From Azospirillum ramasamyi (lineage in GTDB: Bacteria > Pseudomonadota > Alphaproteobacteria > Azospirillales > Azospirillaceae): a stretch of 64,000 bases of DNA. Position 1 is the first letter of the stretch, and every line of letters starts with the position of its first letter. The notes under the pieces were generated by a model. The model worked only from the letters and a program-made list of their open reading frames with translations, had not been told where the DNA came from and did not search any database. This document shows, in pieces, positions 1 through 64,000 of this stretch. The translations under genes and the position numbers were made by a program. Location of the stretch: assembly GCF_003233655.1 (NCBI RefSeq), contig NZ_CP029831.1:621501-685500 (forward strand). The letters are read 5' to 3'.

Positions 1-2
1 TC

Positions 3-44
3 GCCACCGTCAAGGCGGAAATGCTCGGCCCCAAGCAGGCCTGA
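3..44 (+). CDS. C-terminal end of an unidentified gene (partial)
   Basis: The window opens inside a reading frame that reads ATVKAEMLGPKQA and stops at TGA 42-44. A good intrinsic terminator begins about 60 bases later, which supports a real gene end here. Thirteen residues are too few to name the protein. The frame is inferred from the stop plus the terminator only. Confidence 0.4.
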   Translation, partial: ATVKAEMLGPKQA

Positions 45-101
45 TGCCGAAGAGTAAAGCGTAAGCCCGGCCCCGGTTCACAGACCGGTCCGGCTCGGGG
101 C

Positions 102-143
102 GCAGGGCCCTGCCGTGGCGTGAATGCCACAGCGGGGCCTTTT
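102..143 (+). terminator. Rho-independent terminator
   Basis: A GC-rich hairpin with arms GGGCCCTGCCGTGGC and GCCACAGCGGGGCC (one bulge and a G-U pair) around a short loop is followed directly by TTTT at 140-143. It would end transcription of the gene whose last codons are at 3-44. Confidence 0.7.
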
Positions 144-275
144 GCGTTCAGCGGTCTTGTGCCGTGCAGCAAAGGTTCCGGCGGCTCCGGCCGAGGAACC
201 GTTCGTACACAGCAGCATTTCTGCACCAGTGTGTCCGCCCCGACGCGGAATCCGGGCCGGCAGGCTTGACCATGG

Positions 276-309
276 TTATCCACAGAACCGTGGACAAGGT
301 GGTGGATAA
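276..309. promoter_or_regulatory. Cluster of DnaA-box-like sites
   Basis: TTATCCACA at 276-284 is a perfect match to the DnaA box consensus. GGTGGATAA at 301-309 is the reverse complement of TTATCCACC, one mismatch from consensus. CGTGGACAA at 289-297 (reverse TTGTCCACG) matches at 7 of 9 positions. All three fall in 34 bases of non-coding DNA between the terminator and the epimerase gene. The rest of 144-539 shows no gene I can support. The cluster could be a DnaA-responsive promoter or a DnaA titration or origin element; there is no clear AT-rich unwinding region beside it. Confidence 0.45.
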
Positions 310-539
310 CCCTGTTGAACCATCGGTCGCGCCTATACGGAATCCGCGGCGGCCGAAGCCGGACCGATTCGCCGGCCGAGTCACCGATGGGGCGGGGCGG
401 ATCTCCGGTTGAGGCGGCGGCCTATCCCTAAGATGGGCTGGCGATCCGGCGGTTGTGTCCCGACCCTTAGTGGGAGTTTCGGCTGCTTCGCTGCGCTGCG
501 GCGGCACCGGTCACAACGAAGGAAGGGCTTGGACGGACC

Positions 540-1484
540 ATGGCGCACTACCTCATCACCGGCGGCTGCGGATTCATCGGCTCGCATCTGGCCGACCGGC
601 TGCTGGCGGACGGGCATAGGGTGACGATCCTCGACAACCTGTCGAGCGGCCGGCTGGGCAACAAGCCGGAAGCGGCGAAACTGGTGGTGGGCGACGTGGC
701 CGATCCCGATGCGGTGCGGGAGGCGATGGCCGGCGACCATGGCGAAGGGGTGGACGGCGTGTTCCACCTTGCCGCCGTCGCCTCCGTGCAGAAATCGCGC
801 GAGCTGTGGGCGGAGACCCACCGCACCAACCTTCTGGGCACCGTGACGGTGTTCGAGGCGGCGCGCGACGCCAAGCGCGGCGGCCCGATCCCCGTGGTCT
901 ACGCCTCGTCCGCCGCCGTCTATGGCGACAACACCAACACGCCCCTGAAGGAGGACGAGCTTCCGCGTCCGCTGTCCGCCTATGGCGTCGACAAGCTGGG
1001 CTGCGAGATGCATGCCCGCATCGCATGGTCGATCCAGGGAGTGCCGACGGTCGGCTTCCGCTTCTTCAACGTCTATGGGCCGCGGCAGGATCCGATGTCG
1101 CCCTACAGCGGCGTCATTTCCATCTTCGCCCGCCGGGTGGCGCGCGGCGAGGATGTGGAGATTCACGGCGACGGCCAGCAGGTCCGCGACTTCGTCTTCG
1201 TCGGCGACGTGGTGCGCATCCTGGCGCTGGCGATGGAGCGGCGCTTCGCCGGCTCCCAGGTGTTCAACCTCTGCACCGGCCGCGCGACCTCGCTGGTGAT
1301 GCTGCTGGACGTCCTGCAGGAGCTGTGCGGCAGCCAGGTCCGCCGCCGCCACTCGGAACCGCGGGCCGGCGACATCCGGGTGTCGATCGGCGACCCGTCG
1401 CTGATGCGCTCCACCTTCGAGACGGTCTGTCAGGTCGGCCTGCTCCAGGGGCTGAGTGCCACCCTGACCGGACGCATGCCTTGA
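540..1484 (+). CDS. NAD-dependent epimerase/dehydratase (extended SDR, GalE-like)
   Basis: A 314-residue extended short-chain dehydrogenase that would act on a nucleotide-linked sugar in the cytoplasm, for surface polysaccharide precursors. The N-terminus carries the Rossmann motif TGGCGFIGSH (residues 7-16), followed by acidic D31 after the second strand. The catalytic pair is YGVDK near residue 150 with a serine-rich strand (YASSAAVYG) before it. The FNVYGPRQDP segment is typical of UDP-glucose 4-epimerase and dTDP-glucose dehydratase relatives. The last 20 residues do not resemble the usual C-terminal end of the family. AAGGAAGGG lies upstream of the ATG. The exact substrate cannot be set from sequence. 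Confidence 0.85.
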   Translation: MAHYLITGGCGFIGSHLADRLLADGHRVTILDNLSSGRLGNKPEAAKLVVGDVADPDAVREAMAGDHGEGVDGVFHLAAVASVQKSRELWAETHRTNLLGTVTVFEAARDAKRGGPIPVVYASSAAVYGDNTNTPLKEDELPRPLSAYGVDKLGCEMHARIAWSIQGVPTVGFRFFNVYGPRQDPMSPYSGVISIFARRVARGEDVEIHGDGQQVRDFVFVGDVVRILALAMERRFAGSQVFNLCTGRATSLVMLLDVLQELCGSQVRRRHSEPRAGDIRVSIGDPSLMRSTFETVCQVGLLQGLSATLTGRMP

Positions 1485-1608
1485 GATCGATGGCAATACC
1501 GGAGTATGAGGGGAGAAGATCGATGAGGTGAGCGGAACATGACGGCGGCGCCGGCGAAATCTCCCACTCCACTGTGGGCGAGAGGATATCGAAAGCGGCG
1601 GTGCTGAC

Positions 1609-2382
1609 ATGGCCCGCCGCCGTTCCCTGACCCTGCGGGGGCTGTTCATCGTCCTTGCTGTGCTTGCCGCCGTCGCGGTGGCGGAGCGGCTGCATATCCT
1701 GCCGCCGGGCACGCTCGACGAGATGCTGGGCGAGGAGACGCAGCGCCCCCGTCCGCCGCGCAAGCAGGTACCCGCCGAGCCGCCGCCGCCTGCCATCTCC
1801 CGCCCGTCCGACCGCATCGACTATGCCGAGGTGAGCCGGCAGCTCGACCGCATCCGGGTTGAGCCTGAAAGGCGGCGTGGCTATGAGCGGTCGGATTGGC
1901 CGCACTGGCTGGCGCTTGATGGCGGCTGTCTGAACGCCCGCGAAAAGGTGCTGATCCGCGACTCGCTCCGCCCGGCGACGCTCGACGCCAAGGGGTGCAG
2001 CGTGAAGGGCGGCGACTGGCTCGACCCCTACACCGGGGAGCGCTTCACCGATCCGCAGATGGTCGACATCGACCACCGGGTACCGCTGGCGGAGGCTTAT
2101 GCCAGCGGCGGCTTCGACTGGAGCCGGGAGCGGCGCGCCGCCTACGCCAACGACACCAGCGATCCGCTGACCCTGCTGGTCGCCAGCCGCGAAGCCAACC
2201 GCGCCAAGGGCTCCAAGGGGCCGGAGGACTGGCTGCCGCCGAAGCGGGACGGGATCTGCCTCTATGTCGCCGACTGGATCCTGGTGAAGGCCCGCTGGGA
2301 TCTGACCATGGACGAGCGGGAGCGGGTGACCGTCGGCAACATCCTGAGCGATTGCCGCGCGTCGGTCGGCCGCCAGCGCTGA
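1609..2382 (+). CDS. HNH-type nuclease family protein (DUF1524/GmrSD C-terminal-like), exported
   Basis: A 257-residue protein with an N-terminal hydrophobic segment (about residues 9-25, GLFIVLAVLAAVAVAE) that looks like a signal anchor, a proline-rich stretch (residues 45-65), and a C-terminal HNH-like domain. The nuclease motif DIDHRVPLAEAY (about residue 150) is followed by NDTSDPLTLL and by the N-A-KG-K-P-W region typical of secreted DUF1524 proteins. The family cuts nucleic acids with a metal ion in a beta-beta-alpha fold; the membrane anchor suggests that this one works outside the cytoplasm. The gene lies between the epimerase and the amidase in the same direction; 69 bases separate it from the amidase. 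No linked restriction partner is seen. Confidence 0.75.
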   Translation: MARRRSLTLRGLFIVLAVLAAVAVAERLHILPPGTLDEMLGEETQRPRPPRKQVPAEPPPPAISRPSDRIDYAEVSRQLDRIRVEPERRRGYERSDWPHWLALDGGCLNAREKVLIRDSLRPATLDAKGCSVKGGDWLDPYTGERFTDPQMVDIDHRVPLAEAYASGGFDWSRERRAAYANDTSDPLTLLVASREANRAKGSKGPEDWLPPKRDGICLYVADWILVKARWDLTMDERERVTVGNILSDCRASVGRQR

Positions 2383-2450
2383 AAGACTCTGCATTGTTTC
2401 GCATGATACCGGTTTCGCGCTACGGTTCGGGCCGGAAACTGGAGGATGCA

Positions 2451-3842
2451 GTGAGCGAAGGACGAAACGCCTTGTGGCGGGAAAATGCTGCCGGCCTGGC
2501 GGCGAGGCTGGCGAGGCGGGAACTGTCGGCGCGGGAGGCGGTCGAGGCGCATCTGGCGCGCATCGCGGCGAAGGAACCGGAACTGTCCGCCTTCATCACC
2601 GTGGCCGCCGACGAGGCGCTGGCCCGCGCCGACGCGCTGGACGCGGCCCCGGCGCCGGTGGGGCCGCTGCATGGGGTGCCGGTGGCGGTGAAGGATCTGA
2701 CCGACACCGCAGGCATCCGCACCACCTACGGCTCCGCGCTCTATGCCGATCAAGTGCCGTCCACCAGCGACATTGCCGTCGCGCGGATCGAGGCGGCGGG
2801 CGGCATCGTCATCGGCAAGACCAACACGCCGGAATTCGGCTTCGGCGCCGTCTGCCGCAACCGCCTGTACGGGCCGACCTGCAACCCCGCCGATCCGGTG
2901 CTGACTTCCGGCGGGTCGAGCGGCGGATCGGCGGTGGCGGTGGCGGTCGGCATGGCGCCGCTGGCCCATGGCACCGATTTCGGCGGATCGGTGCGGGTGC
3001 CGGCGAGCTTCTGCGGCGTCGCCTCGATCCGGCCGACACCGGGGCTGATCCCGGCGCCGGGCCGCGCCCTGGGCTGGGACACGCTGGCGACCCACGGGGT
3101 GCTGGCGCGCGACACCCAAGACTGCGCGCTGCTGCTGTCTGCGATGGCCGGCAGCGACCTGCGCGATCCGACCTCCCTGTTCGGCGACCGCGACGACGGA
3201 TCGGAGTCGCGGCTTGGCGCCACCGCCGATTTCGGCGCGGCCGTGGTGTCGCAGGCGGTGCGGGAACGCTTCGCCCAGGCGGTCGACCGGCTGGAGCGTG
3301 TCGTCGGGCCGGTGGCGCGCCGCCATCCCGACTGCGGCGACGCCATGGCGACCTTCCGCACTTTGCGCGCGGCGCAGACCCGCCACGCCTTCGGTCCGAT
3401 GCTGGCGAAGCATGGCGCGGACCTGACCGACACCATCCGCTGGAACATCGAGGCCGGCGCCGGCATCTCCGCCGATGCCTATCTGGAGGCGCAGGCCGCC
3501 CGCACCGCGCTCTACCGCCGCTTCGTGGCGCTGTTCGAGGACATCGACGTGCTGGCGGCGCCGGCCTGCGGCGTGCTGCCCTGGCCGAACGCCGAGGGCG
3601 AGGTGACGGAGATCGACGGGCGGCCGTTGGAGACCATCCTCGATTATCTCGGCGTCACCGCCATCGTCACGCTGGTGGGCTTCCCGGTGCTGACCTTGCC
3701 CGTGGGTGGGCCGGCGCGAGGTGACGGGCTGCCCTTCGGCATCCAGCTGATCGCCCGGCCGGGCGAGGAACGGCGCCTGATCCGCCTGGGCCGGCTGCTG
3801 GAGCGGGAGGCGGGCTTCGTCCACCATTGGCTTGAAAGCTGA
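2451..3842 (+). CDS. Amidase (amidase signature family)
   Basis: A 463-residue amidase-signature enzyme that hydrolyses an amide using a Ser-cisSer-Lys triad. The lysine is in VAVKDLTD (near residue 81), the cis-serine in the glycine- and serine-rich loop GGSSGGSA, and the nucleophile serine in DFGGSVRVPA. The GTG start at 2451 is chosen because GGAGG at 2441-2445 sits five bases before it and the protein then has the usual family length; the same frame is open far upstream but that part only shadows the nuclease gene. It is not a clear GatA, since no gatB or gatC is nearby. The substrate is unknown. Confidence 0.85.
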   Translation: MSEGRNALWRENAAGLAARLARRELSAREAVEAHLARIAAKEPELSAFITVAADEALARADALDAAPAPVGPLHGVPVAVKDLTDTAGIRTTYGSALYADQVPSTSDIAVARIEAAGGIVIGKTNTPEFGFGAVCRNRLYGPTCNPADPVLTSGGSSGGSAVAVAVGMAPLAHGTDFGGSVRVPASFCGVASIRPTPGLIPAPGRALGWDTLATHGVLARDTQDCALLLSAMAGSDLRDPTSLFGDRDDGSESRLGATADFGAAVVSQAVRERFAQAVDRLERVVGPVARRHPDCGDAMATFRTLRAAQTRHAFGPMLAKHGADLTDTIRWNIEAGAGISADAYLEAQAARTALYRRFVALFEDIDVLAAPACGVLPWPNAEGEVTEIDGRPLETILDYLGVTAIVTLVGFPVLTLPVGGPARGDGLPFGIQLIARPGEERRLIRLGRLLEREAGFVHHWLES

Positions 3843-3934
3843 GCGGCTGTGCGGGGCAGGGGAGCGGAATTCTCCGCATTGTGGACAACGCCGCCCCCTT
3901 CCCCATCCCTCGCATTTATGGTAAATAGGCGCCC

Positions 3935-4162
3935 ATGGTAGAGACCCGACGCACCGGTGACCGTTCGAACGAGCCGATCCGCCCCGATCCCGGCGGCGGG
4001 CGGGTTCCTGCGGTCGGCGCGCGCGCGCGGGCCGACGGGATCGCCACGCAGGGGCGGCAGCGTATCCCGAGCCTGCGCGAACTGGCGGCCCTGGTGGTCA
4101 ACGGGGTGTTGACCCTGCCGCGCAATTACCGCCGCGGCATGTTCCTCGACGTTCAGGTATAG
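3935..4162 (+). CDS. Small hypothetical protein
   Basis: A 75-residue reading frame between the amidase and the convergent glycosyltransferase, overlapping the end of the latter by 10 bases. The first half is rich in Arg, Gly and Pro and probably unstructured; the second half (SLRELAALVVNGVLTLPRNY) could form a helix. No strong ribosome site is visible before the ATG and I do not recognise the family. It fills an otherwise empty gap, which is the main reason to list it. Confidence 0.35.
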   Translation: MVETRRTGDRSNEPIRPDPGGGRVPAVGARARADGIATQGRQRIPSLRELAALVVNGVLTLPRNYRRGMFLDVQV

Positions 4163-4911
4163 GCGGCCGCATCCGGCCCGAACAGGCGTTCCATCAGGAT
4201 CGGCGGCAGTTCGTACTGCGGCAGGCACAGGCTGGTGCTGCGGGCGTGCAGCGTGTGAAGGCACAGTCCCTCCGCATCCGGGAAGGCGTCGACGCGGAAG
4301 CGGTCGCGCGCGGCCGTCACGAACGGCGCATCCTCGCAGGCATTCACCGCGGGAAAACGCACCGCTTCCCAGACCGAACGGCGGTAGGCGCAGGAGAAGC
4401 CGTAACCGTCCAGATTCCCGGGGGAGGGCAAGGCATCCGGCGCCTCGACATAGCTGCAGCCCTGCCGTCCCCAGCGGTGGTGCGAGCCGCCTTGCGCGGT
4501 GTCCCAATAGCCGAAGCGCCGGTGTGCCGCGCTGTAGAGGAACCAGCCCGACAGCTTCACCAGGTCGTAGCCTTGCTCCAGCCGGTGCAGCATCCGCTCC
4601 ACGTAAGTGGGCGCGTAGAAGTCATCGTCGTCCATGTGGACGATCACCGAACCCTTGGAATGTTCGGCAAGGATGTTGCGCTTCTCGCCGATGGCATAGC
4701 GGCTGGGCGAGTAGAAATACTTCAGCCGCGGGTTCGCCAGCGGCTTGAGATAGGCCGATGGGCGCGGGCTGTCGTCGAAGACGAGCCACTCGATCTCGGC
4801 ATGGGTCTGCGCCTTGATGCAGGCATGCAGGTGGGGCAGGAAATCCTCCCGCTGCCATGTGGGCGTGATGATGCTGACGAGCGTGGTCGCCGGGGGAGGG
4901 GCTGTGGTCAT
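4153..4911 (-). CDS. Family 2 glycosyltransferase
   Basis: A 252-residue GT-A fold glycosyltransferase. The N-terminus reads VSIITPTWQREDFL, the usual nucleotide-sugar-binding start of GT2 enzymes, followed by WLVFDDSPRPS. The metal-binding acidic motif appears as HMDDDDFY near residue 95. No membrane segments are seen, so it is likely a cytoplasmic or peripheral enzyme that transfers a sugar from a nucleotide donor, probably to a surface glycan. Together with the epimerase at 540-1484 it hints at polysaccharide decoration, but the two genes are on opposite strands and not in one operon. Confidence 0.8.
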   Translation of the reverse strand: MTTAPPPATTLVSIITPTWQREDFLPHLHACIKAQTHAEIEWLVFDDSPRPSAYLKPLANPRLKYFYSPSRYAIGEKRNILAEHSKGSVIVHMDDDDFYAPTYVERMLHRLEQGYDLVKLSGWFLYSAAHRRFGYWDTAQGGSHHRWGRQGCSYVEAPDALPSPGNLDGYGFSCAYRRSVWEAVRFPAVNACEDAPFVTAARDRFRVDAFPDAEGLCLHTLHARSTSLCLPQYELPPILMERLFGPDAAAYT

Positions 4912-5009
4912 GGTCGTTTCTTGCCCGTGCGGGCGCCCTGCGTGTAGACAGGCGGCAGGATAGCACCGCCCGTGGGCCGGTGGTGATCGGAAGGAAGGGA
5001 AGTACGTCC

Positions 5010-5402
5010 GTGGGAGTGATCGACCGCATCTGGATCGCCTTCGCCGCGCTGAACGGCGCCGTCGCGGTCGCCGCCGGCGCCTATGCCAGCCATGGGCTGG
5101 CGGGCCAACCGCAGGCGCAGGAGTGGTTCCGCACCGCCGGGACGTATCAGATGGCGCATGCGCTGGCGCTTGTGCTGCTGGTGGCGCTGGCCGGCCGGCT
5201 GGGCGGCGGCGCGGCCGGGCGACTGGCCCTGCGGGCCGCGGGGTGGCTGTTCTGTGCCGGAATCCTGCTGTTCTGCGGCACGCTCTATGCGCTGGCCACG
5301 ATCGGGCCGTTGCCGGTGCCGATGACGGCCCCCGCCGGAGGGTGGAGCTTCATGCTGGGATGGATGGCGCTGGTGGCCGCGGCTCTGCTGGCGCGCGATT
5401 GA
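5010..5402 (+). CDS. DUF423 family inner-membrane protein
   Basis: About 130 residues with four hydrophobic helices; the first holds the family-typical NGAVAVAAGAYASHGL and the following region has the H-A-L pattern (YQMAHALAL). DUF423 proteins (E. coli YgdD type) are small membrane proteins of unknown function. The GTG at 5010 is preferred because AAGGAAGG lies at 4991-4998; an ATG-like start at 4980 or the GTG at 5016 are possible alternatives. It converges with the ArsR gene, with 34 bases between the two stops. Confidence 0.8.
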   Translation: MGVIDRIWIAFAALNGAVAVAAGAYASHGLAGQPQAQEWFRTAGTYQMAHALALVLLVALAGRLGGGAAGRLALRAAGWLFCAGILLFCGTLYALATIGPLPVPMTAPAGGWSFMLGWMALVAAALLARD

Positions 5403-5436
5403 GGCTTGCGCGCCGCCCTTTATGGAATGGCGCGTT

Positions 5437-5868
5437 TCAGCGGGCCATGGCGGTGCGCAGGTCGGAGCGGTCGCTGCCGGGATCGTTGGCAGAGTCGTTG
5501 CTAAGGTCGTTGGCGGACTCGCTGGAAGTGCCGTTGGCGGAGCCGCCGCCGCGGCCCTCGGCCGCATTCTCCGCCGGGATGCAGTAGAGGCCGTGCAGCG
5601 TCGTCATGATCGTCTGCGCCTCGTGCCCGTTCAGCGAGTAGTAGATGTTCTGGGCGCTGCGGCGCGTGCGGACCAGATTGTCGTTGCGAAGCCGGGCCAG
5701 ATGCTGCGACAGCGCCGATTGGCTGAGTCCGACCAGATCCTCCAGTTCGCCCACCGACCGTTCGCCCTGGCTCAGGTGGCACAGGATGAGAAGGCGCCGC
5801 TCATTGCACATCGCCTTCAGCAGGGCGCTCGCGCGGCGGGCGTTTGCCTGCAAATCCTCGATTTTCAT
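5437..5868 (-). CDS. ArsR-family repressor of the BigR/SqrR persulfide-sensing type
   Basis: A 143-residue winged-helix repressor. The DNA-binding helix is SQSALSQHLARLR. Counting from the chosen ATG (5868, preceded by GGGAAAG), cysteines fall at residues 21, 30 and 96. The spacing of Cys30 to Cys96 is 66 residues, the same as between the two reactive cysteines of SqrR (41 and 107) and BigR (42 and 108), which form a di- or tetrasulfide link when reactive sulfur species are present. The last 45 residues are an unusual acidic Ser/Asn/Asp-rich tail (SANDLSNDSANDPGS). It lies divergent from a tusA-like sulfur carrier gene, which fits a sulfide or persulfide response. Specific sulfur sensing is inferred. 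Confidence 0.8.
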   Translation of the reverse strand: MKIEDLQANARRASALLKAMCNERRLLILCHLSQGERSVGELEDLVGLSQSALSQHLARLRNDNLVRTRRSAQNIYYSLNGHEAQTIMTTLHGLYCIPAENAAEGRGGGSANGTSSESANDLSNDSANDPGSDRSDLRTAMAR

Positions 5869-5949
5869 CGCTTTCCCGTTGCCCTGTCCGTTCCGATTCG
5901 TTTTGCAACCGGGCTGTCGTTGCGCCGCCCGGCAAAGAAAAATGCATGT

Positions 5950-5970
5950 ATGGTAGTATATTCGTACCAT
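5950..5970. promoter_or_regulatory. Candidate ArsR operator (inverted repeat)
   Basis: ATGGTA at 5950-5955 and TACCAT at 5965-5970 form a perfect inverted repeat with a nine-base AT-rich spacer (GTATATTCG). It sits 82 bases upstream of the ArsR start and in the region shared with tusA. The remainder of 5869-6193 shows no other gene. Binding by the neighbouring repressor is inferred from position and symmetry. Confidence 0.45.
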
Positions 5971-6193
5971 GCGGGAATTGTCCACCTGTGGAATTCCGTC
6001 ATTCCGAAGCAGACACCGATTGTCACCATCGCGACTTGGGCGTTGCCATTACCGCTAATCACCGCTTTTTTCTCGCAGAACGGAACAATAGACGGAAGAG
6101 GGGCGCATCCGATGGTTGTGTTTGCCGAATCCAACGATGCGCGCCCATCATCGGCCGATGACACCGGTTTCCAGGTGGGATAGCATTCCGTTC

Positions 6194-6421
6194 ATGACCG
6201 ACCATCCTTTGGATACCAAGGGCTTGCAGTGCCCGCTTCCCGTCCTGCGCGCCCGCAAGGCGATCAGGGCCATCGCCGTCGGCGACACCCTGACCGTGGA
6301 GGCGACCGATCCCGGCGCCCGCAAGGACTTCCCCGCCTTCTGCGAGGCGACCGGCAACCGCCTGCTGTCGGTCGGCGAGGACGACGGCATCCTCCGCTTC
6401 GTCATCGAACGGACGGCGTGA
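6194..6421 (+). CDS. tusA: TusA-family sulfur carrier protein
   Basis: A 75-residue sulfurtransferase of the TusA/SirA/YeeD group with the conserved CPLP motif (Cys13) that carries a persulfide and passes it on, for example to tRNA thiolation or molybdenum cofactor enzymes. The start at 6194 gives the standard family length. The protein is soluble with the beta-alpha-beta-alpha-beta pattern expected. It stands opposite the BigR/SqrR-like repressor, which suggests sulfur trafficking control, and MsrP further along the window needs molybdenum cofactor. Whether it is the housekeeping TusA or a paralogue cannot be decided. Confidence 0.85.
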   Translation: MTDHPLDTKGLQCPLPVLRARKAIRAIAVGDTLTVEATDPGARKDFPAFCEATGNRLLSVGEDDGILRFVIERTA

Positions 6422-6664
6422 TTGGCGGACGGACTGATCATTGACCCGCCTGACCATCGGGCGGTGTGACCGGCGCATCGTTGCCGTTACCCCATCGTTG
6501 CCGACGCCATCTTGTCGTGTCACGGATTGCCCCGTTTCCAGAAAATGGGCTGTGACGAATCGTCCTGGAATCAGCCTGTACTTTTATTAGCGATACAGGA
6601 AGAATGGTTTTCGGAAACGCTGCCTGCGCCGCCCGAAAATCAACGATAACGACCGAAAAAATCG

Positions 6665-7594
6665 ATGTTCACCACCCTGTTCACCCACCCGGCGTGCCTG
6701 GAGCACGACACCGGTCTCGGTCATCCCGAATGCTCCGACCGCCTGCGCGCCGTGCTCGCCGCGCTGGAGACGGAGGAGTTCCATATGCTGGAACGGCAGG
6801 AGGCGCCGTGCGCCACGGTGGAACAACTCCTGCGCGCGCACCCGCAGTCGCATATCGACCGCGTGTTGTCGCTGATCCCCGAGGTGGAGCATGCCGGGGT
6901 CGATGCCGACACGGTCGTCTCGCCCGGATCGGGGGAGGCGGCGCTGCGTGCGGCCGGCGCGGTCTGCGCCGCGGTCGACGCGGTGGCGACCGGCCAGTCG
7001 CGCAACGCCTTCTGCGCCGTGCGTCCGCCCGGCCACCATGCGGAGCGTGACAAGGCGATGGGTTTCTGCCTGTTCAACAACGCGGCGGTCGGCGCCTATC
7101 ACGCCCGCGCCGCGCATGGGCTGCAACGCGTGGCGGTGATGGATTTCGACGTCCACCACGGCAACGGCACGCAGGACATCCTGCAGCACGACCCGGACAT
7201 GCTCTATTGCTCGACCCACCAGTCGCCGCTCTATCCCGGTACGGGGGATGCGGGCGAAAAGGGCGAGTACGGCAATTGTGTCAACGCGCCGCTGCCGGCC
7301 ATGGCGGGGTCGCCGGAGTTCCGGCATGCGATGACCCACGTCATCCTGCCGGCCATCGACCATTTCAAGCCGGACCTGCTGATCATCTCCGCCGGCTTCG
7401 ATGCCCATTCGCGCGATCCGTTGGCCGGACTGCACCTGATCGACGACGATTTCGTCTGGGCCACCCGCAAGCTGGGCGAGCTTGCCCGCACGCATTGCGG
7501 CGCGCGCATCGTCTCGGTGCTGGAGGGAGGCTACAACCTGCGCGCCCTCGCCTCCGCCAGCGCCGCCCATGTGCGCGAATTGATGTACTGCTGA
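6665..7594 (+). CDS. Histone deacetylase superfamily hydrolase (acetoin utilisation/acetylpolyamine amidohydrolase-like)
   Basis: A 309-residue zinc deacetylase-like protein. Visible family features are RPPGHHAE (active-site histidines), DFDVHHGNGTQ (zinc Asp and His), LYCSTHQSPLYPGTG, and ISAGFDAH (second zinc Asp). In bacteria such enzymes remove acetyl groups from small amines or from lysines. It lies directly upstream of xseB-ispA-dxs with a 164-base gap, an arrangement I associate with Rhodospirillales, but no functional link to isoprenoid synthesis is established. Confidence 0.88.
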   Translation: MFTTLFTHPACLEHDTGLGHPECSDRLRAVLAALETEEFHMLERQEAPCATVEQLLRAHPQSHIDRVLSLIPEVEHAGVDADTVVSPGSGEAALRAAGAVCAAVDAVATGQSRNAFCAVRPPGHHAERDKAMGFCLFNNAAVGAYHARAAHGLQRVAVMDFDVHHGNGTQDILQHDPDMLYCSTHQSPLYPGTGDAGEKGEYGNCVNAPLPAMAGSPEFRHAMTHVILPAIDHFKPDLLIISAGFDAHSRDPLAGLHLIDDDFVWATRKLGELARTHCGARIVSVLEGGYNLRALASASAAHVRELMYC

Positions 7595-7758
7595 GCGGCG
7601 GCCTTCCCATCGGGCGGGCGCTTCATTCTCCCGAAAGGAGGAGGGGTCGCCCGAACGCATAGGCCGCACATAGGCCGCAATGGCCGGGGTAGCGGTGTGC
7701 CTCGGGCCTTGCGCCGGACGTGGGCGGGGCATACCTTCGCGGGCTTGAGGTCCCATCG

Positions 7759-8055
7759 ATGGTTCTGCCCGACATGCCCCCTTCCACGACGTCTTCGCCC
7801 CCTGTTTCCGGCACCGCCATTCCGCCCGACATCGCCGCCCTCAGTTTCGAGGATGCGCTCGCCGAACTGGAGCGGATCGTCCGCCAGCTCGAGGAAGGGC
7901 GCGGCAAGCTCGACGACGCCATCTCCTCCTATGAGCGGGGCACGGCGCTGAAGCGCCATTGCGAGATGAAGCTGCGCGAGGCGCAGGCCAAGATCGACCG
8001 CATCACCGTGAGCGCCGACGGCTCCCTCGGCACCGAACCCGCCCGGATCGACTGA
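7759..8055 (+). CDS. xseB: Exodeoxyribonuclease VII small subunit
   Basis: A 98-residue protein whose last 75 residues match XseB: FEDALAELERIVRQLEEGRGKLDDAISSYERG and a following helix, two antiparallel helices that bind the XseA large subunit. The complex degrades single-stranded DNA from either end. The first 23 residues are a Pro/Ser-rich extension; ATG 7759 is favoured by GAGG at 7747-7750, with ATG 7774 an alternative. The next gene, ispA, begins one base after the stop, so the two are translationally coupled, a classic arrangement. Confidence 0.92.
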   Translation: MVLPDMPPSTTSSPPVSGTAIPPDIAALSFEDALAELERIVRQLEEGRGKLDDAISSYERGTALKRHCEMKLREAQAKIDRITVSADGSLGTEPARID

Positions 8056-8056
8056 C

Positions 8057-8959
8057 GTGCAGACCATTTCCCAGACCGAATTCAAAGCCGCGCTGGCCGA
8101 CATCGCCAAGGCGGTCGAGGTCAAGATCAACGCGCTGCTGCCGACCACCGACCTGCCCGAAGCGCGGGTGTTCGACGCCATGCGCTATGGCTGCCTGAAC
8201 GGCGGCAAGCGGCTGCGCCCCTTCCTGGTGATGCAGTCGGCCGCCCTTTTCGGCGTCAACCGGGACTGCGCCATCCGCGTCGCCGCGGCCGTCGAGATGG
8301 TCCACAGCTATTCGCTGATCCACGACGATCTGCCGGCGATGGACGATGGCGAACTGCGGCGCGGCCGTCCGACCTGCCACCGCCAGTTCGACGAGGCGAC
8401 CGCCATCCTGGCCGGCGACGGGCTGCTGACCTTCGCCTTCGAGGTGCTGGCCGATCCGGCGACCCACGAGGACCCCAACATCCGCTGCCAGCTGGTGACG
8501 GCGCTGGCCAAGGCGTCCGGCGGGCACGGCATGGTCGGCGGCCAGATGCTGGACCTGATCGCGGAGCATGAGAGCTTCGATCTCGGCACCACCACCCGGC
8601 TGCAGCGCATGAAGACGGGCGAGATGATCGCCTTCTCCTGCGAGGCCGGCGGCATCCTGGGCAAGGCGAACCCGCCGCAGCGCACGGCGCTCCGCGCCTA
8701 CGCCCACGACCTCGGCCTCGCCTTCCAGATCGTCGACGATCTGCTGGACGTGGAGGGCACGGCGGAAGAGACCGGAAAGACCGTCGGCCGCGACGCCCAG
8801 GCCGGCAAGGCGACCTTCGTGTCGATCCTCGGCCGCGACCGTGCCCGTGCCCAGGCGGAAATGCTCGCCGATCAGGCATCGCAGCACTTGGACATTTTCG
8901 ATGGGCGTGCCGATATGTTGAAGGCGGTCGCCGACTTCGTCGTCGCGCGCCGCGCCTGA
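8057..8959 (+). CDS. ispA: Farnesyl/geranylgeranyl diphosphate synthase
   Basis: A 300-residue trans-prenyltransferase that condenses isopentenyl diphosphate with allylic diphosphates to make the precursor of undecaprenyl phosphate, quinones and carotenoids. The first aspartate-rich motif is DDLPAMDD followed by ELRRGRPT, with the two extra residues of type II enzymes; the second is DDLLD near residue 230. The GTG start overlaps no residue of xseB but lies one base after its stop. Coupling to dxs downstream places the first and a later step of isoprenoid synthesis in one transcript. Confidence 0.93.
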   Translation: MQTISQTEFKAALADIAKAVEVKINALLPTTDLPEARVFDAMRYGCLNGGKRLRPFLVMQSAALFGVNRDCAIRVAAAVEMVHSYSLIHDDLPAMDDGELRRGRPTCHRQFDEATAILAGDGLLTFAFEVLADPATHEDPNIRCQLVTALAKASGGHGMVGGQMLDLIAEHESFDLGTTTRLQRMKTGEMIAFSCEAGGILGKANPPQRTALRAYAHDLGLAFQIVDDLLDVEGTAEETGKTVGRDAQAGKATFVSILGRDRARAQAEMLADQASQHLDIFDGRADMLKAVADFVVARRA

Positions 8960-8983
8960 CCAGAGCTTGAGGACCATCACGAC

Positions 8984-10897
8984 GTGACCGCCACCAAGAC
9001 TCCGCTGCTCGACCTTTGTCCGACGCCAGCCAAGCTGCGGGCCCTGAAGCCCGAGCAGCTCCGCCAGTTCGCAGACGAGTTGCGCACCGAGACCGTGGAT
9101 GCCGTATCGGTGACCGGCGGCCATCTCGGCGCCGGGCTTGGGGTGGTGGAGCTGACCGTGGCGCTCCATTACGTCTTCGACACGCCCCATGACCGGCTGA
9201 TCTGGGACGTCGGGCATCAGTGCTATCCGCACAAGATCCTGACCGGGCGGCGCGACCGCATACGCACGCTCCGCATGGGCGGCGGCTTGAGCGGCTTCAC
9301 CAAGCGGTCGGAGAGCGAATACGACCCGTTCGGCGCCGGCCACAGCTCCACCTCCATCTCCGCCGGTCTCGGCATGGCCGTCGCCAGCAAGATCAAGGGG
9401 GAGCAGCGCAACGTCATCGCCGTGATCGGCGACGGCTCGATGAGCGCCGGCATGGCGTATGAGGCGATGAACAACGCGGCGTCCACCAAGTCGCGGCTGA
9501 TCGTCATCCTCAACGACAACGACATGTCCATCGCCCCGCCGGTGGGCGCGATGAGCGCCTATCTGTCGCGGCTGATCTCGTCCAAGCCGTACCTGTCCCT
9601 GCGCCATCTGGCCAAGGAGATCGCCGACCAGTTGCCGCGGCCGCTGCGCAACGCCGCCCGCCGGGCGGAGGAATACGCCCGCGGCATGGTCACCGGCGGC
9701 ACCCTGTTCGAGGAGCTGGGCTTCTACTACATCGGTCCGATCGACGGCCACAACCTGGACCATCTGCTGCCGGTGCTGCAGAACGTCCGCGACGCCGACG
9801 ACGACAAGCCGGTGCTGATCCACGTGGTCACCAAGAAGGGCAAGGGCTACGGCCCGGCGGAGGAATCGGCCGACAAGCTGCACGCCGTCGCCAAGTTCGA
9901 CGTGGTGACCGGCGCCCAGTCCAAGCCGAAGTCAAACGCCCCCACCTACACCCGCGTCTTCGCCCAGAGCCTGATCGCCGAGGCCGCGGCCGATCCGACC
10001 ATCGTCGGCATCACCGCCGCCATGCCGTCCGGCACCGGGCTGGACATGTTCGCGGAACGCTTCCCCGACCGCAGCTTCGACGTCGGCATCGCCGAACAGC
10101 ATGCCGTGACCTTCGCCGCCGGCATGGCGACGGAGGGGTTCAAGCCCTTCTGCGCCATCTACTCCACCTTCCTGCAGCGCGCCTACGATCAGGTCATCCA
10201 TGACGTGGTGCTGCAGCATCTTCCGGTGCGCTTTGCGCTCGACCGCGCCGGCCTGGTGGGGGCGGACGGGGCGACCCATGCGGGATCCTTCGATACCGCC
10301 TATCTCGGCTGCCTGCCCGACATCGTGCTGATGGCCGCGGCGGACGAGCTGGAGCTGATGCACATGGTGGCGACCCAGGCGGCCATCGACGACCGCGCCT
10401 CCGCCCTGCGCTATCCGCGCGGCGAGGGTGTCGGCCTGGAGTTGCCCGACCGCGGCAGCATCCTGCCGATCGGCAAGGGCCGCATCCTGCAGGAAGGCAC
10501 CAAGATCGCCATCCTCAGCTACGGCACCCGCCTGGGCGAGGCCCGGCGCGCGGCGGCGGAGCTGGCGGCGCGCGGCCTGTCCACCACGCTTGCCGATGCC
10601 CGCTTCGCCAAGCCGCTGGACGAGGATCTGGTCCGCCGCCTCGCGCTCGAGCACGAGGTGCTGATCACCATCGAGGAGGGATCGGTCGGCGGCTTCGGCA
10701 GCTTCGTGCTGCAGTTCCTGGCGACCTCGGGCCTGCTGGACGGCGGGTTGAAGATCCGTCCGATGGTTCTGCCCGACCTCTATCTCGACCACGATGCACC
10801 GGCCAAGCAGTATGAGACGGCCGGCTTGACCGCCCAGCACATCGTCCGCACGGCGTTGCAGGCGCTGGGCATCGAAAATGCCGCGGCACGGGCCTGA
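8984..10897 (+). CDS. dxs: 1-deoxy-D-xylulose-5-phosphate synthase
   Basis: A 637-residue thiamine-diphosphate enzyme that joins pyruvate and glyceraldehyde 3-phosphate, the entry step of the MEP isoprenoid pathway. The cofactor motif [16 protein letters not shown] is present around residue 150, [15 protein letters not shown] near residue 75, and the transketolase pyrimidine-binding region [15 protein letters not shown] near residue 370. The length matches the family. GTG start with TTGAGGA upstream. It closes the xseB-ispA-dxs operon. Confidence 0.95.
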
Positions 10898-11074
10898 CCG
10901 CGGATAGATCCGAAACCAACCAAATGTCGTAATGCCATTTGTCTAGGGAAGTTTCGGGTTGGTGGACTGGTGCCGAGCGCGAGCGACGCCTTACACTTCC
11001 CAGGCTGAAATGGTAGCTCCCCGGTCACGGTGGAGGCGTCGGCAGCATACGGGACGGCTACGGGATAAGGGGCG

Positions 11075-12106
11075 ATGGCGCACTTCATGGCAGTCACGGC
11101 GTACCGGAACGCAGGATTCGGGACGGAATCCGGCGCGGAGCGGACGGCGGAAGCCAGCGGTTCCGGCATCGACGATCCGGTGCTGCTGCGTTGCCTGCTT
11201 GACCAGCTGCCGACTCCAACCGCCCTGGTGGAAGAGGAGGGCGACTGCTGCTGCTACGCCAACGCCGCCTTCCGCGCGCTGGGGGTGGTTGCGGGCTCGA
11301 TCATCACGGACAGCTTTCCCGCCCTGTCGCCGATGCTGCTGGCGGAGGCGCGCAACAGCGCCCGGCCGCAGCGCAGCCGCGCCGCGGGCGACCGCGCGAA
11401 GGACGGCGAACGGTTCTGGGATTTGCGCGTCACCCCGATTCTGGGCCTCAACGGTGTCGTCCGCGCCCTGATCGTCACCGCGGATGAGACGCCGGAGGCG
11501 GTCGCCGAGCATGAACGTCGCCTGCGCGACGTCAGCCACCGGCTGAAGAACACGCTGCAGCTCGTCTCCAGCCTGCTGACCCTGCAGACGCTGTCCAGCA
11601 AGGATCCCGAAGTCCGCCGCGCTCTTCAAAGCGCCGGCAGCCGTGTCGGCATCGTCACCCAGGCCCACCAGCGCACCCATGGCGCATTGCGCGGCGGCAC
11701 CATCGATGCGGCGCCGCATCTGCGCGAACTCTGCCAGGAGTTGGAGGCGACGCTTCCCGGCGCCCACCGCATCCAGGTCGCCGCGGAGGAAACGGAGATG
11801 CCGGTGGAGTCGATCATCCCCTTCAGCCTGATCGTCAGCGAGTTGGTCGGCAACGCCGCCCGCCACGCTTTTCCGGCCGGGGCGCCCGGCACCATCGACG
11901 TGCGGTTCGGCCGCACCGGCGGCGGTGCCGTTCGCCTGGAGATCGCCGACCGCGGCACCGGCCTGCCTTCCGGGCTGGACATCACCCGTGCGGCGACGCT
12001 GGGGCTGAAGGTGGTGCGCGCTTTCGTGGGCCAACTGCGCGGAAAGCTGAGCGCGGACAGCAGCCCCTATGGCACCCGTGTGACCGTCGACTTCCCCGCC
12101 GCCTGA
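11075..12106 (+). CDS. Soluble PAS-containing sensor histidine kinase, HisKA_2 type
   Basis: A 343-residue kinase with no membrane segment. Residues 36-145 look like a PAS sensor domain and include a CCC run at 58-60. The phosphoacceptor helix reads DVSHRLKNTLQLV with His155, typical of HisKA_2/HWE kinases, followed by an HATPase domain with NAARHA (N box) and GLGLKVV-like C-terminal box. Such kinases in alphaproteobacteria often feed PhyR or CheY-like regulators of the general stress response; no cognate regulator is adjacent, so the target is unknown. AAGGGG before the ATG supports the start. Confidence 0.85.
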   Translation: MAHFMAVTAYRNAGFGTESGAERTAEASGSGIDDPVLLRCLLDQLPTPTALVEEEGDCCCYANAAFRALGVVAGSIITDSFPALSPMLLAEARNSARPQRSRAAGDRAKDGERFWDLRVTPILGLNGVVRALIVTADETPEAVAEHERRLRDVSHRLKNTLQLVSSLLTLQTLSSKDPEVRRALQSAGSRVGIVTQAHQRTHGALRGGTIDAAPHLRELCQELEATLPGAHRIQVAAEETEMPVESIIPFSLIVSELVGNAARHAFPAGAPGTIDVRFGRTGGGAVRLEIADRGTGLPSGLDITRAATLGLKVVRAFVGQLRGKLSADSSPYGTRVTVDFPAA

Positions 12107-12195
12107 CGAATCCGCCCCCCGGGGCTTGCCCTTCCGGCCGTTCCGCGTCAGGAATGCGCCGGCATGAGCATGGGCATGAGCGAAGGGCTGAGGGC

Positions 12196-12939
12196 ATGGC
12201 ACGGATAAGGGCGGATGTGGCGCTGGTGGAGCGCGGGCTGGCGGAAAGCCGGGCCAAGGCGCAGGCGCTGATCCTGGCCGGGCTCGTCTATTCCGACACC
12301 AAGCGCATCGACAAGGCCGGCGACCTCATCGCGGCGGAAGCCCCGCTGGCGGTCAAGGGGCAGGATCATCCCTGGGTGTCGCGAGGCGGGTTGAAGCTGG
12401 TGAAGGGGCTGGACGTCTTCGCCATCGATCCCGCCGGCCTGACCGCGGTCGATGTCGGCGCCTCCACCGGCGGCTTCACCGACGTGCTGCTGACCCGCGG
12501 CGCCGCCAAGGTCTATGCCGTCGATGTCGGCCACGGACAACTGGCCTGGAAGCTGCGCAACGATCCGCGCGTGGTGGTGCTGGAAAAGACCAACGCCCGT
12601 CACCTGACCACGGCGGAAATTCCCGACCCGATCGACCTCGTCGTGTGCGACGCCAGCTTCATCGGTCTGGAAGTCGTGCTGCCGGCGGCGCTGGACCTCG
12701 TGGTGTCCGGTGGCCGGCTGGTCGCCCTGATCAAGCCGCAGTTCGAGGTCGGAAAGGGCCGTGTCGGCAAGGGCGGCGTGGTGCGCGAGCCGGAACTGCA
12801 CAGGGAAGTCTGCGACCGCATCCGCGCCTGGCTGGACGCGCGGCCGGGATGGCGTGTGCTGGACATCACCGAAAGCCCGATCACCGGGCCGGAGGGCAAC
12901 AAGGAGTTCCTGATCGGGGCAGTGAAGGACCGGCTCTGA
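12196..12939 (+). CDS. tlyA: TlyA family rRNA (cytidine-2'-O)-methyltransferase
   Basis: A 247-residue protein with an N-terminal S4 RNA-binding domain (residues 1-65, ADVALVERGLAESRAKAQALI) joined to an FtsJ-like methyltransferase. The SAM site is AVDVGASTGGFTDVLL and the catalytic KDKE-type residues include K38-like KSRGGLKL and DLVVCDASFIGL, and IKPQFEVGK. TlyA methylates 16S and/or 23S rRNA and affects capreomycin sensitivity. In alphaproteobacteria it commonly follows dxs; here a kinase gene is inserted between them. Confidence 0.92.
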   Translation: MARIRADVALVERGLAESRAKAQALILAGLVYSDTKRIDKAGDLIAAEAPLAVKGQDHPWVSRGGLKLVKGLDVFAIDPAGLTAVDVGASTGGFTDVLLTRGAAKVYAVDVGHGQLAWKLRNDPRVVVLEKTNARHLTTAEIPDPIDLVVCDASFIGLEVVLPAALDLVVSGGRLVALIKPQFEVGKGRVGKGGVVREPELHREVCDRIRAWLDARPGWRVLDITESPITGPEGNKEFLIGAVKDRL

Positions 12940-13211
12940 TCCCAAGGACCGGTTTTCCCGACGGGAGCACCCATGAGCCCGCCCCGGCGGGCTTCCTTCG
13001 CGGCGGCCGGTCCAGGGGTCCGGCCGGGAAATGCCTGCCATTTCAGTAAATTAAAGATCTTTCATTCGGGAAATTCCGAACGGCCCCCATTCTCGGGATG
13101 GTAGCTGGAGCTTGGCAGCCGACCGAGGCATTCCCTCGATGTTCGGGACTGCACGGGCGTGGCTGCATAAGTTCGGCTTGGGCATTTCGCCTCTCGGAGA
13201 AAGAAAAAGGC

Positions 13212-14012
13212 GTGGATATCGAATTCCTCATAGGCCTGGCTCTTGTGCAGGGCATCACCGAATTCTTGCCGGTCAGTTCCTCCGGTCATTTGGTTCTCGC
13301 CTCTCAACTGACGGGATGGGACGATCAAGGCCAGACCATCGACATCGCGCTGCATGTCGGAACGCTGGGTGCCGTCATCGCCTATTTCTGGAAGGACAGC
13401 CTGGCAATGACCCAGGGCGGCTGGGACCTGTTGCGGGGCCAATCGACGGAGGCGCGTCGTCTGTGCCTGCTGCTGGTCATCGGCACGCTGCCGGTGATCC
13501 TTGCCGGCTTCCTGCTTCACGGCCTCATCGCGGATCATCTCCGCAGCGTGGGAGTCATCGCGGCGACGACCATCGGATTCGGCATTCTTCTGTACATTGC
13601 CGACGCACGCGGAAGCCAGGCGCGCACTGTCGCCGACATGAGTCCGGGACATGCCGCGATCATCGGCATCGCGCAGGCCTTCGCGCTCATCCCCGGCACC
13701 AGTCGCTCCGGCATCACCATGACGGCCGCGCGCATGCTCGGCTATGACCGGGAAAGCGCGGCCCGCTTCTCCATGTTGCTGTCGATTCCGACCATTCTCG
13801 CCGCGGGAGGGCTTGCGACGGTTCAGGTGTTGCTGGCGGGCGAGGGTGAAACGTTGGGGTGGGACGCGCTGATCGCGGCCGGACTGGCCTTCGTCGCGGC
13901 TTTTCTAACGATCGGCGGGCTGATGGCTTGGGTTCGCCGTGCCAGCCTGACGCCGTTCGTCATCTACCGGCTGGTGCTGGGCGGGGTGCTGCTGTTCGTC
14001 CTCTACAACTGA
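13212..14012 (+). CDS. uppP: Undecaprenyl-diphosphatase (bacitracin resistance protein)
   Basis: A 266-residue polytopic membrane enzyme that dephosphorylates undecaprenyl diphosphate so that the lipid carrier can be reused in cell-wall and polysaccharide synthesis. The two catalytic motifs are GITEFLPVSSSGH near the N-terminus and PGTSRSGIT near residue 160. GTG 13212 is chosen because it gives the family length and follows GGAG at 13196-13199. The lipid it recycles derives from the DXS and IspA products encoded just upstream, though the 272-base gap (12940-13211) suggests its own promoter. Confidence 0.93.
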   Translation: MDIEFLIGLALVQGITEFLPVSSSGHLVLASQLTGWDDQGQTIDIALHVGTLGAVIAYFWKDSLAMTQGGWDLLRGQSTEARRLCLLLVIGTLPVILAGFLLHGLIADHLRSVGVIAATTIGFGILLYIADARGSQARTVADMSPGHAAIIGIAQAFALIPGTSRSGITMTAARMLGYDRESAARFSMLLSIPTILAAGGLATVQVLLAGEGETLGWDALIAAGLAFVAAFLTIGGLMAWVRRASLTPFVIYRLVLGGVLLFVLYN

Positions 14013-14144
14013 CCGCATCCGAATACGGACTTCTAAGGTCGAGGAAGATCGTCAGCAATAAAAAATGTTCATGAGTCAAACAATCAGCAGGCAATTCAAG
14101 TAGTCATGTGTTTATACAACCGGTGGGTTGCGCGGAATGCGCTT

Positions 14145-14163
14145 CTGGCATTTGGTATGCCAG
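14145..14163. promoter_or_regulatory. Palindrome upstream of a small ORF
   Basis: CTGGCAT and ATGCCAG form perfect seven-base arms around a five-base loop (TTGGT). The right part, TTTGGTATGCCA (14151-14162), recurs in reverse orientation at 15609-15622 in front of the Nramp-type gene. It ends 36 bases before the start of the 39-residue ORF. A shared regulator site is inferred. Confidence 0.45.
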
Positions 14164-14198
14164 TGTATCTTGTTCTTCGTTAACCCATGGAGGCAATC

Positions 14199-14318
14199 AT
14201 GACCTACGCGACCCTTTCGGACTTTCACTCGAAGAAGAGCTTCGCGTCCTTCGTCCAGGCCTTTAAGTCTTTCATGAATGCTTGGTGCGACAAGTCCCGC
14301 CTGTACGGCCCCCTGTAA
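14199..14318 (+). CDS. 39-residue small protein, previously unlisted size class
   Basis: ATG 14199 is preceded by a textbook ribosome site, GGAGG at 14189-14193, with five-base spacing. The frame runs to TAA 14316 and encodes 39 residues. The sequence is aromatic and basic, with FVQAFKSFMNAWCD likely to form an amphipathic helix and a single cysteine (Cys30). No signal peptide. I do not recognise a family; the short helix resembles small regulatory or membrane-associated peptides in general shape only. The inverted repeat upstream may control it. Confidence 0.6.
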   Translation: MTYATLSDFHSKKSFASFVQAFKSFMNAWCDKSRLYGPL

Positions 14319-14417
14319 GGCGGCCAGCGCGTGGGCGAGGCCGCAGCGCGGCGAAGTCCGCCTCGCATTTCGGGCCGTGTTGCTTACCCGGCGAGGCGTT
14401 CCCTTGAAGAGCGTAAA

Positions 14418-14450
14418 AGAATGGGCCGTGACCTTGTCGCGGCCCATTCT
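14418..14450 (-). terminator. Intrinsic terminator for the minus strand
   Basis: AGAATGGGCCG (14418-14428) and CGGCCCATTCT (14440-14450) are perfect 11-base arms around an 11-base loop. Read on the minus strand, the hairpin is followed by TTTTACG, the layout of a Rho-independent terminator. It would stop transcription coming from the small membrane protein gene at 14546-14761, and may also halt plus-strand transcripts of the 39-residue ORF less efficiently. Confidence 0.6.
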
Positions 14451-14545
14451 CGATTCCGGGCAGTTCCCTTGCCTGAAGACACCTATCTGAGGGCACCCTG
14501 GCCCAGTTCTTCGTCCGGCAGTCGCCTGCCTGAAGGCACTCCGGC

Positions 14546-14761
14546 TCAGTCCTTCGTCTGGTAGACGGTCATGAACAGGCGGCTGGCGCGCCTGGGCGGA
14601 CGGTTCAGGTTGGCTGGGCGGCGCAAGGTCCGCACGGAACCCGCGAAGGTGTCCGGCGCGCGGAAGCGTTGCCAAACCGACGTCATGGCGGAAGCGGTGA
14701 CGGTCGCGGCGGCGGTGGCGAGACAAAGCGCAACGGCGAGTGCGATCGGCTCCAGCAACAT
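14546..14761 (-). CDS. Small predicted membrane protein
   Basis: A 71-residue frame starting at ATG 14761, with AGGGA about six bases upstream. The N-terminus is hydrophobic (LLEPIALAVALCLATAAATV) and would span the membrane once; the C-terminal half is basic (RRPANLNRPPRRASR). A minus-strand terminator lies 96 bases past its stop, which supports expression. Its last codons are imperfectly duplicated just past the stop: 14530-14561 and 14487-14518 match in most positions with a 43-base offset. No family recognised. Confidence 0.5.
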   Translation of the reverse strand: MLLEPIALAVALCLATAAATVTASAMTSVWQRFRAPDTFAGSVRTLRRPANLNRPPRRASRLFMTVYQTKD

Positions 14762-15739
14762 GGCATTCCCTGTACGTTCGGTTCGGAGCGCCGCGGACCC
14801 GATCCCGCTGCCCCGATCCCAAGGCTGAACATGCCTGGCAAACAGGCGAGCGCGCATTTTGGCGCGCCCCTACATCAACCCTGGCCGAAAGTATACACGT
14901 TTTTAGTCCCGAACCGATCGATTCTTTTCACAATATGAAAAAAATGGGACAATAGCCGGGAAACATCCCGTCGAGCTGCTGACAGCCGGGATGCCGGGGG
15001 CTAAATACGAAGGACCACCCGGTCCCGCTGCATGCGGCCGCTTTGTGCACGTATTGCGAAAGCCGCCGATGATGGGGCGGGATGCTTATCCGGCTTGAAA
15101 GGGCAGGGCGTCATGGCCGGCAGCATGGCCGGCGATATGGCTGACTCGCTGCCGGCCGGAGAGATAAGAGTAGCGTCCAGGCCGGTCAGCGGCCTGAGGA
15201 ACACTCCCGAATAACTGGAGCATTCGCACGCCAAGAAACGGCAACTCGAAGAGGAAGCATGGCTTCCTCCGAGATGCCGTTGGCGATCTGTGCGTTCCTG
15301 CAAGTGTGCAGGATGAACATATAAAATATAATTCAAAACGGGAAATGAAGGCTGCCCCGCCCCCTGTCGGGACAGCCTTCTGGGAGGGACAATGGCATGT
15401 GGCTCAAACACGCCAAGTCGCGTTTTATATAGGAGATATTATTTGGTTTGGCAACACCTGAATCTTTGATCTGCGGCATCTTCAGAGTAGCTGCTGCTGT
15501 ACTGCCGTACGCACAAAGCTCGATTTTAATCCCTGCATCCGGAACATTTTTTTGTTCGTGAAAAAGCCCGAATGAGGGCGGAGATTTTTTCCCTACGTGT
15601 ATCTGATATTTGGCATACCAAACATGTTCGCAGCGGAACGGTTTGCCGCTGCTCCCGAACAGGGGTCCGGAAGGATCCATGCGGAACTGAGCCAATGGGC
15701 CGCGACCGGTTCAACGCTCATTGCAGGGAGGGACAGGAA
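14762..15739. other. Long intergenic region before the Nramp-type gene
   Basis: About one kilobase without a supportable protein gene. It is lower in GC than its neighbours (for example the A/T-rich stretch around 14890-14960 and 15310-15460). An inverted repeat AAGGCTG...CAGCCTT lies at 15348-15379 without a T tract. A palindrome at 15609-15622 is listed separately. The several open frames here lack ribosome sites and codon bias. A regulatory leader or small RNA could be present but I cannot show one. Confidence 0.4.
15609..15622. promoter_or_regulatory. Palindrome upstream of the Nramp-type gene
   Basis: TTTGGCATACCAAA is a perfect palindrome around CATA, 117 bases before the TTG start at 15740. 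Its reverse complement begins TTTGGTATGCCA, identical over 12 bases to 14151-14162 in front of the 39-residue ORF. A related but weaker sequence, TTTGGTTTGGCAA, occurs near 15443. Likely an operator for a dimeric regulator; which one is unknown. Confidence 0.45.
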
Positions 15740-17140
15740 TTGAGTATCAGCTCGACAAACAACGCGGCGATCGCCGCCGATGGGGCGTTTGGCGCCGCCG
15801 ACAGCGGGGTCGCCAAGAAGGAAATCCGGCTGGAAGCGCCGGGCACCGGATTCATGGACACCTGGAAGGCGATGGGGCCTGGCATCGCCGCGGCGATGAC
15901 CGGCATCGGCGCCAGCCACATCATGCACGCGCCGACCGCCGGCGCCCGCTTCGGCTACGATCTCCTCTGGGTGATCCTGGCCGCCTACATCATCAAGTAC
16001 TGTGCCTTCGAGTTCGCCCACCGCTACACGATGGTGAAGGGCGAGACCATCATCAACGCCTACCACCGCGTCGGCACCTGGCCGCTGTGGTTCATGATCT
16101 TCCAGGGCCTCGCCAACACCGTCGGCATCGCCGGCCGCGCGCTGGGCTGCGCCGCCCTGATGTGGGCCGCCTTCCCCTTCATGCCGATGGAGGCGTGGGC
16201 CGTCACCATCCTCGTCGGCACCGTCGTCATCCTGTGGCTGGGCAGCTACTCGGCGGTCGAGGGCATCTGTAAGCTGCTGATCATCATCTTCGCCGTGTCC
16301 TGCTTCGTGGCGTTCGCGCTGCAGGCGCCGCCGCCGGCCGAATACCTGTCGCGCCTGCTGCCGACGCTGCCGCCGGTCGGTGCCATGCTGCTGTTCGGCG
16401 CCATGTTCGGCTACTTCCCGACCACGCTGGAAGTCGCGCCCATGCAGTCGAACTGGGCGGTCGACAAGAAGGCCGGCATGGTCAAGGTCAACGAAATGCG
16501 GGCACAGGGGCACACCGTGCACATGGATCCGGATTACATGAAGAAGAGCCTGATCCTCTTCAAGCGCGACATGAACATCAGCTACATCATCTCGATGCTG
16601 TCGGGCATGATTTTCCTGATCGTCGGCGCTGCGGTGCTGAACCCGATGGGGCTGGTGCCCAAGGGCAGCGAGATGGGCACGACCATCGCGCGCATCTACA
16701 CCGACACCTTCGGCGCCTGGATCTTCCCGGTCATCATCGCCGGCGGCGTGGCCGCGCTGTTCTCCACCGTCTTCACCTACTTCGACGGTCAGGCCCGGAT
16801 CTTCGAAGAATGCGTCGTGCGTCTGAAGAAGGACTGGGACAACCCGCGCATGCGCAAGCTCCTGTACCGCGGCATGCAGGTGCTGTGGCTGGTGGCGGGC
16901 ATCGCCGTGGTCTTCGGCCTGCCGGAACCGATCTTCGTGGTGCAGGTCGCCTCGGTGATGGCGCTGGTCTTCTCGCCGGTCCTGTTCTGGCTGACCATCA
17001 AGGCGGTCAAGGACAACTTCACCTCGGACTTCGAGCGTGAGCTTCTGCCGACCAAGTTCCAGTTCGCCTGGGCGTGGGCCGGCACCGGCAGCCTGGTCCT
17101 GCTGACTCTCTACGTCCTCTACTACCAGTTCCTGGGCTGA
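15740..17140 (+). CDS. Nramp-family transporter with atypical metal-site motifs
   Basis: A 466-residue membrane protein with about eleven helices. The first helix reads MGPGIAAAMTGIGASHIMH, matching the start of Nramp transporters, but the canonical DPGN metal-binding motif is absent (GIGASH in its place). In the sixth helix the canonical MPH motif is also missing; the corresponding stretch is GYFPTTLEVAPMQS. The soluble loop after it carries several Lys and Asp residues. Such members belong to the divergent Nramp-related branch whose substrate is not known, so manganese or iron transport should not be assumed. TTG 15740 is chosen because GGGAGGG lies at 15726-15732; an ATG further in (15854) would cut the N-terminal 38 residues. 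Confidence 0.8.
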   Translation: MSISSTNNAAIAADGAFGAADSGVAKKEIRLEAPGTGFMDTWKAMGPGIAAAMTGIGASHIMHAPTAGARFGYDLLWVILAAYIIKYCAFEFAHRYTMVKGETIINAYHRVGTWPLWFMIFQGLANTVGIAGRALGCAALMWAAFPFMPMEAWAVTILVGTVVILWLGSYSAVEGICKLLIIIFAVSCFVAFALQAPPPAEYLSRLLPTLPPVGAMLLFGAMFGYFPTTLEVAPMQSNWAVDKKAGMVKVNEMRAQGHTVHMDPDYMKKSLILFKRDMNISYIISMLSGMIFLIVGAAVLNPMGLVPKGSEMGTTIARIYTDTFGAWIFPVIIAGGVAALFSTVFTYFDGQARIFEECVVRLKKDWDNPRMRKLLYRGMQVLWLVAGIAVVFGLPEPIFVVQVASVMALVFSPVLFWLTIKAVKDNFTSDFERELLPTKFQFAWAWAGTGSLVLLTLYVLYYQFLG

Positions 17141-17311
17141 TCTCAGGCTCGTCACGGAACGCGGAGTGTGGCGCCCCGGAGGAGATTTCTCCAGGGCGTC
17201 ACACCCTGCTTTCCGGTCCGTAAATCCCCATATAGACCGGGCAATGTCGCCTGCGGCAAAAATGGCGGGTATGGAACCGCTTTGACGGAAATCGAATAAG
17301 GACAGAATTCC

Positions 17312-18544
17312 ATGGTGGAAAAGACGCAACCCTCACTTCGGCGCCCAATTTCCATTTTCAGGGAATTCATGGAAAGCGAAGCGTCGGGTGGCATTCTCCT
17401 GATGGTTGCCGCGGCGCTTGCCCTGATCGTTGCGAACTCTCCCCTGTCGGAGGCCTATTTCGGCACGCTGCACACCTATGTGCTGGGGCTGAGCATCGGG
17501 CACTGGGTCAATGACGGGCTGATGGCGGTGTTCTTCCTGCTGGTCGGGCTGGAGATCAAGCGGGAGATGCTGGATGGGCAGCTCTCCACATGGTCGCGCC
17601 GGATTCTGCCGGGCGTGGCGGCGGCCGGCGGCATGCTGGTGCCCGCGCTCATCTATGTGGCCTTCAACAGCAGCAATCCGGAGACGATCCGCGGCTGGGC
17701 CATTCCGGCGGCGACGGACATCGCCTTCGCCCTGGGCGTCCTGTCGCTGCTCGGGCCGCGCGTGCCGACATCCCTCAAGATCTTCCTGACGGCCCTGGCG
17801 ATCATCGACGATCTCGGCGCCGTCATCATCATCGCCCTGTTCTATACCGCCGACCTGTCGATGCCGGCCCTGGGTGCGGCGGCGCTCATTCTGGCGGCGC
17901 TGATCGCCTTGAACCGCTTTGGCGTCCAGAAGCTCTGGCCCTACCTCATTCTCGGCGCCGGTCTGTGGGGTGCGGTTCTCCTGTCGGGCGTCCATGCGAC
18001 GCTGGCCGGCGTCACCCTCGCGCTGACGATTCCGCTTCGCCGCCACGCGCCGGGCCAGCCGGACGACATGCATTCCCCGCTGCACCGGTTGGAGCACGGC
18101 ATCCACGGCTGGGTGGCCTACCTGATCGTCCCCGTCTTCGGCTTCGCCAATGCCGGCGTGTCCTTCGCCGGAATGGACGCGTCGATTCTGACGGGCTCTG
18201 TCCCGTTGGGCATCGCGCTCGGCCTGTTCCTCGGGAAGATGGTCGGCGTGTTCGGAACCGCCTGGCTCACCATCCGCCTGGGCTTCGCCGAAATGCCGGC
18301 GGGGGCGAACACGGTGCAGCTCTACGGCGTTGCCCTGCTGTGCGGCATCGGCTTCACCATGAGTCTGTTCATCGGGGCCTTGGCCTTCCCGACCTCGCCC
18401 GAACTCGGCGATGCGGTTAAGGTCGGTGTCTTCGCGGGTTCTCTGGTGTCCGCGACCGTCGGTGCGCTGCTTCTGCGCTTCGTGTCGCCGAAGACCGAGA
18501 TTCCGGCCACCGGCTACGCGAAAGCCGATGGGAACGCGGCGTGA
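17312..18544 (+). CDS. nhaA: Na+/H+ antiporter NhaA
   Basis: A 410-residue sodium/proton antiporter of the inner membrane that expels Na+ in exchange for H+ for pH and salt tolerance. The transport site is visible as [11 protein letters not shown] (Asp of helix IV) and IIDDLGAV (the paired aspartates of helix V). About twelve membrane helices are apparent, and the length agrees with the family (about 390-410). It follows the Nramp-type gene by 171 bases, enough for its own promoter. A 14-base tandem repeat begins at its stop codon. Confidence 0.95.
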
Positions 18545-18610
18545 CATCGCCGAGTTGATGTCGAGAAATTGACATCGACAGTTTGACATCGACAAATCGA
18601 CGTCGGCAAG
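18541..18610 (+). repeat. 14-bp tandem array at the end of nhaA (five units)
   Basis: Successive 14-base units are GTGACATCGCCGAG (holding the nhaA stop), TTGATGTCGAGAAA, TTGACATCGACAGT, TTGACATCGACAAA and TCGACGTCGGCAAG. The period is exact over 70 bases, and the third and fourth units differ at only two positions. Function unknown; it lies in the gap between convergent genes. Confidence 0.75.
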
Positions 18611-18619
18611 TGAACGGCG

Positions 18620-18657
18620 CCTCCGCTCCCGGGGGCGCCAGCCGGCGGGAGCGGAGG
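18620..18657. terminator. Hairpin between convergent genes
   Basis: CCTCCGCTCCC (18620-18630) and GGGAGCGGAGG (18647-18657) are perfect 11-base arms with a 16-base loop. There is no T tract on either strand, so it is at best a bidirectional, Rho-assisted stop for nhaA and the small gene at 18708-18914. It separates two arrays of 14-base repeats. Confidence 0.5.
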
Positions 18658-18667
18658 AACGGTGTTC

Positions 18668-18723
18668 AGGCGGCTGGGTATTGGCGCTTAAGTCTGGGCG
18701 CTTGGGTCTAGGCGCTTGGCTTC
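18668..18723. repeat. Second 14-bp tandem array (four units)
   Basis: Units are AGGCGGCTGGGTAT, TGGCGCTTAAGTCT, GGGCGCTTGGGTCT and AGGCGCTTGGCTTC. The period equals that of the array at 18541-18610 but the sequence differs. The last unit and part of the third overlap the final codons of the minus-strand small gene, so this array too straddles a stop codon (18708-18710). Confidence 0.7.
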
Positions 18724-18914
18724 CCGTCGAGACGGTCCAGAATCTCCTGCGCCTGGGCGAGGAGAGAGTCTCGGGCGGCGGATAGTCGTTCAAGGGCCGT
18801 CTGCGACTGATTGATAGTCCAGGTCGCGTGGTAGATTTGCTGATCGAGAACATCGATATCCTTTTCGATGAACGTCAGCCAGTCACGATCGGTCTGTATT
18901 TCACGCTCGTTCAT
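18708..18914 (-). CDS. Small coiled-coil protein
   Basis: A 68-residue soluble protein with a strong ribosome site (GGGAGG about seven bases before ATG 18914). It is rich in Asp, Glu, Gln, Leu and Ala with a heptad-like pattern (FIEKDIDVLDQQIYHA and LERLSAARDSLLAQAQEIL) and probably forms two helices or a coiled-coil dimer. No family recognised. It is downstream of katG on the same strand side but separated by katG's own end; both are on the minus strand, katG reading first, 141 bases apart, so co-transcription is possible. Confidence 0.65.
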   Translation of the reverse strand: MNEREIQTDRDWLTFIEKDIDVLDQQIYHATWTINQSQTALERLSAARDSLLAQAQEILDRLDGKPSA

Positions 18915-19055
18915 GATCGGACCTCCCTTTTCCTTTATGGGTTCCGGCTGTGGGCATGTCCTCCAAAGTTCACGTTGGCCGGATGTTCGGGGGAACGGCC
19001 CGCCATTCGGCGGCGGGCCGCGTCCCTCCAAGATTGTCGTCCTCAGTTTTTAGGA

Positions 19056-21390
<2,335 letters not shown>

Positions 21391-22383
21391 ATGATCCCCG
21401 GTTCGGTGACTCTCCGGCAGCTCCGCTATTTCGACTCATTGGCGCAGCACGCCCATTTCGGACGTGCGGCAGCCGCCTGTGCCGTTTCACAGCCCGCCCT
21501 GTCGATGCAGATCAAGGAGTTGGAGGTAGCTCTAGGGGGCGCGCTCGTCGAACGGGGCAGCCGGAGCGTGCGGCTCACCGCCTTCGGACAGGAGGCGTCC
21601 CTGCGGGTCCGCGACATCCTGCGTTCGGTCGATCAGCTTGGGGAACTCGCGCAGCTGTCCCGAAACCGGATCAGCGGCCGGCTGCGGATCGGCATGATCC
21701 CCACGATCGCGCCTTACCTGCTGCCGGACGTGATCAAGATCATCACGCGGGAGCACCCTCATGTGGAGATCGAGCTGCGCGAGGCGCTGACGTCGAAGCT
21801 GATCGCGGAACTGGCGGAGGGGCGGCTCGACACCGCGATCACCGCGCTGCCGGTGTTCGAGCCGTCCTTGAGCGAGGCGGTTCTGTTCACCGAGAATTTC
21901 CTGCTGGTCCGGTCGGCCGAGGATGCGGGAAAGCCGGCGCCCAGTGGGGAAATGCTGCGCGAAATGCGGCTGCTTCTGCTGGAGGAGGGGCATTGCTTCC
22001 GCAACCAGGCCCTCTCCTACTGCAACATGCCGTCCCCCTCGCCACGCAAGACGCTGGAGGCGAATTCCTTCTCCACGCTGGTCCAGATGGTCAGGGCCGG
22101 AATGGGCGTGACGCTGGTCCCGGAAATGGCGGTGGATTTGGAAACCGGCTTCGGCTCGGTGTCCGTCGTCCGTTTCAAGGATCCGCAGCCCTCGCGGACC
22201 ATCGGCATGATCTGGCGTAAGACGAGTCCGCTGTCGGCTCAGTTCCTGCAATTGGCGAAACTGCTGGGTCAGCCGGCCGACCCTGAAGGGGACGACGCAA
22301 TCTCCGACGTCGCCTCCCCAGTCCATCCTGTCGTCGGGAGGCCTCCATCTTCAGAGGCAATCCGTAAGAGAACGAGGCAATAA
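21391..22383 (+). CDS. oxyR: Hydrogen peroxide-sensing LysR regulator OxyR
   Basis: A 330-residue LysR-type regulator. The N-terminal winged helix reads LRQLRYFDSLAQHAHFGRAA. The redox pair is preserved in EEGHCFRNQALSYC: Cys202 and Cys211, nine residues apart as Cys199 and Cys208 are in E. coli OxyR. It is about 25 residues longer than E. coli OxyR because of a Pro/Ser/Arg-rich tail. The divergent katG gene is the probable main target. Confidence 0.95.
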   Translation: MIPGSVTLRQLRYFDSLAQHAHFGRAAAACAVSQPALSMQIKELEVALGGALVERGSRSVRLTAFGQEASLRVRDILRSVDQLGELAQLSRNRISGRLRIGMIPTIAPYLLPDVIKIITREHPHVEIELREALTSKLIAELAEGRLDTAITALPVFEPSLSEAVLFTENFLLVRSAEDAGKPAPSGEMLREMRLLLLEEGHCFRNQALSYCNMPSPSPRKTLEANSFSTLVQMVRAGMGVTLVPEMAVDLETGFGSVSVVRFKDPQPSRTIGMIWRKTSPLSAQFLQLAKLLGQPADPEGDDAISDVASPVHPVVGRPPSSEAIRKRTRQ

Positions 22384-22514
22384 TACCGAGGGTAGGGGCT
22401 GTATGACATGCGGATTTAGGCGCTGCCCTGTCGCCAGTTGCTCCTCAAGCCGATCCTCTTATGATTGGCGGCAATGACCGCATCGACGGTCTCGCAAGAC
22501 GAAGGGTTCGGGAC

Positions 22515-23189
22515 ATGAATGACGCAACGGCGGGCTGGATCGAACTCCAGGCCGCGGACGGCCATCGGCTTCGCGCTTATCGGGCCCCGGCCAAGGGCGA
22601 GGAAATCGGGCGCCTGATCGTGGCGCCGGAGATCTTCGGCATCAACCGCCATATCCGCAGCGTGTGCGACGGCTTCGCCCAGCAGGGCTTCACCACCGTG
22701 GCGCCGGACCTGTTCGACCGTGCCGAGCGCGGGGTGGAACTGGCCTATGACGAGGCCGGCATCCAGCGGGGCATCGCGCTGAAGGGGGCGGTGCCGACGG
22801 CGGACGCGCTACAGGACGTCGCGGCGGCGCTGGACCATCTGGGCGGTGACGGGGCCGCGGCCATCGTCGGCTATTGCTGGGGCGGCAGCATCGCCTGGGC
22901 TGGGGCGGCGGTCCTGCCGTTGCGCGCCGCCATCGGCTATTACGGCGGCGACATCGGCAAGACGCTGGACAACGCGCCGCGGGTGCCGACCCTGCTGCAT
23001 TTCGGCGAACAGGACCACGCCATCCCGCTGTCGGTGGCGGAGGGCGTGCGCTCGCGTTATCCGTGGCTGCCGGTGCATGTCTATCCGGCCGGCCATGGCT
23101 TCAACTGCGACGAGCGGGGAAGCTTCCATCCGGAAAGCGCGGTCCTGGCGCTTCGGCGGACCGTGGGGATGCTGCGGGCCGTGTTCTGA
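22515..23189 (+). CDS. Dienelactone hydrolase family protein
   Basis: A 224-residue alpha/beta hydrolase. The catalytic cysteine sits in GYCWGG, the aspartate in FGEQDHAIP and the histidine in PAGHGFNCD, the Cys-Asp-His set of dienelactone hydrolases. No other aromatic degradation genes are close, so a housekeeping or detoxifying esterase role is as likely as chloroaromatic breakdown. ATG 22515 is preferred over an in-frame ATG at 22461 because AAGGG lies just before it and the family starts near here. Its last 89 bases overlap the end of msrQ on the other strand. Confidence 0.85.
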   Translation: MNDATAGWIELQAADGHRLRAYRAPAKGEEIGRLIVAPEIFGINRHIRSVCDGFAQQGFTTVAPDLFDRAERGVELAYDEAGIQRGIALKGAVPTADALQDVAAALDHLGGDGAAAIVGYCWGGSIAWAGAAVLPLRAAIGYYGGDIGKTLDNAPRVPTLLHFGEQDHAIPLSVAEGVRSRYPWLPVHVYPAGHGFNCDERGSFHPESAVLALRRTVGMLRAVF

Positions 23190-23859
23190 CCGGGCCGGTC
23201 CCGCCCCGCGCTTCCTTCCGGCGGCCCAGGCGGATCGGCCAGCGGCGGAAGGCCAGCAGCCCGATGCAGATCAGGGCATAGACCAGCGGCGCCGTCTGCC
23301 AGCCCTTCACCAGCATGATGAAGTGCAGGCAGGCGGCCAGCCCGGCAATGAACACGCCCTTGTGCAGGGCGCGCCAGCGCTTGCCGCCCAGCCGCTTCAC
23401 CATGCCGTCGGTGGAGGTCGCGGCCAGCGCCGCCAGGATCAGGAAGGCACCCATCCCGACCGTGATGTAGGGCCGCTTGACGATGTCCTTCCAGATCGCC
23501 CCCCAGTCGAAGAACTGGTCAAGCCCCACATAGGTGGACAGGTGGATGGTGGCGTAGAAGAAGGCGAACAGTCCCAGCATCCGCCGGAAGCGCGCCAGCC
23601 CCGCCACCCCCGTCAGCATGCGCAGCGGCGTCAGCGCCAGCGCGATCAGCAGGAAGCGCAAGGCCCACAAGCCGCTGGCCTTTACGCTTTCCAGCACCGG
23701 TTCCGCCCCCAGCTCGCCGGTGTAGGCGAGCCGGACGGTCCAGACCAGCGGGACGAGGCAGAGAAGGAAGACGACGGGCTTGGCCCAACGGGACGCGAGC
23801 GCGGCGTTCGCGGCGGCGCGCAGATCGACGCCGGCGGCGGCTGGTGCAGGGTCTGCCAT
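23101..23859 (-). CDS. msrQ: MsrQ, haem-binding membrane partner of MsrP
   Basis: A 252-residue membrane protein with about six helices (for example FLLCLVPLVWTVRLAYTG and the next, ALRFLLIALALTPLR) and conserved histidines for b haems. It passes electrons from the respiratory chain to periplasmic MsrP. The ATG at 23859 lies two bases after the msrP stop, so the two genes form one unit. The C-terminal 35 residues, rich in Arg, Pro and Ala, extend past the usual family end and are encoded opposite the end of the dienelactone hydrolase gene. Confidence 0.92.
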   Translation of the reverse strand: MADPAPAAAGVDLRAAANAALASRWAKPVVFLLCLVPLVWTVRLAYTGELGAEPVLESVKASGLWALRFLLIALALTPLRMLTGVAGLARFRRMLGLFAFFYATIHLSTYVGLDQFFDWGAIWKDIVKRPYITVGMGAFLILAALAATSTDGMVKRLGGKRWRALHKGVFIAGLAACLHFIMLVKGWQTAPLVYALICIGLLAFRRWPIRLGRRKEARGGTGPVRTRPAASPRSAEAPGPRFPDGSFPARRS

Positions 23860-23861
23860 GG

Positions 23862-24809
23862 TCAGTAGTTCGCCTTCAGGTCCATCCCGGCATAGAGCGA
23901 TGCGACCTCCTCGCCATATCCGTTGAACGGCAGGGTCTTGCGGCGGGAGAATTCGCCGACGCGCCGCTCGGTCGCCTGGCTCCAGCGCGGATGGTCGACC
24001 TCGGGGTTGACGTTGGAATAGAAGCCGTATTCGCGCGGTTGCGACTTGTTCCAGGCGGTCGGCGGCTGGTCCTTCACCAGCGTGATGCTGACGATCGACT
24101 TGATCGACTTGAAGCCGTATTTCCACGGCACCACCAGCCGGATCGGCGCGCCGTTCTGGTTGGGCAGCACCTCGCCATACATGCCGACGGCGAGCAGGGT
24201 GAGCGGGTGCATCGCCTCGTCCAGCCGCAGCCCTTCGGTGTAGGGCCAGTCCAGCACCCAGGAGCGCAGGCCCGGCATCTGCTTGGGGTCGTTCAGGGTC
24301 TGGAAGGCGACGTATTTGGCGTTGCCGGTCGGCTCCACCCGCTTCAGCAGTTCGGCCAGGGAGAAGCCGACCCAGGGGATCACCATCGACCAGCCTTCGA
24401 CGCAGCGCAGGCGGTAGACGCGCTCCTCCATCGGGAATTTCAGCAGGTCTTCGATACCGATGGTCATCGGTTTGGCGACCTCGCCGCCGACGGCGATTTC
24501 CCATGGGCGCGTCTTCAACGTGCCGGCATTGTCGGCGGGATCGTCCTTGGCGGTGCCGAACTCATAGAAATTGTTGTAGGTCGTGGCCGATTTCATCGGC
24601 GTGACGGGGTCGAACTTGGGATCGGCGGGCTTGATCGTGGTCGGCACCTGGAAGGACGCCGCAAACGCGTTGCCGCTCCACACCGGCAGGCTGCCCAGCG
24701 CCATCGCGGCGGCACCGCCGGCCATCAGGCTGCGGCGGCCGAGATACAGATCCCGCGGAGTCACCTCGTCCTCGCGGGCCTGCGAGGCGGCGGGGAATTT
24801 GAACAACAT
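23862..24809 (-). CDS. msrP: MsrP, periplasmic methionine sulfoxide reductase catalytic subunit
   Basis: A 315-residue molybdopterin enzyme that reduces methionine sulfoxide in periplasmic proteins. A Tat signal is seen at the N-terminus ([17 protein letters not shown]), meaning that it is exported folded with its cofactor. The molybdenum-coordinating cysteine is in [15 protein letters not shown]. The length suits the family. It is the first gene of msrPQ, and sits near katG-oxyR, giving a compact oxidative damage region. Confidence 0.94.
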
Positions 24810-24939
24810 CGACCTCTCCCGAACGGACCATTTCTGCCAATAACCATAGGTCTGCGGCTGGCCGCGGGCAAATCACGCTCTCTACACGATTGCGTGAGCG
24901 GTCGATGAGTGGAGGCAGCGGCGGCGGATCAGCGTTGGA

Positions 24940-25161
24940 TCAGCGGCGGCCGAGCGGGATGACGATGGCGGGACCGCCGAAACCGCCGCCGCGCGCCGCG
25001 CGGCGCACCGGGAAGGGCAGCACGTCCGCCGCCGGCCGGGGCGGGGCGAGGGCATGCAGCCCGGTGAAGGAATGGGCCAGGGCGGCGCCTCTGTTGCAGG
25101 CGCGCATCCAGGAAAGCATGCAGTACATCGATGCCTGCATGGGGATCGTCCAGAGAAGCAT
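24940..25161 (-). CDS. Small hypothetical protein
   Basis: A 73-residue frame from ATG 25161. It begins with a hydrophobic, methionine-rich stretch (MLLWTIPMQASMYCMLSWM) that could be a signal or membrane segment and ends in a basic, glycine-rich tail (ARGGGFGGPAIVIPLGRR). Upstream is AGGG about seven bases away. The frame is open for another 41 codons upstream without a better start. No family recognised; coding status is uncertain. Confidence 0.35.
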   Translation of the reverse strand: MLLWTIPMQASMYCMLSWMRACNRGAALAHSFTGLHALAPPRPAADVLPFPVRRAARGGGFGGPAIVIPLGRR

Positions 25162-25719
25162 GGTCAAGCCCTGGGCTGTGACGACGGTGGGATTGGTTTC
25201 GCCCCGCGGGAGATGGCTGCGCGCCGAATGATCCCGCTGTGGTTCGAATCCATAACGAAGTCGGTCTGTGAATCGTTCCGACACCTATACCATGGTCGAC
25301 CAGTGCTGTTCCGAATGGGCAAATCCGTGACGTCGGCGGTCCCCTGTCGGCGAACAAAATTTTACGGCCTAAAGCAAGGGTTGTCTCATCATAGGATAAA
25401 TCGCGTGACAAAAGCTGCTTACCTGAAGAAGCTCCGGCATCAATCCTAAGTTATAGGCATAGACACTAGGCTGGAAGGCGGTTTCTTACGAAAGGCTAAA
25501 TTGACCGGAATCGCCTTTACTTCATCGTGCGGGGATGTAGGACTGCGCGGTCACTCGCCGTCTCAGGCTCGGATGCGCGCAGGTGGACTGCGGCTATTCG
25601 GCATCCAGGTTGAGGCGGGTTACGTTTACTGGGCCGTACTCCGGATTGCTGCCGGGGCGGCCCATTGCTGTGGCGGAATGCGGTCCATGGTGGGCCGGCG
25701 CGTGGGCAAGGGGAACGGC
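25162..25719. other. Leader region of the poly-HAMP kinase operon
   Basis: This 558-base gap is the likely promoter region for the kinase operon. Between about 25240 and 25510 base composition falls well below the surroundings. The kinase frame is open from 25501, but residues coded before 25720 have no family resemblance and no ribosome site supports them. I see no clear operator. Confidence 0.4.
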
Positions 25720-28700
25720 ATGACGGCGATGGTGGAAACGGCGGACGCGTTGGATCCGAAGGTTCTGCTGATGGCCTTGCGGCAGCTGCGCAAGGGCGAT
25801 TTCTCCGTGCGGCTGCCGCTCGACCTGACCGGCATGGACGGCGAGATCGCCGCCGCCTTCAACGACGTGGTGGAGTTGAACCAGAACCTCACCACCGAGG
25901 TCAGCCGGCTCAGCGTCGCCATCGGCAAGGAAGGCCGCATCAGCCAGCGCGCCAAGTTGAACAATGCATCAGGCGGGTGGGAAACCTGCATCGACAGCAT
26001 CAATACGCTGGTCGGCGACATGATCCAGCCGACGACGGAAATCGCCCGCGTGATCGGCGCCGTCGCCAAGGGCGACCTGTCCAAGACCATGGCGCTGGAG
26101 ATCGAAGGCCGTCCGCTGCAGGGCGAGTTCCTGCGCACCGCCCGCAACGTCAACACCATGGTGGACCAGCTCGTCACCGTCACCACCGAGTTGACGCGTG
26201 TGGCGCGCGAGGTCGGCATCGAGGGCAAGCTGGGCGGTCAGGCCCAGGTGAAGGGCGTTGCCGGCAGCTGGAAGGATCTGACCGAGAACGTCAACGTGAT
26301 GGCGGCGAACCTGACCGGTCAGGTGCGCAACATCGCCGAGGTGACGACGGCGGTGGCCAAGGGCGACCTGTCGAAGAAGATCACCGTCGACGTGAAGGGC
26401 GAGATCCTCGAACTGAAATCCACCATCAACACCATGGTGGACCAGCTGAACAGCTTCGCCTCGGAAGTGACGCGCGTGGCGCGCGAGGTGGGCTCCGAAG
26501 GCAAGCTCGGCGGGCAGGCGAAGGTCGAGGGCGTCGGCGGTACCTGGAAGGACCTGACCGACAACGTGAACATGATGGCGGCCAACCTGACCGGTCAGGT
26601 GCGCAACATCGCCGAGGTGACGACGGCGGTGGCCAAGGGCGACCTGTCGAAGAAAATCACCGTCGACGTGAAGGGCGAAATCCTCGAACTGAAATCCACC
26701 ATCAACACCATGGTGGACCAGCTGAACAGCTTCGCTTCGGAAGTGACGCGCGTGGCGCGCGAGGTGGGCTCCGAAGGAAAGCTGGGTGGGCAGGCCAAGG
26801 TCGAGGGCGTCGGCGGCACCTGGAAGGATCTGACCGACAGTGTGAACATGATGGCGGCGAACCTGACCGGTCAGGTGCGCAACATCGCCGACGTGACCAC
26901 CGCCGTGGCGACGGGTGACCTGTCGAAGAAGATCACCGTCGACGTGAAGGGCGAAATCCTCGAACTGAAATCCACCATCAACACCATGGTGGACCAGCTG
27001 AACAGCTTCGCTTCGGAGGTGACGCGCGTGGCGCGCGAGGTGGGCTCCGAAGGCAAGCTCGGCGGTCAGGCCAAGGTCGAGGGCGTCGGCGGCACCTGGA
27101 AGGATCTGACCGACAGCGTGAACCTGATGGCGGCCAACCTGACCGGTCAGGTGCGCAACATCGCCGACGTGACCACCGCCGTGGCGAACGGCGACCTGTC
27201 GAAGAAGATCACCGTGCCGGTGAAGGGCGAAATCCTGGAGCTGAAGAACACCATCAACACCATGGTGGACCAGCTGAACAGCTTCGCCTCGGAGGTGACG
27301 CGCGTGGCGCGCGAGGTGGGTTCCGAGGGCAAGCTCGGCGGTCAGGCCCAGGTGAAGGGCGTCGGCGGCACCTGGAAGGATCTGACCGACAGCGTGAACG
27401 CGATGGCGACCAACCTGACCGGTCAGGTGCGCAACATCGCGGAGGTGACGACTGCCGTGGCGAACGGCGATCTGTCGAAGAAGATCACCGTCGACGTGAA
27501 GGGCGAGATTCTGGAGCTGAAATCCACCATCAACACCATGGTGGACCAGCTGAACAGCTTCGCCTCGGAAGTGACACGCGTGGCGCGCGAGGTGGGCTCG
27601 GAAGGCAAGCTCGGCGGTCAGGCGCAGGTGAAGGGGGTTGCCGGCACCTGGAAGGACTTGACCGACAACGTGAACGCGATGGCGACCAACCTGACCGGGC
27701 AGGTGCGCAACATCGCGGAGGTGACGACGGCGGTCGCCAACGGCGATCTGTCGAAGAAGATCACCGTCGACGTGAAGGGCGAGATTCTGGAGCTGAAATC
27801 CACCATCAACACCATGGTGGACCAGCTGAACAGCTTTGCCTCCGAAGTCGCCCGCGTGGCGCGCGAGGTGGGCATCGAGGGCAAGCTGGGCGGTCAGGCC
27901 CAGGTGAAGGGGGTCGCTGGCACCTGGAAGGATCTGACCGACAATGTGAACATGATGGCGGCGAACCTCACCGGTCAGGTGCGCAACATCGCGGAAGTGA
28001 CGACGGCGGTCGCCAAGGGCGACCTGTCGAAGAAGATCACCGTCGACGTGAAGGGCGAGATCTTCGAGCTGAAATCCACCATCAACACCATGGTGGACCA
28101 GCTGAACAGCTTCGCCTCGGAAGTGACGCGCGTGGCGCGCGAGGTGGGTTCCGAAGGCAAGCTGGGCGGGCAGGCCAAGGTGGAGGGCGTCGGCGGCACC
28201 TGGAAGGATCTGACCGACAACGTGAACATGATGGCGGCCAACCTGACCGGTCAGGTCCGCGGCATCGCCAGCGTCGTCACCGCGGTCGCCGACGGCGACC
28301 TGAAGCGCAAGCTGGCGGTGGACGCCAAGGGCGAGATCGCGGCGCTGGCCAACACCATCAACGGCATGATCGACACGCTGGCGACCTTCGCCGATCAGGT
28401 CACCAACGTGGCGCGCGAGGTGGGCATCGAAGGCAAGCTTGGCGGTCAGGCCCGCGTGCCCGGCGCCGCCGGCCTGTGGAAGGATCTTACGGAGAACGTG
28501 AACCAGCTGGCCGCCAACCTGACCACCCAGGTGCGCGCCATCGCCGAGGTCGCCACCGCCGTGACCAAGGGCGACCTGACCCGCTCCATCACCGTCGAGG
28601 CGATGGGCGAGGTCGCGGCGCTGAAGGACAACATCAACGAGATGATCCGCAATCTCCGCGACACCACGCTGAAGAACGCGGAGCAGGATTGGCTGAAGAC

Positions 28701-31599
28701 CAACCTCGCCAAATTCACCCGCATGCTGCAGGGCGAGCGCGATCTGGTCACCGTCTCCAACATGATCCTGTCGGAGATCGCGCCGCTGGTGAACGCGCAG
28801 CACGGAGTCTTCTACGTCGCCACCCGCGACCGCGACGAACCGCTGCTGGAACTGGTCGCCTCCTACGCGCTGAAGGAGCGCAAGAACTTGTCCAACCGTT
28901 TCCACCTGAAGGAAGGTCTGGTCGGGCAGTGCGCCTATGAGAAGAAGCGCATCCTGCTGACCAACGTTCCGCGCGATTACGTCGCCATCAGTTCCGGCCT
29001 GGGCGAGGCGCCGCCGCTGAACATCATCGTCTTGCCGGTGCTGTTCGAGGACGACGTGAAGGCGGTGATCGAGCTGGCGAGCTTCGGCCGCTTCAGCGAG
29101 ACGCATCAGAGCTTCCTGGAGCAGCTGACCGAAAGCATCGGCATCGTGCTCAACACGATCGCCGCCAACATGCGCACCGAAGGGCTGCTGAAGCAGTCGC
29201 AGCGCCTGACCACCGAACTTCAGAGCCAGCAGGAGGAGCTGAAGACCACCAACGAGCGGCTGGAACAGCAGGCCGCCTCGCTGCGCAAGTCGGAAGAGTT
29301 GCTGAAGGCCCAGCAGGAAAAGCTGACCACCACAAACGAGGCGCTGGAGGAGAAGGCCGAGCAGCTGGAGAAGCAGAACATCGAGGTGGAGCGCAAGAAC
29401 CGCGAGGTCGTGCTCGCCAAGGCGGCGCTGGAGGAAAAGGCGGAACAGCTCGCCCTGACCTCCAAGTACAAGTCGCAGTTCCTGGCGAACATGAGCCACG
29501 AGCTGCGCACGCCGCTGAACAGCCTGCTGATCCTGTCCAAACTGCTGGCCGACAACCCCGACACCAACCTGTCGGAACGTCAGGTGGAGTTCGCCCGCAC
29601 CATCCATTCCGCCGGCTCCGACCTGCTGGGGCTGATCAACGACATCCTCGACCTGTCGAAGATCGAATCCGGCACCGTCACGCTGGAGATCGGCGAGGTC
29701 GTGCTGGGCGACCTGCGCAACCATGTGGAGCGCACCTTCTCGCAAGTGGCGCAGGAGAAGAAGCTGGCCTTCACCATCGAGATGGACCAGTCGCTGCCCG
29801 CCAGCATCCAGACCGACGAGAAGCGGCTGGCCCAGGTGCTGAACAACCTGCTGTCCAACGCCTTCAAGTTCACGGATGCCGGCGGCATCACCTTCCGCGT
29901 CGCCCCGGCGACGGAGGGCTGGAGCGCCGCGCACCCGACGCTGAACGCGGCGGCGTCGGTGCTGGCCTTCAGCGTCGCCGACACCGGCATCGGCATCCCC
30001 GAGGACAAGCAGCGCATCATCTTCGAGGCGTTCCAGCAGGCCGACGGCACCACCAGCCGCAAATACGGCGGCACCGGCCTCGGCCTGTCGATCAGCCGCG
30101 AGATCGCCCGCCTGCTGGGCGGCGAGATCCGGGTGACCAGCACGCCCGGCAAGGGCAGTTCCTTCACCCTCTATGTCCCGCGCAGCTACGACGCGGCGGA
30201 GGAGACCGCCAGCCCGCTGGTCGCCGCGGCCAGCACCGCGCTGGCCCCCGCCAGCCTGCTGACCAAGCGGCCGGAGGCGGCGACCCGCCCGGTGGTGGCG
30301 TCCGGCCCGCAGGAGGGGCTCGCCCTGCTGGAGATGCAGCCGGCCGGCGACGACCGCGAACGCATCCGCGCCGGCGAGCCGGTGGTGCTGATCGTCGAGG
30401 ACGACGCGACCTTCGCCTCCATCCTGATCGACCTGGCGCGGGAGAAGGGATTCCGCACCGTCCTGTCGGCCGGCGGGGCGACGGCGCTGCCGCTGGCGCG
30501 CAAATACCGGCCGGACGCCATCCTGCTCGACATCGGGCTGCCGGACATGGACGGTTGGGCGCTGCTCGACCTGCTGAAGCGCGATCCGCAGACCCGCCAC
30601 ATCCCGGTCCACGTCATCTCCGCCAAGGACGAGCGGCGGCGCGGCCTGTCGATGGGCGCCTTCGACTATTCGGAGAAGCCGGTGGAGCGCGAGGCCATCT
30701 TCGACGCCCTGAACCGGGTGAAGAGCTTCAAGGAGCGCGATCACCGCAAACTGCTGGTGGTGGAGAAGGACAATCCACAGCCGGGCGCCGTCGCCGCACT
30801 GATCGGCAACGGCGACGTGGAGAGCCACACCGTCACCTCGATCGAGGCGGCCATGGCGGCGCTGTCGGCCGACCGCTTCGACTGCATGGTGCTGGATCTG
30901 TCCAGCCCGGCGCTGCCCGGCCCTACTGCCGCCGATTTCGAACTGGTGGAATGGCTGCGCACCCGCGACACGCTCGCCTGGATGCCGGTGGTGGTCTATG
31001 TCGCCTCCGATATCACGGCGGAGGACGAGGCGCGGCTGCGCCGGCTGGCCGAGACCGTGGTGCTGAAGAGCGCCCGGTCGCCCGCCGGGTTGCTCGACGA
31101 GACCGCGCTGTTCCTGCACCGCGCCGTTGACAAGCTGCCCGACGACAAGAGGCGCAGCATTCTGGACCTGCGCCAGCACGACCCGTCGCTGGCCGGCAAG
31201 CGGGTGCTGGTGATCGACGACGACATCCGCAACATCTTCTCGCTCGCCAGCGTGATGGAGGCACACAGGATCGAGGTCCTGCATGCCGAAAGCGGGCGCG
31301 AGGGGATCGAGCGGCTGCGCGCCGATCCGGGCGTCGACGTGGTGCTGGTGGACATCATGATGCCGGAGATGGACGGCTACGAAACCATGCGCACGATCCG
31401 CAGCATTGAGGAGTTCCGCGGCCTGCCGATGATCGCCGTCACCGCGAAGGCGATGAAGGGCGACCGCGACAAGTGCATCGAGGCCGGGGCGACCGACTAT
31501 ATCGCCAAGCCGGTGGACATCGACCATCTGCTGTCGCTGCTGCGGATCTGGACCGCCAAGGGCGGCAGGCCGCAGCCGCGCGGCGGAGTTCCGGCATGA
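25720..31599 (+). CDS. Giant cytoplasmic poly-HAMP hybrid histidine kinase (Nik1/group III-like)
   Basis: A 1959-residue hybrid kinase without membrane segments. Order: a degenerate HAMP (about residues 17-65), a second HAMP (about 105-160), nine tandem HAMP units (162-989), GAF (about 1008-1144), a long coiled coil (1148-1254), HisKA with His1260 in [10 protein letters not shown], HATPase (about 1361-1488), and three receivers with acceptor Asp1604, Asp1726 and Asp1878. The middle receiver is degenerate: its acidic pair is replaced by VVEKDN. The repeat consensus ([42 protein letters not shown]) is that of fungal group III kinases such as Nik1/Os-1. AAGGGGA at 25708-25714 sets the ATG. The next gene overlaps by four bases. 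The stimulus, perhaps osmotic or cytoplasmic, is inferred. Confidence 0.92.
26203..28686 (+). repeat. Nine 276-bp tandem repeats within the kinase gene
   Basis: Nine in-frame units of exactly 276 bases (92 codons), each beginning at the codons for AREVG, run from 26203 to 28686. Units one to seven are nearly identical at the DNA level for long stretches (for example around the codons for [22 protein letters not shown], counted in two parts), while units eight and nine have diverged ([20 protein letters not shown]). This suggests recent expansion or gene conversion and makes copy-number change by recombination likely. Confidence 0.9.
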
Positions 31600-34007
31600 C
31601 CCGGCGCAAGCTGCGTGTGGCGCGGGTGGCGCGGCGCGGGCCGTTCGTGCCGCCGTCCGCCTTTCCGGTGCCGGCAGTCCGCCGCTCGCGGCTGCTCGGC
31701 ACCACAAGCGTCCATCTGGGCGGCTTCCAACCGGGCGGCGTCCAGCCGGCCGGCAAGGATGCCGTCAGCCAGACGCTTCTGCCGCCGGATGTGGCACCGC
31801 CCGCACCGGCACCCGTTCCGGCCGCCACACCTGTACCGGCGGCCGGTGCCCCCGCGGGATGGGAAAGCATGACCACCGACGTTCCTCCGCAGCCCGACAA
31901 GGTCGACGTGGCGATCCTGATCGTCGACGACGATCCGCGGAACCTGTTCGCCGTGCGCGAGACGCTGGAGGACATGAACGCGCAGCTCGTCCTGGCGAGA
32001 TCCGGGGAGGAGGCGCTGAAGCACCTGCTGCGCCAGGACTTCGCGCTGATCCTGCTCGATGTCCACATGCCGGGGATGGACGGCTACGAGACGGCGGAGC
32101 TGATCCGCCTGCGCGAGAAGTCCCGCCACATTCCGATCATCTTCCTGACCGCCATCAACAAGGACGAAACGCACATCTTCCGCGGCTATGCCAGCGGCGC
32201 CGTGGATTACATGTTCAAGCCGGTCGATCCGCACATCCTGAAATGCAAGGTGTCGGTGTTCGTCGACCTCTACCGCAAGACGGAGGCGGTGAAGCGCGAG
32301 GTCGAGGCCAAGCAGCGCCTGCTTGATGAGAACGAGCGGGTGCGACGCGAGATGCGGCAGGCCGAACAGGCGCTGCGCCGGTCGGAGGAGCGGCAGGCGC
32401 TGATCCTGGGGCAACTGCCCATCGTGCTCTACACCGCCGATCTCACGTCGGGGATTCCGTTCCGCTACCTGTCGGACACGGCGCAGTCGGTGCTTGGCTG
32501 CCCGCCCGCCCGCTTCATCGACGATCCCGGCTATTGGGAGGCGGGACTTCATCCCGACGACCGCAACCGCGTGCTGCGCCAGCTGGAGTCGATCCACGAC
32601 ACCGGGCTGACGACGGTCGAATACCGCTGGCGCTGCCCTGACGGCAGCGAGCGCCATCTTCTGGACCAGGCGGTGGTGGTGCGCGACGAGGAGGGCCGGC
32701 CGGCCGAGCTGTTCGGCACCATCATGGACGTGACCGAGACGCGGCAGGCCCAGCGCCAGCTTGCCCACGCCCAGAAAATGGAGATGGTCGGCCAGTTGAC
32801 CGGCGGCATCGCCCATGACTTCAACAACATGCTGATGGTGGTGATCGGCAGCCTGGAGCGGCTGGTCCCCAGCCTTGCCGGCGATCCGAAATCGGCCAGA
32901 CGAGCGGAGATGGCGCTGCAGGCGGCGCTGCGCTGTTCCGACATGACGCGGCGCCTGCTGACCTTCGCGCGGCGCCAGCAGCTCCACCCGGAGCCGGTCG
33001 ATCTCGGCGCCCTGGTCGCCGGCATGGGCGAGTTGATGGAGCGCACGCTGGGCGGCGGCGTCGGCATCGCCATCGAAGCGCCAGCCGCCGATGCGGAGCC
33101 GCTGTGGACCGCGTCGGTCGACCGGTCGCAGGCGGAATCGGCGCTGCTGAACCTCGTCATCAACGCCCGCGACGCCATGCCCGGCGGCGGCACCCTGCGC
33201 ATCCGCACCGAGAACGCCCGTTTCGAGGAAATGCAGTCCGCCCATGGCATGTCCATCCCGGCCGGCGACTACATCCTGCTGTCGGTGTCCGACAGCGGAT
33301 GCGGGATGCCGCCCGACGTGCTGGAACGCGCCTTCGAGCCCTTCTTCACCACCAAGGAGGCGGGGAAGGGGACCGGTCTCGGCCTTGCCATGATTCATGG
33401 CTTCGTCAAGCAGTCGGGCGGGCTGATCGGCGTCGACAGCAGTCCGGGTTCCGGCACCACCTTCCGCCTCTACCTGCCGAGGGCGACGGTCGATGCGGCC
33501 CACGGCACGGCCTCCGACGACGACGGCGCCGAAGAGGCGTTCGCCGGCCATGGCGAGACGGTGCTGGTGGTGGATGACGACGCCGACGTGCGCGCCGTCG
33601 CCCTCCAGGCCGTGGCCGCGCTGGGCTACCGCGTGCTGGAAGCCGATGGGGCCGAGGCGGCGTTGACTTTGCTTGATCGCCAGCCGGTCGATCTTCTGTT
33701 CACCGATATCGTGATGCCGGGCGGCCTGAACGGACGCGAACTGGCGCGCGAGGGGCTGCGACGCTACCCCTCTCTGCGGGTCCTGTTCGCCTCCGGCTAT
33801 GCCAACGGAACCAGTGCGCCGGAGCAGGAGGCCGGCGCCGCGATGCCAGCAGACGACGGCACCGATCCGGGCGCCGTGCTGGGGGCTGCTTTGTGCCGGG
33901 CGGAGACCTTGGCCAAGCCCTACCGCGACGGCGATCTTGCCCGCGCGCTGCGCCGCGCGCTGGATCTGCAGTCCCCCCTCGCGCCGGCGGAGGCCGTCCG
34001 GGGCTGA
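31596..34007 (+). CDS. Hybrid sensor kinase: receiver-coiled coil-PAS-HisKA-HATPase-receiver
   Basis: An 803-residue soluble protein coupled to the poly-HAMP kinase by an ATGA overlap. Residues 1-90 are an Arg- and Pro/Ala-rich, probably disordered leader. Then come a receiver (Asp155 in [10 protein letters not shown]), a coiled coil, a PAS domain (about 268-382), HisKA with His407 in [11 protein letters not shown], an HATPase domain ending [12 protein letters not shown], and a C-terminal receiver (Asp704 in [10 protein letters not shown]). The N-terminal receiver is a likely phosphate acceptor from the upstream kinase, making a multi-step relay. GGAG at 31585-31588 supports ATG 31596; ATG 31869, after the leader, is a possible second start. 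Confidence 0.88.
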
Positions 34008-34019
34008 CGAGGGGGATCG

Positions 34020-34448
34020 ATGGCGGTGCCGTCCCACGCCGCCGGTTGTGCACACCAGGTCAGGTTTTGGTTCATGGTATTATCCGACGATGCGCTCGCC
34101 CTGCTTCGAACCTCCATCCGTTCGGTCTGGGCGCTTGAACTGCTGCTTCTCCTGCGTCGAGATCCCGCGCGCGACTGGTCCAACGACGAACTTGTGCGGG
34201 AATTGCGGGGCAGCGAGGTGGTGGTGCAGGAGGCACTCGCCGGCTTCCTGGGGGCCGGGCTGGTGGCGGCGCTGGCGGACGGCCGCCACCGCTATCATCC
34301 GGCGGTGCCGGTTCTCGACCAGTGGGTCGGGGAGATCGCGCAGGCCTATGCCTCCCGTCCGTCCGCCGTCATCCGGGAGATCTTCGCGGCTCCCGGAAAC
34401 AAGGTGCAGATTTTCGCCGATTCCTTCCGCTTCCGCCTTAACGATTGA
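34020..34448 (+). CDS. Small winged-helix-like protein
   Basis: A 142-residue soluble protein starting 12 bases after the kinase stop, with GAGGGGG just before the ATG. Residues 22-90 resemble a winged helix-turn-helix: SVWALELLLLLRRDPARDWS, NDELVRELRGSEVVVQEALAG, then a short wing DGRHRYHP. It could be the DNA-binding output of the two kinases, which lack one, but it has no receiver domain of its own. A start at ATG 34074 is also possible. Family not named with certainty. Confidence 0.65.
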   Translation: MAVPSHAAGCAHQVRFWFMVLSDDALALLRTSIRSVWALELLLLLRRDPARDWSNDELVRELRGSEVVVQEALAGFLGAGLVAALADGRHRYHPAVPVLDQWVGEIAQAYASRPSAVIREIFAAPGNKVQIFADSFRFRLND

Positions 34449-34541
34449 CGCCAGTGAATCACATGATCGCCGCTTTCCAATCCGTCCCCGTGGATCGATC
34501 GCCCTCTCCTTCGCCTGGGAGAGCGGGGTGGGGAGGCTGAC

Positions 34542-34811
34542 ATGGACGTCGTGAAGTCGGCGGTCTATCTGCTGTGCTTTGCCGCCAGCCTGCTGTGCAT
34601 GGTCCTGCTGCTGCGCAGCTACCTGCGGTCGCGCAGCCGGCTTCTGCTGTGGAGCACGCTGTGCTTCGTCTGCCTGGCGATCAACAACCTGCTGCTGTTC
34701 ATCGATGCCGTCGTCCTGCCGACCCAGGTGGACCTGCTGCCGTTCCGCCAGTTCTCCGCCATGGCCGGCGTGGGCGTGCTGCTCTACGGCTTCATCTGGG
34801 ATGCAGAGTGA
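34542..34811 (+). CDS. DUF5985-type small membrane protein 1
   Basis: An 89-residue protein with three hydrophobic helices (AVYLLCFAASLLCMVLLL; LWSTLCFVCLAINNLLLFID; FSAMAGVGVLLYGFIW) and a basic loop (RSYLRSRSR) between the first two. GGGGAGG precedes the ATG. It matches the pattern of DUF5985 proteins, which have no known function. Its stop overlaps the start of the next, related gene, so the two form a pair, perhaps a heteromeric membrane complex. Confidence 0.7.
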   Translation: MDVVKSAVYLLCFAASLLCMVLLLRSYLRSRSRLLLWSTLCFVCLAINNLLLFIDAVVLPTQVDLLPFRQFSAMAGVGVLLYGFIWDAE

Positions 34812-35089
34812 TGCTGCCGACGACATCGAGTTTCTTCACCGGTGCGCTTGCAGCACTCTATGCGGTCGCCGGGCTGTTCTTCCTCAGCTTCTGGAAGCGG
34901 ACACGCGATGCGCTGTTCGCCTCCTTCGCGCTGGCCTTCGCGCTGCTGGCGGTGAACCAGACCGTGCTGGCGCTCGGCGGGCTGGAACGGGAGGAGCAGA
35001 GCTGGGTCTATCTGCTGCGGCTGCTGGCCTTCCTCGTGATCATCGCCGCCATCGTGCGCAAGAATTTCGAGGGGCGCCGCCGCCGCTGA
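34811..35089 (+). CDS. DUF5985-type small membrane protein 2
   Basis: A 92-residue protein with three helices in the same order as its neighbour (FFTGALAALYAVAGLFFLSF; FASFALAFALLAVNQTVLAL; LLRLLAFLVIIAAIV) and a basic tail (RKNFEGRRRR). ATG overlaps the preceding stop in TGATG. The two proteins share a topology and the F/N...L-A-x-N pattern, suggesting duplication. As the only membrane proteins of the operon, they may connect the cytoplasmic kinases to the membrane; this is inference. Confidence 0.7.
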   Translation: MLPTTSSFFTGALAALYAVAGLFFLSFWKRTRDALFASFALAFALLAVNQTVLALGGLEREEQSWVYLLRLLAFLVIIAAIVRKNFEGRRRR

Positions 35090-35104
35090 GGCGACGCTGC
35101 CGGG

Positions 35105-35533
35105 TCACTTCCGCCCGTCGCCGAACCGGCGGCAGTCCCGCTCGTCGGTGCCGGATTCCGCCCGGCCACCGTTGGAGGTGCGGTAGCGCGCGTCGTCGCA
35201 TTGGCCGTTGCCGGCATAGCGGCTGTAGCCGTCCTGTCCCCGTCCGCCGTGCCTGTTGCCGTAATACCCGTTACCTTGCCGATAGCCGCTGTCGTAGCCG
35301 CCGCGGCGGTGGTGGCGCCGGTCGCGCTCGTAATCCCGGTCGCCGTCGTCATCGCCGGCGGTCGCGGCCAGCACGCCCAGCCCGACCACCGCGGCGCCCA
35401 GCAGCAGGGCGCCCGTCATGTCGTCATCGCCGTTCCCGTTGCCGGCGCAGCCCGGCAGGGCCAGCGACACCGCAAGGCAAGCGGCCAACATCGTCCTGCC
35501 GCCGAAGACACCGCGCCGCACTGCTTTTTCCAT
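35105..35533 (-). CDS. Putative lipoprotein, Gly/Asp/Tyr/Arg-rich
   Basis: A 142-residue protein from ATG 35533, preceded by GGGAGG. The N-terminus is a lipoprotein signal (AACLAVSLALPGC, lipobox LPGC), followed by a hydrophobic segment (TGALLLGAAVVGLGVLAATAG) and a low-complexity region rich in Gly, Asp, Arg and Tyr (DYERDRRHHRRGG, YGNRHGGRGQDGYSRY). The C-terminus has two cysteines that may pair. Convergent with the DUF5985 pair, 15 bases apart. Function unknown. Confidence 0.7.
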   Translation of the reverse strand: MEKAVRRGVFGGRTMLAACLAVSLALPGCAGNGNGDDDMTGALLLGAAVVGLGVLAATAGDDDGDRDYERDRRHHRRGGYDSGYRQGNGYYGNRHGGRGQDGYSRYAGNGQCDDARYRTSNGGRAESGTDERDCRRFGDGRK

Positions 35534-35740
35534 TGCCGCCTCCCAGCGCATGGGTACTTTCACGCATGAACACACAGGCGGAGCTTTTCATCCAGTACCA
35601 TTGTAATTTCTTTCTAGAAATATTTGATCCGGCGGGATTTCGCTGCCTTGAACGCATACCCGGGTGCCCACACGGGGCTTGGCCCGGCCGGGACGAAGCC
35701 CTATGGTCGGCCTGCTGTCGCCAAAATGGGGAGTGCGTGG

Positions 35741-36910
35741 ATGTTCACCGCCAGGATCCTGCTGCTCGGCTCCGGTGAGCTGGGCAAGGAATTCGTCATC
35801 GCCGCCAAGCGGCTGGGCTGCGAGGTCATCGCCTGCGACAGCTACGCCAACGCCCCGGCGATGCAGGTCGCCGACCGGGCGGAGGTGTTCTCCATGCTCG
35901 ACGCCGACGCCCTCCGCGCCGCCATCGCCAAGCATCGCCCCGACTTCATCGTGCCGGAGGTGGAGGCGATCCGCACCGAGGTGCTGCACGAGTTCGAGGA
36001 TGCCGGCACCACCGTCGTCCCGTCGGCCCGCGCCGCCACCATGACGATGAACCGCGACCGCATCCGCGAGGTCGCCGCGACGGAACTCGGCCTGCGCACC
36101 TCGCGCTACCGCTATGCCGAAAGCCTGGACGAGGTCCGCGCCGGGGCGGAGCACACCGGATTCCCCTGCGTCATCAAGCCGGTGATGTCGTCTTCGGGCA
36201 AGGGGCAGAGCACGGTGCAGGACGCCGCCGGGCTGGAAGCCGCCTGGGACTATGCGGTGGCGAACATGCGCGGCGACCGCCGCAAGGTGATCGTCGAGGA
36301 ATTCGTTCCCTTCGACTACGAAATCACCCTGCTGACCGTCCGTACCCGCGACGGCATCCTCTATTGCGAGCCGATCGGCCACCGGCAGGAACGCGGCGAC
36401 TACCAGGAATCCTGGCAGCCGGTCGCCATGCCGCAGGCGATGCTGGACGATGCCAAGGCGATGGCGGCCCGCGTCGTCGACAACCTGGGCGGTTACGGCA
36501 TCTTCGGCGTCGAGTTCTTCGTGACGGCCGACGAGGTCGTCTTCTCCGAACTGTCGCCGCGTCCGCACGACACCGGCATGGTCACGCTGCTGTCGCAGAA
36601 CCTGTCGGAATTCGAACTGCACGCCCGCGCCATCCTCGGCCTGCCGATCCCCAACATCGTCTGCCGCGCGCCATCGGCCTCCGCGGTCATCCTGGCCGAC
36701 CGCGAGTCGGAGAATTTCCGCATCGAGGGGCTGGCCGAGGCGCTGAGCCTTGGCAGTGCGGAGCAGGAGGTGGATGTCCGCCTGTTCGGCAAGCCGACCA
36801 CCCGCAAGAACCGCCGCATGGGCGTGGCGCTGGCGACCGGCACCGACACCGACGATGCGCGGGCGCGGGCCAGGCAGGCGGCGGACAAGGTGACGATCCG
36901 CTACCTGTAA
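35741..36910 (+). CDS. purT: Formate-dependent phosphoribosylglycinamide formyltransferase
   Basis: A 389-residue ATP-grasp enzyme that makes formyl-GAR from GAR, formate and ATP, an alternative to PurN in purine synthesis. Visible features: ILLLGSGELGKEF at the N-terminus, VIKPVMSSSGKGQS (ATP-binding loop), EFVPFDYEITLL, and the Mg-binding FGVEFFVTADEVVFSELSP. Its need for free formate fits the formaldehyde-to-formate pathway encoded at 52.5-54.6 kb, though the loci are apart. ATG 35741 follows GGGGAG by seven bases; upstream in-frame codons have no family match. Confidence 0.94.
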   Translation: MFTARILLLGSGELGKEFVIAAKRLGCEVIACDSYANAPAMQVADRAEVFSMLDADALRAAIAKHRPDFIVPEVEAIRTEVLHEFEDAGTTVVPSARAATMTMNRDRIREVAATELGLRTSRYRYAESLDEVRAGAEHTGFPCVIKPVMSSSGKGQSTVQDAAGLEAAWDYAVANMRGDRRKVIVEEFVPFDYEITLLTVRTRDGILYCEPIGHRQERGDYQESWQPVAMPQAMLDDAKAMAARVVDNLGGYGIFGVEFFVTADEVVFSELSPRPHDTGMVTLLSQNLSEFELHARAILGLPIPNIVCRAPSASAVILADRESENFRIEGLAEALSLGSAEQEVDVRLFGKPTTRKNRRMGVALATGTDTDDARARARQAADKVTIRYL

Positions 36911-36951
36911 CGGGAGGGGACGTGCCGGGGCGGAGCGGCCTGTACCATCGA

Positions 36952-36981
36952 GCGTAAAGCCTGACGCATCGGGCTTTACGC
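36952..36981. terminator. Hairpin between convergent purT and the MFS remnant
   Basis: GCGTAAAGCC (36952-36961) and GGCTTTACGC (36972-36981) are perfect ten-base arms with a ten-base loop, 42 bases past the purT stop. The arm overlaps the stop codon of the remnant reading frame on the other strand. No clear T tract; it probably acts as a bidirectional stop. Confidence 0.5.
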
Positions 36982-37197
36982 CCGCCCTGGAACGGTAAGC
37001 GGCCCTTGCCGCCCGAGCAGCCTGTCCACCCGCCGCAACGCCGGGAACATCGCCGCCCACAGACCGGCCAACCAGACCGCCACCACCTGCATCCGGATCG
37101 TCAGCCTCGAACAGACCCGCGCGGACCAGAACAGAGCGAAAGCGCGGTGGCGGAAGGCGGAGCGGAAGCCATCCCCGGCCGCGGGAGCACTGGTCAT
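36976..37197 (-). pseudogene. Remnant of an MFS transporter with an internal deletion
   Basis: A 73-codon frame whose ATG abuts the thiolase stop (TGA-ATG). The first half, FRSAFRHRAFALFWSARV and RMQVVAVWLAG, reads like the first helix of an EntS-type major facilitator protein; the second half, GLWAAMFPALRRVDRLL, reads like its extreme C-terminus. The roughly 330 residues between them are missing, in frame. It is best explained as a large internal deletion of a transporter that once ended this operon. Whether the short product is made is unknown. Confidence 0.6.
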
Positions 37198-38367
37198 TCA
37201 AACGGGCTCCAGAAGCGTGGCGAGCCCCAGCCCGCCGCCGATGCCGAGCGTGGCGAGCCCCCGGCGGGGCGACGTGCCCGCCGCCGGGAACAGCAACTCG
37301 GTGAAGAGGCGCGTCACCAGGATGGCTCCCGACGCGCCGTAGGGGTGGCCGAGCGCCAGCGCGCCGCCGCCGACCGACACGCGCGACCGGTCGATGCCCA
37401 GCGCGTCGAGGCTTGCCAGCACCTGGGCGGCGAAGGCCTCGTTGAACTCGATCAGGTCGATGCCGCAGACCGACAGGCCGGGATTGCGGTCCAGCAGCCT
37501 GGTCACCGCCGGAACCGGGCCGGTGCCGAGCAGCTTCGGGTCCACGCCCGCCGCCGTGCTGTCGACCACCGCAAGCCCGCGGCCAAGCCCGAGAGTGCGG
37601 AACTTTCGCTCCGACACCACCGCCACCACGGCCGCGCCGTCATTGACCGGGCAGGCGTTGCCGGCGGTGACGGTGCCGTCGGGCCGAAGGATGGGCCGCA
37701 GCGCCGCCAATTTCTCGAAGCTGGTGTCGGCGCGCGGACATTCGTCGCGCTCGATGACGCGGCCGTCGCGCAGGGTGAGCGGCACGATCTCCCGGTCGAA
37801 GCGTCCGGCGGCTTGCGCGGCGACGGCCTTGCGGTGGCTGTCCAGCGCGTAGCGGTCCTGGCGGGCGCGGTCGATGCCATAGGAGGAAGCGACATTCTCC
37901 GCCGCCTCGATCATCGACGGGTCGCCGATCTCGTCGGGAGCGAAGCGGGCGCGGTCGTAGAAGGCGGGGCTGCGGTAGAGGCTGGACGGCTTGGCGACGC
38001 GCCAGGGGGCGGTGCTGGTGCTCTCCACCCCGCCGGCCAGCACGACGTCGCAGGCGCCGGACTGCACCAGCCGGGCGGCGAGGTTGACCGCCTCCAGCCC
38101 CGATCCGCATTGCCGGTCCACCGTCACGCCCGGCACCGACACCGGCAGCCCGGCCGCCAACGCCGACAGCCGGGCGACATTGCCGCCGGGACCGACCGCG
38201 TTGCCCAGCAGCACCTCGTCCACCTCGGCCGGCGCGATCCCGGCATCGGCAAGGACGGCGCGGATCACCGGCGCGGCGAGGTCCTCGACCGGAAGCTCGC
38301 GCAGGCTGCCGCCGATGCGGCCGACCGGCGTGCGGCGTGCCGCGACGATGACCGGACGGTTGCTCAC
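37198..38367 (-). CDS. Acetyl-CoA acyltransferase (thiolase) lacking the second active-site Cys
   Basis: A 389-residue thiolase. The nucleophilic cysteine is present in DRQCGSGLEA, the NEAFA loop and the histidine of LALGHPYGASGA are present, but the C-terminal motif reads TLGIGGGLG where thiolases have CIGGG; the base-catalyst Cys is Gly. It starts with GTG overlapping the upstream acyl-CoA synthetase stop by four bases. In Bacillus subtilis a bioY-like gene is likewise joined to an acyl-CoA synthetase and a thiolase (yhfU-yhfT-yhfS), suggesting a role in supplying or recovering pimeloyl-type acyl-CoA. The activity here is uncertain because of the substitution. Confidence 0.88.
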   Translation of the reverse strand: MSNRPVIVAARRTPVGRIGGSLRELPVEDLAAPVIRAVLADAGIAPAEVDEVLLGNAVGPGGNVARLSALAAGLPVSVPGVTVDRQCGSGLEAVNLAARLVQSGACDVVLAGGVESTSTAPWRVAKPSSLYRSPAFYDRARFAPDEIGDPSMIEAAENVASSYGIDRARQDRYALDSHRKAVAAQAAGRFDREIVPLTLRDGRVIERDECPRADTSFEKLAALRPILRPDGTVTAGNACPVNDGAAVVAVVSERKFRTLGLGRGLAVVDSTAAGVDPKLLGTGPVPAVTRLLDRNPGLSVCGIDLIEFNEAFAAQVLASLDALGIDRSRVSVGGGALALGHPYGASGAILVTRLFTELLFPAAGTSPRRGLATLGIGGGLGLATLLEPV

Positions 38368-39863
38368 TCCACCACCTCCAGCCCGCCGGTCTTCGCCCGT
38401 TCGCGCACGTCGCTGCGGGCGATCTTGCCGCTGCCGGTCAGGGGCATGTCGGCCGCGGTGAACATCCGCCGCGGCGCCTTGTAGGCCTCCAGCCGCTCCT
38501 GGCACCAGCCGCGAAGCTCCGCCAGCGTGGCGCCCGCGCTCTCGCGCCACCAGACCACGGCGGACAGGGCGTCGCCCCAATAGGGGTCGGGCAGGCCGAA
38601 CACCACCGCCTCCGCCACCGCGGGATGGGCGCGCAACACCGCCTCGACCTCCGCCGGATAGACGTTCAGGCCGCCGGTGATGACCATGTCGCCTGCCCGT
38701 CCGACCAGCCGCAGCCAGCCCCCGTCGTCGATCCAGCCGTAATCGCCGACCGTGCCCCAGCCGTCCCGCTCGCGATAGCCGGCGCCGTCGCCGGTGCCGA
38801 GATAGCCGTCGCTCAGCATGCCGCTCCGCACCCAGACGGTGCCGGGCCGGCCGCGCTCCACAAGGTTGCCGTCGTCGTCCCGCAGGCTCAACTCCACCCC
38901 GTGGAAGGGGCGGCCGACACTGTCCGCGGGCGCCCCCTCGCGCGACGAGCGCAGGCTGACGAAGCTCAGTTCGGATGCGCCGTAATACTCCAGCACCGTG
39001 GCGTCGGGACACAGCGCCGCCAGCCGGTCATGCACCGCCGGCGCCAGCTTCGCGCCGGAACAGACCACCCGGCGCAGGGCGGGGAAGCGCCGGCCGTCGC
39101 GTTCCGCCGCGTCGAGGATGCCGACCAGCATCGTCGGCACCAGCACGAGCGTGGTGACGCCGCACTCCGCCAACTGGGTTGCCGCGTCCGCCGGGTCGAA
39201 TTTCGGCTGGACGCGGATCGTGGCGCCGGCCGACAGCCCTTCCACCGCGCCATAGAGGCCGAGGCCATGGACAAGCGGCCCGGGCACCAGAACGATGTCG
39301 TCGGGTCCGATGCCGAACTCCGCCCGGCTCGCCTCCAGCGTCGCCAGCCAGGAGCCCTGGTTGCGGATGAAGGCCTTCGGCCGCCCGGTGGTGCCGGAGG
39401 TGAAACCGACCAGAAACGGCGTCTTCGGATCGACCGCCGGAATGCTCCAGCCCGCCGGTTGTGCGGCGATCCAGGCGGCGGCGGTCTCCGTCGTCAGGTT
39501 CAGGTCCGGCTGGAAGGTATCCAGCGCCGCGGCGGTCTGCGCGGCGCTCCATTTCGGGTCGAACAGCCCGACGATGCCGCCGGCCGCGACGATGCCGAAG
39601 AACAGGGCCGGCAGTTCCGCACGATTGCCGAGGCTGAGCGCCACGCGCGGCGGGGCGCCGTCCTTCCGCATGGCCGCCACCCCGCATCCCGCCCGCCGCG
39701 CCTGTTCCAGCAGGGCGGCGTAGGACACCGCCACGCCGTCGAAGACAAGGGCGGGATGGCCGGGATTGCGCCCGGCCGCCAGCGCGAAGGGGCGGGCGAG
39801 ATTGTCCGCCCCGGCGATGCCGCCGCTCGGCGACGATCGCTCGGGCATTTCTTTATCAAGCAT
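38364..39863 (-). CDS. AMP-forming acyl-CoA synthetase
   Basis: A 499-residue adenylate-forming enzyme that activates a carboxylic acid to its CoA thioester. The P-loop-like motif is VGFTSGTTGRPKAF; further motifs are EYYGASELSFVS, YLGTGDGAGYRERDGW and the C-terminal lysine region LTGSGKIARSD. It overlaps bioY by eight bases and the thiolase by four, so all are in one transcript. The link to biotin transporter genes suggests pimelate or a fatty acid used for the pimeloyl moiety, an inference from known gene neighbourhoods. Confidence 0.88.
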   Translation of the reverse strand: MLDKEMPERSSPSGGIAGADNLARPFALAAGRNPGHPALVFDGVAVSYAALLEQARRAGCGVAAMRKDGAPPRVALSLGNRAELPALFFGIVAAGGIVGLFDPKWSAAQTAAALDTFQPDLNLTTETAAAWIAAQPAGWSIPAVDPKTPFLVGFTSGTTGRPKAFIRNQGSWLATLEASRAEFGIGPDDIVLVPGPLVHGLGLYGAVEGLSAGATIRVQPKFDPADAATQLAECGVTTLVLVPTMLVGILDAAERDGRRFPALRRVVCSGAKLAPAVHDRLAALCPDATVLEYYGASELSFVSLRSSREGAPADSVGRPFHGVELSLRDDDGNLVERGRPGTVWVRSGMLSDGYLGTGDGAGYRERDGWGTVGDYGWIDDGGWLRLVGRAGDMVITGGLNVYPAEVEAVLRAHPAVAEAVVFGLPDPYWGDALSAVVWWRESAGATLAELRGWCQERLEAYKAPRRMFTAADMPLTGSGKIARSDVRERAKTGGLEVVE

Positions 39864-40404
39864 GGATCGGCAGGATGCCGGCCCGGCGGACGCTCGAGGC
39901 GGCGACGGCGGCGACGCCGGCCTTGATCAGGTCGCCCGGCACGAAGGCCAGCGAGCCGAAGACCGCCTTTTCGATCGGCAGGCCGGCGACCAGCCACAGC
40001 CAGGGAATGCCGCCGGCATAGACGACCAGAACCCCGCCGCCGACGCTGACCGCGAACAGGCGGATGGGATTGGCGCCGGTGGCGAAACGCTCCGCCAGCC
40101 AGCCGGTGACGAAGGCGGCCAGCGGGAAGGCCAGCACGAAGCCGCCGGTCGGGCCCATCAGCACGCCGATGCCGCCGCGCCCGCCGGCCAGCAGCGGCAG
40201 ACCGGCGGCGACCAGCAGCACGAACAGCAGGGCCGCGATGCCGCCGCGCCTTGCGCCCAGGATGGTGCCGGCCAGCATGACGCCCAGCGTCTGCGCGGTG
40301 ATCGGAACCGGCAGGAAACCGAGCGGGATCGGCGGCGCCATGCCGAGCCCGCCCAGCAGGGCGGCGAACAGGGCGCAGAGGACGAGGTCGCGGGTGGACA
40401 GCAT
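39856..40404 (-). CDS. bioY: Biotin transporter substrate-binding component BioY
   Basis: A 182-residue membrane S component with six helices. Typical segments are FLPVPITAQTLGVMLAGTILG, GRGGIGVLMGPTGGFVLAFP and GIPWLWLVAGLPIEKAVFG, including the GPTGGF signature of BioY. With BioM and BioN it imports biotin from outside the cell in an ECF-type complex. It follows bioN by 27 bases. Confidence 0.94.
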   Translation of the reverse strand: MLSTRDLVLCALFAALLGGLGMAPPIPLGFLPVPITAQTLGVMLAGTILGARRGGIAALLFVLLVAAGLPLLAGGRGGIGVLMGPTGGFVLAFPLAAFVTGWLAERFATGANPIRLFAVSVGGGVLVVYAGGIPWLWLVAGLPIEKAVFGSLAFVPGDLIKAGVAAVAASSVRRAGILPIHA

Positions 40405-40431
40405 GACGGACGCTTCCTTCGGCTGACGGCG

Positions 40432-41067
40432 TTATCGTTGAGAGGTGTTCCTGGTTCCGGTTTCTGCCGGATCGTATCCCCGCGCTTCCAATGCGGCGGT
40501 CAGATCATCGGCCATGGTGAGGATCTTGACCAGCAGCGGAACGAACAGGGCGGCTATGTTGCGCTCGACGCCGCGGGCGCGTTGGGCCATCCGCACCTCG
40601 CGCACCTGCTCGCCCAGCAGGGGGATGAAGCGGATGGCCAGGGCCAGCATCAGCGCCATCTTGGCCGGATTGACCCCGACCGGGCGCAGCAGGCCGAACA
40701 GCCGCTCGAACAGCTCGACCATGTCCATGACGCGGGTGGTCAGCGTGACCAGTGTCGCCAGCAGGATCAGGGCGGCGAAGCGGGCGACGGCGACCGCCGT
40801 CTCCTCCCACCCGCCGCCGGCCAGCAGCGCCTGGAAGCCGAACAGCAGGGTCAGCATGACCACCGGCGCCCGCAACTCCTTCAGCACCCGCCGGACCGGC
40901 AGCTTCGCCGCCACCAGCACGGCGGCGCCGACCGCCCCGGCGGCCAGCGCTCCCCAGGCGCCGGGCAGAGCCAGCACCAGGATGGTCACCAGCAGCAGGC
41001 CGCCCAGCTTCGCTCCCGCCGGCAGGCGGTGGATCGCCGACTCCCGATGCAGGTAGAGCCCCAGCAT
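40432..41067 (-). CDS. bioN: ECF transporter transmembrane protein BioN
   Basis: A 211-residue CbiQ/EcfT-family protein with about five helices; it couples the ATPase to BioY. The two Ala-Arg-Gly-type motifs that contact the ATPase are visible as RMAQRARGVERN and ALEARGYDP in the C-terminal half. The ATG shares one base with the bioM stop (TGATG), so translation is coupled. Confidence 0.9.
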   Translation of the reverse strand: MLGLYLHRESAIHRLPAGAKLGGLLLVTILVLALPGAWGALAAGAVGAAVLVAAKLPVRRVLKELRAPVVMLTLLFGFQALLAGGGWEETAVAVARFAALILLATLVTLTTRVMDMVELFERLFGLLRPVGVNPAKMALMLALAIRFIPLLGEQVREVRMAQRARGVERNIAALFVPLLVKILTMADDLTAALEARGYDPAETGTRNTSQR

Positions 41068-41741
41068 CAGCCGAGCCGTTCCACATAGGCGGGTATGGCG
41101 TCCGCCGGCAGACCGTCGGCCACGACGCGGCCATCCTCCAGAACCAGCGCCCGGTCGAAGTCCTTCACCATGTCCAGGTCATGGGTGACGACGATCACCG
41201 TCTGCGGCAGGCCGCGCAGCAGCTCGATCACCTTGCGGCGGTTGCGCAGGTCGAGCAGGGTGGTCGGCTCGTCGAAGACCACGTAGGCCGGCTCCAGCAC
41301 CAGCACCCCGGCGATGGCGAGCAGCTGCTTCTCGCCGCCGCTCATCTGGTGGGCCGGCTGGTGGCGGTAGCGGTCGAGACCGTAGCGCTCCAGCGCCCCG
41401 GCCACGCGGCGGGCGATCTCGTCCTTCGGCAGCTTGCGCGCCTTCAGCCCGAAGGCGATGTCCTCCTCCACCGTCGGGTAGACGATCTGGGTGTCCGGAT
41501 TCTGGAAGACGAAGCCGACCCGCTGGCGCACCGCGCGTCCGTCGGTCCGCGTGTCCAGTCCATCGACGGCGACGCTGCCGGTCGTCGGCACGATCAGCCC
41601 GTTCAGCAACCGCGCCAGCGTGCTCTTTCCCGACCCGTTGCCGCCGAGAATGGCGATGCGCCGTTCCGCCAGCCGCAGCGACAGATCGTGCAGGACGGGA
41701 CGGTCGCCATAGGCGTGGGTGACGGACCGGAGTTCGATCAT
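41067..41741 (-). CDS. bioM: ECF transporter ATPase BioM
   Basis: A 224-residue ABC ATPase. Walker A is GGNGSGKST, the Q-loop [10 protein letters not shown], the signature [12 protein letters not shown], Walker [10 protein letters not shown] and the switch histidine VVTHDLD. It is the first gene of the bioMNY-synthetase-thiolase operon. No TTAT-type BioR palindrome is visible in the 139 bases upstream. Confidence 0.92.
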
Positions 41742-41880
41742 CGATGGAGACGGGGCTTTCGCGTTGCAGTCCTGTTGCGCTTGCGAAAGCTACTTAGCCG
41801 GTTTGCGGGCGGGGTGCCAGAGGGGAACAAGTCCCCATCCAGGGTCAAGACGGTCAAGCTTGGCGCAATCCCGCCATGGC

Positions 41881-42696
41881 TCACCGGTGAGTCATGGGCT
41901 CGACGATCCAAATCCGGTCGCCAGGGGAGGTTGCCGGAGTGGCATCGAAGCCGCCGAGTTCCGCCACCACCCGGAAGCCGTGGCGGGTAAACAATGCCCG
42001 CATTTCTTCCGAAGTGCACCAGCGCAATTCCAGAACCTCATCTTTGCTTCTCAGGACCCTATTTTCCTTGTCCAATATCTCATAGGTGACGGTGAATTGC
42101 GCGATCTTCCTTTCCTGATCTACCTGATTACTCTTGAAGGTTCGGGCGACGTTGAAGGGAGAACCCTCCAGATTGATGAGCACCCTTGGATTCCGGTGGG
42201 CCGGGCGGAGACGGCTGTCGTTGTCGCAGGCCCCCCAGCAATCGAGGACGGCCCGGCCGTTATCGGACAGAAGCCGATGCAGGCCGTCCAGAAACCTGCT
42301 TCTGTCGTCGTCGTTCAAAAGAAAATTGAAGACGCGGAAGGGAGCGATCGCGAGATCGAAGCGGCGGCCGAGGCGGAGCGCGCAAACGTCCGCCTGGCAA
42401 ATATCCGCCTGAATGAATGACACACGCCTCTTCACAGCCTCGTCGGCGGCCTCCAGCTTGCGGTGGGCGATCGCAAGCATGTCGTCGGAAAGGTCGAGAC
42501 CGATCACTTCGTGCCCGGCCTCGGCAAGTGCGAAGGTCAGCCGTCCGGTTCCGGCACCGATGTCCAGGATCGGCGTTCCGCCGCCGATCGCGAGCGTTCG
42601 ATAGAATGATGCCTCACTCTCCGGACACAGCGCGCCATCGATCAGGTCGTACAGTGCCGCACTGAAGCTGCCCTGTCCGTAGTAAGGCTCCGTCAT
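41881..42696 (-). CDS. Class I SAM-dependent methyltransferase
   Basis: A 271-residue methyltransferase. Motif I is ILDIGAGTGRLTFAL, with the acidic residue after strand 2 in VIGLDLSDDML, and motif II near FIQADICQADVC. The substrate is not apparent. Codon use is less GC-biased than in neighbouring genes (for example AAT, TTG and GAA are frequent), which may mark recent acquisition. It lies alone between the bioM promoter region and the ABC transporter genes. Confidence 0.8.
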   Translation of the reverse strand: MTEPYYGQGSFSAALYDLIDGALCPESEASFYRTLAIGGGTPILDIGAGTGRLTFALAEAGHEVIGLDLSDDMLAIAHRKLEAADEAVKRRVSFIQADICQADVCALRLGRRFDLAIAPFRVFNFLLNDDDRSRFLDGLHRLLSDNGRAVLDCWGACDNDSRLRPAHRNPRVLINLEGSPFNVARTFKSNQVDQERKIAQFTVTYEILDKENRVLRSKDEVLELRWCTSEEMRALFTRHGFRVVAELGGFDATPATSPGDRIWIVEPMTHR

Positions 42697-42865
42697 TCCG
42701 CCTGCCGCCCTTCGGGCCGATGAAAGCTCCCCGATTGGAGCTGTTGGGGCCGCAGTTATTCATATCCGGCCAGCATCGGGCAAGGCCATCGTCGCAGGTC
42801 CGAATGGTCATCCTCCTGCCCGGCTCGGATCGCCTTGCCCTCGGAACCACGTTGCGGCCGGACGG

Positions 42866-43693
42866 TCAAAAGCTGTTGCGCTCATGGTAGGTCTGAAGGA
42901 ACTGCTGCACCCGCGGTTCGGTGGATTCGTGGAAGACCTCGCGCGGGGTGCCGAAGGCGGCGATGCGGCCATGGTCGAGGAAGGCCACCCTGTCGGCGAC
43001 ATTCGCCGCAAAGCCCATCTCGTGCGTCACCACCACCATGGTCATGCCGTCCGCCGCCAGATCGCGCATGACCTGCAGCACCTCGCCCACCAGTTCGGGA
43101 TCCAGCGCAGAGGTCGGCTCGTCGAACAGCATCAGGTGCGGTTCCATCGCGATGACGCGGGCGATGGCGACGCGCTGCTGCTGGCCGCCGGACAGCCGGG
43201 CGGGATAGCTGTCGGCCTTGGCGGACAGCCCCACCCGGTCCAGCATGCGCCGGGCGTGGGCGGATGCTGCGGCCTTGTCCATGCCGCGGACCTGCACCAG
43301 GGCTTCCGCCACATTCTCCAGCGCGGTCATGTGGGGCCACAGGTTGAACTGCTGGAACACCATGCCGACGTTGCGCCGCAGATCCCGCAGGTCGCGGTTC
43401 GACAGGCGGCGGCGCGGCGTGCCTTCGGTGTAGCCGACCAGCTTGCCTTCGATGCGGATCTCGCCGCGGTCGTAGACCTCCAGGAAGTTGATGCAGCGCA
43501 GCAGCGTGCTCTTGCCCGATCCGCTGGGGCCGATCAGGCAGACGACCTCCGACTTGTTGACGGTCAGGTCGATGTCGCGCAGCACCTCGTTGGTGCCGAA
43601 GCTCTTGCTGACGCCGCGGATGGAAACCATCGGCACGGCATCGGCGGCGGCGGCGGAACGGGGCGGGGAGGCGGTTTCGGAAACGGCGGTCAT
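42866..43693 (-). CDS. Polar amino-acid ABC transporter ATP-binding protein
   Basis: A 275-residue ATPase of the GlnQ/HisP group. An N-terminal Ser/Ala/Pro extension of about 20 residues precedes the domain. Walker A is [10 protein letters not shown]-loop [16 protein letters not shown], signature [14 protein letters not shown], Walker [15 protein letters not shown]. The start shares one base with the stop of the permease before it. It powers uptake by the two permeases and binding protein encoded upstream. Confidence 0.93.
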
Positions 43694-44397
43694 CACGCCC
43701 TCGCGGTTGCGGTCTGGGTCGAATCCCCCTGCGGCGACGCATGGGTCAGGAAACGGGTGACGCGGGCCTCCAGCCGGCGGCCCAGGCGCGACACCACCTC
43801 CACCAGCAGCCAGTAGAACAGCGCCATGCCGACGATCGTCTCGAAGGTGGCGAAGGTCTCCGCCGCCATCGTCTGCATCTCGTACATCAGTTCGGGCACG
43901 GTGATGATCGACAGCACCACCGTCTCCTTGGTCAGGATCGCCAACATGTTGACGATGGCCGGGATGGTCGACACCAGCATGGCCGGCACGATCACCCGGC
44001 GCAGGATGGAGCCGTAGGACATGCCGAGGCTGAGTGCCGCCTCCACCTGTCCCTTCGGCACCGCCTGATAGCCGGCGCGGAAGATCTCGGCGAAATAGGC
44101 GCTGCCGTAGATGCCGAGGCCGATGATGCCGGCGGTGGTCGCCTCCAGCCGCAGGCCGATGGACGGGCCGCCGCTGTAGAGCAGGAACAGCTGGATCAGG
44201 AAGGGCGTGCCGCGGATCACCTCGATATAGGCGCGGATGACCCAGCGCAGCGGCTTCAGCGGGATCTGGCGCAGCAGCATCAGGACGAAGCCCAGCACCA
44301 TGCCGATCAGGCTGCCGGCGCCCCAGCACAGGATGGTGACGCCGAAGCCGCGCAGCAGCGCCGGGCCGTACTGGACGAGGATGGCGAAGTCCAACAT
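43693..44397 (-). CDS. Polar amino-acid ABC transporter permease 2
   Basis: A 234-residue HisM/GlnP-type permease with five helices. The EAA-type coupling loop is visible as [22 protein letters not shown]. The family usually works as a heterodimer with a second permease, here the product of the gene four bases upstream. Confidence 0.9.
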
Positions 44398-44401
44398 CGG
44401 A

Positions 44402-45049
44402 TCAGGCCTGTTGCAGGCGGCGTTCGACCAGCGTGCCGAACAGGGCCAGCACGCCGTTGATCGCCAGATAGATGAGGCCGGCCGCGAGGTAGATCTCGAG
44501 CGGTCGGTAGTTGCTGGCCGAAATGGTCTGGGCGGTCCGCGTCAACTCCGCCACCCCGACGACCGATATCAGCGAGGACGCCTTCAGCAGCAGGATCAGC
44601 TCGTTGACCAGGGCCGGCACCGAGATGCGGAAGGCCTGCGGCAGCAGGATGCGCGTCCAGATGGCCGATCCGGGGAAGCCCAGCGCCAGCGCCGCTTCGG
44701 ATTGGCCGTGCGGGACGGCGTTCAGCGCGCCGCGGTAGATCTCCGATACATAGGCGCCCGATGCGAGGCCCAGCGCGGTGATGGCGGCGACCAGCGGCGG
44801 CACGTCGATGCCGATCAGCGGCAGCATGTAGTAGATCAGCAGAAGCTGGATCAGCAGCGGCACGCCGCGAAAGAAGCTGACATAGACGCCGCCCGCCATG
44901 TCCGCCGCCCAGTTGCCGGACTGCCGCGCCACGCAGACGACCAGGCCGATCACCTGTCCCAGCAGCACGCCGAGCAGCGAGACCCAGACGGTCGTGACGG
45001 CCGCCCCCAACAGATGGGGAAGGGCGTCGATGATGACGCTGAACTTCAT
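44402..45049 (-). CDS. Polar amino-acid ABC transporter permease 1
   Basis: A 215-residue HisQ-type permease with five helices and the coupling loop QSEAALALGFPGSAIWTRILLP. The ATG at 45049 gives the family length; an upstream in-frame extension would cross the palindromic repeats and has no family match. It follows the binding-protein gene after a 193-base gap that holds hairpins. Confidence 0.9.
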   Translation of the reverse strand: MKFSVIIDALPHLLGAAVTTVWVSLLGVLLGQVIGLVVCVARQSGNWAADMAGGVYVSFFRGVPLLIQLLLIYYMLPLIGIDVPPLVAAITALGLASGAYVSEIYRGALNAVPHGQSEAALALGFPGSAIWTRILLPQAFRISVPALVNELILLLKASSLISVVGVAELTRTAQTISASNYRPLEIYLAAGLIYLAINGVLALFGTLVERRLQQA

Positions 45050-45076
45050 TGATGGGCCTTTGTCGAGCGATCCTGC

Positions 45077-45225
45077 CCCTCTCCCGACCCGGGAGAGGGA
45101 AGGGGCCCATGGCGCAAGCCATGGGAAGGGCGGGGGGTGATGCAAGGATCGAGGAATCCATGTCCGGATTGCCCCTCACCCTCCCCACTTCGTGGGTCCC
45201 CTCCCTCTCCCGTGGCGGGAGAGGG
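45077..45225. repeat. Paired palindromic intergenic repeats inside the ABC operon
   Basis: CCCTCTCCCG-N3-CGGGAGAGGG occurs twice, at 45077-45099 and 45203-45225. Between them is a third hairpin, CCCATGGC-GCAA-GCCATGGC-like (45106-45125, arms CCCATGGC and GCCATGGG). The elements lie between the binding-protein and permease genes. A degenerate copy occurs near 34502-34524, and other C/G-rich palindromes at 53649-53685 and 54583-54629, so this is a dispersed REP-like family. Likely roles are mRNA stabilisation or attenuation. Confidence 0.75.
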
Positions 45226-45242
45226 AAGGTTGTGCCCCAGCC

Positions 45243-46073
45243 TTACAGCTGCGGTTCCGGAACGGTGGTCGGCAGTTCCTGCGAGACGCCGAACCACTTC
45301 TTCTGGATCTCGGCCATGCGGCCGTCCTTCTGGATCTTCACCAGCGCGGCGTTGACCGCCTCGATCAGGCTCTTGTCGTCATCGCCGAGGCGGCCGACCC
45401 ACGAGAAGTAGGAGGGCTTGCCGAAGGGCGGCTGGACGACGGTGAAGGTCTCATTGCGCTTGGCGGCGGCGAAGGCGAGGTTCGGCAGCGAGTTGACCGA
45501 GGCGTCGATGCGGCCGGCGGCCAGATCGGCGTAGGACTGGTTGCTGTCGACATATTCGCGCACGTCCGGCGGGGTCGGCAGGGTCTGGGCGTATTCCTTG
45601 AGCTGGGCCAGCTGCGAGGTGCCCTTGCCGCCGCCGACCTTCTTGCCGGCGATGTCCTCCGGCTTGTTGATGCTCTTGTCGTCGGTGCGCTTCATGATCG
45701 CGGCGGTCGCCTCGGAAATCGGAACGGTGAAGGCATAGCGCTTCATGCGCTCCTTCGTGATCGTCACCGGGGCGATGACCAGATCGAACTTCTTGGCTTC
45801 CAGGCCGGGCAGGACGCTGGTCCAGGGCAGGTCGATATACTTGGGCTTGACGCCCAGTTCCTTCGCCACCTCGTCGATCAGGTCGCGGTCGACGCCCTTG
45901 TATTCGTTGTTCTCGAGGAAGTCGAACGGCGGGAACTGCATCTCGGTGGCGACGGTGAGGACACCGGCCTTCTTCACGTCGGCCAGCGTATCGGCCATCG
46001 CCGTGCCGGCGGCGGCGCCGGTCACCAGCAGAGTGGCGCCGAGCAGCGCCGCCTTGAACATCGTCCGAACCAT
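45243..46073 (-). CDS. Polar amino-acid ABC transporter substrate-binding protein
   Basis: A 276-residue periplasmic binding protein of family 3. The signal peptide runs about residues 1-26 (MFKAALLGATLLVTGAAAGTAMA). Recognisable parts are GVLTVATEMQFPPFDF, GVDRDLIDEVAKELG, and AAGRIDASVNSLPN. Start chosen at ATG 46073 (GGAG nine bases upstream); ATG 46088 is an alternative. It is the second gene after the GntR repressor in the same direction. The amino acid bound cannot be told from sequence. Confidence 0.9.
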   Translation of the reverse strand: MVRTMFKAALLGATLLVTGAAAGTAMADTLADVKKAGVLTVATEMQFPPFDFLENNEYKGVDRDLIDEVAKELGVKPKYIDLPWTSVLPGLEAKKFDLVIAPVTITKERMKRYAFTVPISEATAAIMKRTDDKSINKPEDIAGKKVGGGKGTSQLAQLKEYAQTLPTPPDVREYVDSNQSYADLAAGRIDASVNSLPNLAFAAAKRNETFTVVQPPFGKPSYFSWVGRLGDDDKSLIEAVNAALVKIQKDGRMAEIQKKWFGVSQELPTTVPEPQL

Positions 46074-46139
46074 ACCCTTGCTCTCCATCGTGAGTGGTCC
46101 CCGGTGGTGGCCGGCCAACTGTGGCCGGTCCTTTTGTGT

Positions 46140-47024
46140 TTACAAATTCAACTCGGTCGCGCTGTCGGTGATCGACGAACCGCTCAGGCTGAACCGGTCG
46201 CCGACCGAGAGGAAATGAACGAGCGTCACCGGCCGGCTGAGATGCATGGTCTGCCGCCGGATCGACAGGCAGGCAGCCCCGGCCTCCACCCCCAGCAGCG
46301 CCGCCATCTCCGCCGTGGCGTTGACCGCGCGCACCGTATGGTCGGCCGATGACCAGGGAACCCGCTCGACCAGCCAGCGGCTGGGCGCCACGCTGTCGAA
46401 CGGTTCCTCCGCCACTTCGGGAACGGCGTCGAGGCTGACGAGGCGCCGCTCATGCTGGATCGGCGTCCCGTCGCTGAAATGCAGGCATTCCAGCGCCAGG
46501 ATCGGCGCACCGTCGGGCAGGTCGGGCCAGCGGATGCCCTGTCCGTTGCTTATGCTCTTGCGTTCCCGGATGCGGAACTCGTAAACACGGCCCTCCCGCG
46601 CGACGACGTCGCCGATGTCCTCGATGGGCAGGGCGAAACGGTCGCGGCGGCCGGTGGCGACGAAGGTTCCGGCACGGCGGCGGCGGACGAGGAAACCCTC
46701 CCGCGCCAGCAATGCGATGGCCTTGTGCACGGTCTGGCGGGAGACGCCGTAGAGGCTCGACAACTCCGCCTCGTTGGGCAGGCGTTGGCCGGCCTGCCAG
46801 CGCCCCCGCAGGATCTGGCCGGCGACGGCGCGCTTGATCTGGTCGAACAGCGCGCCCCGGCCGTCGAGGGTAAGGCCGTCAAGTGCTTGTCGGTCAAGGG
46901 CTTGGCCGTCGAGTGCTTGGCCATCGGGGGCAAGCTCGTTCCGCGGGGCGCGTGCCGGCGTGGATGCCGGTCCGCCGCCGCGGTCCCGTCCGGTCAGGCC
47001 TTGCCGTGCCACCCCCTGCACCCC
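46140..47024 (-). CDS. GntR-family regulator with UTRA domain (HutC-like)
   Basis: A 294-residue regulator. Residues about 65-130 form the GntR winged helix (GQRLPNEAELSSLYGVSRQTVHKA in two parts), and the rest is an effector-binding UTRA domain (APILALECLHFSDGTPIQHE). The N-terminal 50 residues include a low-complexity stretch coded by five 15-base units at 46861-46935, giving repeats of the type ALDGQ. GTG 47024 is preferred because GGAG lies six bases before it; ATG 47069 would start inside a palindrome. It heads the amino-acid transporter operon and probably controls it. HutC-like repressors often answer to urocanate, but histidine is not proved here. Confidence 0.82.
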   Translation of the reverse strand, partial: GVQGVARQGLTGRDRGGGPASTPARAPRNELAPDGQALDGQALDRQALDGLTLDGRGALFDQIKRAVAGQILRGRWQAGQRLPNEAELSSLYGVSRQTVHKAIALLAREGFLVRRRRAGTFVATGRRDRFALPIEDIGDVVAREGRVYEFRIRERKSISNGQGIRWPDLPDGAPILALECLHFSDGTPIQHERRLVSLDAVPEVAEEPFDSVAPSRWLVERVPWSSADHTVRAVNATAEMAALLGVEAGAACLSIRRQTMHLSRPVTLVHFLSVGDRFSLSGSSITDSATELNL

Positions 47025-47060
47025 GCTCTCCGCGCCCCGATATGACGTTCGGCGATAATG

Positions 47061-47070
47061 TATGTACATA
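47061..47070. promoter_or_regulatory. Candidate GntR operator
   Basis: TATGTACATA is a perfect ten-base palindrome 37 bases before the GntR gene start and in the shared region with pqiA. HutC-type GntR regulators recognise short palindromes centred on TGTA/TACA-like halves, so autoregulation is plausible. The rest of the gap to pqiA shows no other signal. Confidence 0.45.
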
Positions 47071-47222
47071 ATCTTACGGTCAATCGCCAATTCCTGGTCC
47101 GGCGGGAGGTTTTGCTGCGACGCGGCGGAAAATCGCCTATCCCGTTCGCCGGGGCTTGCGCAGCCGCCTGAAAAAGCCAATTGGAGTGCGGGATTTACGA
47201 TAAAGTCGGTTCGGGCGCGTGC

Positions 47223-48509
47223 ATGTCGATGTGGCAGGGCAAGGACGGGTTGAGGGGGCCTCGGGCGACGGTTCGGGACGATCTGGTCGGATGCCCGGAT
47301 TGCGGGCGGCTTCACCGTGCCCGTGAATTGCCTCGCGGCGGCCGGGCCGTCTGCACCCGGTGCGGCTCGCTGCTGTACCGGCATGTCGCGGGCGGGGTGC
47401 GTCATGCCCTGCCCATGGCGCTGACCGCGCTGCTGCTGCTGGGATTGATCGCCGTCGCTCCGCTGATGGCGGTGAATATCCAGGGGAACATCCGCGACGG
47501 TCTGGTGGCGACCGGGTTGGAGGAGTTGGCCGACCAGGGGATGTGGCCGCTGGCGCTGCTGGTCGGGACGCTGGTGCTGGGCGCGCCGGTGGTCCGCGTG
47601 TCGGCGGTGATCGCCGTGCTGCTCAGCCTGCACGGCGGACGTCCGCCGAAATCGCCCCGCGTGATCGCCCGGCTGTTCGCCCTGACCGAGACTCTGCGCC
47701 CCTGGGCGATGCTGGACGTCTTCCTGCTCGGCCTGCTGGTCGGCTATTCCAAGCTGTACGGATTCGCCAATGCGGAAATGCTGACCGGCGGGCTGGCGCT
47801 CGGCGGCTATGTGCTGGCGATCACCGTGATGGACCAGGGGCTCGACCGCCGGGCGCTATGGTCGGCCATCGACCATGTGCCTGCCGGCCCTTCGCCCTTC
47901 CCCCGGCGCTGGGTCTCCTGCCCGGTCTGCCAGCGGGTCCACGGCCATGACCATGAGCCCGTGCCGCACCTCTGCACCCGCTGCGACAGCCGTATGCACA
48001 AGCGGGAACCCGACAGTCTGCAACGGACCACGGCCCTGGTGGCGACCAGCGCCATTCTCTATGTGCCGGCCAACCTGCTGCCGGTGATGACCGTCGTCAA
48101 TTTCGGCCGGGGCGATCCCAGCACGATCCTGGGCGGCGTCGGGGAGTTGGCGGCGTCCGGCATGTGGCCGCTGGCGCTGCTGGTCTTCATCGCCAGCATC
48201 GCGGTGCCGCTGCTGAAGCTGGGCGGGTTGCTCTGGTTCGTCGTCACGGCATGGCGCGGATCGGCTGCGCGGCTGCGGGGACGGACCCGCCTCTATCGTT
48301 TCATCGACGCCATCGGGCGTTGGTCCAATGTGGACGTATTCATGATCGCCATCCTCACGGCGCTGGTGCAGTTCGGCGCCGTCGCCTCCGTCCGCGCCGA
48401 TTCCGGCGCGATCGCCTTCGCCGCCGTGGTCATCCTGACCATGCTGGCAAGCCACGTCTTCGACCCGCGCGTGATGTGGGACCGGGCGGACGGGGGGCGG
48501 CATGACTGA
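47223..48509 (+). CDS. pqiA: PqiA, membrane protein of the Pqi lipid transport system
   Basis: About 428 residues with two homologous halves of four helices each. Each half starts with a zinc-ribbon-like motif: CPDCGRLH...CTRCGS (near residue 25) and CPVCQRVH...CTRCDS (near residue 235). PqiA is the inner-membrane partner of the PqiB tunnel that spans the periplasm. Start among TTG 47181, ATG 47223 and ATG 47229 is uncertain. It overlaps pqiB by eight bases. Confidence 0.9.
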   Translation: MSMWQGKDGLRGPRATVRDDLVGCPDCGRLHRARELPRGGRAVCTRCGSLLYRHVAGGVRHALPMALTALLLLGLIAVAPLMAVNIQGNIRDGLVATGLEELADQGMWPLALLVGTLVLGAPVVRVSAVIAVLLSLHGGRPPKSPRVIARLFALTETLRPWAMLDVFLLGLLVGYSKLYGFANAEMLTGGLALGGYVLAITVMDQGLDRRALWSAIDHVPAGPSPFPRRWVSCPVCQRVHGHDHEPVPHLCTRCDSRMHKREPDSLQRTTALVATSAILYVPANLLPVMTVVNFGRGDPSTILGGVGELAASGMWPLALLVFIASIAVPLLKLGGLLWFVVTAWRGSAARLRGRTRLYRFIDAIGRWSNVDVFMIAILTALVQFGAVASVRADSGAIAFAAVVILTMLASHVFDPRVMWDRADGGRHD

Positions 48510-50196
48510 CTCCGGCCAGCCCCCTCCGCCCGCATCTCCCGCCGCTCCGCCGCCTTCTCCTCCGCCGGAGGTCGAGGTATCGACGCGCCCGAGGCTGTCC
48601 CTCCTGTGGCTGCTGCCGCTGGTGGCGGCGCTGATCGTCGGCTGGCTCGGCTGGCAATGGCTGGAGGACCGCGGTCCGCAGATCGTCATCATCTTCCAGT
48701 CCGGCGACGGGCTGGAGGCCGGGCGGACCCCGATCAAGCTCAAGAACGTCAATCTCGGCGTGATCGAGTCGGTCCGCCTGTCCGACAACCTGTCCCAGGT
48801 GATCGCCACCGCCCGCATGGACCGCACCGCCAGCCAGCACCTGAGGGAGGGAACCCGCTTCTGGGTGGTGGAGCCTCGCCTCAGCCTTGGCGGGGTGTCC
48901 GGTCTGAGCACCGTGGTGTCCGGCACCTATGTGGAGATGGAGCCCGGCGGCGGCGCGGAGCGGCGAGAGTTCTACGCGCTGGACGAACCGCCGGTGGTCC
49001 GCGCCGACACGCCGGGCCGCAGCTTCACCCTGAAGGCGGAGCAGCTGGGATCGCTGGCGCAGGGGTCGCCGGTCTATTTCCGTGGCGTCCAGGTGGGCGA
49101 GGTGATGGGCTACAACCTGTCGCCCCAGGACCGCACGGTGTCGGTCTCCATCTTCGTCCGCGCCCCCTATGAGGGACTCGTGCGCGAGGGGAGCCGGTTC
49201 TGGCGGTCGTCGGGTATCCAGTTCACCGCTGGGGCCGAGGGACTTAAGTTCCAGATGGAATCGCTGAGGGCGCTGGCGCTGGGCGGCGTGGTGCTGGAAA
49301 CCCCGCCCGATCCGGAGGCCGGAGTGCAGGCGAAGGATTGGTCCACCTTCACGCTCTATGAGGATCAGGCCGCGGCCGTGGCGGCGCGCGACCGGCTGCG
49401 CGTGCGCTATCGGCTGGAGTTCCCCGGTTCGGTCCAGGGACTCCAGGCGGGGGCGCCGGTGCTGTTGCGCGGCTTGACGGTCGGGCATGTGGCCGCCGTG
49501 CGGCTGGAGTATGACGAGGCGACGCAGGAACTTCGCATCCCCGTCTTCATCGATTTCGAACCGGAACTCGTCGTCCGGACCTATGATGTTCAGGAAAACC
49601 GGCCGTTGGACGAGGCTGCCGTGCGCCGGCTGGTCGCCACCCAGGTGGAAAAGGGCCTGCGCGGCCGTCTGGCATCCGGAAACCTGCTGACCGGGCAAAG
49701 GCTGGTGTTCTTCGACTACGCGCCGGACATGCCGCCCGCACTGGGGCCGGACCGGTCGGAATTGCCGACGGTGGCGTCCAGCGACCTTGATTCGATCATG
49801 GCGTCGGCAGGCGAGGTGATGGACAAGATTTCCGCGCTGCCGCTGGACGCGCTGATCGCCGATCTGCGCGGCACCCTGCAATCGGTGAGCGGCCTTGCCG
49901 GCTCCCCGGACCTCGCGCGCTCCCTCGCGGAACTCGCCAAGGCGCTGGGCAGCGCCGACGCGCTGATGCGCAATGCCAACCGCCAATTGCCGGAGGTGGT
50001 GAGGAGTCTGCGCGGGGTGGCGACGGCGGCGGAGGGAGCGTTGAACAGCGCCAACGGCTTGATGACCGGAAGCGGCGGGCAGCCCGACCTGCCGGAGGTG
50101 CTGCGGCAGTTGAACGACGCCGCGCGGTCCTTCCGCGTGCTGGCCGACTATCTGGAACGCCACCCCGATGCGCTGATTTGGGGCAAGAGACGGTAA
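48502..50196 (+). CDS. pqiB: PqiB, MCE-domain intermembrane transport protein
   Basis: A 564-residue protein with a cytoplasmic Pro-rich start, one membrane anchor (LLWLLPLVAALIVGWLGWQW) and three MlaD/MCE domains in the periplasm (starting near IVIIFQSGDGLEAGRTPIKL, SFTLKAEQLGSLAQGSPVYF and LRVRYRLEFPGSVQGLQAGA), then a long helical C-terminus that forms the needle-like tube. It carries lipids between the inner and outer membranes. Order pqiA-pqiB-pqiC is the standard one. Confidence 0.93.
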   Translation: MTDSGQPPPPASPAAPPPSPPPEVEVSTRPRLSLLWLLPLVAALIVGWLGWQWLEDRGPQIVIIFQSGDGLEAGRTPIKLKNVNLGVIESVRLSDNLSQVIATARMDRTASQHLREGTRFWVVEPRLSLGGVSGLSTVVSGTYVEMEPGGGAERREFYALDEPPVVRADTPGRSFTLKAEQLGSLAQGSPVYFRGVQVGEVMGYNLSPQDRTVSVSIFVRAPYEGLVREGSRFWRSSGIQFTAGAEGLKFQMESLRALALGGVVLETPPDPEAGVQAKDWSTFTLYEDQAAAVAARDRLRVRYRLEFPGSVQGLQAGAPVLLRGLTVGHVAAVRLEYDEATQELRIPVFIDFEPELVVRTYDVQENRPLDEAAVRRLVATQVEKGLRGRLASGNLLTGQRLVFFDYAPDMPPALGPDRSELPTVASSDLDSIMASAGEVMDKISALPLDALIADLRGTLQSVSGLAGSPDLARSLAELAKALGSADALMRNANRQLPEVVRSLRGVATAAEGALNSANGLMTGSGGQPDLPEVLRQLNDAARSFRVLADYLERHPDALIWGKRR

Positions 50197-50211
50197 GGGA
50201 TGGGGGAAGGA

Positions 50212-50811
50212 ATGAGGATGGAGCGGATGCGCGGATTGCGGGGGGCGGCGATGGCGCTGCCCTTGCTGGTGCTGGCGGCCTGCCAGTCGGCGCCGGACAG
50301 CCAGCTCTACACGCTGGCGGTGGTGCCGCCGTCAGGAACGGCGCAGCCGGTCCGCACCGCGTTTCAAACCTTGGCGCTGGGATCGCTGGACCTGCCGATG
50401 CTGATCGACCGGCCTCAGATCGTCGTCCGCATCGACAGCAACCGGGTGAAGGAACTGGAGTTCAACCGCTGGGCCGAGCCTCTGGCCGACGGGCTCCGCT
50501 CCACCCTTACCGGCGATTTGACGGCGCGCCTGCCCGGCGTGACCGTCCTGCCGGTGGCCGGCAGCGCGGTGGAAGAGGGCACGGCGGTGCTGGCCGTCAC
50601 CATCCTGCGCTTCGATGCCGACATCAGCGGCCGGGTGGTGCTGGACGCGCAATGGAGCCTGACCCAGGCCGGCGGCGCACGGAAGATCGGCCCGACGCGA
50701 GAGGCGGTGGACGTCTCTGCCGCCAGCGCCGGGCCGGATGCCCTGGTGCGGGCGATGAGCCAGGCGGTCGCCATTTTCTCCGACCGCATCGTCGCCGCGG
50801 TGCGCCGCTGA
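50212..50811 (+). CDS. pqiC: PqiC, outer-membrane lipoprotein of the Pqi system
   Basis: About 199 residues, ABC-type transport auxiliary lipoprotein family. The lipobox is LPLLVLAAC at about residue 24. The mature part has the typical YTLAVVPPSG start and the region RPQIVVRIDSNRVKELEFNRWAEPL. Several ATGs (50200, 50212, 50218) precede the signal; 50212 has the best spacing from GGGGG. PqiC caps the PqiB tube at the outer membrane. Confidence 0.88.
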   Translation: MRMERMRGLRGAAMALPLLVLAACQSAPDSQLYTLAVVPPSGTAQPVRTAFQTLALGSLDLPMLIDRPQIVVRIDSNRVKELEFNRWAEPLADGLRSTLTGDLTARLPGVTVLPVAGSAVEEGTAVLAVTILRFDADISGRVVLDAQWSLTQAGGARKIGPTREAVDVSAASAGPDALVRAMSQAVAIFSDRIVAAVRR

Positions 50812-50824
50812 GAAGCGGCCCCGT

Positions 50825-51364
50825 TCAGTGGAGCAGGGTGGCGCCGCGGTCGGCAGTCGGGTGGGGGCGGTCCATGCGCCCGGCCGCCGTCCGATGGGGC
50901 CGAAGGTCCTCCGCCTCCGGGTCGGGCATCAGCAATCCGGCGCGGCTGAGGGCGGAGGCCAGGACGCAGAGCGGCGCCATCGCCATCCGCACGCCCGCCA
51001 GCGGCAGCCAATCGTTCATCAGCACTCCGGCTTCACCATGCTGCCCCTGCTGGGCGAGCCGCAGCATGTCGAGCAACAGCGCCTCGTCGATGCCTAGCGA
51101 CGGGCAGGGCGGCCGGTGCAGGTCCAGCGGGCGGGTGGTGGCCGCCAGAACGATGCGCATCAGCGTGTCGAAGGCCACCGCGGCGTCGTTTGACAGACCC
51201 GCCGTGGTCATTCCGTCCTGCCAGTGCGGATGCTGGCGCTCCGGCTCGCGCAGGGGTTCGGCCCACAGGCGCAGAACGGACACGACCAGCGCCTCCGCCG
51301 CGTGCAGATCCTGGAATCGCTGGCGCGGCGGCATGGCGCGGCGATGGGACGACATGGTGGGCAT
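50825..51364 (-). CDS. Unknown protein behind a Fur-box-like site
   Basis: A 179-residue soluble, probably helical protein, converging with pqiC 13 bases away. No signal peptide, membrane segment or family motif is recognised; the middle (GIDEALLLDMLRLAQQGQHGE) looks like an alpha-helical bundle, and the C-terminus is His/Pro/Arg-rich. A strong Fur-type palindrome lies 44-74 bases upstream of the ATG, which suggests expression under iron limitation. Two alternative ATGs lie within the first 11 codons. Confidence 0.65.
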   Translation of the reverse strand: MPTMSSHRRAMPPRQRFQDLHAAEALVVSVLRLWAEPLREPERQHPHWQDGMTTAGLSNDAAVAFDTLMRIVLAATTRPLDLHRPPCPSLGIDEALLLDMLRLAQQGQHGEAGVLMNDWLPLAGVRMAMAPLCVLASALSRAGLLMPDPEAEDLRPHRTAAGRMDRPHPTADRGATLLH

Positions 51365-51407
51365 GGCGAACTCCGCATTGAAGACAGGCGGAGATTAGGC
51401 TGCTCAA

Positions 51408-51438
51408 AATGATAATGCAAGTCATTCGCATTTGCATT
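51408..51438. promoter_or_regulatory. Fur-box-like palindrome
   Basis: AATGCAA (51414-51420) and TTGCATT (51432-51438) are perfect arms with an 11-base spacer, and the left side extends into AATGATAATGCAA. The pattern of NAT repeats (GATAAT, TCATT, GCATTT) closely resembles Fur boxes. It lies between the end of the LysR gene and the start of the unknown gene at 51364, so the latter is the likely target. Confidence 0.65.
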
Positions 51439-51454
51439 GAGCGAGGTTCGTTGC

Positions 51455-53625
<2,171 letters not shown>

Positions 53626-53648
53626 GGCCACGGCTGCTAGGATGACGG

Positions 53649-53685
53649 CGCTCCCCTCTCCCGCAGCGGGGGAGGGGAGCGTTTT
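53649..53685 (+). terminator. Hairpin with T tract between adhC and fghA
   Basis: CGCTCCCCTC (53649-53658) and GAGGGGAGCG (53672-53681) form a strong stem, followed by TTTT at 53682-53685. It looks like an intrinsic terminator or attenuator within the adhC-fghA unit and also resembles the C/G-rich palindromes elsewhere in the window. It would lower fghA expression relative to adhC. Confidence 0.6.
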
Positions 53686-53714
53686 GCGACAGCGACTTTG
53701 AAAAGGGCAGTTCC

Positions 53715-54566
53715 ATGACCGACCCCCTCACCACCCTGTCGGAAACCCGCGTCTTCGGCGGCCGGCTGAAGCGGGTGCGGCACCAGTCCGCGGCGGTGCG
53801 CTGCGAAATGACCTTCGCCATCTTCCTGCCGCCGCAGGTGGAGGACGGCGCCAAGGTGCCGGTCTTCTATTGGCTGTCCGGCCTGACCTGCACCGACGAG
53901 AACTTCACCCAGAAGGCCGGCGCCTTCCGCGTCGCGGCTGAGCTGGGCCTTGCCATCGTCGCCCCCGATACCAGCCCGCGCGGCGAAGGGGTGCCGGGCG
54001 ATCCCGACGGCGCCTGGGATTTCGGGCAGGGCGCGGGCTTCTACGTCGATGCGACGGAGGAGCCGTGGGCGCGGCATTACCGCATGCACGATTATGTGAC
54101 GCGGGAACTGCCGGCGCTGGTCGAAGGGAATTTCCCGGTCAGCGGCCGCCGTTCCATCGCCGGCCATTCGATGGGCGGGCATGGCGCGCTGGTCTGCGCG
54201 CTGAAGCATCCCGGCTTCTACAAGGCGGTGTCGGCCTTCGCCCCCATCGTCAACCCGGCGGCGGTTCCCTGGGGCGAGAAGGCGTTCGGCCGCTATCTGG
54301 GACCGGACCAGGACCGCTGGCTGGACTGGGACGCCTGCGCGCTGATCGGCAAGGCGAAGGAGCGTTTGCCGATCCTGATCGACCAGGGTGACCGCGACGG
54401 CTTCCTGGAGGCGCAGTTGAAGCCGCAGGCGCTGGTCGCCGCGGCGGAGGCGGCGGGTCATCCGCTGACGCTGCGCATGCAGCCCGGCTATGACCACAGC
54501 TATTTCTTCATCAGCACGTTCATCGAGGATCACCTGCGCCATCACGCGGCGGCGCTGGCGGGGTAG
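53715..54566 (+). CDS. fghA: S-formylglutathione hydrolase
   Basis: A 283-residue serine esterase that splits S-formylglutathione to formate and glutathione, the second step of the formaldehyde pathway. The nucleophile is in [11 protein letters not shown], the acid in IDQGDRDGF and the histidine in PGYDHSYFF. The oxyanion region [12 protein letters not shown] is typical. Length matches the family. Confidence 0.95.
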
Positions 54567-54582
54567 GGGCAGGCTTCGATTG

Positions 54583-54629
54583 CCCCCACCTAGCCTCCCC
54601 CGCCGGGCGGAGGAGAGTTGGGGTGGGGG
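54583..54629. repeat. GC-rich palindromic element between convergent genes
   Basis: CCCCCACC (54583-54590) pairs with GGTGGGGG (54622-54629), with further pairing of CCTCC and GGAGG inside. It lies between the fghA stop and the end of the DUF1513 gene. It belongs with the other dispersed C/G-rich palindromes of the window and may act as a bidirectional terminator. Confidence 0.5.
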
Positions 54630-54656
54630 CCTAGCTTCGTTCCCCCGCCGGCTCCC

Positions 54657-55805
54657 TTACCCCAGCCGCCGCGTCAGGTGGTTGTCCCACCGGAATTCCG
54701 GCGCCCGGCGCTCCGGCCCTGCCGTTGCGCTGACCGACACCGGTTCGATCACGCCCAACCCGCTGGTCGCCAGATACCCCTCGTCGCTCGGCGCCAGCCC
54801 GCAGCCGTCGGTCAGCGTGGTCGAGCCGAGCCAGGCGCCGGTCGCGGCGTCCCACAGCCCGATGATCCCGCCCGGCGGCGAACTGGCGGCGACGGTCCTG
54901 CCGTCCGACGCGACGCTGCCGATATAGCCCTGCATGCGCGACAGCATGTCCTCCGGCGTATCGAAGAGGCGGACGGCCCCGCTGCCGGGGCGGTGCGCGC
55001 CGGTCAGGGGCTGCAGCATGCCGATGGGCCGCTCGTCCTGCATGCCGAAGGCGACGCCGCCGTCGTCCAGCAGGGCGATGTGGCGGATGCCGAGGTTGCT
55101 GTGTTCCTCCGGCAGGCGGACCTTGTCGAGCAGCCTGCCGGTCGCCGCCTCCACATAGGTCAGCGAGGCGTCCATGCTGTCGAGGTTCAGCTTGGCCCGG
55201 CCAGTGTCGGGATGGGTGATGACGCCGCCATTGGCCACCGCGAGCGTGGTGCCGTCATGCATCAGGATCAGTTCATGCGGTCCCAGCCCGTGGGTCGGGA
55301 TGGCGCCGGTGCGGCGGTAATCGTCGGTGGCGTCATAGACGCCGATGGCCCCCTCCTCGCGCGGGACGTCGTCCTCGGCGACATAGAGGGTGCGGCCATC
55401 GGCGGAATAGCCGCCATGGCCGGTGAAGCGGCGGTCGTCCGGCGCCCGCAGGACCGGACCGGGAGTGCCGTCGGCCAGCGACAGGATCTGGAACCAGCGG
55501 CCGGGCCGGCGGGAGAAGACCACGGCCTCGGCCATGGCCGGACGCGGCACGATGCCGTGGGCGCGGCCGGGGGTGGGGGTGGTGAACAGCACCTTGCCGG
55601 CAGGGTCCAGCGCCGCGACGCCGTAGCTCGGCTCCGCCCCGGCGGTGGCATAGGCGTTGAGATAGATCGTGCCGTTGCCGGCGGCATGGGCCGTGCCGGT
55701 CAGCATGGCCAGCAGCCCACCGCCCAGCAGTCGCCCGCCAATCAGATTCCCGCCCGCCATCAGGCCGAGGATGTGCCGGCGGTCCATCGCTCCCTTCCCG
55801 CTCAT
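54657..55805 (-). CDS. DUF1513 family protein (periplasmic, beta-propeller-like)
   Basis: About 382 residues with a Tat-like or Sec signal (DRRHILGLMAGGNLIGG) and repeated beta-propeller-like strands such as GGYSADGRTLYVAEDDV and GLGPHELILMHDGTTLAVANGG. DUF1513 proteins recur at the end of imelysin/di-heme iron clusters, as here. ATG 55805 lies four bases after the stop of the upstream imelysin gene; ATG 55787 is an alternative. The biochemical role is unknown. Confidence 0.85.
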   Translation of the reverse strand: MSGKGAMDRRHILGLMAGGNLIGGRLLGGGLLAMLTGTAHAAGNGTIYLNAYATAGAEPSYGVAALDPAGKVLFTTPTPGRAHGIVPRPAMAEAVVFSRRPGRWFQILSLADGTPGPVLRAPDDRRFTGHGGYSADGRTLYVAEDDVPREEGAIGVYDATDDYRRTGAIPTHGLGPHELILMHDGTTLAVANGGVITHPDTGRAKLNLDSMDASLTYVEAATGRLLDKVRLPEEHSNLGIRHIALLDDGGVAFGMQDERPIGMLQPLTGAHRPGSGAVRLFDTPEDMLSRMQGYIGSVASDGRTVAASSPPGGIIGLWDAATGAWLGSTTLTDGCGLAPSDEGYLATSGLGVIEPVSVSATAGPERRAPEFRWDNHLTRRLG

Positions 55806-55809
55806 GGGT

Positions 55810-56922
55810 TCAGTCCCCGTCCAGCTCATTGAAGCCCAGCGTGATGTCCAGCAGCGGGGCGAGCGTGCCCAGCATCTCCACCCGTGCCGCCTTGATCAGG
55901 CGCAGCGCGGCATCGGTTTTCTGGCGGGCGGCCGGATCGGTCACCGCCTTGTTCAGCGGACCCGGCACCGCCGCCACGGCGCCGATCGCGGCGGCGAAGC
56001 TCCCGTCGACCGCCTGCTTCGCGGCGGTTCCGTCCTCGCCCGGCGGCAGCAGCGAGACGAAGCCCGGCCCGCCATTCTCGCCCATCAGCAGGGCGCGCAG
56101 CCCTTCCAGATTCAGCGCGATGTTGCGCAGCCCCCGGCCGCTGCGCAGGGCTTCGACCACCATCGGCTTGGCATCCTCGATGCCGGTGCCGAGCGGGGCC
56201 ATCAGCTTCTGATCGATGATCACCTGCATCGCGGTGACGGCGGAGGTGTAGAGCGTGTTCACCGCCTCCGACGGGGTGGGGCCGAGGACGGTCGCCTCAC
56301 CGGCGGCCAGCGGCGCCTCCAGTTCCTTCCAGCCGTCGCGCGCATCGGCCGCGATGGCGGCGACGTTGCGGGCGGCGGCGGCGGCGAGCCGCGCGCGGAA
56401 GCGCTTGGCGTCGCTGCCGGTGAAGCTCTCCACCGTGACGTTCTCGTCGAACAGCAGCCGTTCCAGCACGGTCAGGCCCTGCACGGCCGCGCTCTGGCGG
56501 GCGAGCGCCCCCGGCTGCAGCAGCTTCGGATCCTGGTCGCGCAGAATCTGGCCGATCTGGCGTTGGACCACGCCGGCCCGTTCCGGCCAGAAGGACAGGC
56601 GGTCGGCCCGCAGGTTCACGGTCAGCGGACCCGGCCGCAGATGCTGCACGCCGGCCCAGGCGTCGGTGACCCGGGTGTGGGCCGTCCGCGCCTCCTCCAG
56701 GCCGGCGGCGCTGGGGCTGGCGGCGAAGCGGTCGAGCGTGTCGGCATAGGCGTCGGCCGCCGCCGCCAGCGCGTCGAAGCGGGGCAGGGCATGGGTGCGG
56801 ACCATGCCGGCCAGGAAGGCGCTGTCGTTGTCCGACTGCCGGGCGGCGAAGGCCGGGGTCCGGGGCAACAGGGCGGCCACGGCGGCGGCCGACATCAGTC
56901 CAAGCACTATGCGGCGTCGCAT
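55810..56922 (-). CDS. Imelysin family protein (divergent)
   Basis: A 370-residue periplasmic protein with a signal peptide ending near PRTPAFAA. It has the all-helical imelysin pattern (two related bundles). The GxHxxE signature of imelysins is altered: the corresponding stretch is GLTVLERLLFDE, which keeps Gly and Glu but lacks His, so metal binding may differ from the partner at 59856-61130. It is the fourth gene of the iron cluster. Confidence 0.85.
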   Translation of the reverse strand: MRRRIVLGLMSAAAVAALLPRTPAFAARQSDNDSAFLAGMVRTHALPRFDALAAAADAYADTLDRFAASPSAAGLEEARTAHTRVTDAWAGVQHLRPGPLTVNLRADRLSFWPERAGVVQRQIGQILRDQDPKLLQPGALARQSAAVQGLTVLERLLFDENVTVESFTGSDAKRFRARLAAAAARNVAAIAADARDGWKELEAPLAAGEATVLGPTPSEAVNTLYTSAVTAMQVIIDQKLMAPLGTGIEDAKPMVVEALRSGRGLRNIALNLEGLRALLMGENGGPGFVSLLPPGEDGTAAKQAVDGSFAAAIGAVAAVPGPLNKAVTDPAARQKTDAALRLIKAARVEMLGTLAPLLDITLGFNELDGD

Positions 56923-56972
56923 ACGATCAAATCCCTTCTGCCGGTTACGCGGATCAAAGCCCCGCCCATCCT

Positions 56973-58244
56973 TTACAAACCAAAGACATAGCGCACCAGC
57001 CGCTTCCGCTCCGCCGCAGGCAGGGTCATGAAGCGGTCCTTCGCTCCCTCGGCTTCGCCGCCGTGCCACAGGATGGCTTCGGTCACGCTGCGGGCGCGCC
57101 CGTCATGCAGCAGCGATAGCTGCCCGTCCTTTGCCGCCAGCCGGTTCAGCCCCCAAAGCGGCGTGGTGCGCCAGTCGCTTCCGCGCGCCTCGCCCATCGC
57201 CAGCCCATCGCCCAGCGCCGGGCCGAGGTCGTGCAGCAGCATGTCGCTGTGCGGGAAGATGTCGCGGTCGGACAGGGCCGGATGGGACGGATCCTCCACC
57301 GTGCGCCAGGACGGGCGGTGGCAGGCGGCGCAGCCGGTGTCGGCGAACAGCCTGGCGCCGGCCTCGTCCTTCGACGCCTCCAGACTGCCGTCGGGCGGCA
57401 GGTCGCGCAGGTAGCCGTCGATCAGGCCGATCACCGTGCTGGGGATTTCCAGCCCCTCGAACTGCTTGGAGTCGCCGTGCGGGGCGTTGCGGCAGGCGGT
57501 CTGGGCCGGGGTGCAGTCGCCCCAGGGTACGGGAAAGGCCGGGGTCGACATGCCGATGTCGAGGCTGAAGGCCTCCGCATCCTGATGTTCGAGCGTGGGG
57601 TGCATCGCCTTCCAGCCGAAACGGCCGACCTGACGCTTGCCGTCCACCGTCACATTGTTCACCCGGCCGGCCACGGGACCGCCGGACGCCGCCTGCCTTG
57701 CCGCCTCCGCCTCGATCGCCTCGGCCGGGATGCGGTCGAGCAGGCCCATGCCATGGACCCGCGGAGGCACGCGGGCGGACATCACCGTCGCTTCGGCCAG
57801 CGGGCCATAGCCGAGATCCTCGACCACCGGGGTGGGATGGCGCAGCCGGACGATTTCGCCGTCGGGGAAGCGCACCTCCTCCTCCCGGTAGGTGACACGG
57901 GGGCGCCCTTCGATCACCTGTCCGAGGATGGCGTTGGCCTGGATCTGCCGGCCATAGACCGGGTCGTCGTTCAGCTTGATCGTATAGCCGACGCCCTGGT
58001 CCCCCGCCATCGCCGGGTCTGGCGGACGGCCGCCGCCGCCGCGCGGATGGCAGACGGCGCAGGACCGCGCGTTGTAGAGAGGCCCCAGACCGTCCGCCGC
58101 CTGGGTCGCGGTGGGCGCCGCCACCCACATGCGGCGGAACAGCGCCTCGCCGATGCGGTTGTCGAGGCCGCTGTCGGCCTGCGCGGCAGGAGCGAGAAGG
58201 AGAACAAGCGCGACCGCTGTGCCGCGAAGTGATATCTCAAGCAA
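56973..58244 (-). CDS. Di-haem oxidoreductase (DUF1111, thiol oxidoreductase-like)
   Basis: A 423-residue periplasmic c-type cytochrome. Signal peptide AVALVLLLAPAAQA. Two haem-binding motifs are CAVCH (near residue 62) and CAACH (near residue 305), as in the MauG/cytochrome c peroxidase-like DUF1111 family. TTG 58244 overlaps the multicopper oxidase stop by eight bases; a later GTG could serve instead. It likely oxidises or reduces iron, or passes electrons, within the imelysin cluster. Confidence 0.88.
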   Translation of the reverse strand: MLEISLRGTAVALVLLLAPAAQADSGLDNRIGEALFRRMWVAAPTATQAADGLGPLYNARSCAVCHPRGGGGRPPDPAMAGDQGVGYTIKLNDDPVYGRQIQANAILGQVIEGRPRVTYREEEVRFPDGEIVRLRHPTPVVEDLGYGPLAEATVMSARVPPRVHGMGLLDRIPAEAIEAEAARQAASGGPVAGRVNNVTVDGKRQVGRFGWKAMHPTLEHQDAEAFSLDIGMSTPAFPVPWGDCTPAQTACRNAPHGDSKQFEGLEIPSTVIGLIDGYLRDLPPDGSLEASKDEAGARLFADTGCAACHRPSWRTVEDPSHPALSDRDIFPHSDMLLHDLGPALGDGLAMGEARGSDWRTTPLWGLNRLAAKDGQLSLLHDGRARSVTEAILWHGGEAEGAKDRFMTLPAAERKRLVRYVFGL

Positions 58245-59721
58245 CGCGGATATATCCCATCATGCCGGTGTCCTGGTGTTCGATGATGTGGCAGTGGAAC
58301 ATCCAGTCTCCGGGATTGTCGGCCTTGATGGCGACGCGCAGGCGTTCCTTCGGCTCCAGCAGCACGGTGTCGGCATGGTGGGGCACCACCTTGCGGCCGT
58401 CCGACGACAGCACCTTGAAGGTGTAGCCGTGGATGTGGATCGGGTGCAGGTGCGGCGTCAGGTTGGCCAGCTCGAAGATGTAGCTGCGGCCCTTCTCCAG
58501 CGTGACCAGCGGCGGCGGCAGACGCTGGTGCCCATCCTCCGGCCAGCTCTGCTGGTTGATCGCCCAGAAGGTCTTCTGCGACAGGCAGAGCGAGTCGGCA
58601 TAGGGCAGGCCGGCCAGGATCGCCGGGTCGAAGCTCTGCGCCACCGCGGTGGCGGAGAAGGCCAGCGGGATGACCGGCGCGTCCTTCAGATCCGGCTCGG
58701 GGATCGTGGAGGTGGGCAGGGCGCGCGGCTTGAAACGCTTGTTGGGCAGGGCGGGGTCGACGGCGCGGAAGGTGGCGAGCGGCCGGGGTTCGGCGGAATA
58801 GACGTTGGTCAGCCGCAGGGTCTGGCCGGCCCTGGCCGGTGCGCGGAACAGCACGTCGATGCGCATCGCCGGGCCCATCGGCCAGCCGTCCAGCGGGCGG
58901 GGCGGCAGCGGATTGCCGTCCGCCGCGACGATCCAGGCCTCCGCCCCCTCCACCCGCAGATCGACCACGCGGGTGCTGTCGATGTTGTAGAGCCGGGCGC
59001 GGATGTCGCCGTTGGCGGGAACCTCGATCACCGGATCGATGGCGCCGTTGACGGTCGACACGCTGCCGAAGGTGCCGGCGCGCGCCGCGCCGCGGTCGGT
59101 GATGAAGGCGCCGAAGCTGCCGGTCTTGTCCAACTGCCAGTCCTTGACCAGACAGACGATGTCGGCGTCGACCTTCGGCGCGTCCGGTTCCTCGACGATC
59201 AGCACGCCAGCAAGGCCGCGCCCCAGCAGCTCCACCGTGTTGCAGTGGGGATGGAAGAAGAAGGAGCCGGCGTCGGGCGGGGTGAACTCATAGACGTGGC
59301 GCTCGCCGGGCCTGGTCGGCGGCTGGGTCAGATAGGGCACGCCGTCTTCCAGGTTCGGCAGGCGGATGCCGTGCCAGTGGATCGAGCTGTGCTCGTCCAG
59401 TCCGTTGACGAGCGTGGCGCGCAGCCTCTGGCCCTTGCGCATGCGGATGACCGGGCCGGGAAAGCTGTCGGCATAGGTGATCAGCGGCGACGGCTCGGCG
59501 GGCTCCGGCAGGATGCGCTGAAGACGCTGCTTCGCGAACAGTTCCACCTCGACCAGATCGCCGGCGGAGGTGATGGGGACGGGGCCGGTCCAGCCGGGCT
59601 TGAGGGCGCCGGCGGCCGGTGCGGCGGCTCCGGTGCCGCCCATCGCCGCCGCCGCGACGGCAGTTCCCCCGGCGCGCAGAAGCGCACGGCGGGACAGCGG
59701 GGCGGCAAGGCGGTGCGGCAT
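58237..59721 (-). CDS. Multicopper oxidase, Tat-exported
   Basis: A 494-residue three-cupredoxin oxidase. The Tat signal is SRRALLRAGGTAVAAAA. All four copper-binding motifs are present: IHWHGI, FFHPHC, HLHPIHIHG and HCHIIEHQDTGMM, so type 1 and trinuclear sites are intact. A methionine-rich insert, as in CueO, is not seen. Its place between imelysin and di-haem genes suggests ferroxidase action rather than copper resistance, which is inference. Confidence 0.92.
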   Translation of the reverse strand: MPHRLAAPLSRRALLRAGGTAVAAAAMGGTGAAAPAAGALKPGWTGPVPITSAGDLVEVELFAKQRLQRILPEPAEPSPLITYADSFPGPVIRMRKGQRLRATLVNGLDEHSSIHWHGIRLPNLEDGVPYLTQPPTRPGERHVYEFTPPDAGSFFFHPHCNTVELLGRGLAGVLIVEEPDAPKVDADIVCLVKDWQLDKTGSFGAFITDRGAARAGTFGSVSTVNGAIDPVIEVPANGDIRARLYNIDSTRVVDLRVEGAEAWIVAADGNPLPPRPLDGWPMGPAMRIDVLFRAPARAGQTLRLTNVYSAEPRPLATFRAVDPALPNKRFKPRALPTSTIPEPDLKDAPVIPLAFSATAVAQSFDPAILAGLPYADSLCLSQKTFWAINQQSWPEDGHQRLPPPLVTLEKGRSYIFELANLTPHLHPIHIHGYTFKVLSSDGRKVVPHHADTVLLEPKERLRVAIKADNPGDWMFHCHIIEHQDTGMMGYIRVA

Positions 59722-59855
59722 GACGGCGGTCCGAAAACGACAGACAGGAAAAGGCCGGCTCCGCTCCCGCCCCCTCCGTACCGGAACGGCCCGGAAGGGA
59801 AGGTGGGGAAACGGTCATGCGCGGATGAGGCGCGGGACCGGAGCCGGATGCAGGC

Positions 59856-61130
59856 TTACTTGCCGACCTTCGACGGATCGTCGAGGCTGTCGGAACCCTC
59901 GATGCTGATGGAGACACCCAGGGTGTTGACGGCGCCTTCGAGCGCCTTCTTCTGATCGACGAGACGGTCGACGGCGGCGGCGACCAGCTTGTTGCCCTCC
60001 TCGTTGTCGGCGGCGATCATCTGGTCATAGGCCATCTTGCCGCTGTCGGCGGTGTCCTTGATCGCCTGCATCGCCTTCATGGCCTCGGACATGGCGGTCT
60101 TCACCGCGGCGTCGGCATCGGTGGACTTGGCGGCGACCAGCTGCGACAGCGAAGCGCCGGACACGGTCTTGCCGTCGGTGCGCGTGTAGCTGCCGTTGTA
60201 GACGTTCACCATGCCGACGACGTCGTAATAGTGCGAGTTGTGGGTGTTGTCGGAGAAGCAGTCATGCTCCTCCTCCGGGTCATGCAGCATCAGGCCGAGC
60301 TTCATGCGCTCGCCCGCCAGCTCGCCGTAGCTCAGCGACCCCAGGCCGGTCAGCATGCGGGCGACCCCTTCGCCTTCCGGGGCCTTGGCGATGGAGGCGC
60401 GGGCCTTGCCCTTCGGCGCCCACTCCGCCGTCATCTCGGCGAGGTCGTCGACCAGCATCTGGGTGGCGACGGTCAGGTACTGGGCGCGGCGGTCGCAATG
60501 GCCGTTGGTGCAGTCCTTGCCCTTGGCGTAGTCGGTGGCCTTGCGCGCACCAGCGCCGGGGCCGGTGCCGTTCAGATCCTGGCCCCACAGCAGGAATTCG
60601 ACGGCGTGATAGCCGGTGGCGACGTTCGCCTCGACCTTGCCGGCCTCGTGCAGCTTGTCGGCCAGCAGTTCCTTGGTGATCTTCGTCGCGTTGATGGTCT
60701 TGCCGCCGGCCGTGATCTTCGGGTTGGCGATGACGTTGGCCTTGGCGTAGGGGTTGCTCTCGCCGCCGGCATAGCCTTCGTCGACATAGTCGATCAGGCC
60801 CTCGTCCAGCGGCCAGGCATTCACCTTGCCTTCCCATTCGTCGACGATCGGGTTGCCGAAGCGGAAGGCTTCGGTCTGCATGTAGGGAACGCGGGCGGCC
60901 TTCCAGGCCTCGCGCGCCTTCGCCAGCGTCTCCTCCGTCGGATTGGCGACCAGGGCGTCGACCGCCTTCTTCAGCGCCTTGGCGCTGTTGGTCGCGTCCT
61001 CGTAGGCGGCATGGGCGATGTCGGCGTAGTTCTTCGCCACGTCCTTGTAGGCCGGCGCCGCCGCCTGGGCGGCGAACGGCATCAGGGCAACGACGGCTAC
61101 GGCGGCAAGGCCGGCAGCGCGCTTCGACAT
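59856..61130 (-). CDS. Imelysin family iron-regulated protein (IrpA-like)
   Basis: A 424-residue periplasmic protein with a signal peptide cut near MPFAAQA-AAP. The metal-binding GxHxxE motif is present as GYHAVEFLLWG, and a second acidic/His/Cys stretch DPEEEHDCFSDNTH is notable. Imelysins bind iron and act in periplasmic iron uptake. First gene of a five-gene cluster with the oxidase, di-haem protein, second imelysin and DUF1513. An iron-type palindrome lies 48-64 bases upstream. Confidence 0.92.
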   Translation of the reverse strand: MSKRAAGLAAVAVVALMPFAAQAAAPAYKDVAKNYADIAHAAYEDATNSAKALKKAVDALVANPTEETLAKAREAWKAARVPYMQTEAFRFGNPIVDEWEGKVNAWPLDEGLIDYVDEGYAGGESNPYAKANVIANPKITAGGKTINATKITKELLADKLHEAGKVEANVATGYHAVEFLLWGQDLNGTGPGAGARKATDYAKGKDCTNGHCDRRAQYLTVATQMLVDDLAEMTAEWAPKGKARASIAKAPEGEGVARMLTGLGSLSYGELAGERMKLGLMLHDPEEEHDCFSDNTHNSHYYDVVGMVNVYNGSYTRTDGKTVSGASLSQLVAAKSTDADAAVKTAMSEAMKAMQAIKDTADSGKMAYDQMIAADNEEGNKLVAAAVDRLVDQKKALEGAVNTLGVSISIEGSDSLDDPSKVGK

Positions 61131-61177
61131 GGAGGTCTCCTCGAACGGCGGGGGTCTGAAATGACAGCAAGTGCGAC

Positions 61178-61194
61178 TTATTCTCAGAGAATAA
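61178..61194. promoter_or_regulatory. Candidate iron-responsive operator
   Basis: TTATTCTCAGAGAATAA is a perfect palindrome with eight-base arms around one base. A partner element, GAGAAT (61187-61192) and ATTCTC (61206-61211), lies next to it. The A/T-rich site with TTCTC/GAGAA halves upstream of the imelysin gene suggests an iron regulator of the Fur/Irr superfamily; which one cannot be settled. Confidence 0.55.
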
Positions 61195-61309
61195 CGTCGC
61201 GAATAATTCTCACTGTCAAGCCCTATCCGCGTTGGGGATACTCGGAAATGCGGCTGCGGCCGGGGCCTGCGTCGATATTACCCGGTGACGGGGAAACGCA
61301 GGCCGTTCC

Positions 61310-62467
61310 TCACCCCTGGCGGAGCGCCCGATTGAGCGCCTGCGCCAGATCGTCGAACAGGTCGTCGGGCGACTCAAGCCCGACCGACAGGCGCAGCAGG
61401 TCGCCGGGAACCGGGGAGGTCGGGCCTTCGATGCTGGCGCGGTGTTCGATCAGGCTTTCCACCCCGCCCAGCGAGGTGGCGCGGCGCCAGACGCCGACAT
61501 GGGCGGCGGTGTCGATGGCGGCCTGGGTGCCGCCCTTCACCCGGATCGACAGCATGCCGCCGAAGCCGCCGGTCATCTGGCGGGAGGCGATGCCGTGGCC
61601 GCGGAAGCCGGGAAGGCCGGGATAGAGCACCTCCGACACCTGCGGGTGGGCGGACAGGCGCTCCGCCAGGGTCATGGCGGCGGCGCACTGCCAGCGGACG
61701 CGGGCGAAGAGGGTGCGCAGGCCGCGCTGGAGAAGCCAGGCCTCGAAGCTGCCGAGGATGCCGCCCTGCTGGGCCTGCACCGCCTTGATGCGGCTCCAGA
61801 ACTCGTCCTTGCGGGCGGCGGTCAGGGTGCCGGCGACGACGTCCGAATGGCCGTTCAGGTATTTGGTCGCCGAATGCATGACGATGTCCGCGCCCAGTTC
61901 CAGCGGACGGGTCAACACCGGGGTCGCCACCGTGCTGTCCACGGCGAGCCAGGCCCCGGCGTCATGCGCGAGTTCGGCGACCGCGGCGATGTCGGTGACG
62001 GTCCACAGCGGGTTGGCGGGGGTCTCCAGCCAGACCAGCCGCGTCTCGCCGGGGCGTAGCGACGCCCGGACCGCGTCGGTGTTGCTGGTGTCCACCCCTT
62101 CCACCCGCAGGCCCCAGCGGGTGGCCGGGCCATGCACCCAGTTGCGGAAGGCCCAGTACATCACGTCGGGAACGACCACATGGTCGCCGGGATCGAGCGC
62201 CTGGAACACCGCCGTCGCCGCCGCCATGCCCGAGGCGAACAGCAGCGTGTCCGCGCCCTTTTCCAGTTCGGTGATGGTCCGGGCCGGCGTGTCGAAGGTG
62301 GGGTTGTCGGCACGGGCATAGACCCGCCCGCGGCCATAGCCGTTGTCGGGGTCGCGGATGTAGGTGGTGGAGGGATGGATCGGCGGAATGACCGCGCCGG
62401 TGGCTGCGTCCTCAAACCCCAGGGCGCCGGCGGCGATGGTTTCGGGACGGTGGGGGCGGTCGGTCAT
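61310..62467 (-). CDS. Trans-sulfuration PLP enzyme (cystathionine beta/gamma-lyase family)
   Basis: A 385-residue enzyme of the Cys/Met metabolism family. The PLP lysine is in HSATKYLNGHSDV; other marks are YARADNPTFDTPA near the N-terminus and SLGGVESLIEHRAS near the C-terminus. It probably splits cystathionine or a related thioether. The frame stays open upstream to 63754, but the family start is at ATG 62467 and the upstream part shadows the AbrB gene. Confidence 0.9.
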   Translation of the reverse strand: MTDRPHRPETIAAGALGFEDAATGAVIPPIHPSTTYIRDPDNGYGRGRVYARADNPTFDTPARTITELEKGADTLLFASGMAAATAVFQALDPGDHVVVPDVMYWAFRNWVHGPATRWGLRVEGVDTSNTDAVRASLRPGETRLVWLETPANPLWTVTDIAAVAELAHDAGAWLAVDSTVATPVLTRPLELGADIVMHSATKYLNGHSDVVAGTLTAARKDEFWSRIKAVQAQQGGILGSFEAWLLQRGLRTLFARVRWQCAAAMTLAERLSAHPQVSEVLYPGLPGFRGHGIASRQMTGGFGGMLSIRVKGGTQAAIDTAAHVGVWRRATSLGGVESLIEHRASIEGPTSPVPGDLLRLSVGLESPDDLFDDLAQALNRALRQG

Positions 62468-62568
62468 TGCCGGGGCACTCCGGGTCGGGGCGAAAGGGGG
62501 ATCAAGGATACGCTTCGAACGAGCGCCGGCGCAACGCCGCGTCCGGCTGTCCGACCTTCGCCGGAAGC

Positions 62569-63663
62569 TCAGGCGTAACGGGCGATCAGGCGGGCCAGCG
62601 GCGGTCCAGACAGCACCACCACGAACAGCCGCAGGGTCTGCAGCGCCAGGACCAGCGGCAGGTCCACCCCGGTGCCGAGCGCGATCACCACGACGGAATC
62701 GAGCCCGCCCGGGCTGGTGGCGAGGAAGGCGGTCAGCGGGTCGGTCGGCAGCAGCGTGACCAGCACCCAGGCCGACAGGCTGCAGAGCGCGATCATCAGC
62801 CCGGTCGACAGCAGCATCTGCGGCACCGCACGGAACGCGTGGCCCACCACCTCCCGGGTGAAGCGCAGCCCGATGCTCCAGCCGATCACGGCATAGGTGA
62901 CGATCAGCAGCGTATGCGGCAATTGCAGCGATATCCCGGCACCGGTCTGGACCAGCGCCCCCAGCACCATCGGGACCAGCAGGGCGCCCGACGGGATGCG
63001 GAAGCGATGCCCGATCCAGCCGCCGGCCAGGGCGACCAGCAGGGTCGCCGCCAGCCCCGCCGGATCCAGAGCCTCCACCAGCGCCTCCACCGGGGCGGCC
63101 GCCGGGGCCGCGCCCTGCGGACCGGCGGTCAGCGCGTGGGTGACCAGGGAGGCGCTGAGCACCACCAGAACCACGCGCAGATACTGCATCACCGCGACGA
63201 GCCGGGCATCCGCGCCATGCTGTCCCGCCATGGCGACCATGGCCGCAGCGGCTCCCGGCGACACGCCCCAGGCCGCGGTGGTGCCGGGCAGGCTGCCGTA
63301 GCGGACGAAGAGCCAGCCGACGATGCCGCTGACCATTACCGTCAGCCCGACCGTTCCCAGCATCAGCGGCCAGTTGCGGGCGATGGACAGCAGGATCGAC
63401 GCGGTGACGGCATGGGCGACGAGGCAGCCGATGATCGCCTGCGCCACGGTGAAGCCGGATGACGGCACCCGGATGGAGGCGCCGCCGACGCCGAACGCGA
63501 TCGCTCCCACCATCGGCCCGATCAGCCAGGCGGCCGGCAGCCCGACCCCCTCCAGCCCCAGCGTGACCGCACCCGACAGGGCGAGCAGGCCCGCCCATTG
63601 CGCCAGCTTGCCGGCCCGCCCGTTGAGCCGGCCGGTTCCCGCCCGATCCTCCGCATCCGCCAC
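62569..63663 (-). CDS. AbrB-family membrane protein (ammonia monooxygenase regulator-like)
   Basis: A 364-residue protein with about ten hydrophobic helices arranged as two similar halves, each with a GxxPAWLIGPM or SGALLVPMVLGAL type segment. This is the AbrB duplication family of membrane proteins, annotated in some genomes as regulators of ammonia monooxygenase but of unproved function. It precedes the lyase gene by 101 bases on the same strand. Confidence 0.85.
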   Translation of the reverse strand: MADAEDRAGTGRLNGRAGKLAQWAGLLALSGAVTLGLEGVGLPAAWLIGPMVGAIAFGVGGASIRVPSSGFTVAQAIIGCLVAHAVTASILLSIARNWPLMLGTVGLTVMVSGIVGWLFVRYGSLPGTTAAWGVSPGAAAAMVAMAGQHGADARLVAVMQYLRVVLVVLSASLVTHALTAGPQGAAPAAAPVEALVEALDPAGLAATLLVALAGGWIGHRFRIPSGALLVPMVLGALVQTGAGISLQLPHTLLIVTYAVIGWSIGLRFTREVVGHAFRAVPQMLLSTGLMIALCSLSAWVLVTLLPTDPLTAFLATSPGGLDSVVVIALGTGVDLPLVLALQTLRLFVVVLSGPPLARLIARYA

Positions 63664-63784
63664 GGATCCATACCTGTAAGAATATTTTGCGACCGGAACA
63701 TGCTGCCTGCCGCGGAACCTTCCCGTCCAGCGGCGGGGAGGGCGCGGCAGCCATGCATCGGCGGTTGCGGAGCGGCCGGGCCGG

Positions 63785-64000
63785 TCAGCTGGCGGAACGG
63801 ATGCGGCTGAGGAAGTTGGCGACCCCCTTGTTCAGGTCATCCGCCTGGCGGTGCAGCAGGCCGGTCGCCAACAGCACCTCCTGCGCGATGCCGCCGGTTT
63901 CCGCCGAGGACTGCGTCACCTGACCGATGGAGCCGGTGATGCGGCGGGCGCCGACGGCCACCTCCTGCACGTTGCGGGTGATCTCCTGGGTGGCTGCGGT
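63785..64000 (-). CDS. C-terminal end of a methyl-accepting chemotaxis protein (partial)
   Basis: The frame enters from the right edge and ends at 63785. It reads ATQEITRNVQEVAVGARRI, IGQVTQSSAETGGIAQEVL, then LLHRQADDLNKGVANFLSRI, the methylated helix and tail of a chemoreceptor signalling domain. The sensor and the conserved hairpin tip lie beyond the window. Confidence 0.85.
   Translation of the reverse strand, partial: TAATQEITRNVQEVAVGARRITGSIGQVTQSSAETGGIAQEVLLATGLLHRQADDLNKGVANFLSRIRSAS

Follow-up and report, generated by a model that had tools for sequence, protein, structure and literature searches.

The poly-HAMP kinase and its genomic locus

In the window, by which we mean the whole 64,000-nucleotide stretch of the Azospirillum ramasamyi genome analyzed here, we observed a gene for a large hybrid histidine kinase followed on the same strand by genes for a second kinase, a small winged-helix-like protein and two DUF5985 membrane proteins (Table 1). 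The frame of the large kinase has zero internal stops; its ATG at 25720 has AAGGGGAA just ahead, and further in-frame starts lie upstream. Pfam searches with the whole protein recover HAMP (10 stretches, E 7e-95), GAF_2, HisKA, HATPase_c and three Response_reg domains, and the kinase core, comprising HisKA and HATPase_c, looks intact. A simple hydropathy test finds no membrane segment in the kinase, the highest 19-residue mean being 1.59 against a threshold of 1.6. The initial annotation, which had described a 1959-residue soluble kinase with GAF, HisKA, HATPase and three receiver domains, is thus borne out by the reading frame, the Pfam matches and the hydropathy value. The second receiver looks degenerate in its sequence: by eye, it has VVEKD where an acidic pair is expected, while the Asp of MVLDL and one Lys are retained. 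On the opposite strand, a frame at 25969-31707 stays open from a TTG for 1912 residues, covers most of the kinase gene and has probably arisen incidentally from the repeated, GC-rich codons. Upstream, the region 19056-24809 holds a catalase-peroxidase-like gene (minus strand, recognized by eye), genes for a LysR regulator and a dienelactone hydrolase-like protein (both plus strand), and one for a molybdopterin oxidoreductase (minus strand), and looks like an oxidative-stress neighborhood.

Table 1. Features of the poly-HAMP kinase locus, in coordinates of the window
Feature	Position	Strand	Basis
Soluble poly-HAMP hybrid histidine kinase, 1959 aa	25720..31599	+	ORF, Pfam, hydropathy
21-HAMP array (11 GD-type + 10 EGK-type), residues 8-978; 46-residue register, one +5 insertion	25741..28653	+	
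Single array irregularity, 11 residues 127-137, within third HAMP	26098..26130	+	
GAF domain, residues 1007-1144	28738..29151	+	Pfam
HisKA, residues 1251-1318; SHELRTP box from residue 1259	29470..29673	+	Pfam
HATPase_c, residues 1365-1488	29812..30183	+	Pfam
Receiver 1, residues about 1553-1668	30376..30723	+	Pfam, PDB search
Receiver 2, residues about 1676-1800	30745..31119	+	Third Response_reg stretch; boundaries by eye
Receiver 3, residues 1829-1941	31204..31542	+	Pfam
Partner kinase REC-PAS-HisKA-HATPase-REC, 712 aa, 269 bases downstream	31869..34007	+	Position of M. xanthus AskC
142-aa protein, winged-helix-like by eye	34020..34448	+	Conserved neighbor
DUF5985 membrane protein, copy B	34542..34811	+	Pfam, hydrophobic
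DUF5985 membrane protein, copy A	34811..35089	+	Pfam, hydrophobic

Two kinds of HAMP unit in one register

The array is visible in the DNA as a tandem repeat of 276 bp in 8.8 copies with 88% matches (Tandem Repeats Finder). In the protein, GD-type motifs at residues 25, 117 and 214, and then at each 92nd residue up to 950, define eleven units with spacings of 92, 97 and then eight times 92. Midway between them lie ten EGK-type units, 46 residues off and, at one place, 51. The eleven HAMP units counted previously therefore stand as the number of GD-type units but not as the total, which the register and the AlphaFold model put at 21, because every 92-residue repeat holds two HAMPs 46 residues apart. 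Searched alone against Pfam, two of three GD-type units (26308-26445 and 28516-28653) score above the HAMP cut-off and the first unit (25741-25878) lies under it with 16.9 bits; together with the whole-protein match, this upholds the assignment of the GD-type repeats to the HAMP family. The four EGK-type units searched alone, out of ten, match zero Pfam families, and this type gives a weak in-register hhalign match to HAMP. AlphaFold predicts a helix-connector-helix in units of both types alike. In a monomer model of a GD-EGK-GD segment (pLDDT 90), helices 31-61 and 78-109 flank the EGK connector, and the model matches the three-HAMP Aer2 crystal structures 3lnr, 4i3m and 4i44 end to end (model residues 1-140); the remaining HAMP structures matched cover mainly its first, GD-type, unit. 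On this model, the EGK-type units are predicted to have the HAMP fold. The single irregular spot of the array appears as two short strands in the first AlphaFold model (block pLDDT about 78-82). The array start, residues 8-291, aligns without gaps with PDB entries 9trk and 9trj, which are histidine kinase segments fused to Gcn4p; 9trk shares 69.5% identity with the window kinase over 279 residues and is closest not to it but to a Myxococcus kinase (L071, 92.8% identity).

The whole protein also matches the Pfam families SpoIIID (38.6 bits, cut-off 27) and HTH_6 (26.8 bits, under the cut-off of 28.3). Matches of the same kinds underlie the proposal, in PMC7643160, that AskA and AskB of Myxococcus xanthus bind promoters through repeated partial helix-turn-helix domains, and AskB is described there as binding DNA in vitro; the stack of the window kinase might likewise be a DNA-binding part. 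However, zero single stretches pass E 0.01 for either family, the best HTH_6 stretch (233-261) falls almost wholly inside the predicted helix 227-257, and the top SpoIIID stretch (919-945) is equivalent, by its place in the repeat, to helix 274-305. As these stretches sit in continuous predicted helix, a helix-turn-helix is absent. We accordingly reject such domains in the array, the matches being repeats in long predicted helices, and regard a DNA-binding stack as very improbable.

Array sizes, register and repeat turnover across the family

The named scan confirmed at least 590 stretches, of which 80 loci were kept; the record titles span eleven phyla, and many are metagenome bins. We checked 80 poly-HAMP ORFs, comprising 58 named loci, 20 loci of the genus, one Myxococcus region and the window. 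In 71 of them an intact array of the form (GD-EGK)n-GD precedes a complete C-terminal part, and the other nine hold no intact array of a different pattern. One of these nine, the split ORF L078, starts with a double GD as read. The intact arrays have 4-16 GD units, with 11 in 35 ORFs, 8 in 16 and 13 in nine. The window kinase is hence of the commonest array size, although the genus itself contributes heavily to this tally, the number 11 being shared by 12 of its 20 additional loci. The stack had at first been taken for a remarkably long one; we reject this, its eleven GD units being the commonest number among the bacterial arrays examined and arrays longer than that of NIK1 having already been published.

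We further report that the register is nearly invariant across the family: the 1372 junctions of the 71 intact arrays have spacings of 46 (1291), 51 (71), 45 (6), 47 (2) and 49 (2) residues, and the 51-residue (+5) spacing recurs at the identical place in 70 of the 71. GD counts vary even inside one genus (8, 11 and 13). Length changes by whole pairs are expected from recombination between 92-residue repeats, so selection is not needed to account for the odd total; more telling are a register that stays constant and an irregularity that keeps its place in the third HAMP.

In its own genome, the array occurs at one place only among the matches listed. Two other genomes of the genus, G022 (L155/L166) and G001 (L156/L157), have a second, longer 13+12 array besides the 11+10 array. 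A strong match (E < 1e-70) is found in 26 of 41 relatives, 24 of these within the 25 genomes of the genus, and in 20 of 299 genomes of the phylum sample, the own genome being included in both counts.

In close relatives of the window kinase (L147-L153), EGK-type repeats agree best at the same position (about 0.99 vs 0.87). In other genera this advantage is almost gone, as in L071 (0.845 vs 0.839), whose own repeats agree at 0.936; position-stable repeats are thus rejected as a general feature. In all 19 of the non-Azospirillum 11+10 arrays compared, EGK-type repeats are closer to those of their own array than to the same position of the window array, and GD-type repeats give a mixed result. 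This sequence pattern suggests that the arrays have been homogenized over time, the GD-type repeats less clearly so.

Such turnover and the wide range of GD counts would suit an array that is a passive dimerization rod or spacer of neutral length, with the signal entering through the GAF domain or a partner. Against this, the retention of the register at 1362 of the 1372 junctions and the near-universal irregularity suggest a mechanical constraint, and HAMP deletions change output in fungi according to PMC3848655. We consider a passive rod possible, if on the unlikely side.

A second kinase encoded directly downstream

We find a kinase gene conserved directly 3' of poly-HAMP kinases, with a CheR-type gene in its place in some. 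Neighboring genes were counted for the window and for 57 named loci out of 80, making 58 loci in all. The gene immediately downstream on the same strand codes for a receiver ahead of a histidine kinase in 34, for a receiver detected by BLAST alone in nine, and for CheR in 11, the remaining four being other or absent; as one of the nine (L064) lies 2.1 kb away from the kinase, a receiver-containing second kinase is directly downstream in 42 of 58. Immediately upstream, the corresponding counts are one receiver-before-kinase gene (on the opposite strand), three BLAST-only receivers, zero CheR and one gene for a kinase alone. The 42 downstream proteins, which exclude the CheR cases, L064 and the other four, all have a receiver and HATPase_c by Pfam, 41 have HisKA and 28 have PAS_3; in the window partner, HisKA scores 25.8 bits, slightly below the cut-off of 26.9. 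The partner is kept in 19 of 20 additional genus loci at 49-93% identity, and at the twentieth (G007) it lies 2.3 Mb away, along with the winged-helix-like/DUF5985 cassette described below. At one genus locus, L154 (G003), the partner is split into two overlapping pieces in different frames. In a Myxococcus qinghaiensis region (L146), a kinase with a 16+15 array, as opposed to 11+10 in the window, is likewise followed by a kinase, which aligns to the window partner at 42% across REC-PAS and at 29% across the kinase part. The loci with a CheR-type methyltransferase gene downstream are L071, L085, L093, L096, L098, L099, L101, L106, L113, L117 and L120, assigned by BLAST for all eleven and by Pfam on three.

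Relationship to known bacterial and fungal kinases

A tree of kinase cores took in 57 poly-HAMP kinases, 22 of the 42 partners (those aligning well enough) and seven other kinases of this genome. Separating the three groups takes a total of 3 changes, the minimum being 2, and for the 57 poly-HAMP kinases by themselves 2 changes suffice against a shuffled mean of 24.5; long branches are flagged in the tree. The poly-HAMP cores are therefore clustered, yet do not form one clean clade. The window core adjoins that of Azospirillum L058 (97, asterisked).

In PMC7643160, Amb07 of Sorangium cellulosum is likened to group III hybrid kinases, AskA and AskB of M. xanthus are described as such kinases, the arrays of all three exceed that of NIK1, and AskC lies directly downstream of AskB. 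By these descriptions they resemble the window kinase in their long poly-HAMP array, kinase, receivers and SpoIIID/HTH_6-type matches, and askB also in the hybrid kinase gene immediately following it. The window kinase shows the Ask-type traits of many HAMPs, no membrane segment by hydropathy, a kinase core, three receivers and a downstream hybrid kinase gene. Within the genus, two Azospirillum hybrid kinases, AZOLI_p30171 and AZL_c01470, have been described with nine tandem repeated HAMP-GAF (PMC4618731, 2015); with the same kind of array and a GAF domain by description, they are probably orthologs of the window kinase, although they were called orphans there, whereas the window kinase has an adjoining partner. 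Since the bacterial relatives, the Azospirillum kinases and 9trk are already published, the window kinase belongs to a known family.

The likeness to fungal group III kinases (Nik1, Os-1, Bos1, TcsC, Drk1), which the initial annotation had stressed, holds for the layout of the array but not for the domain composition of the C-terminal half. These are soluble hybrid kinases, and CaNik1p of Candida, as described in PMC3848655, has the same pairs-plus-one layout, with nine HAMPs in four 92-residue pairs and one single, followed by HisKA, HATPase_c and REC. The window kinase differs in its 21 HAMPs and in adding a GAF domain and two receivers; Drk1, for its part, is described with an extra pseudo-receiver. 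No fungal group III kinase appears by name in the best 60 of 310 PDB matches of the window kinase.

The shared layout, together with the shift in fungicide sensitivity that HAMP mutations or deletions cause in fungi, invites the idea that the window kinase resembles Nik1/Os-1 in sensing osmotic state directly or responding to fungicides, its HAMP stack being the sensor. Yet in the bacterial system neither AskA nor AskB bound ambruticin in vitro, AskC binding it weakly with a mean KD of 300 uM (PMC7643160). Fludioxonil reportedly acts by way of methylglyoxal and partly through Cys392 in a HAMP of Drk1, and for the sentinel-cysteine mechanism proposed there the window array offers a single cysteine, Cys90. 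The GAF domain and three receivers also set the window kinase apart from CaNik1p. Moreover, a HOG pathway is not known from bacteria, which counts against the idea as well, and overall we judge the idea improbable.

The winged-helix-like/DUF5985 cassette

Beside some poly-HAMP kinases of Alphaproteobacteria and Myxococcota, we observed a cassette of a winged-helix-like protein and two DUF5985 proteins. The 142-residue protein of the window has zero Pfam matches. The cassette is present with its order kept in at least 17 of 102 sources searched, a lower bound because many sources end near the kinase. The window, seven loci of the genus and two from Polyangium have it after the partner gene; in Myxococcus L071 it comes after a CheR gene and several others, and at six loci (Sphingomonas, Sphingosinicella, Tsuneonella, Caulobacter and Brevundimonas) its orientation is divergent relative to the kinase. 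In the phylum sample of 299 genomes, DUF5985 scores above cut-off in six, all among the 20 poly-HAMP genomes (Fisher 4e-8, uncorrected for descent), and weakly in five more, of which only G158 is a strong poly-HAMP genome. Among the 41 relatives it is found in 14, all poly-HAMP genomes (2.7e-4). Against a tight link, it is absent from 12 of 26 poly-HAMP relatives and from 14 of 20 poly-HAMP sample genomes, and in G020, G038, G150 and G298 it lies apart from both kinases within the 8-11 kb stretches inspected. Some other histidine kinase is encoded near the DUF5985 copy of G298. We offer only as a doubtful proposal that the poly-HAMP kinase, partner, winged-helix-like protein and DUF5985 pair form one unrecognized signaling module, ranging from Alphaproteobacteria to Myxococcota, in which the DUF5985 pair would supply the membrane input missing from the kinase.

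Proposed mechanism and implications

We favor, as rather probable, the reading of the window kinase as a bacterial group-III-like (Ask-type) poly-HAMP hybrid kinase that acts with the adjacently encoded kinase. The mechanism that we posit draws on three precedents: deletion of the HAMPs of Nik1 activates Hog1 (PMC3848655); the HAMP conformers of Aer2 of Pseudomonas aeruginosa signal oppositely (PMC3570549), even though Aer2 differs from the window kinase in having three plus two HAMPs, a PAS domain and a chemoreceptor output; and, in the Ask system, Rec3 of AskA contacts the AskC receiver in a two-hybrid test (PMC7643160). The dimer would be a long rod, its GD- and EGK-type HAMPs adopting the two Aer2 conformers in alternation, and the stack would normally hold the kinase in one signaling state, as in Nik1, where output no longer requires a stimulus once HAMPs are removed. 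A signal, which might enter through the irregular HAMP close to the N-terminus and through the GAF domain, would flip the stack and so switch between kinase and phosphatase, whereupon receiver 3, the last, would talk to the receiver at the N-terminus of the partner. The PAS or GAF domain of that partner may add a second, small-molecule input. As array length changes by whole pairs, the sign of the signal would be unchanged.

Sensing and transmission by soluble HAMP stacks are a question for bacteria and fungi alike, and the fungal counterpart is a fungicide-response kinase. With 4 to 16 GD-type units in near-unbroken register, the bacterial family provides a natural length and sign series for models of HAMP relay. 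Moreover, the partner kinase and the DUF5985 cassette indicate a possible site of input, which would account for the ability to respond of a kinase that has no membrane segment and whose stack is not preceded by any obvious sensor.
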